IMG/VR virus record: IMGVR_UViG_3300036760_000733
Coordinates: 1-26,402 of that record
Strand: one strand, 5' to 3'
Length of the DNA: 26,402 bases
Source: a virus
Position 1 is the first letter of the stretch. Each line of letters starts with the position of its first letter. Below are positions 1 to 26,402 of this stretch, piece by piece. Under the pieces are notes generated by a model that was not told the DNA's origin, made no database searches, and saw only the letters and a program-made list of their open reading frames with translations. The translations under genes and the position numbers were made by a program.

Positions 1-63
1 GCAAACGTTATTTCTGGCCTGCACGTCATTGCGGGCGTGGTCGATCTTATACTGGGCATGTAA
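1..63 (+). CDS. 3' end of an upstream late gene (probably tail sheath)
   Basis: The first 20 codons of the window form an open frame ending in TAA at 61-63 and encode ANVISGLHVIAGVVDLILGM. A strong Shine-Dalgarno follows, leading into the next gene. Too little is present to identify the protein by sequence. In Mu-like tails the gene directly upstream of the tube gene encodes the contractile sheath, and a hydrophobic alternating strand is compatible with a sheath C-terminus, so sheath is a positional inference only. Confidence 0.45.
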   Translation, partial: ANVISGLHVIAGVVDLILGM

Positions 64-84
64 ACCTATAGAGGAGATTTTCAT

Positions 85-507
85 ATGGCAGCTCCTAACG
101 CAATATTCGTAACTCGGTGCACGCTCCGTGATGCGCAGTTTGGTGAGATCGATGATTTCACCACATTCAGTGAAAAGGCTCGTGTCATGAGAAAGCAGAT
201 ACATCTCATGAACAAGACCGGGCATGCTCCTATCACTCAGCGTTTCCAGTTTGAGTGTGATTACGCAGTACCCGCCGATGGACCGTCGATACACTGGGAA
301 GAGGTCGGTCTGGATGAGGCAGACATATTCACAGTGACATATGACGGTGGACAAACTGTCACGTTCAGCGGTGTCCATGTGCTCGATGTGGGAGACTCTA
401 CTGTAGAGGGTGAGAACACTCTCGTCCGTAAGATCCTGTTTGGAGCTACTGCGCGTAAAGAGGGTGACTATCCGCAGAGCACTGGTAATGTAGTGAAGGC
501 AGCATAA
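85..507 (+). CDS. Probable tail tube protein (Mu gpM-like position)
   Basis: A 140-residue protein. The start is supported by GAGGAG about 8 bases upstream of ATG. It is predicted to be mostly beta-stranded, with a conserved-looking central segment around residues 27-60 (SEKARVMRKQIHLMNKTGHA followed by a short strand). No signal peptide or membrane segment is visible. Its size and its place immediately before a tail-assembly chaperone and the tape measure match the tail tube subunit, which polymerises around the tape measure inside the contractile sheath. The assignment rests mainly on gene order and size because no tube motif is diagnostic by eye. It could instead be a small sheath-associated protein. 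It ends overlapping the next ATG by one base (TAATG). Confidence 0.55.
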   Translation: MAAPNAIFVTRCTLRDAQFGEIDDFTTFSEKARVMRKQIHLMNKTGHAPITQRFQFECDYAVPADGPSIHWEEVGLDEADIFTVTYDGGQTVTFSGVHVLDVGDSTVEGENTLVRKILFGATARKEGDYPQSTGNVVKAA

Positions 508-824
508 TGATAACCGAAAAAGGTACGATGGATGTCGGTGTGGAGTTTGCAGGCTCTGCCCATTATGAGTTTGAGCTGAGGCCCGCGACGATGCGCGATT
601 CGATCGAGGCGCTCGCCGATGAGAAAGCGAAGGAGTCAGAAACTTATTTGGCTCTGGTAGTACTCTCGCGTCAGCTTGTAAGGCTCGGTGAGATTCCAAA
701 AGAATCGATAACTCCGGAGCTGCTCATGGACTGCACCGAACACGACATCCAGGTGATCATCAAGGTAAAAGGAGAGCTCGAGCGAAAGCTCGCATCCTTT
801 CGAAAAAAGTCAAAGCCTACGTAG
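507..824 (+). CDS. Tail assembly chaperone, short form
   Basis: A 105-residue acidic/basic helical protein with ATG at 507 overlapping the previous TAA. In contractile and siphophage tails this slot, just before the tape measure, encodes an assembly chaperone made as a short form and a frameshifted long form that coat the tape measure before tube polymerisation. The C-terminus is Lys-rich (FRKKSKPT). A classic A AAA AAG heptamer lies in register at 803-809, five codons before the stop. A second frame, open from 769, continues with protein-like sequence to 987. The family resembles the phage tail assembly chaperone of Mu (gp41); this is inferred from position, length and recoding architecture. 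Confidence 0.7.
   Translation: MITEKGTMDVGVEFAGSAHYEFELRPATMRDSIEALADEKAKESETYLALVVLSRQLVRLGEIPKESITPELLMDCTEHDIQVIIKVKGELERKLASFRKKSKPT
803..809 (+). promoter_or_regulatory. Candidate slippery heptamer A AAA AAG
   Basis: Zero-frame codons CGA AAA AAG give the heptamer A_AAA_AAG in correct register near the end of the short chaperone. The downstream coding frame is +1/-2, not the usual -1; a -1 slip here reaches a TAG at 830-832. Either a -2 slip occurs here or a +1 slip occurs just upstream at TTT C(GA), 798-803, where tRNA-Phe can re-pair with TTC while the rare-type CGA codon waits in the A site. Confidence 0.5.
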
Positions 825-987
825 TGGTATAGTATCTCTCCTCGCCTTGATGAAACTGGGGCTCAGTTACAGCGAAGCACTGGACTGTCCCCAGTATATG
901 GCCTCTCAGCTGATTGATTGCTACGTCGAAATTAATACCCCGCCTGATAAATCTGTGACGTATAAAGTACGAAGGCCTGAAAAATGA
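808..987 (+). CDS. Frameshift extension of the tail assembly chaperone (long-form C-terminus)
   Basis: The frame shifted +1 (equivalently -2) relative to 507-824 is open from 769 to the TGA at 985-987. It encodes a convincing helical segment (LALMKLGLSYSEALDCPQYM and about 25 more residues). Its only internal ATG, at 850, has no Shine-Dalgarno, so expression by recoding from the upstream frame is more likely than independent initiation. The TGA overlaps an ATG at 984, the original tape measure start now held in the first copy of a local duplication. The extension follows the pattern of G/G-T type tail chaperones. The exact slip site is not proven, so the left boundary is nominal. Confidence 0.6.
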   Translation, partial: SQSLRSGIVSLLALMKLGLSYSEALDCPQYMASQLIDCYVEINTPPDKSVTYKVRRPEK

Positions 988-1009
988 GTAAAGAACTCAA
1001 ATTAGCCAT
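948..1009 (+). repeat. 62-bp direct repeat, copy 1
   Basis: These bases are identical to 1038-1099. The unit contains the end of the chaperone extension, the AAGG-type ribosome binding site, and the first eight codons plus two bases of the tape measure gene. Copy 1 breaks into the 28-bp filler at 1010, turning the tape measure start at 984 into a nine-codon minicistron that stops at 1011-1013. Confidence 0.97.
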
Positions 1010-1013
1010 CTAA
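984..1013 (+). pseudogene. Truncated copy of the tape measure start (nine codons)
   Basis: ATG at 984 reads MSKELKLAI and then TAA at 1011-1013. The first eight codons and the upstream ribosome binding region are identical to the true tape measure start at 1074. It is a by-product of the 62-bp duplication and the inserted filler. Whether it is translated as a leader peptide is unknown. Confidence 0.7.
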
Positions 1014-1039
1014 CTTCGGATCAAAATGATACGAAGTTA
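1008..1039 (+). repeat. 32-bp segment identical to the inside of the ParB/methyltransferase gene (inverted copy)
   Basis: The 32 bases here equal the minus strand of 24891-24922, where they encode residues 113-123 of the ParB/methyltransferase protein. The outer two bases on each side also belong to the flanking 62-bp repeats, giving 2-bp microhomology at both junctions. The segment is an imperfect palindrome: 12-base arms (CTAACTTCG.. / ..CGAAGTTAG) with one mismatch and a 7-base centre. The last base of the right arm is A here and G in the gene copy. Confidence 0.95.
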
Positions 1040-1099
1040 AATCTGTGACGTATAAAGTACGAAGGCCTGAAAAATGAGTAAAGAACTCAAATTAGCCAT
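1038..1099 (+). repeat. 62-bp direct repeat, copy 2
   Basis: This is a perfect copy of 948-1009 at a 90-bp offset. It restores an intact ribosome binding site and ATG (1074) for the tape measure gene, so the duplication leaves a functional downstream gene. Confidence 0.97.
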
Positions 1100-2894
1100 A
1101 GAGATAAAAGCCGTAGACCTCGCGTCGCAGGTACTCGGTAAGCTCAAGCGCAACATAGAGTATCTGAGCCAATCTAATGTAAAGATGAAGGCTCAATACG
1201 AGGATTTGACTAAATCTCTATATAAAATGGGCATAGCGGTAGGTCTCACTAAAGAGCTGTTTGAAAAAGTTTTCATGCCTGGTATAGAGGCTGCGTCCGA
1301 ATATCATAATGTGCTGATCGATATCCAGCAGGTACTCGGGGACACATCTACGGCTGAAGGGCTGGCTAAAGTAAATGAGCGGATGAAGCAGATTAAAGAG
1401 ATAGCCTCTGATGTACAAGCCATGTCGCCTTTTAAGGATGAGGACATACTCGCTACTGAGAAGGCTTTGATAAAGGCGGGAGTAGCTGAGAAGGATCTCG
1501 CGGAGGCTACGAAGACAGTAGCTCAGCTCGGTCTCGCGGGGCATGTTAATCCTACAGAGTTGGCAGCAGGCACAGCTCGTATAGCTAAGCAATTTAAGGT
1601 ATCATTTACAGAAATTGGTAATGCAGTATCTAAAGTTTCCACTACCTCTAACATGTCTATAGAGTCTGTGAATGAGGCATTTAGGGCGGCAGGCCCTATC
1701 CTGTCTCAATACGGAGTATCGGTAGAGGACGCTGGTAAGCTTTTGCAGATGACGGGTAAGGAAGGGCGTAAGGCGGGTAGTGAGGTAGCTACATTCACTG
1801 CAAAGATAGCTCAGTCTCGTTATTTTATAGATCCTGCTACCGGCAAACTCATGGCAATGGGCAAAGTTTTCAAGATGCTCAGACATGAGGCAGAGATTCT
1901 AGGTCCTGCAGCACTCAGAGTGTTTACAAGTAAATTTGGCGCACAGTCTGGAGCGTCTATACTCGCCGCTGTAAAAGAGGACAAATGGGACAAGATTTCT
2001 AAACGTTATGAAGAGTCGATGACACTGGAACAGAGATTCACGGTGGGAATGAATACTCTGGAAAATCAAATGAGCCGTCTTGCTAATGTGAGGAAAGACA
2101 TACTGCGGCAATTATTTGAGCCTGCATTGCCTATTGTCACTGAGTTAGTAAAGCTCACCGCTGATCTCGTCGGTCACATCAGTAAGGTAGTAGAGAAGTC
2201 TCCTGGTCTCAGGGCTGCAGTGAGCTACGGTACGATGGGAGCTCTCGCAGTTGGAGGCATAGCAGCAGCATTCTTTGGACTAAAAGCTTTAAAGGCTGGT
2301 GGAGGCTTGCTAAAAGGGGCAGGTGGTATCGGCGCTCTGTTGGGCGGGGTAGCAGAAGGAGAGGCTCTAAAGCGTGTAGCGGGGGTACAGCCCGTTTATG
2401 TTGTAAACGCTAAAGAAATCGGGGGAGGGCTCGGAGGACTCGGAGGGGCTGCGGGAGGTATCGGAGGGCTCGCGGGTGGTGCTGGTATGCTGAAGGGTTT
2501 GGGAGGTTTTTTGAAGAATCCGTGGGTAATAGGTCCGATATTGGCTGCGGGGGCAGGATATGGAGTAGGCACACTCCTGAATATGGCTCTTGATAAGACA
2601 GGCGTCGGTGGTAAGATGTCATCTGGGCTCGCGTGGATGATGTCGCCCGAATATAGGAAGAACACATCTGCATATGATAAGATGAATCAGAAATCTACAG
2701 CAGTAATGCGACCGTCTACTATGGCATGGGACTCTCATGATCCGAGAGCGCTCATGCAAGGAGGTGGTGCTCCCGCTTCTACTACATCAGTACATGTATA
2801 CATAAATGACGACGAGAAAAAACAGAAACGTGTGGTGCAGTATAATAATATGAACCGTGGTAATATGCTCAAGCCTATCTATACTTTTGGATAA
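1074..2894 (+). CDS. Tail tape measure protein (TP901 type)
   Basis: A 606-residue protein. The N-terminal part (about 1-60) is helical and charged. Residues about 75-245 match the TP901-type tape measure core (the segment around VLGDTS, KALIKAG, MSIESVNEAF and GVSVEDAG). Residues about 375-515 are a long Gly/Ala-rich hydrophobic stretch, including GGGLGGLGGAAGGIGGLAGG, typical of the part that interacts with membrane on DNA ejection. The protein runs along the tail lumen and sets tail length. At the usual rule of roughly 1.5 angstrom per residue it predicts a tail of about 90 nm. The ATG at 1074 lies in the second copy of a 62-bp duplication, with AAGG about 8 bases upstream. The next gene starts 3 bases after the stop. 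Confidence 0.9.
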   Translation: MSKELKLAIEIKAVDLASQVLGKLKRNIEYLSQSNVKMKAQYEDLTKSLYKMGIAVGLTKELFEKVFMPGIEAASEYHNVLIDIQQVLGDTSTAEGLAKVNERMKQIKEIASDVQAMSPFKDEDILATEKALIKAGVAEKDLAEATKTVAQLGLAGHVNPTELAAGTARIAKQFKVSFTEIGNAVSKVSTTSNMSIESVNEAFRAAGPILSQYGVSVEDAGKLLQMTGKEGRKAGSEVATFTAKIAQSRYFIDPATGKLMAMGKVFKMLRHEAEILGPAALRVFTSKFGAQSGASILAAVKEDKWDKISKRYEESMTLEQRFTVGMNTLENQMSRLANVRKDILRQLFEPALPIVTELVKLTADLVGHISKVVEKSPGLRAAVSYGTMGALAVGGIAAAFFGLKALKAGGGLLKGAGGIGALLGGVAEGEALKRVAGVQPVYVVNAKEIGGGLGGLGGAAGGIGGLAGGAGMLKGLGGFLKNPWVIGPILAAGAGYGVGTLLNMALDKTGVGGKMSSGLAWMMSPEYRKNTSAYDKMNQKSTAVMRPSTMAWDSHDPRALMQGGGAPASTTSVHVYINDDEKKQKRVVQYNNMNRGNMLKPIYTFG

Positions 2895-2897
2895 GAT

Positions 2898-4277
2898 ATG
2901 AGTGACTTTCCAGCTAAATTAGATGATTACGGGTTAGATATAGTAACTATCACGGATACGTTTGAGAAAGCTCTCGCTATCCATGAGCGTCCCTATACTA
3001 ATCAAGTGCTCTCGCAAGACCTTGGATTTCGTGCTCGACGGATACGTTTGGATACAGCCTGGTATGATGGCACGTCTACAAGGCCTACAGAGCAAGGCAC
3101 CACTCCTACCTATGCGAGGCACATATCGTTTATCACTCATATAAAGCAAGGATCCCTGTTTACTCTACAGCATCCTAAATACGGAGTGCTAAAAGGCAAT
3201 GTAAATAATATAGAGTGTCATGCGGATGATACTCAGCAGTATGCCGCGGTGAAGTTTGAGTTCGTGGAGGAGCAAGTAAAAGTACCCGTAAACAATGATG
3301 CGTTTTTTGATGTAGTGGCGTCTTTCAATGTGGCCTATGTGAATTCGGTAGTACCAATGACGTCGTTTATAGGGGCATCTCTAGTGAAATCTTTGGGGGT
3401 AGAGGCTGGGGCAATAACCAATATACCTGATTTTGATACATCAAAAACTATCCTGGAGCAACTCAATAATGCGTCTCAAAAGCTACGTAATTTTACTCGT
3501 AAGATAGATACGGCTATAGCACGCATACAAGGAGCCGTATCTCAGGTCACTAATCCTGTAAATTCTATCATAGCTCTCACATCGTATGGAGTATCGGCAC
3601 CAGGTAAACTGATGAGTACTATCGCTCAGGGTATAGAGAGGATCGTTGTACTCAATGACACACTCACGGCAGCACCGGCACAGTTTGTAGAGGCATGCAA
3701 ACGAGGTATAAACGAGATAAAGGGATCTGTAGAGGATCTTGGCGTATCGTTCATAGATACTATGGTATACGTACAAGGGGCGTGTGTGGTAGGGCAGAAG
3801 GTCTCTACACAGCTATCGGCAGATCAGACTGATCGTAATATGTTGATAGCCAAAGAGGCTACTCCCTCTTTCAGCCCTGCAGGCACGCTCGTGCAAACAT
3901 CGGGGCCTATCCCTGTAATCTCTGTGGACGACCTGGAGCGTACTCTGGCAGCCTATAAAGGCATTATACAGACGGCGCTCGGTAGTTATACGGTAGGAGT
4001 GGACTCTCTGGGTAATACTATTATCACTCTCACGGGCACTGATAATCGTGATCTACAGTTTTTGTTGGAGATGTCGAGACTCATGCAGGACTATATTTCT
4101 AATGTGAAAGTGAATTATTTGACTATAAAAACCGTGACTGTAAACGATCAACCGTTGCATGCTTTGCTTTTGGCGAACCACATGAGTTATCAGGCAGCGG
4201 AGCGTGTGCTCAAACTAAATCCTCAGATACGATGTCCTAATTTTGTGAGTGGAGCAATACGCATCTATGATCGATAA
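2898..4277 (+). CDS. DNA circularisation / baseplate protein (Mu gpN-like)
   Basis: A 459-residue protein. Residues about 25-130 match the N-terminal domain of Mu-type DNA circularisation proteins: HERPY near residue 30, then DLGFRARRIRLDTAW, then LFTLQHPKYGVLKGNV and a closing FEFVEEQ strand. The middle (about 190-330) is helical and variable. The C-terminal 40 residues (LHALLLANHMSYQAAERVLK, then LNPQI and GAIRIYD) look like a LysM-type fold that usually ends these proteins. In Mu the equivalent protein is a tail/baseplate component needed for tail assembly. Its place after the tape measure and before the hub agrees. The end overlaps the hub start by 11 bases. Confidence 0.8.
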   Translation: MSDFPAKLDDYGLDIVTITDTFEKALAIHERPYTNQVLSQDLGFRARRIRLDTAWYDGTSTRPTEQGTTPTYARHISFITHIKQGSLFTLQHPKYGVLKGNVNNIECHADDTQQYAAVKFEFVEEQVKVPVNNDAFFDVVASFNVAYVNSVVPMTSFIGASLVKSLGVEAGAITNIPDFDTSKTILEQLNNASQKLRNFTRKIDTAIARIQGAVSQVTNPVNSIIALTSYGVSAPGKLMSTIAQGIERIVVLNDTLTAAPAQFVEACKRGINEIKGSVEDLGVSFIDTMVYVQGACVVGQKVSTQLSADQTDRNMLIAKEATPSFSPAGTLVQTSGPIPVISVDDLERTLAAYKGIIQTALGSYTVGVDSLGNTIITLTGTDNRDLQFLLEMSRLMQDYISNVKVNYLTIKTVTVNDQPLHALLLANHMSYQAAERVLKLNPQIRCPNFVSGAIRIYDR

Positions 4278-5529
4278 GCTATCTATAACGATAAAGGATG
4301 TGTATGGTAGTAATCCTACTACCTATAAATATGATGAGTTCAAGGCGTACTCTGTTGAGATGTCTCGGTACAGCCTGTCTAATGCGTTTACGATTATACT
4401 AACCAAGAGAGCTGATAATATTACTATAGGCTCTACAATAAAGCTCGCTATAAACGGAAAAGACTTCATGTATGGGATGATAGAAAAAATAAATGAGAGA
4501 TACGACAAAACTACGCATGATATCACGATATCGGGTAGGGATTTGACGGGACTCATGGTAGATGAGCATTTCAAGCCGTCTCATTCTAGTTTGGATCCGC
4601 CATGGGGATCACGTAGTGTAGCAGTCACGATTAGTGACATGATCAAGAAAACTCCATATCCTCAAGCATGGAACAAGACGTATGGGCTGTCATCAATACC
4701 AGCGTCTCGCATGATACACGATTCGATGTCACCCGCGGGTGCATTTTCATCTAGTGATGTCGGGTATATCATAGATAGTAGCGTGGATAAACTAGTTTTT
4801 GACGTGGGTGTACAAATTAATCCAGGCGACAAAGTATGGGACAAAGTACTCGAAATATGTAAATTGTACTACGTGAGAATTTATTACGAATCTAATATCC
4901 AATGTATCGTGTTTACTACTAAAGTAGCTTCTAATTTAATGGAAAACAAATTCAAATTTACATGTGTGAAGGGCTATAAGGGCAATAACGTAATATCCTG
5001 TGAATTCGATAGGGATATCACTGGTCGATACAGAAACAATTGGATAACAGGGCAGAGAGATGATTTCGTGAATTTCGATACTCAGGACGTAGTAGACGAG
5101 ACTATGTTGGTACCAAAAACAAAGACTATAGTATATCGTGGCTTTTTAACCGATATCGTATCAATGATAAAGGACGACATATCAATACAGAGGGTGAAAG
5201 GATATTCATTAAAGTATTTGGTATCTGGGCATACTCAGAACGGCAAGATATATGGTACTACGGATCTTGCTACTGTGCAAGATGATTTATTGGGGATCAA
5301 TGATACTCTGGCTATAAATGACATAAAATTTATGTTTGATATGGATAACGGAGTACGCACTGAGATAGTCCTGAATCCTGTACGTAATGATGAGATGAGT
5401 TACTCCGAGCCTGCGCTACAGAAAAAATGGGGTGATAATACACTCACAGTGGCTGGAGACACGATACCGGTGAATGCGTATTGGGGCGGACTGGATACGA
5501 ATACGTATGGGAAAGATGAGCTACAATAA
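4267..5529 (+). CDS. Baseplate hub protein (Mu gpP / gpD-like, T4 gp27-type)
   Basis: A 420-residue protein. I chose ATG 4267 over the in-frame GTG 4249 because GGAG at 4251-4254 sits about 12 bases upstream of it, while nothing resembling a Shine-Dalgarno precedes 4249. The N-terminal 100 residues have the hub pattern: strands around SVEMSRYSLSNAFTI, then GSTIKLAINGKDFMYGMIEK, then DITISGRDLTGLMVDE. The C-terminal half has a second strand-rich segment (IVYRGF...TLAINDIKF...RTEIVLNP). Hub proteins form the trimeric ring at the tail end that carries the central spike. It overlaps both neighbours: 11 bases with the gpN-like gene and one base (TAATG) with the spike gene. Confidence 0.8.
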   Translation: MIDKLSITIKDVYGSNPTTYKYDEFKAYSVEMSRYSLSNAFTIILTKRADNITIGSTIKLAINGKDFMYGMIEKINERYDKTTHDITISGRDLTGLMVDEHFKPSHSSLDPPWGSRSVAVTISDMIKKTPYPQAWNKTYGLSSIPASRMIHDSMSPAGAFSSSDVGYIIDSSVDKLVFDVGVQINPGDKVWDKVLEICKLYYVRIYYESNIQCIVFTTKVASNLMENKFKFTCVKGYKGNNVISCEFDRDITGRYRNNWITGQRDDFVNFDTQDVVDETMLVPKTKTIVYRGFLTDIVSMIKDDISIQRVKGYSLKYLVSGHTQNGKIYGTTDLATVQDDLLGINDTLAINDIKFMFDMDNGVRTEIVLNPVRNDEMSYSEPALQKKWGDNTLTVAGDTIPVNAYWGGLDTNTYGKDELQ

Positions 5530-5966
5530 TGGATGATCAAAAGAATCCTCCTCCTATATTAACCCGTGTAGTGCTGACTGATGTAGCTAATGCTACTACC
5601 GATAACGTGGGGCAGGTCATACAGGGCACTGGAATGGTAGGAGAGGCGTTCAAAAAAAGGCCTCTTTATCAGATGGCAGGGGTATATGCTATACCTCGGG
5701 ATGGTATAGCTGGTATAATGCTACGGCAGAATCAAATGTTTGTGATGGTCGCCACGGCTGATAAACCTGGTGCAAGACCCTCACTCTCTGATAAAGGGGA
5801 CATCGCAGTCTACACAGACTCTCACAATTATATCTTGATAAAAGCTGACGGTAACATGGAAGTACACAGTCAAAAGGATTTAAAACTCACTATACAGGGT
5901 GACGTAGACATAACTACTCAGGGGCAGGTGAACATCAATAACGGGGCTTTAACGGTGAGCGCATGA
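5529..5966 (+). CDS. Baseplate central spike protein (Mu gp45-like)
   Basis: A 145-residue protein matching the Mu gp45 spike layout: an N-terminal OB-fold-like region (about 30-95, including VGEAFKKRPLYQMAGVYAIP and then ATADKPGARPSLSDKGDIAV), followed by regular short beta repeats (YILIKADGNMEVHS, DLKLTIQGDVDITTQGQVNI) that would form the trimeric beta-helix needle. This protein pierces the outer cell surface when the sheath contracts. The C-terminus overlaps the next gene by ATGA. Mu gp45 has a metal-bound tip; no equivalent histidine motif is evident at this C-terminus, so the tip function may be supplied by the following protein. Confidence 0.82.
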   Translation: MDDQKNPPPILTRVVLTDVANATTDNVGQVIQGTGMVGEAFKKRPLYQMAGVYAIPRDGIAGIMLRQNQMFVMVATADKPGARPSLSDKGDIAVYTDSHNYILIKADGNMEVHSQKDLKLTIQGDVDITTQGQVNINNGALTVSA

Positions 5967-6301
5967 GTGGTAAAAAAATAGCAGTAGAGGGATGCGCTTT
6001 TAGCACTAATCCGGGCGGATATACAGTGACTCCTATAGGGACATCTGTATTAGACAGCAAAGTGAAATGCGACGGGCACAAACCCTACCATGCCTTGGGG
6101 TTCTCTACGGTGAGCGGGTATTATGTAGGTACAGGGATTATAGCAGGTACTACACAAAAAGTTCTGGGTAGTAGTCTACCGTTTTGTGTCGAGACTGATA
6201 TGATAACGATTACAGCGACTATGACTGTGACTCCGTTTAGTACACAAAGCGTAGGAGTAACTATACAGGGAGCAGGTCAAAACAAAGTGGCAGCGGAGTG
6301 A
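5963..6301 (+). CDS. Small beta-rich spike-associated protein, possibly a PAAR-like tip
   Basis: A 112-residue protein starting at ATGA with the spike gene. It is strand- and glycine-rich. The N-terminus (KKIAVEGCAFSTNPGGYTV) and the later GIIAGTTQKVLGSSLPFCVETD segment resemble PAAR-type or DUF4280-type spike-tip proteins, which cap the beta-helical needle. It has three Cys (residues 11, 36 and about 75) and few His, so metal binding is uncertain. Genetic coupling to the spike gene is the best argument for the role. I do not recognise a precise family. Confidence 0.5.
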   Translation: MSGKKIAVEGCAFSTNPGGYTVTPIGTSVLDSKVKCDGHKPYHALGFSTVSGYYVGTGIIAGTTQKVLGSSLPFCVETDMITITATMTVTPFSTQSVGVTIQGAGQNKVAAE

Positions 6302-6327
6302 CCTTATATTAGGGTAGGGTAGGGAAT

Positions 6328-6684
6328 ATGGATTTCCAAATACGATCTGTGCAGGGTATACCTCAGATGTCTTTTGCTAAAAACAAAGACATCCTCACGG
6401 ACATCATCATATCTTTGAATCTGGCTCATGGTACGTTTTTCTACGATCCTACCTACGGGCACGACCTCGGGCGTGTGAAAGGCGTGAACGATTACAATGC
6501 AGCCCTATTACAGCAATACGCTGCTCAGGCTCTACAGCATTTGATAGATACTGGTAAGATACTAACAATGACAGTAATAGCAGAAGTAGATTCCAGCTAT
6601 TCTAATAGGATAAATTTGAAAGTTACAGCTACTCAATCGAGTGGAGCTATCGTGCAATATACAACGTATTTGGGGATCACATAA
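6328..6684 (+). CDS. Baseplate wedge protein (Mu gp46-like, gp25/gpW family)
   Basis: A 118-residue protein. Its length, its position immediately before a baseplate J protein, and the pattern DIIISLNLAHGTFFYDPTYG near residues 26-46 followed by a helix (LLQQYAAQALQHLIDTG) and terminal strands match Mu gp46. These are small wedge proteins of the T4 gp25 fold that start sheath assembly. The ribosome binding site lies in a G-rich triple repeat (AGGG three times) ending four bases before the ATG. The stop overlaps the next ATG by one base. Confidence 0.75.
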   Translation: MDFQIRSVQGIPQMSFAKNKDILTDIIISLNLAHGTFFYDPTYGHDLGRVKGVNDYNAALLQQYAAQALQHLIDTGKILTMTVIAEVDSSYSNRINLKVTATQSSGAIVQYTTYLGIT

Positions 6685-7487
6685 TGTCTAACTCTTTTCT
6701 ACAAGATTTTGATAGTCTGATGAACAAAATACTCACGGACTACGCCAATCTGGACTCTCAACCGGCCACGTCCGAGGGATCTATAGTTTTTATCAAAGCG
6801 GCGTGCCTGGCGAGCGCTTTATGGGGACTCTATAGATTCTGTGATTACGTGTCTCAGCAGATATTCCCGGACACTGCCGACACCGACAATTTGAACCATC
6901 ATGGGTACATACTAGGCCTCACGAGGCAGCCCGGGGAGTCTGATACAGATTATTTGACTCGCATATTAGATTTCCTACGACAGCCCGCGGCGGGTGGGAA
7001 TGCGAATGACATAGTGACGTGGGTGAAGAGTGTACCTCCTGTAGCTACTTATTATGTAAAAACAGCTACAGTGCTTGTACCGCCAACATCAGAACCCGGT
7101 ACATCCACGGTAGTAGTTGACCCTAATGACGAAAGCATCCTGAGCACGCAAGCTATGATTGACCTGGTGACTGCAGTACAAGCTTATGTGGACATCAAGA
7201 GGCCTGTGACCTCTGTAATCACAGTAGTCCCTGTGTCGATACTATTGGTGGATGTAACAATACACGTCAGCGGTACAGATTTGGATATTGTCACTATGGC
7301 TGCAGATGTAGCCGCATATGTAGCTTCTCTGAATCCTGGGGACACGCTTTATCTTAGTAAGCTGTCGAGTATTTGTATAACAGACGGGGCTAATGACGCG
7401 ACAGTGATACAGCCGACGGTCAATATAGTACCTGTCGCAGACCACGTAGTACGAATTAACGGATCACCGAACATTGTTGTCGTATAA
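6684..7487 (+). CDS. Baseplate J-like wedge protein (Mu gp47-like)
   Basis: A 267-residue protein, somewhat shorter than Mu gp47. Residues about 25-75 carry the baseplate J signature (SEGSIVFIKAACLASALWGL, then IFPDTADTDNLNHHGYILGL with a Tyr/Gly turn), followed by SDTDYLTRILDFLRQPAAGG and a repeated alpha/beta region ending in strands. It forms the inner ring of the wedge with the gp46- and gp48-like proteins. In Mu-type genomes the gp48 gene follows directly; here it lies 9.4 kb downstream, after the fibre block. It is translated from an overlap with the gp46-like gene. Confidence 0.82.
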   Translation: MSNSFLQDFDSLMNKILTDYANLDSQPATSEGSIVFIKAACLASALWGLYRFCDYVSQQIFPDTADTDNLNHHGYILGLTRQPGESDTDYLTRILDFLRQPAAGGNANDIVTWVKSVPPVATYYVKTATVLVPPTSEPGTSTVVVDPNDESILSTQAMIDLVTAVQAYVDIKRPVTSVITVVPVSILLVDVTIHVSGTDLDIVTMAADVAAYVASLNPGDTLYLSKLSSICITDGANDATVIQPTVNIVPVADHVVRINGSPNIVVV

Positions 7488-7497
7488 GGAGTAGAGC

Positions 7498-8445
7498 ATG
7501 CCGTATACCTATCGCGGATGGACGCTAAATAGCTACAGGGATTTCCCTAACTATGACCGTGAAGCTGCTATCCATCAAGGCATATTGAGTAAGCTGCCTG
7601 TGTATGGGTCGTCCTACGTAAGCTCGGAGCACTATCATGCTCGTCTATCTACTCCCACAGCGGGTACTCCTGTGATGACAGTAGATGATTCCTCTAACGT
7701 GACTCTACCTAACCTTGTGCCAGGGCTGCTGGCGGTAGACACAAATCATAATATGTACTCGGTTACGGGAGGTGTCACTGGACTATCAGCGAGTCAGGTG
7801 TCTTATGCAATAGGATCTCATCCATCATTTACATCAGTACAAAATGCGCTCGATTATTTGCTTTATGTACCAGCAGCTATCAGCTCGTTCACAAATAACG
7901 CAGGTACTGTTTACAAAGGATCTACTGTCACAGGATTTACGGCTAATTGGGCAGTCTCGGGCACGATCACTGCTCAGACGCTCACGGGTAAAACTCCTGC
8001 GCTTGGAGATCGTACAGCTACGTATACTGGACTATCTCTGACTACAGACACATCGTATACTCTGACAATATCCGACGCTGTCTCATCTCCAGTGGATACC
8101 GCTATCAGTACTATCTATTTCAGGTTGAGAAAATATTACGGCGTATCGGCATCGGCTACTCCTGACAGCGCTGCTATAAAATTCGGTACTGCTGTAGCCA
8201 GTATAAATACAAATGCGTCACGTGCGCTGGCATCGGTGAGCATTACTCCTGGTGGAAACTATCCATACTATGCGTTTCCTTCGGCGTGGGGAGTCGTGTC
8301 TCTACTAGTAAATGGATTTGCTACCGTGTGGAATGTCACTACTGTGAGTATTACCAGCATAGAAGGCGACACTGAAAATTATACGTGCTATACGTCTCCT
8401 AATCAGGTGGTAGGAGATATAACGCTGGTAGCAAACGCTGCATAA
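7498..8445 (+). CDS. Tail fibre / baseplate appendage protein with a beta-sandwich domain
   Basis: A 315-residue protein with strong AAGGAG six bases before ATG. The first 60 residues (MPYTYRGWTLNSYRDFPNYD, then a Tyr/Ser-rich stretch) look like an attachment head. Residues about 65-125 include LPNLVPGLLAVDTNHNMYSV and a helix SFTSVQNALDYLL seen in phage fibres. Residues about 130-215 form an Ig-like or fibronectin-like sandwich (ISSFTNNAGTVYKGSTVTGF followed by Thr-rich strands), and a final 95-residue strand-rich domain probably faces outward. Virion location follows from the operon. The receptor is unknown. Confidence 0.65.
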   Translation: MPYTYRGWTLNSYRDFPNYDREAAIHQGILSKLPVYGSSYVSSEHYHARLSTPTAGTPVMTVDDSSNVTLPNLVPGLLAVDTNHNMYSVTGGVTGLSASQVSYAIGSHPSFTSVQNALDYLLYVPAAISSFTNNAGTVYKGSTVTGFTANWAVSGTITAQTLTGKTPALGDRTATYTGLSLTTDTSYTLTISDAVSSPVDTAISTIYFRLRKYYGVSASATPDSAAIKFGTAVASINTNASRALASVSITPGGNYPYYAFPSAWGVVSLLVNGFATVWNVTTVSITSIEGDTENYTCYTSPNQVVGDITLVANAA

Positions 8446-8460
8446 CAAGGAGTTGTAAAA

Positions 8461-9261
8461 ATGGCTGCGATTCCCGGGACAGTAATCGGTGCTCCAATTG
8501 TACTGACCGACAGTGCAGACACATATCCTACTCATAAAGACATCTACGGTCTGGGTGGTCTCCGCACTGTAGCAGATACCACTGCGCGTGATGCTATACC
8601 AGCCGCACGTCGTCAGGAGGGTATGGTCGTCTACTGTCAGACGCCTGGTAAGTTTTACAAACTAAATGCTGGATTGACAACATGGAGTGAGCAGGCGTCT
8701 ATATCTGGTTTAGCTGAGCACATGCTGATGGTGGGTTTTACTGGAGGGACGTATACGCAATATACAGGATTGCAATTTAATCCTAAAGGCGGCTACGGTG
8801 ATGATCCTGAGTTGACAATTGGTACCACCGGCATGGGTACTAATTATTGTGCTCTGAATATCATGAATTACAATGGTACTGTGAATAGAATACAGACTGG
8901 CAGCAGCGATACTATGCGTATTCTGGGTCATCATAATGTTGAAATACTCGCTGGAGAAGACGGCGGCATCTCGGGCAATATAAGGCTAGAAACAGCGTCT
9001 GGTAGTATACATATAGATGCGGCGGGAGAGGCGCGTTTAAAAGGCACCACTGTGTCGGTATGCATAAATGATTCCGGCTGTCAATTTGCAGTCATATCCG
9101 GCTCACCGGTTGGTAGTGGAAGTGGCGCATGTCTAGGATTTTATACCACATCTCCAATAGCTAAGCCTGTCGTGAGCGGATCCAGGGCATCTAACGCTGC
9201 GCTCGCGTCTCTATTGACACAGCTCGCAAATCTCGGCCTGATCACAGACTCTACGTCGTAA
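8461..9261 (+). CDS. Virion structural / tail fibre protein
   Basis: A 266-residue protein preceded by AAGGAG. The N-terminal 80 residues hold a motif often found in phage tail appendages: IYGLGGLRTVADTTARDAIP followed by RRQEGMVVYCQTPGKFYKLN and a Trp, a small beta unit. The middle is Gly-rich and strand-rich (GEDGGISGNIRLETASGSIH), resembling a beta-helix shaft. The C-terminus (SNAALASLLTQLANLGLITD) is a short amphipathic helix that could trimerise. Position between two other appendage genes supports a baseplate or fibre role. No enzymatic motif is visible. Confidence 0.6.
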   Translation: MAAIPGTVIGAPIVLTDSADTYPTHKDIYGLGGLRTVADTTARDAIPAARRQEGMVVYCQTPGKFYKLNAGLTTWSEQASISGLAEHMLMVGFTGGTYTQYTGLQFNPKGGYGDDPELTIGTTGMGTNYCALNIMNYNGTVNRIQTGSSDTMRILGHHNVEILAGEDGGISGNIRLETASGSIHIDAAGEARLKGTTVSVCINDSGCQFAVISGSPVGSGSGACLGFYTTSPIAKPVVSGSRASNAALASLLTQLANLGLITDSTS

Positions 9262-9270
9262 GGGGATATT

Positions 9271-9894
9271 GTGCTAAAAATTCGTGTAGGATTACCGAGC
9301 TACGATGGAAACATTTTACCGCAGACTATCGACACTATAAATAAGTTGATAGACTGCAAAAAATGGGATATAGATTTTAGGAAAGTATTAGGCACGTATG
9401 TCTGTAAAGCGCGCAATGCCGCGGTGACATTGGATCTTTCTCACAAAAAGAAGCAGAAATACGACTGGGATTATTTCCTGAGTATGGATGCTGACATGAC
9501 ATTTTCACCAGAGAATGTAGAAAGATTAATAGCTCTCGATCTGGATATCGTGAGTATGGGATACCAGGGACGAGCGGGTTTATCTGCTAATAGAATAGTA
9601 TCGGGGCACTGGAATCCGCCTGGAGATATACCCGGGCTCTCTAATTTTGAGTGTTGGTTTCCTGTGTGGGATACAGGGCTCAAAGAGGCGGATTGGTGTG
9701 GGATGGGCGCATGCCTCATAAAGAAAAAAGTTTTCGAGACCATGGAGCATCCATATTTTCGTCACATAATAGTAGAGCACGGGGATTGCGCTAATGAAAT
9801 ATCTGAGGATATGAGTTTTTGTATAGGGGCTAAAGCCGCTGGTTTTAAAATCTGGGTGGATCTTAATAACCGAGCAGGTCACCTACAGCATTGA
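9271..9894 (+). CDS. GT-A fold (family 2-type) glycosyltransferase within the fibre operon
   Basis: A 207-residue protein starting at GTG with AAGGGG upstream. It has the order of a compact family 2 glycosyltransferase: first strand KIRVGLPSYDG, CKARNAAV around residue 45, the nucleotide-sugar and metal-binding DAD in FLSMDADM (residues 69-76), CGMGACLIKKKVFE (143-156), then ISEDMSFCIGAKAAGFKIWV (177-196) with an ED that may serve as catalytic base. No membrane segment is seen. It would transfer a sugar from a nucleotide-sugar donor in the cytoplasm. Its place among structural genes suggests virion protein decoration; modification of host envelope sugars is the alternative. Confidence 0.75.
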   Translation: MLKIRVGLPSYDGNILPQTIDTINKLIDCKKWDIDFRKVLGTYVCKARNAAVTLDLSHKKKQKYDWDYFLSMDADMTFSPENVERLIALDLDIVSMGYQGRAGLSANRIVSGHWNPPGDIPGLSNFECWFPVWDTGLKEADWCGMGACLIKKKVFETMEHPYFRHIIVEHGDCANEISEDMSFCIGAKAAGFKIWVDLNNRAGHLQH

Positions 9895-9900
9895 GATTCT

Positions 9901-10131
9901 ATGAGCGTCGACAGATATTTGGAGGCTCAACGTAGGGTCATCGAAATATCGAAATGGATAAAGGGCATCGAACTGCATTCGGATCCAGGAGATGAGTTCG
10001 TCCATCAGTGGGCTGATAGATTTGCAGCAGAGTTTTCTAAAAGGTGGCCCTCCAGTAAGTGTAAAGACTGCATACGAGACTGTGCTCACGAGTGCAAATC
10101 TTTTTGTGAGCGATATGAGAAGGCGGAATAA
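9901..10131 (+). CDS. Small Cys-rich protein of unknown function
   Basis: A 76-residue protein with a helical N-terminus (YLEAQRRVIEISKWIKGIEL) and a C-terminal cluster of five Cys spaced C-x2-C-x3-C-x3-C-x3-C (CKDCIRDC, then CKSFC). The cluster could bind zinc or an iron-sulphur centre. The ribosome binding site is weak, so translation may be coupled to the glycosyltransferase gene 6 bases upstream. It overlaps the first collagen-like fibre gene by one base (TAATG). I do not recognise the family. The context leaves open a chaperone or helper role in fibre folding or modification. Confidence 0.6.
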   Translation: MSVDRYLEAQRRVIEISKWIKGIELHSDPGDEFVHQWADRFAAEFSKRWPSSKCKDCIRDCAHECKSFCERYEKAE

Positions 10132-11978
10132 TGTCTTTGATAAATCCTATTAAATATACTGTATACGGAGCTGTAGAGCCTACGTCTCGTTTACCTGTGA
10201 TCGAGGTCACGAGCGACGGCATGGCCTACGGTACTGTAGAGATACAGTTGCCTATACAGGGCGCTATAGTCACTGCGTCTGTATATCATTTGATGCCTCC
10301 AACCACTGATGAGTCTCGGTGGACTCGGCTACAGCCAGATATAGCTGTAGGATATCCACAGTGCATAGCTCATACTACGATTCAATTGAGCACGGGTAAT
10401 TATGAGATAGCTTGGCAGTTTTTACCTTCAGAGACTCCGTATGATTTCCATGGTACATATTATTCTATAGAATTTTTCGTCAACCGATCAGGTACCGCGG
10501 AGACTCCTCAGTCTGATCCAAAAATAATTATCTCTATACACAACGAGATAGACACTACAGGTGTGACGGGGTACGCGGGTGTCACTGGTTATGACAGCGT
10601 ATATCAAGGGCCCGCAGGAGCTACAGGGGTAAGAGGGCCTACAGGATACCAAGGTATAACCGGTACACAGGGATTTACTGGATCCCAAGGATTTACTGGA
10701 GCGCAGGGCAGTACTGGATCCCAAGGATTTACTGGAGCGCAGGGCAGTACTGGATTGCAAGGCCCTACAGGATGTCAGGGTGTTACAGGTCATTATGGTG
10801 TGGATGGGGCCACGGGAGCTCAAGGATTTACTGGAGCTCAGGGGTTAGCAGGCTTTACTGGATTAATAGGACCTACTGGATTACAGGGCAATACTGGATC
10901 TCAGGGATTTACTGGATCTCAAGGAAATACAGGAATAGGTTCTACAGGTTTTACTGGATTACAGGGCAATACTGGATCTCAAGGGCAAACAGGCTCTCAA
11001 GGTAATACAGGATTAATAGGTAATACGGGTTCTCAAGGTAATACAGGATTAATAGGTAATACGGGATCTCAAGGAAATACGGGTTCTCAAGGAAATACGG
11101 GTTCTCAAGGAAATACGGGTTCTCAAGGGAATATGGGTTCTCAAGGTAATACGGGTTCTCAAGGAAATACGGGTTCTCAAGGGAATATGGGTTCTCAAGG
11201 AAATACGGGTTCTCAAGGGAATATGGGTTCTCAAGGTAATACGGGATCTCAAGGTAATACGGGATCTCAAGGTAATACGGGTTCTAAAGGAAATACGGGT
11301 TCTCAAGGAAATGCGGGTTCTCAAGGAAATACTGGATTAATAGGAGTCACTGGAGTACAAGGTAATACTGGACTCCAAGGTAATACTGGACTCCAAGGAG
11401 TCATGGGTTTACAAGGTATTACTGGAGTAAAAGGTCAAACTGGAGCACAGGGATATACAGGCGGACAAGGTTTACAGGGAGTTGCCGGTCCTGCAGGAGC
11501 TACGGGGGTACAAGGGGCGGCTGGTCCAGGATTGGCAACGCAGGTAGGTTATAATACATCCAACCAGACCACCATAACAGTGTATCCTGTAGCCGTAAAT
11601 GGTTTGTCAGTATCTATAGTAGCTAATAAAAATTATGTGTTTGAAGGATATGTGGCAATAAGCCGCAATTCTCAGGCAAGTGACGTTCTTTTAGGTTTAA
11701 CAGGCCCATCGTCTCCTAATTATGTTCAAATACGCACTTTCGGAACATATTATTATGTCTCCAATTACGTAGATGCGTTTTCTCTCTCTGGTCCTGGATT
11801 TACATGGGGTTTGTTGGCTCGTCCCCCCGCAGCAAACGTTATCCAATACTATTACATACAAGGCATGATACAAAATGGATCCTACTCGGGTACTGTACAG
11901 CTTCAATTTGGTATAAGCGGTGGTAATACGGCCACTATCTATAGATGTTCATACATAAAAGTAATACAGGTGAACTGA
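10131..11978 (+). CDS. Collagen-like tail fibre protein 1
   Basis: A 615-residue protein in three parts. Residues 1 to about 140 are a beta-rich head shared with the next gene (SLINPIKYT, then IEVTSDGMAYGT and IQLP), probably the virion attachment domain. Residues about 143-467 are uninterrupted Gly-X-Y triplets, with Thr very often in the third position and a run of 15 near-identical GSQGNT hexapeptides. Residues about 468-615 are a strand-rich C-terminal domain likely to trimerise and bind the receptor. The collagen part should form a trimeric triple helix. Few prolines occur, so stability would come from Thr, charge or glycosylation. AAGGCGG precedes the ATG. The stop overlaps the next gene by one base (TGATG). 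Confidence 0.85.
   Translation: MSLINPIKYTVYGAVEPTSRLPVIEVTSDGMAYGTVEIQLPIQGAIVTASVYHLMPPTTDESRWTRLQPDIAVGYPQCIAHTTIQLSTGNYEIAWQFLPSETPYDFHGTYYSIEFFVNRSGTAETPQSDPKIIISIHNEIDTTGVTGYAGVTGYDSVYQGPAGATGVRGPTGYQGITGTQGFTGSQGFTGAQGSTGSQGFTGAQGSTGLQGPTGCQGVTGHYGVDGATGAQGFTGAQGLAGFTGLIGPTGLQGNTGSQGFTGSQGNTGIGSTGFTGLQGNTGSQGQTGSQGNTGLIGNTGSQGNTGLIGNTGSQGNTGSQGNTGSQGNTGSQGNMGSQGNTGSQGNTGSQGNMGSQGNTGSQGNMGSQGNTGSQGNTGSQGNTGSKGNTGSQGNAGSQGNTGLIGVTGVQGNTGLQGNTGLQGVMGLQGITGVKGQTGAQGYTGGQGLQGVAGPAGATGVQGAAGPGLATQVGYNTSNQTTITVYPVAVNGLSVSIVANKNYVFEGYVAISRNSQASDVLLGLTGPSSPNYVQIRTFGTYYYVSNYVDAFSLSGPGFTWGLLARPPAANVIQYYYIQGMIQNGSYSGTVQLQFGISGGNTATIYRCSYIKVIQVN
10680..10751 (+). repeat. 36-bp tandem repeat, two copies, in fibre 1
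   Basis: Two exact 36-bp copies encode two identical 12-residue blocks of Gly-X-Y triplets. Perfect identity at the DNA level indicates recent duplication. Confidence 0.9.
11064..11333 (+). repeat. Fifteen 18-bp tandem units encoding GSQGNT-type hexapeptides
   Basis: The units are in frame, beginning GGA/GGT TCT CAA GG(A/G/T) AAT. Most encode GSQGNT; variants encode GSQGNM (three), GSKGNT and GSQGNA. Near-identity makes copy-number change by slippage or recombination likely, which would alter fibre length without a frameshift. Confidence 0.95.
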
Positions 11979-14900
11979 TGTCACTCATAAATCCTATCAA
12001 GTACACGATTTTCAATCAGGTAGTACCATCCTCTAAACTGCCTATCATAGAGGTCACGAGTGATGGTATGGCCTACGGTACTATAGAGATACAACTACCA
12101 CTGCCAGATGCTAATGCGGTGACTGCACGGGTATATCAGATAGCTCCTCCGACCACTGAGGAGACTCGGTGGTCTCGTCTACAGCCAGAGCTATACGCAT
12201 TATATCCTGCGTGCCTGTCGTGGACTACTACTCAGCTGAGTACGGGATATTTCAAAATCACGTGGCAGTTTCTTCCTGGTGTACTGCCGTATGATCTCAA
12301 TGAAGCGTTTTTCTCTCTGGAATTTTTTGTAGATGCTGATCAGGCGGCTCCAAAACTCATAGTAAAAATTTCCAATGCTATTGACTATACAGGGCTAACA
12401 GGATTTCATGGATATACAGGTCTTGATTCTATACATCAGGGTTGTACTGGAGTGCAGGGTGACACTGGAGTGCAGGGTGACACTGGAGTGCAGGGAGTGC
12501 CTGGGTCCGCTACAGGATATCAGGGCATTACGGGCTTACAGGGGGTTCAGGGACAGACTGGCTTGCAGGGAATAACTGGACAACAGGGCGCTGCTGGTAT
12601 TACGGGTCAGCAGGGTGTAGCTGGAATAACTGGTATCGCTGGTATTACTGGTCAGCAGGGTGTAGCTGGAATAACTGGTACCGTCGGTATAACAGGAAAT
12701 CAAGGATCTCAAGGGATTACAGGAATAAAAGGAATAACCGGGTCCCAGGGAGTTCAAGGTAATACTGGTCTACATGGTATCACTGGTTTACAAGCGATAA
12801 CTGGATATCAGGGAATAACTGGTCAGCAAGGATCTCAAGGGATTACTGGGACTATAGGAATTACTGGTCTACATGGTATCACTGGGTTACAAGCGATAAC
12901 TGGATATCAGGGAATAACTGGTCAGCAAGGAGTGCTCGGGATTACTGGGACTATAGGAATTACTGGTTTACAAGGTATAACAGGACAGCAGGCAGTTACT
13001 GGATTACAAGGCATTACTGGCTTGCAAGGATCTCAGGGTATCACTGGCATAGTAGGAGTCACTGGTTTTCAGGGAGTGCAGGGTATTGCTGGGAACATAG
13101 GAATTACTGGTTTTCAGGGAGTGCAGGGTATTGCTGGGAACATAGGAATTACTGGTTTACAGGGGGCGCAAGGAAACACTGGAGTAATAGGAATTACAGG
13201 CTACCAAGGAGTGCAGGGTATTACGGGAACTGTAGGAATAACTGGTTCCCAGGGAGTACAGGGAATAACAGGCTATCAAGCCATTACAGGTTTTCAAGGG
13301 CCTGCTGGTTTACAAGGGATAACAGGCATATCTGGGGTACAGGGAATAACTGGTTCGCAGGGCATAGACGGTATAGAAGGTATAACAGGCTATCAAGGTA
13401 TCGTAGGAAATACAGGATTAAATGGAGTCCAAGGTTTAACTGGACTCCAAGGTATTACTGGGGCTCAGGCAATAACTGGATTACAAGGCCCTACAGGTTT
13501 ATATGGAATTACGGGTGTGGAAGGAATTACAGGTCTTCAGGGCATAACTGGAAACGATGGTGTGCAAGGAATAACTGGATACCAAGGATCCCAGGGTATA
13601 ACAGGTTTAAATGGAATACAGGGGACAACAGGTACTATTGGTATAACTGGAAATGACGGTCCTAAAGGGATAACAGGAATTCAGGGCTCGCAAGGTAATA
13701 CAGGTTTGGACGGGGTACAGGGAGTGACAGGTAATCAGGGCTCGCAAGGTAATACAGGTTTGGACGGGGTACAGGGAGTGACAGGTAATCAAGGTTCGCA
13801 GGGGACAACCGGCATACGAGGAATCACAGGCATTGATGGCGTGCAGGGCACTACTGGACTATCTGGAGTAACAGGCCTATCTGGAATAACAGGTATCGAC
13901 GGAGTAGTAGGAATAACTGGTTCCGATGGAGTAAAGGGTTTAACTGGTGATCAGGGTAATCAAGGTGATACTGGAATTATAGGGATTACTGGTTCAGACG
14001 GAGTAAAAGGCATAACTGGAATAGGCGGTCTCAAAGGCGTAACTGGTATCGATGGTCTGCAGGGAATAACTGGCGAGCAAGGCACAACTGGACTAGACGG
14101 AATAGCTGGAATTACGGGTATAGCAGGGATTACTGGAGCTACCTCAGGTGCCACTGGCGTAAAGGGTGACACGGGATCTCAGGGTGATACTGGCTCACAA
14201 GGCAATACAGGATCTCAAGGTAATACTGGTTTACAAGGTGCCACAGGAATCCAAGGACTTACTGGATCTCAAGGACAGACTGGAGCTCAAGGATATACAG
14301 GCGCTCAGGGATATACAGGTACTATAGGAGTGACCGGTAGTCAGGGGATCGGAGGGTATGGCAGTCCTCTGTATTTCAAGAACACTGCCGCGGGAGTATC
14401 AGGATCGTTTGGGCCTCTGGAGTCTTTATTACGTATACCAGCTGCAGATGTTGAGCACACGGATACCGTCACTGTATCTAACGTGCAAGGATTCACAGGG
14501 TCTCTTTTAGGAGGCCATGGATACATCACATCCAATTCGTATCCTGCCACTACGATCATACCTGCTGGCACATGGACATTTTTCGTTTATGCCTCGACTA
14601 GTGCGGTGGGAGCACGTGATCCTCGTCTAAAAATAGAGGTTCTGAAATACTCTGCCGCAGGTGCAGAAACCTCACTATTTATCACAGCCAATAGTAGCCA
14701 GCTGACCACAAGCACTGTGCTCTATACGGTAACATACACACAGTCATCAGACATCACGTTGGTGACTACAGACCGTTTGATAACACGTGTATGGGGTATA
14801 CAGAACGGTAATAACCAGACCTGCGATATCACGTATTACTACGAAGGTACTGCGCATACGTCCTATATCACATCTCCTATTGGGATAGGTATTGCAGGAG

Positions 14901-15664
14901 TCACAGGAGTATCAGGAGCCACTGGTATCCAAGGTGCAACGGGAATGGGCGCGACGGGTATGGGCGGGACACAGGGAGTCACGGGTGCTGGTGGAGTACA
15001 GGGAATAACAGGTATCCAAGGCATAACTGGTGCCAATGGAATACAAGGCATCACGGGTACCAATGGAATACAAGGCATCACGGGTACCAATGGAATACAA
15101 GGCATCACGGGTACCGATGGAATACAAGGAGTCACCGGGCAGAGCGGTGTACAGGGAATCACAGGCCTACAGGGCGTTACTGGATATCAGGCTATCACAG
15201 GATCGCAGGGAATCCAAGGAATCACTGGCCAAGCTGGAGTGCAGGGGATAACGGGAATTCAATCTCCTACAGGGCCTAATGGAATAACAGGACCTGCTGG
15301 AGGAGCTACTGGATTACCTGGTGCTCAGGGAGTGACTGGAGTAGTTGGCTTCGCTTTGTATGATGCTGGTATGTGTACAGGTCTGAATAAAATAATAGAC
15401 TGGTCAAACGGTAAAAAACAGACAGTTGCTCTTAATACTGGATGCACAGGATCCTACGTAGGATTTGCCAATTCTATTACTGGGGCCAATACCACGTTAG
15501 TGGTTACTGCGAGTGTAGCAGCTGGTATAAAAGGATTCACAGGAGTATATTGGCCAGGAGGAGTCGCTCCAACACTCTCAGCTACTGTTGCGTATGTTGA
15601 TCTGTTCGGTTTTTTCTATGATGGTACACACATCTATGGTATGGCATCGTTAGGTATGCGTTAG
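11978..15664 (+). CDS. Collagen-like tail fibre protein 2 (long, two collagen arms)
   Basis: A 1228-residue protein starting at ATG 11978, chosen because it aligns with the paralogous start MSLINPIKYT of fibre 1; an in-frame ATG at 11945 would add residues inside the previous gene. Domains: attachment head 1 to about 140; first collagen arm about 143-790, dominated by GIT, GIQ and GVQ triplets; non-collagen beta domain about 791-970; second collagen arm about 974-1124; C-terminal domain to 1228. It is therefore a knobbed fibre with an internal globule. Thr is the commonest third-position residue. Several in-frame DNA repeats show continuing expansion. It probably forms a homotrimer and contacts the cell surface. 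Confidence 0.85.
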   Translation: MSLINPIKYTIFNQVVPSSKLPIIEVTSDGMAYGTIEIQLPLPDANAVTARVYQIAPPTTEETRWSRLQPELYALYPACLSWTTTQLSTGYFKITWQFLPGVLPYDLNEAFFSLEFFVDADQAAPKLIVKISNAIDYTGLTGFHGYTGLDSIHQGCTGVQGDTGVQGDTGVQGVPGSATGYQGITGLQGVQGQTGLQGITGQQGAAGITGQQGVAGITGIAGITGQQGVAGITGTVGITGNQGSQGITGIKGITGSQGVQGNTGLHGITGLQAITGYQGITGQQGSQGITGTIGITGLHGITGLQAITGYQGITGQQGVLGITGTIGITGLQGITGQQAVTGLQGITGLQGSQGITGIVGVTGFQGVQGIAGNIGITGFQGVQGIAGNIGITGLQGAQGNTGVIGITGYQGVQGITGTVGITGSQGVQGITGYQAITGFQGPAGLQGITGISGVQGITGSQGIDGIEGITGYQGIVGNTGLNGVQGLTGLQGITGAQAITGLQGPTGLYGITGVEGITGLQGITGNDGVQGITGYQGSQGITGLNGIQGTTGTIGITGNDGPKGITGIQGSQGNTGLDGVQGVTGNQGSQGNTGLDGVQGVTGNQGSQGTTGIRGITGIDGVQGTTGLSGVTGLSGITGIDGVVGITGSDGVKGLTGDQGNQGDTGIIGITGSDGVKGITGIGGLKGVTGIDGLQGITGEQGTTGLDGIAGITGIAGITGATSGATGVKGDTGSQGDTGSQGNTGSQGNTGLQGATGIQGLTGSQGQTGAQGYTGAQGYTGTIGVTGSQGIGGYGSPLYFKNTAAGVSGSFGPLESLLRIPAADVEHTDTVTVSNVQGFTGSLLGGHGYITSNSYPATTIIPAGTWTFFVYASTSAVGARDPRLKIEVLKYSAAGAETSLFITANSSQLTTSTVLYTVTYTQSSDITLVTTDRLITRVWGIQNGNNQTCDITYYYEGTAHTSYITSPIGIGIAGVTGVSGATGIQGATGMGATGMGGTQGVTGAGGVQGITGIQGITGANGIQGITGTNGIQGITGTNGIQGITGTDGIQGVTGQSGVQGITGLQGVTGYQAITGSQGIQGITGQAGVQGITGIQSPTGPNGITGPAGGATGLPGAQGVTGVVGFALYDAGMCTGLNKIIDWSNGKKQTVALNTGCTGSYVGFANSITGANTTLVVTASVAAGIKGFTGVYWPGGVAPTLSATVAYVDLFGFFYDGTHIYGMASLGMR
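12764..12961 (+). repeat. 99-bp tandem repeat, two near-identical copies, in fibre 2
   Basis: Two adjacent 99-bp copies (12764-12862 and 12863-12961) encode 33-residue blocks of Gly-X-Y triplets and differ at only a few bases. Confidence 0.85.
13061..13150 (+). repeat. 45-bp tandem repeat, two exact copies, in fibre 2
   Basis: Copies at 13061-13105 and 13106-13150 are identical and in frame, encoding 15-residue collagen blocks. Confidence 0.9.
13681..13788 (+). repeat. 54-bp tandem repeat, two exact copies, in fibre 2
   Basis: Copies at 13681-13734 and 13735-13788 are identical and in frame (18 residues each, around GNTGLDGVQGVTGNQ). Confidence 0.9.
15032..15139 (+). repeat. 27-bp tandem repeat, four units, in fibre 2
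   Basis: Units encode the nonapeptide (A/T)NGIQGITG. Units 1-3 are nearly identical in DNA; the fourth is diverged (TDGIQGVTG). They lie in the second collagen arm. Confidence 0.9.
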
Positions 15665-15671
15665 GAGTAAT

Positions 15672-16778
15672 ATGGCATCTTCTACATGGACTGGGGCGGG
15701 AGCAGACGCTAATTGGTCTACCAAAGAAAATTGGGTAGGTAATGTTGCTCCTGCTACTACAGGAGTAGATATAATATTTGACTCTAATTCGACAGCAAGA
15801 CTAAGCAATACAAATGATAGATGCACTAACGTAAATTCTATTACTCAAAGTGTCACCAATGCAGTAACAGTAAGCATAAGTGCAGGCATCGGAACAATGC
15901 AAATAAACGCAGGAATTACTCAAACATCAAATGGGTCCTCTATTACCGTAGGATCAACTTCTCGTGTCGTTCAATTAAATGGGAACCAAACATTTGCTTC
16001 GAATAAATCTTCTGGAAGTTTTCCTGTTAATGTTAATAATGTAGATCTTAATGGATATAATCTGACTCTTTCTGCAACTAATAATGCTAAAGCTATGGTA
16101 TCTAATATGTCCGGAACAGGAGATGTATCCGTGGGTCACACAGGAAATGCGAGCACAGAAATAAAGGGGACGATAACAGGTACTGGGACTATTACATATA
16201 CTAATGGATCAGGTAACCTTTTTGGATCAGGTACTACTATTAATTCATGTACAAAAAATATTATTATAAATAGTGGGGCAACTTTAACAGTGGGGAGAAT
16301 AACTACAACGGATACTACAAATACTTTTTCTGGAACAATGACTAATAATGGAACATTGTCTTTAGTGTCTTTTCCAACAACATTTAGTAAAGATTCTGGC
16401 ACTGTTTTGAACTCTGCAGGAACACTGAATTTTTATTTTAATGTAGAAATAGACGGCACCATGACTCCATATTTAGTAGCCTTAAACGCAGGCACGGCTA
16501 ATCTAACACTGTCCGGAAAAGTTAACATAGTAAAAAACATTGTAAATACAACTAATCTACCATATTACTCCAAATCTTTTTTAACATATACTGGTGCTCT
16601 AACGAATAACGGATTTTTGATTACTAATGCTTCTGATGGTACGACAATAACAGGTGCTACAGGTGCGGAGACTAAATACTCGTATAGTGTAGATACATCT
16701 ACTGCTGGAGTTATAAAAGGCAATTTTCTTAGAAGGAACGAATGTCAGCCAGTGATATCTCCTGGATGTGATTTCTGA
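15672..16778 (+). CDS. Autotransporter-passenger-like beta-repeat fibre protein
   Basis: A 368-residue protein with TTAGGAG just before ATG. The N-terminus (STWTGAGADANWSTKENWVG, then DIIFDSNS) is the signature opening of autotransporter-associated or large adhesin beta-helix repeats. The rest is Thr/Asn/Ser-rich with regular strands (GTGTITYTNGSGNLFGSGT, SGATLTVGRITT, NNGTLSL, AGTLNFYF), fitting a right-handed beta-helix. The gene is visibly more AT-rich than its neighbours and prefers A/T third positions, which suggests acquisition from another source. No transporter beta-barrel or signal peptide is present. It probably serves as a fibre or receptor-binding protein. The last 17 residues (RRNECQPVISPGCDF) contain two Cys. 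Confidence 0.6.
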   Translation: MASSTWTGAGADANWSTKENWVGNVAPATTGVDIIFDSNSTARLSNTNDRCTNVNSITQSVTNAVTVSISAGIGTMQINAGITQTSNGSSITVGSTSRVVQLNGNQTFASNKSSGSFPVNVNNVDLNGYNLTLSATNNAKAMVSNMSGTGDVSVGHTGNASTEIKGTITGTGTITYTNGSGNLFGSGTTINSCTKNIIINSGATLTVGRITTTDTTNTFSGTMTNNGTLSLVSFPTTFSKDSGTVLNSAGTLNFYFNVEIDGTMTPYLVALNAGTANLTLSGKVNIVKNIVNTTNLPYYSKSFLTYTGALTNNGFLITNASDGTTITGATGAETKYSYSVDTSTAGVIKGNFLRRNECQPVISPGCDF

Positions 16779-16900
16779 ACTACTGAGGTATATCATGAGT
16801 CAATACGGTACAGGCGGATACTCATAGATGATAAAAAGTCATGATCCGCCTACAGGCAGCCAATGCTATCAAAAAGATAAGATAACTAGGATATAATAAA
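16779..16900 (+). other. Intergenic region with a minicistron and hairpin
   Basis: This 122-base gap is unusually long for the operon. It has a GAGG-preceded ATG at 16795 encoding MSQYGTGGYS and stopping at 16825-16827. It also has an inverted repeat, AGGCGGAT at 16812-16819 with ATCCGCCT at 16844-16851. No T-run follows, so it is not an intrinsic terminator by eye. The segment ends in a TAGGA ribosome binding site for the next gene. Confidence 0.6.
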
Positions 16901-17785
16901 ATGTCAGTAACAATAGTATATGAGCCGTGTTATCCTATAGTGTCCGTGCTGGACGGATCCAGTGCAACATTTACTATTATAGCAACTGGCACATCCCTGC
17001 AGTATCAGTGGTACAAAAATACTGTATTGATCCCAGGAGAAACTGCATCCACGTATGTGACTCCATTGGTATATGTAGTACCTGATAATAAAAGTGAATA
17101 CTATTGTACAGTCACAGATACTATTACCATTCTCACATCATCGATGTATCAATTAAATGTGATGGACCGTGTACCCGTCCCTGACAGTGGTTATGGTACA
17201 ACGGAGTACGGATACGCTGCATATAAGTACGGGGAGGGCCCTGCTGAGCTGCATTACAATGTGCTAAAGAAATTATTCCCTATGACTAACGTCGAAGGGG
17301 TGCTCGACGACGATTTACACGTGGAAGGGAAGAATTTGGATGATGCGTATTACAACATAGGAGGATGGCCCGGTGCTCAGTTAGGGGATGGAGTACTCAC
17401 AGAGGTTTACCCCGACTCAGCTCATAAAACTCTATCGTCCTGGGAGAGAGTGTTTTCGCTCAGTGCGGGTACCCTTACTGATGCAGAACGTAGATTGCAG
17501 ATACAAGCTGCGATAGTAGCACGAGGAGGGTTATCGAGAGACTACTTTTCTTCTATAGCTGCTGCAATGGGATACTCAATTACTATAACCGAAGGAGTGG
17601 TAAACTTATTTAGAGTCGGCACGAGTGCTCCGCCTGCGACACTACTCCCTCACTCACTATTCGATCCAGCAGAATGCTATACATGGCATGTGACGGTGAC
17701 GGGAGTGGCGTCAGCGCCTATGTTAGAAGCTAAGTTCCAGCTTTTGAAACCAGCGTGGACAATAGTAGATTTCACATATGTATAG
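16901..17785 (+). CDS. Baseplate wedge protein (Mu gp48 / DUF2313-like) with N-terminal Ig-like domain
   Basis: A 294-residue protein. Residues about 5-88 form an Ig-like domain (YPIVSVLDGSSATFTIIATG, then LQYQWYKN with the core Trp, and EYYCTVTD with the core Tyr-x-Cys). Residues about 95-294 match the DUF2313/YmfQ family of Mu gp48: a Gly/Tyr linker (DSGYGTTEYGYAAYKYGEGP), a long helical segment with TLSSWERVFSL, LTDAERRLQIQAAIVARGGL, YFSSIAAAMGYSITI, then CYTWHVTV and a terminal LLKPAWTIVDF. This protein joins the gp47-like ring to the fibres. A surface-type Ig domain fused in front of it is unusual. Confidence 0.8.
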   Translation: MSVTIVYEPCYPIVSVLDGSSATFTIIATGTSLQYQWYKNTVLIPGETASTYVTPLVYVVPDNKSEYYCTVTDTITILTSSMYQLNVMDRVPVPDSGYGTTEYGYAAYKYGEGPAELHYNVLKKLFPMTNVEGVLDDDLHVEGKNLDDAYYNIGGWPGAQLGDGVLTEVYPDSAHKTLSSWERVFSLSAGTLTDAERRLQIQAAIVARGGLSRDYFSSIAAAMGYSITITEGVVNLFRVGTSAPPATLLPHSLFDPAECYTWHVTVTGVASAPMLEAKFQLLKPAWTIVDFTYV

Positions 17786-17794
17786 GAGGCTATC

Positions 17795-18016
17795 ATGGCA
17801 GCTAATTTGAAAATATCATCGCAAAAAGGCATCGAGACCGCTATAATGGCTATGGTGTCTATCGTAATAACAGAGGGTGTAGTAATAGGTCTTGGTAAAC
17901 TCGGGATACACGTAGACAGCGTAGAAATAAAAGTGGCTGTGATCTCATTACTGACGGGAGCACTCCAACTCGCTCACAACTGGTGGGATCATCACAAAAC
18001 TTCCGTGGCAAAATAA
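17795..18016 (+). CDS. Holin-like small membrane protein
   Basis: A 73-residue protein with a strong TAGGAGG site. Two hydrophobic segments (about 13-35 and 44-60) are separated by a short polar turn (GIHVDSVE). The C-terminal tail is basic and aromatic (HNWWDHHKTSVAK). This is the shape of a two-segment holin, which would form pores in the inner membrane at lysis. No endolysin is visible in the window, so the role is not confirmed by context, and another small membrane protein is possible. Confidence 0.5.
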   Translation: MAANLKISSQKGIETAIMAMVSIVITEGVVIGLGKLGIHVDSVEIKVAVISLLTGALQLAHNWWDHHKTSVAK

Positions 18017-18025
18017 GGAGACCCT

Positions 18026-18571
18026 ATGTCCAAGACAATTTTTTCTAACGGATCTTTTCTAACTCCAAATTTCGTACAGGCTATATATGGGCAGGGTGCT
18101 TCGGGAGGTCACGTCCATGATTCTACAGACGCAGATGGTCACTGTAAACAAATTGACCTCTCTGCCGAAGTTACGGGGACGCTACCGCTCAGCAAATTAC
18201 AAAACGGGTCCTTTATCAACCAGCCAGTAACCACTGTATCTAATCCTACTTTTTCCAATGGAGTGACTACAGACAGTAGTTTTTCAGTAGCACTAAAATG
18301 GTTTAGATTGCATGCGACGGGAGCTCAATACATAGGTGGCGATATTACGCTCACCTATAATGATGGGCAGTATTTCACGTTTTCAACAATTTTGGGTATG
18401 TCTGGTGTGAGACATTGCGCTAACGGATTCATGGGTACGCTAAATGGCTCTGGAGCGTATGATTTTGAGATAGTGTCAAATCTACTCACGGGGATAGTAA
18501 CATTCACGATATTACCAGTCACTGCTCCATTGTCATCGGACATATACGATATCGTAGTATTCCATACATAG
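18026..18571 (+). CDS. Tail fibre / appendage protein
   Basis: A 181-residue protein preceded by AAGGAG. Residues about 27-60 carry a motif common in phage fibres and collars (GGHVHDSTDADGHCKQIDLS, then AEVTGTLPLSKLQ). The remainder is strand-rich with aromatic residues (LKWFRLHATGAQYIGGDITL). Histidines in GGHVHD could bind a metal between trimer subunits; that is inference from similar fibre motifs. It is the last gene of the rightward operon, and its TAG ends one base before the stop codon of the convergent leftward gene. Confidence 0.6.
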   Translation: MSKTIFSNGSFLTPNFVQAIYGQGASGGHVHDSTDADGHCKQIDLSAEVTGTLPLSKLQNGSFINQPVTTVSNPTFSNGVTTDSSFSVALKWFRLHATGAQYIGGDITLTYNDGQYFTFSTILGMSGVRHCANGFMGTLNGSGAYDFEIVSNLLTGIVTFTILPVTAPLSSDIYDIVVFHT

Positions 18572-18572
18572 A

Positions 18573-18992
18573 TCAGGCAGATTCCTCGGATAGATAATTT
18601 TTCAGCATTACGTTATAAATTATCATCCCGGTGTATCCTACCGATTCGCCCATCAGTTTCATATGTAGAGTCTGTAGAGCTATAGATACGTTTACACCGG
18701 CGTTTCGTTTTATGTACGCTGAGTACGAGTCCACGCGCTCCTTTAGATCTATCGTATCGTCTATCGCTGCGTGCTCGTCTGGATTAGATATGAGCTGCTC
18801 TTTACGCCGCGCAGCCTTGTCTCGTTCGTTTTTTATAGGCCAGTAGAGGGCGGTAGTGACGTAGGTATCGAAAGAACCCTGGGAGGGATCAAATTTATCC
18901 AGCATACCTGATTTGCAAATGTATAAATAGAGGTCCGCTACTTTATCCTCAACTATTTCGCTCGCGATATGAGAGCCACATTTGTGACGCAC
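18573..18992 (-). CDS. Sigma-70 region 2-like protein (phage sigma-type regulator)
   Basis: The sequence DKVADLYLYICKSGMLDKFD, then PSQGSFDTYVTTALYWPIKN and ERDKAARR is the pattern of sigma-70 region 2, which binds core RNA polymerase and the -10 element. The remaining C-terminal half is helical without an obvious region 4. The first standard start is GTG 18992 with no clear Shine-Dalgarno. The frame is open further upstream to the preceding gene's TAA, and it reads DPEEFLRHNHDDLKRLV, which continues the expected first helix of region 2. The true start may therefore lie upstream at a non-standard codon. It could direct late transcription; this is inference. It is last in the leftward operon. 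Confidence 0.65.
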   Translation of the reverse strand: MRHKCGSHIASEIVEDKVADLYLYICKSGMLDKFDPSQGSFDTYVTTALYWPIKNERDKAARRKEQLISNPDEHAAIDDTIDLKERVDSYSAYIKRNAGVNVSIALQTLHMKLMGESVGYTGMIIYNVMLKNYLSEESA

Positions 18993-19070
18993 GAGTCTTT
19001 TTAAATCATCGTGGTTATGCCTGAGGAACTCCTCTGGATCCCGTGTAAAGTAGATTTTACTACCCCAGCG

Positions 19071-20078
19071 TTATAGTGTTTCTTGGATATACCTCATCAT
19101 CAGTTTTACTCTGTCATCGTATGAATGCCCTACAGCCAGTTTAGCAGCATGCTCGCAATGCTCTTTCCGCTCACAGTCGTGCGATAAATAGTATAGTATT
19201 AATGTTTTCAGATCGTCCGCATCTTTATACTGAGGCATAGAGTCTTTGAAGATCTCTGATTGTTCTTTACGCAGAGAGTCTGTGATTGTGAATGCCCCGA
19301 GTATAGCATTCTCATATAAGCGAGGACACAAGCTCTCCGCGGTTTTTGTGATGGATTTCATGTCAGTGACACCATCACATTGCCACTGAGAGTCTCGGTT
19401 TAAATGCAGGCATATTTTGGAGTTCAGGATATATTTGATATACTCTGAGTGGGGTAATACTTTCTCAATCCAAACAGCACGTATAGGAGCATTGACGGGA
19501 GTCTCACCCGCGGGGCCTATACCCAAAAATTTTATACGCTCCCCGAACAGAGGCATTATTTTTTCCAGTATTTCCCTCCGCGATGGGTAAAGACTCCCTA
19601 TAAAGCATACGTCACTCTGGTATTTTTGATCAGAGTGACGTGTGGCAGGGAGTGCGTGCTCATCGTAGGCTGTTGGTAGATATCGCACAGGCGGGTAGTC
19701 TTTATGCTCTCTCGCTACGACACGCTCGTTAGTGAGCACGAGGTCATACAGTGTCCTCCTATTTTTCCACATCCACCCACCCCATGGATCATCCACAGAG
19801 TATTGCATTCTTTTTATATGTTTGGGTATATTGAGCAGCACCCAGTCCGGGAGCTCGTTACAATTGATAAAGACTACGGCCCTATAATCTCTGTCTAACT
19901 GATTGAGGTACGAATGTATCATCCGTATACATACCTCATCAGAAAGTAAATGCCGTTGGTTGCTCCAATCATAGCTCTCACAAGCGATACCCGCGTGTAC
20001 CAGAGCGCTGTGTATGGCTAAAAAAACATCGTTTACAGAGTACGTCGCAACAGAATTCACCAATAAAATTTTACCCAT
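19071..20078 (-). CDS. CgeB-like glycosyltransferase (GT-B fold)
   Basis: A 335-residue protein matching the CgeB/Glyco_trans_1_2 family: YSVDDPWGGWMWKNRRTLYD (93-112), DLVLTNERVVAREHKDYPPV (112-131), LPTAYDEHALP (134-144), SDVCFIGSLYPSRREILEKI (155-174), and the C-terminal sugar-nucleotide region RLYENAILGAFTITDS (253-268). CgeB is known from spore-coat glycosylation in Bacillus, and relatives occur in polysaccharide and phage loci. The enzyme would be cytoplasmic. It overlaps the upstream glycosyltransferase by 8 bases, so the two are translationally linked. Substrate is unknown. Confidence 0.78.
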   Translation of the reverse strand: MGKILLVNSVATYSVNDVFLAIHSALVHAGIACESYDWSNQRHLLSDEVCIRMIHSYLNQLDRDYRAVVFINCNELPDWVLLNIPKHIKRMQYSVDDPWGGWMWKNRRTLYDLVLTNERVVAREHKDYPPVRYLPTAYDEHALPATRHSDQKYQSDVCFIGSLYPSRREILEKIMPLFGERIKFLGIGPAGETPVNAPIRAVWIEKVLPHSEYIKYILNSKICLHLNRDSQWQCDGVTDMKSITKTAESLCPRLYENAILGAFTITDSLRKEQSEIFKDSMPQYKDADDLKTLILYYLSHDCERKEHCEHAAKLAVGHSYDDRVKLMMRYIQETL

Positions 20079-20823
20079 GTATCCCGCCTATTTCCAGATA
20101 GGCTCTATCGTAGATGCAGTGCTCGTGCCAGTATGCTATGAGAGCTTCGTCCCCTCCATCTCTCCATAGTTTGTTGAGAGCTACCCATCCCTCTCCCATG
20201 TTTTTTATCTTTTCGGGAGATGCTGCGCCACTATATTTTTTCACTATTTGAGCAGGACTACGCTGCTCATAATGATAGAGACGTAGATCGTCTATTTGTA
20301 CGGATTTTGTCTCGTGATCCCAGTACCCCCAGTGATTCCCCTGGCAGACTCCCGTGAGCCCGGCGGTGCGTATGATAGCTTTATCATTAGTATATTTTTT
20401 AGACCAGGGGTCATGGTGTACTATTCGTTGTGTGACAGACGGATCGGCGGAGTCCCCGGTAGTAGCCCGCATGAACGTCCCGTGAGGATAGATTTGATTT
20501 ATACCATTCATTTCAGCTATAGCGCATGCTGCCCGCATGCTGCCCTCTAAAAACTCATCAGCATCGAGATTGACTGCCCAAGTGCACCCAAATGACCGTA
20601 GAGCATCATCCATCTCATACACCCATTTGCTTTGCATATAGTCCTGAGAGGCAATTTGTCGCACCATGATATGCGGTCTCCATGAGAGTAGCCTCTCCCA
20701 TGTCCCATCCCACGACCCGTTGTCAGACACGTATACCACGTCAAACCGTCGGACATGATACTCCAACCACTCGTCTATTACATCCATTTCGTTTTTACAT
20801 AGTAGTGTTAGTCCGATGCGCAT
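20071..20823 (-). CDS. GT-A glycosyltransferase (family 2 / GT92-like)
   Basis: A 250-residue protein with AAGGAG 8 bases before ATG. It shows CKNEMDVIDEWLEYHV (9-24), VYVSDNGSWDGTWERL (30-45) and the metal-binding AVNLDADEF (83-91), then HGTFMRATTGDS, a conserved-looking LTGVCQGNHWGYWD (about 155-168) and LYHYEQRS. This is the Glyco_tranf_2_4-type arrangement found in bacterial and phage sugar-transfer enzymes. It is soluble and lies between the CgeB-like gene and the radical-SAM-like gene, so the three probably act on the same substrate or pathway. Confidence 0.78.
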   Translation of the reverse strand: MRIGLTLLCKNEMDVIDEWLEYHVRRFDVVYVSDNGSWDGTWERLLSWRPHIMVRQIASQDYMQSKWVYEMDDALRSFGCTWAVNLDADEFLEGSMRAACAIAEMNGINQIYPHGTFMRATTGDSADPSVTQRIVHHDPWSKKYTNDKAIIRTAGLTGVCQGNHWGYWDHETKSVQIDDLRLYHYEQRSPAQIVKKYSGAASPEKIKNMGEGWVALNKLWRDGGDEALIAYWHEHCIYDRAYLEIGGIHG

Positions 20824-20827
20824 CTCA

Positions 20828-21514
20828 TCATCTCCTTATGCAGGGAGAGTGTACAGTACGGCATTTTTGGCAAAGAGGGATGTTTCCGAGCTCAGCCTCG
20901 CGGGCTGCCAATAGAAAATTATTGATTACAGTAGTGTGATCATGAGTAATGATGTTACCAATTTCTATTACACAATTATAATCAGTACAGCAGAGATGCA
21001 CCCGGCCCCACGCGTCCACAGCGAGCTCTATTGTTTTCGGTCGTATACATCCCCCGGGTTCGTTAGTATCACACCCATAGACGTCCATGCGACGATCGGG
21101 AGTCACCTGCTCTACGTGGCAATTAGGGAGCCCCTGAGTGATAGATTCCAATCTAGTCACATCCCCTGTACTATACGCGCTGACCGAAACCTGCTCGAAC
21201 AATGAGAGCCAATTTCTAGATGTCACATCTAATTGAGAGCCGTTGGTCCACAAAACATAACGCCACTCAGGATGATGCCTTATAAATTTTAGCATGCGAT
21301 CGAGCTCGAGCGTTGGCTCATTGTAATAATGGAACCCGATGAGCCCACTAAATCCTCGTAGTACGCACGCTTTAGTGAATTCTTCCATTACCACGTCGTC
21401 TATCATAATATTGTGTGGCATTATCCGAGATGAATTTGGGCACCACGGGTGTAACATGCTATAATTGCACTCCGGGGATATTTCATAGCACAGATATCTG
21501 AGATCCGCGATCAT
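20828..21514 (-). CDS. Radical-SAM-like protein with SPASM-type C-terminal cysteines
   Basis: A 228-residue protein. The N-terminus has EISPECNYSMLHPWCP (11-26), in which the usual CxxxCxxC cluster motif is replaced by C16-x8-C25 with another Cys at 9. GFHYYNEPTLELDRMLKFI (60-78) and VLWTNGSQL (87-95) follow the radical-SAM barrel pattern (strand, NEP, TNG). The C-terminal half has GCIRP, LAVDAWGRVHLCC (164-176), IGNI, and CQKC (215-218), as in SPASM-type auxiliary cluster regions. Radical-SAM enzymes modify proteins, sugars or RNA by radical chemistry. With only two or three N-terminal Cys, cluster binding should be checked. AAGGAG precedes the start. Substrate is unknown. Confidence 0.62.
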   Translation of the reverse strand: MIADLRYLCYEISPECNYSMLHPWCPNSSRIMPHNIMIDDVVMEEFTKACVLRGFSGLIGFHYYNEPTLELDRMLKFIRHHPEWRYVLWTNGSQLDVTSRNWLSLFEQVSVSAYSTGDVTRLESITQGLPNCHVEQVTPDRRMDVYGCDTNEPGGCIRPKTIELAVDAWGRVHLCCTDYNCVIEIGNIITHDHTTVINNFLLAAREAELGNIPLCQKCRTVHSPCIRR

Positions 21515-21532
21515 TTTTTACTCCTTAAACAT

Positions 21533-22051
21533 CTATCTCCTCACATAGATCTTAGTCCCACGCCCTACCCAGTGCACGTCGTCAAAACACAATGTAGACC
21601 AGTCCGACGACGGATAATAGATATCCGTCCCTCGGGAGTACTCAGCATCGTAGTTATCGATGAGCACGAGGTCTGCTCGGGTGCTCATGTATTCGGCAGC
21701 ATCCACACGACTGATGTCACAGCAGTCTATAAATGCTAACGTAAATTTCCTGTTTATCAGGTTTTTACATTCCGCCACGCACGTCACATCATACACCGAC
21801 GCGTTAGATAATTTTTTATCAATAAGAGCCTGTCGAGTTTTTACCGTCCACGATTTATTGTTATCCATGCTAATCACGTGATCACATCTCTGAGCTAAAA
21901 ATATAGTACTCCCTCCACACCCGAATTCTATTGCGCTCATAGATTTTGTAAGATAGCAATCGAGCCATGCCATAGATTCCGGTGTGATCCAAGGATACGC
22001 CAGCTCCAACGTTTTGTTTCCGGTGTAGTAGTCCGCCGGGATCATGATCAT
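21533..22051 (-). CDS. Class I SAM-dependent methyltransferase (small)
   Basis: A 172-residue protein with motif I IEFGCGGSTIFLAQ (41-54), an acidic loop after the next strand (VISMDNNKSW, 59-68), and the strands LAFIDCCDIS (105-114) and LVLIDNYDAE (128-137). This is the layout of Methyltransf_24-like and FkbM-like enzymes that methylate sugars or small molecules. No DNA-methyltransferase DPPY motif is seen. It starts by ATGA overlap with the upstream gene. Its place next to the radical-SAM-like and glycosyltransferase genes suggests sugar or fibre modification. Confidence 0.68.
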   Translation of the reverse strand: MIMIPADYYTGNKTLELAYPWITPESMAWLDCYLTKSMSAIEFGCGGSTIFLAQRCDHVISMDNNKSWTVKTRQALIDKKLSNASVYDVTCVAECKNLINRKFTLAFIDCCDISRVDAAEYMSTRADLVLIDNYDAEYSRGTDIYYPSSDWSTLCFDDVHWVGRGTKIYVRR

Positions 22052-22305
22052 AATTTAGTTACCTCGGGGGTGCTCTCGTTTATTATTTGAGCTCCAAACG
22101 CTCCCATCAGTTCGTCTGTGATTTTTTGTCGATCATATTTTATAGGGTATGAGTTTGCTATTTTATCGAGTACAAACAACATCATATGATTTAAAGGTAC
22201 GGTACCCCGCACGTATTTAAAATCCACCTGGACATCACGGTCAGCATCGTAGTACGCTATATCCCAGTCTCGATTTTTATCAGTGATTATGAGGCTGATT
22301 ATCAT
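22048..22305 (-). CDS. Hypothetical protein (85 aa)
   Basis: An alpha/beta protein with hydrophobic first strand (MIISLIITD), an acidic loop (YYDADRDVQVDFKYVRG) and a helix (MMLFVLDKIANSY). It is joined to both neighbours by ATGA overlaps, which argues that it is translated. I do not recognise the family. Confidence 0.6.
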   Translation of the reverse strand: MIISLIITDKNRDWDIAYYDADRDVQVDFKYVRGTVPLNHMMLFVLDKIANSYPIKYDRQKITDELMGAFGAQIINESTPEVTKL

Positions 22306-22643
22306 TCTGAAACCCTTTCTATCAGCACTCGCACTCCGTTGTATGTGAACTCGAACCTGCTGATACGGAATTTTTTTATCAGTTGATAGCTCTCTAAAAG
22401 TAACTCGGAATCATCCTGTGATAAGTCCGGGATAGAATCTTTTATCAGCTGAGTTTTCATAGACTCTTTTGTGATGGGGAATTTCTGATGTATGTCGATT
22501 GAAGGTGTAGGCAGTCTGCAGTCGGGACACTTTTTTTGCAGGCCGTGAGTAGGCAAGAATTTTTTGGTGCAGGTTATGCAGTCGCGCTCTGATAGCAGAG
22601 GGGCGTCCGATTTTGGTTTGTCATATCCGTGGATGATTGCCAT
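22302..22643 (-). CDS. Zinc-ribbon hypothetical protein
   Basis: A 113-residue protein. I placed the start at ATG 22643 (MAIIHGYDK), which has AGGAG 6 bases upstream. A longer frame to 22682 adds 13 basic residues with no better site. Two CxxC pairs (CITC and CPDC, about residues 22-41) form a likely zinc ribbon. The rest is helical, ending in a strand pair (RFEFTYNGVRVLIERV). Its first 70 bases overlap the end of the upstream zinc-ribbon gene in another frame. It may bind nucleic acid; this is unproven. Confidence 0.6.
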   Translation of the reverse strand: MAIIHGYDKPKSDAPLLSERDCITCTKKFLPTHGLQKKCPDCRLPTPSIDIHQKFPITKESMKTQLIKDSIPDLSQDDSELLLESYQLIKKFRISRFEFTYNGVRVLIERVSE

Positions 22644-22780
22644 GTTAGCTCCTGTTTTTCTTTTTTTAGGCAGTCGGGGCACATTCCATGAGACGCCGTA
22701 ACATGCGGCAGAGGGGAGGCTATTACCCAGTTGCCGTCTATTTTTACGCGCTCATTGCACCATGCACATGCCACTATCAT
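22574..22780 (-). CDS. Small zinc-ribbon protein
   Basis: A 68-residue protein with VACAWCNERVKI near the N-terminus and HGMCPDCLKKEK after about 20 residues. This CxxC...HG-x-CPxC pattern recurs in small phage and bacterial zinc-ribbon proteins. The start overlaps the upstream gene by ATGA. The C-terminal 23 codons overlap the next gene, which is unusual but leaves the zinc-ribbon part unshared. Function unknown. Confidence 0.6.
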   Translation of the reverse strand: MIVACAWCNERVKIDGNWVIASPLPHVTASHGMCPDCLKKEKQELTWQSSTDMTNQNRTPLCYQSATA

Positions 22781-23079
22781 AGCGCATCCATTATGTCTTG
22801 CACAGTCTGTTCGGGAGCTGCTACGACCACCGCGGGAGCGGTCATACGCTTGATGGCAGCTCTCTCGATGTCGGCTCCCAAGTCATGATGCCGAGTACTC
22901 GTAGGCATCTTAGCGACGGCTGCCTTCGCCCACTCTACGCTACGTCCGTTCTCAATTGCATCCACTATCGCGTGCTCGACAAACCACGCGATATTGTACT
23001 GCGTTTGCATGCAGTAGTCCTGCAGTTTTTCGTGTACAGTAGCCGAGATCCTCATGTTAGCGTAAATTTTTCGTGCCAT
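22777..23079 (-). CDS. Ribbon-helix-helix-like DNA-binding protein
   Basis: A 100-residue protein with a strong AAGGAGG site. The first 45 residues (MARKIYANMRISATVHEKLQ, then a helix with FVEHAIVDAIENG) have the ribbon-helix-helix order: short basic strand followed by two helices. The C-terminus is Ala/Val-rich. It is probably a small transcriptional regulator. The 60-base gap upstream is the only sizeable one in this part of the leftward operon and contains a candidate promoter, so it may control its own unit. Confidence 0.55.
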   Translation of the reverse strand: MARKIYANMRISATVHEKLQDYCMQTQYNIAWFVEHAIVDAIENGRSVEWAKAAVAKMPTSTRHHDLGADIERAAIKRMTAPAVVVAAPEQTVQDIMDAL

Positions 23080-23099
23080 GTGTGTCCTCCTTGCTTATT

Positions 23100-23128
23100 A
23101 ATATATGCTATTGTGCGTGCAAAAGCAA
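23100..23128 (-). promoter_or_regulatory. Candidate sigma-70 promoter for the leftward genes from 23079
   Basis: On the minus strand TTGCTT (complement of 23123-23128) and TATATT (complement of 23100-23105) are 17 bases apart. The -10 matches the consensus at five of six bases and the -35 at three. It lies in an AT-rich 60-base gap upstream of the ribbon-helix-helix-like gene. Weak evidence. Confidence 0.35.
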
Positions 23129-23139
23129 ATCAAAAATTT

Positions 23140-23409
23140 TTATCCTTTGTAGCCAGCAGGCGGGTCCATAAATTCGGATGGAGGTTTCTCTTTTTCTTTC
23201 TGATTAAGCAACCATAGGCAGTGTGCTATGATCGATTTTTGTTCCGTCCGCGTAAATCTCTGGATTTGCATCACGATATAGCATACACGTATTATCCAGC
23301 GTAGCGTGTGCGGTTGGTAGTTCTCGAGATCACCGAGGAAACTGATGAGTTCCTCGCCGCCTTTTTCGAGCACATCTTGAGAGATTTGTTTAGAATTTAT
23401 GACGATCAT
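23140..23409 (-). CDS. Hypothetical helical protein (89 aa)
   Basis: Mostly helical (LEKGGEELISFLGDLENYQP, then WIIRVCYIVMQIQRFTRTEQ) with a Pro-rich C-terminus (EKPPSEFMDPPAGYKG). No membrane segment is convincing. The ribosome binding site is weak, and translation could be coupled to the small gene that overlaps its start by 20 bases. Family not recognised. Confidence 0.5.
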   Translation of the reverse strand: MIVINSKQISQDVLEKGGEELISFLGDLENYQPHTLRWIIRVCYIVMQIQRFTRTEQKSIIAHCLWLLNQKEKEKPPSEFMDPPAGYKG

Positions 23410-23527
23410 GATCAGTCATCTCGTCGTCGAATCCGTAGGTCCTCGCGGAGCGCTGCAGAGATAGATAGCCGCCACAGGCGAGGTCGGCGCGGTATCGACC
23501 GGTGGAGAGCATTGAGTCCTGATACAT
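23390..23527 (-). CDS. Possible small gene (45 aa)
   Basis: ATG 23527 lies 3 bases after the stop of the upstream nuclease-like gene, and the frame stays open for 45 codons. It encodes an Arg/Tyr/Gly-rich peptide (begins MYQDSMLSTGRYRADLACGG) and overlaps the next start by 20 bases. No Shine-Dalgarno is clear. It fills the only otherwise empty stretch here, so it is kept as a low-confidence gene. Confidence 0.35.
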   Translation of the reverse strand: MYQDSMLSTGRYRADLACGGYLSLQRSARTYGFDDEMTDHDRHKF

Positions 23528-23530
23528 GGA

Positions 23531-24085
23531 TTATTTCAAACTTTCTATAATAGAACTTATATCTATGTCATCATCAGATATTCGGTTCACATCAACAATA
23601 TGTTTAGCATATACATCTGAATAATGTTGTCCTGAAAAAGGACCGTTTTTAAATACCAAATAATCTATTTCTACGGTATTAGGATTTTTACCATGTAGTA
23701 CGCATATAATTGCTTTAAGCAATTTGATATTACATACCAATCGTCCATCATAAAAATAACATAAGTCTTTTTTTCCTTCTTTTTTTATACCTTTTATTAT
23801 TCTATCATATTTGTTTAGTGGTTCTATTGAAAATATTGTACCAGAACTATTATACCGTAGACAATAGAAAGGTACTTTACACATATCAGCAACATAAATA
23901 AACGGTTTTCTTTGCCAATTATCGTGGCGTGTATCGAGTCCTTTTTTCCATTCAAATAACGCTACAGGGCGGTTGTGCTCTATTTCTAAACAATCCAAAT
24001 CGGACATAGTCAATCGAGATCCAAGAACTCTATGTAAAGACGACATCATCATTTCTCTATCACCATGACGTTCTTCATTACCCAT
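23531..24085 (-). CDS. Possible PD-(D/E)XK nuclease-like protein
   Basis: A 184-residue protein. ATG 24085 is preferred over the adjacent GTG because AAGGAGG lies 6 bases before it. Residues 28-48 read SDLDCLEIEHNRPVALFEWK plus K, giving an acidic strand followed by E-x-K (E45-W-K47). This is the active-site shape of PD-(D/E)XK nucleases. WQRKPFIYVADMCKVPFYCL follows, a helix and strand usual after the motif. The gene is clearly more AT-rich than its neighbours, with many AAA/ATA codons, suggesting separate acquisition. It overlaps the ParB/methyltransferase gene by 8 bases, so it could be the cutting partner of that enzyme. The fold is inferred by eye. Confidence 0.5.
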   Translation of the reverse strand: MGNEERHGDREMMMSSLHRVLGSRLTMSDLDCLEIEHNRPVALFEWKKGLDTRHDNWQRKPFIYVADMCKVPFYCLRYNSSGTIFSIEPLNKYDRIIKGIKKEGKKDLCYFYDGRLVCNIKLLKAIICVLHGKNPNTVEIDYLVFKNGPFSGQHYSDVYAKHIVDVNRISDDDIDISSIIESLK

Positions 24086-25259
24086 CACATACCTCCTTGT
24101 ATCGACCGTTTGATATATCTACATTCTCCTGAGACAAGTCAATGCCGTAATAAATGCAGCCGTGTCGGTAAGCCGAGATGCCTGTCGTACTCGCTCCTGC
24201 AAACGGATCGAGTATGCTTTCACCCGGTACACATATTTGAGATATGATAGACAGCATACCGCTCTCAGATTGACCCCACTTATGAAGCGATTTATCATTG
24301 GCGTCTGATGTAAATACGTCTCCGAAAATCTTGCCCTTGTACTTAGCATTTGGTAGCGTCCACATGAGTAGCGGCTTCCAGCAACAGTTTACCTGACGTG
24401 TACGCAGTGGCGTAGGCTGTCCCGGGAGTAGATATGCCGCGGTCCAATAATACTCCAGATGTTTAGCCATGAGCGCGTAGATCTCATCCAGATATGATTG
24501 ACCGCACATGCAGATCAACAGGCCGTTTGGCTTGAGAAAATCTTTGGCTCTTGAGGCGAGCGTATCATAGAGCGGTACAAACTCTTTAAGATAAGGCGGA
24601 TCTGTAATGATGTAGTCGAATTTTTTATCCGTTTTGTATGTGGCTATATCGCCGTGATCTACACACCAGCGATCGGTTTTGGGCAGAGCCCGGGCTTTGT
24701 CAGCGAGCTTCGTTCTCTCTTTTTTGATCTCCGCTGTGCGTATTTCTTTCTCGATTTTTTTGATAGGCACACGATCACGAATAGCTTTCATGAGCTCTGG
24801 TTTTGCTTCTATGTCACGAGCGAATGCTGCGTCCCTTTTAACTGTAGCTGCACTTACTCCAGATGATCTAGCTATACGTTTAGCTCTGTCTAACTTCGTA
24901 TCATTTTGATCCGAAGTTAGATCATTTCTTTTTCCTTGTTCACTCTCAGTCCGATTGTATAGTCGTCCGCGCAGCAGCCGCATCATGTCTGGTGATAGGT
25001 TCCGACGACCGAGCTGATTAGAATCAATCCAATCCAACGCGGCAACTCTATCAGTCAGACTGATCATCCTCGATTTATAGGATATCTGGTTTTTGGTACA
25101 GATCTCGTAGCGGTTATGCCCGTCAAGCAATGTATTCTCTTCCTCCCAGACAACTAACGCATCCCGGCACCCGTCCCGGATGATGTTTTTTTCCAGTAAT
25201 GCCCTCTCCTCGTTAGCCAAAGGAAATATCAATGACTGGAACTCTTTATCGATTTTCAC
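24078..25259 (-). CDS. ParB-domain / DNA N4- or N6-methyltransferase fusion
   Basis: A 393-residue protein starting at GTG 25259 with AAAAAGGAG upstream. The N-terminal ParB/Srx-like domain has LLDGHNRYEICTK (44-56) and a helix-turn-helix AKRIARSSGVSAATVKRDAA (126-145). The methyltransferase domain has catalytic TDPPYL (219-224) preceding the cofactor-binding DPFAGASTTG (351-360), the beta-class order, with target recognition between. It methylates adenine N6 or cytosine N4. Phages carry such enzymes to protect their DNA or alter regulation. Residues 113-123 are encoded by the 32-base segment that also occurs, inverted, at 1008-1039. Confidence 0.85.
   Translation of the reverse strand: MKIDKEFQSLIFPLANEERALLEKNIIRDGCRDALVVWEEENTLLDGHNRYEICTKNQISYKSRMISLTDRVAALDWIDSNQLGRRNLSPDMMRLLRGRLYNRTESEQGKRNDLTSDQNDTKLDRAKRIARSSGVSAATVKRDAAFARDIEAKPELMKAIRDRVPIKKIEKEIRTAEIKKERTKLADKARALPKTDRWCVDHGDIATYKTDKKFDYIITDPPYLKEFVPLYDTLASRAKDFLKPNGLLICMCGQSYLDEIYALMAKHLEYYWTAAYLLPGQPTPLRTRQVNCCWKPLLMWTLPNAKYKGKIFGDVFTSDANDKSLHKWGQSESGMLSIISQICVPGESILDPFAGASTTGISAYRHGCIYYGIDLSQENVDISNGRYKEVCDG
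24891..24922 (-). repeat. Source copy of the 32-bp segment shared with 1008-1039
   Basis: The minus strand here equals the plus strand of 1008-1039 over 32 bases. It is in frame within the ParB/methyltransferase gene (encoding DLTSDQNDTKL), which makes this the likely original. Extended by one base on the plus-strand 5' side (24890), it is an imperfect palindrome with 12-base arms and a 7-base centre. Confidence 0.95.
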
Positions 25260-25274
25260 GTGGTCTCCTTTTTG

Positions 25275-25538
25275 TTATTCGCATATTCCAAGCAGCGCCA
25301 TCAGCGTAACAACACTGGTGATATCATATGTACTCTCAGAGTCGTAGACCGTGTCTCCAAAACGATCTATCAGGCGTATACGTCTCTGTCGATCATCAAG
25401 GTACAATCCTGGATGATTGTACTGCTGGTCCTCCAGTAAACCAAGAGCCATTTTTAACTGGTTGACTGTGTGAGTGCTCGGCTCTAAAACAGTGAACTGC
25501 ATACCTAAGCCCGGGCTCAACGGTTGAGTGATCCTCAT
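25275..25538 (-). CDS. Hypothetical protein (87 aa)
   Basis: ATG 25538 (MRITQPLSPG) has AGGAG at a 6-base spacing. The in-frame ATG 25544 directly abuts the site, so it is less likely to be used. The protein has a mixed alpha/beta pattern (TVNQLKMALGLLEDQQ, then RRIRLIDRFGDTVYDSES). No family recognised. It sits 15 bases upstream of the methyltransferase gene in the leftward operon. Confidence 0.6.
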   Translation of the reverse strand: MRITQPLSPGLGMQFTVLEPSTHTVNQLKMALGLLEDQQYNHPGLYLDDRQRRIRLIDRFGDTVYDSESTYDITSVVTLMALLGICE

Positions 25539-25547
25539 GAGCATCTC

Positions 25548-25742
25548 CTATGATCGTTGGTTTATCCAATCAGCAATTTCTTCGTAGGACCAGCTCCAGT
25601 CAATTTCACCATAACTCGCCACGATGGTTTGGTTGTTGTGATCGATCTCATACATTGTCACGCAGCCTTCATCATCGTGTAGAGCCATGTTTGTACTGTG
25701 AGAATCATGCAACCGTCGGACGTCATTTGGTGATATACTCAT
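25548..25742 (-). CDS. Hypothetical acidic protein (64 aa)
   Basis: ATG 25742 has AAGGAG at a 5-base spacing and overlaps the upstream stop by ATGA. An in-frame upstream ATG at 25823 would run far into the neighbouring gene. The protein is acidic with a Trp-rich C-terminus (YGEIDWSWSYEEIADWINQR). Small acidic proteins of this kind are common in phage early regions, some being inhibitors of host systems. No specific function can be assigned. Confidence 0.6.
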   Translation of the reverse strand: MSISPNDVRRLHDSHSTNMALHDDEGCVTMYEIDHNNQTIVASYGEIDWSWSYEEIADWINQRS

Positions 25743-26275
25743 AACATCTCCTTCTTGGTAAGTGATATACGTATCTCCGACATGAGCGCCGCGAAATCTT
25801 TTTTGGCTTTCGGAGCCTCCCACAGGTAATCTGGTCGTATCTTCTGGGGTATGATGCAGCTCTTGTACCTATCATGCATATTTCGGATATACAGGTCTTC
25901 ATTCATATTAAGAGTGAACTTGGTGATCTGAGTGATACCGGGCTGCCCTTTGGCGGCCTGCCACACGTTGGCGGTTATCTGTCGTGATACACAGGCATCG
26001 AGAAGATTCTGGTAGGTAAAAGCAAGGAACACTGGATCGTTATAGGATATGTCGATGCCACTGAGTTCCTTGAGGAACTCAGCCAATACGGGAGATTTGA
26101 GGTGCAGGGATGGACTGCAGACTATGCGGTGACGCGCCGTGGTAGAACGCTTCTTGCCGTGAAAATATAGGATGACCTGATCTTTGTTGTTATCTCTGGA
26201 TCCGCATAGCACATCAAAACATACCAAATGATTACCAGCGACTCCAGTACCTGGAGCCTCATCATTACACCACAT
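25739..26275 (-). CDS. Hypothetical protein (178 aa)
   Basis: ATG 26275 has GGAGG at a 6-base spacing. The protein has a Cys-rich N-terminus (MWCNDE...VCFDVLCGSRD), a basic strand-rich part (QVILYFHGKKRSTTARHRIV) and a helical, Lys-rich C-terminus. No catalytic motif stands out. Family not recognised. It overlaps the following gene by ATGA. Confidence 0.6.
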   Translation of the reverse strand: MWCNDEAPGTGVAGNHLVCFDVLCGSRDNNKDQVILYFHGKKRSTTARHRIVCSPSLHLKSPVLAEFLKELSGIDISYNDPVFLAFTYQNLLDACVSRQITANVWQAAKGQPGITQITKFTLNMNEDLYIRNMHDRYKSCIIPQKIRPDYLWEAPKAKKDFAALMSEIRISLTKKEML

Positions 26276-26314
26276 ACATGTCCTCCGTGTGTTATATTTA
26301 TAGAGTCCGCCGTG

Positions 26315-26402
26315 TTAAGCCGGTGTGAGCTGTGAAGAGCTCGCATCGGCTTTTTCCATCTCGTCGAAGTAATTCGAGATAACCTTCGTAACCAAATTAC
26401 TC
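26315..26402 (-). CDS. 3' end of a further leftward gene (partial)
   Basis: An open frame enters from the window edge and ends with TAA (complement of 26315-26317), encoding SNLVTKVISNYFDEMEKADA followed by SSSQLTPA. It is amphipathic and helical. Too short to identify. About 39 bases separate it from the next leftward gene. Confidence 0.5.
   Translation of the reverse strand, partial: SNLVTKVISNYFDEMEKADASSSQLTPA

Follow-up and report, generated by a model that had tools for sequence, protein, structure and literature searches.

What is the short stretch of DNA that separates two identical copies of a gene start in a phage tail operon, and why is the same stretch found inside a gene at the other end of the sequence? 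The window analysed here is a virus record of 26,402 bases whose tail module is that of a contractile-tailed phage of Mu- or P2-like type, with genes for a chaperone, tape measure, baseplate hub, gp25-like wedge and baseplate J, and a ParB-methyltransferase gene on the opposite strand. The tail assembly chaperone is encoded at 507–824 on the plus strand (phrog_508), with a frame-shifted extension to 987 (507–987 as a whole), the stop codon of which overlaps the first ATG (984). The tape measure protein (606 aa) is encoded at 1074–2894, also on the plus strand. A search for close relatives of the tail module found none.

The extension of the chaperone gene is read in the +1 (or −2) frame, an arrangement shared with Mu-like phages that use a −2 programmed frameshift; A AAA AAG is present at the place expected for the shift, but a −1 shift there would lead to an early stop. 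Further along, among the tail fibre genes (10616–15300), are two long collagen-like repeat proteins (G-X-Y, TGxQG) with 9- and 18-base periods. A dispersed 20-bp direct repeat with one mismatch (12410–12429 and 25885–25904) may be due to chance.

Duplication and templated filler at the tape measure start

A sequence-only reading of this locus had proposed a 62-bp duplication, and the two plus-strand copies, 948–1009 and 1038–1099, do agree at 62/62 positions, with a period of 90. Copy 1 contains the 3′ end of the chaperone extension, the ATGA overlap and the first tape measure codons, while copy 2 contains the tape measure start in use. The 28-bp filler between them (1010–1037, plus strand), taken with two bases on each side (1008–1039), was said to equal the minus strand of 24891–24922 within the ParB/methyltransferase gene; the match is exact (32/32). 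Exact matches of at least 32 bp are expected by chance about 4e-11 times in the window, counting both strands, and the next-longest exact repeat, leaving out the collagen-like genes and the event itself, is 15 bp. The further claim that both genes stay intact and a nine-codon minicistron is left behind also holds: the minicistron (MSKELKLAI and a stop, 984–1013, plus strand) runs from copy 1 into the filler, and the tape measure is read from 1074. A putative four-codon open frame (MIRS and a stop, 1026–1040, plus strand) lies in the filler, and no promoter or terminator was found there. Because the duplication restored a complete tape measure start, the insertion cost no gene.

Comparison of the flanking bases gives exactly 2 bp in common at each join, AT at 1008–1009 and TA at 1038–1039. 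These microhomologies had been taken as the mark of template switching or end joining; they are present at both joins, but are weak evidence by themselves, since at least two shared bases at one join arise by chance in about 1/6 of joins (our own calculation). The locus combines a filler that matches a remote template exactly with short overlaps on either side, as a templated insertion by template switching would. Template switching or end joining is known to give tandem duplications with templated insertions, and the locus resembles these in its short direct duplication, its templated filler and its 2-bp overlaps.

The filler as a copied palindrome

The filler is a near-perfect palindrome, with a DNA fold of −9.5 kcal/mol (z −5.5); this had gone unnoticed in the earlier reading. 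Its 27-bp dyad, AACTTCGGATCAAAATGATACGAAGTT (1012–1038, plus strand), is a second copy of one in the ParB-methyltransferase gene (24892–24918, minus strand). No 27-mer in the whole 26.4 kb window other than donor and filler reaches 11 of 13 self-complementary pairs, and no 32-nt hairpin on the donor's strand is stronger than the donor itself. Copying stopped only a few bases from the hairpin foot; the copy contains the full dyad and not much more. A random 32-bp donor stretch would include the window's strong palindrome with a chance of about 2e-4 (6 of 26,371 positions), a figure that serves as a guide only, because the palindrome was spotted after the fact. The proposal of a templated insertion is therefore supported as regards copying from the ParB/methyltransferase gene, but not as regards an arbitrary 28-bp filler: unlike usual templated insertions, this one is a single whole conserved palindrome.

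The donor gene (24078–25259, minus strand) encodes a 393-aa fusion of a ParB fold with an N6/N4 DNA methyltransferase. Its protein product matches 5k5d/5k5a by sequence profile, and pNOB8-like ParB-N and Spo0J by fold. The predicted structure of the first 200 residues has a mean pLDDT of 89.9 and is confident except for the disordered loop encoded by the dyad (approximately residues 114–123), which sits between a long helix and the helix-turn-helix. Taken together, the profile, the fold match and the helices after the linker indicate that the protein next to the dyad is a ParB with a DNA-binding helix-turn-helix. The fusion may not necessarily be a partition protein, and no obvious ParA partner is present in the window, which is a fragment. 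ParB-CTPase-fold/N6_N4 methyltransferase fusions of the same architecture occur in phages (PMC12704722); the survey describing them covers their domains and nucleotide binding, and a text search of it gave no mention of a palindrome. In well-studied cases, the ParB fold loads on a site and spreads as a nucleotide-driven clamp (PMC12704722, PMC7383237).

Conservation of the dyad in ParB genes of bacteria, plasmids and integrative elements

A scan of 84,980 genomes with the palindrome returned one match, which occupies the equivalent position of a further parB gene, and a looser pattern applied to 391 genomes of the same class returned further matches in parB genes that were independently found by protein search. 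As homologous ParB genes have the palindrome at the same place, the copy in the ParB-methyltransferase gene is the original. We aligned 41 non-redundant ParB genes by protein and compared their DNA around one fixed codon, with synonymous-codon shuffling as the null. Paired positions numbered 440 of 574, versus 249 ± 9.5 in the shuffles, which is not a formal probability because ParB genes are related. Five of the genes had come to light by way of the palindrome pattern; when they are left out, 372 of 504 positions are paired, versus about 215 expected. Pairing is high at offsets 1–13 and at background from offset 14, with compensating changes at offsets 4–8 and 11, where both partners vary (CG, AT, TA and GC at 4–8). 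Two genes, L008 and L010, scored low in this count through misplacement by the protein-anchored alignment, and a register search located their dyads. Symmetry was tested separately for each gene, and arm sequences differ widely among genes. Palindromic DNA is thus found inside or near the genes of ParB-family proteins, while chromosomal ParB/Noc proteins lack the linker segment. A search of Clostridia genomes for additional phage-type ParB genes gave two matches only. Three Clostridia-type genomes (L100, L101 and L102) carry 32-bp palindromes, TAACTTCGCTAAAT....ATTTAGCGAAGTTA, that are distinct from the parB palindrome.

Conservation of the dyad in phage ParB genes

Viral contigs scanned with the ParB part of the donor yielded 80 relatives, and 63 distinct genes were tested. 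The linker before the helix-turn-helix is significantly symmetric in 45 of the 63 phage ParB-like genes, with 0/63 and 2/63 in control regions; about one third of the genes have no significant dyad. The arms are unrelated between phages. One core, GGACAAAATGTCC, is read in one frame in L234 and in another in L230 and L232, and so the protein cannot explain the symmetry. The shuffles, the control regions and this core in two frames all indicate that it is selection at the DNA level, not the protein code, that keeps the symmetry.

The phage proteins L201 and L205 are identical at 101 of 105 residues in the N-terminal part and 166 of 182 in the C-terminal part, but at only 20 of 50 across the linker and helix-turn-helix, and their dyad arms differ. 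This pattern is what would be expected if a site and its reader change together. L201, L203 and L205 have near-identical ParB proteins in which the linker and helix-turn-helix have apparently been exchanged as a cassette, along with the dyad.

A probable parS-like site beside its reader

A ParB binding site next to its own reader would look like this, if the symmetry, the cassette exchange, the position of the loop and the ParB fold are considered together. On these comparative grounds, the best reading of the conserved donor palindrome is a parS-like binding site that lies within parB, and the joint change of site and helix-turn-helix points, if indirectly, to specific binding by ParB. What seemed to be random repair debris in the tail operon is then most likely a copied putative ParB binding site. 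We found no description in the literature of a general pattern of linker dyads in ParB genes.

The dyad resembles parS of ParABS systems in being a palindromic DNA site tied to a helix-turn-helix protein of the ParB family. Lin and Grossman are said to have reported, in 1998, a parS site inside the spo0J (parB) gene of B. subtilis, and the location within parB is thus known for one chromosomal system. Unlike chromosomal parS, to which it has no sequence relationship, the putative site is a dyad of 27 bp that has one fixed position in mobile-element ParB genes, in the linker that precedes the helix-turn-helix, and that varies in sequence while its symmetry is kept.

The donor arm also matches the Cre/loxP arm ATAACTTCGTATA at 11 of 13 bases. 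A loxP site was rejected, as the spacing between 13-bp arms is 5 and not 8, and the arms vary freely among ParB homologues; the likeness comes from the DLTS...TKL codons and is due to chance. The loxP-like pattern AACTTCGTAT...ATACGAAGTT occurs in 77 IMG/VR contigs (L016–L092), and the four that we examined (L016, L021, L027 and L038) contain exact or near-exact loxP, probably as remnants of mate-pair sequencing linkers unrelated to the dyad.

How the second copy may have arisen

We favour, at somewhat better than even confidence, the view that a template switch produced the filler as a further copy of a parS-like 27-bp dyad, of the kind found in the linker of phage, plasmid and integrative-element ParB genes. 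The joins are most simply explained by a probable two-step switch. In this scheme, a nascent strand at the border of chaperone and tape measure would have moved to the ParB-methyltransferase gene and copied its palindrome almost end to end; self-folding of the copy could then have freed the 3′ end, and the strand would have re-annealed 62 bp behind its point of departure, giving the order copy–dyad–copy with both genes intact. Since the copies show no difference, the event is either recent or an artefact.

The second dyad, 24 kb away from the original, may bring a benefit by giving the late operon a loading or regulatory site of its own, and by analogy with known clamps a clamp-borne methyltransferase could be guided along the phage DNA. 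On the window alone, a neutral copy is about equally consistent. A recent neutral accident of repair or replication, in which hairpin DNA stalled the polymerase and attracted template switches and the second dyad is inert, is a serious contender that we place at roughly one chance in three. The lack of differences in the 62-bp copies and the filler fits such a recent accident, as do the end of the copied stretch so near the hairpin foot and the strength of the donor hairpin on its own strand. It leaves the conservation of the dyad unexplained, although it need not account for it.

The distribution of further copies also bears on this. We looked for copies of each element's own dyad outside parB in bacterial ParB neighbourhoods and two plasmids, where 20 of 22 stretches contained a dyad of the set, and in phage contigs. 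Apart from the window, none was found in the stretches examined, with one dyad per element, as a neutral accident would predict; a second site outside parB is thus unusual and not a general requirement. Clear second copies occur only in the window and in L235 (IMGVR_UViG_3300010354_016385), where parB contains two tandem, in-frame copies of its dyad at about 10342–10415, with a 42-bp period. This tandem dyad is an independent copying of such a dyad. Two 19/27 dyad matches, in L213 and L288, were taken as chance.

A library, amplification or assembly artefact, in which a chimera with two template switches became the consensus, is unlikely. The event is known from one contig and its copies are perfect, and template switching in multiple displacement amplification (MDA) often uses 2–21 complementary bases (PMC1855051). 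However, most chimeras in that study had a single join, 85% of the chimeras were inversions, and segments less than 10 kb apart were favoured, whereas here there are two joins, which return to the starting locus from a donor 24 kb distant, and both genes stay intact. In addition, an assembler needs reads that contain the joins, and a single molecule would seldom dominate the consensus.

Alternative natures of the dyad

The dyad could instead be an RNA hairpin, or another nucleic-acid structure with a role in translation control or mRNA processing, and not a protein site. Transcription reads both copies in the same, sense direction, and the central three bases of the phage dyads are mostly unpaired (AAA), resembling a hairpin loop. 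However, imperfect pairs on the sense strand are A-C in 35 cases and G-T in 14, the reverse of what an mRNA hairpin would be expected to tolerate; bacterial pairing reaches offset 1, which a hairpin could not use; and there is no Rfam match. We consider this explanation improbable.

Least probable, to the point of being doubtful at best, is a short palindromic mobile element with insertions in ParB genes and elsewhere: the chromosomal ParB/Noc proteins without the segment, the copy in the window and the tandem in L235 would suit it, but in the 20 bacterial neighbourhoods and in the phage contigs examined, the window excepted, no copy lies outside parB, and the same codon position is occupied in very different ParB genes despite unrelated arms, so that the palindrome is inherited and co-diversifying, not repeatedly inserted. 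Exact and loosened patterns for a widespread mobile palindrome in viral contigs gave 0, 1 (a chance match) and 0 hits.

Implications for ParB proteins of mobile elements

The parS-like reading can be taken further, though only tentatively and at clearly less than even confidence. Mobile-element ParB genes may carry a predicted landing site beside the code for the helix that reads it, the two being inherited and changing as one cassette, and this phage may have copied its site 24 kb away to the tail operon as a second loading or control point for a ParB-guided methyltransferase.

If the dyads are binding sites, they provide a testable rule, namely that, for most of the mobile-element ParB genes examined, the gene's own sequence reveals the probable binding site. 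Such a rule would make it possible to predict DNA targets for hundreds of ParB proteins of phages and plasmids that are as yet uncharacterised, the ParB-methyltransferase fusions among them, and would allow the joint change of a DNA-binding protein and its site to be studied. The window would then be a natural case of such a site copied elsewhere.
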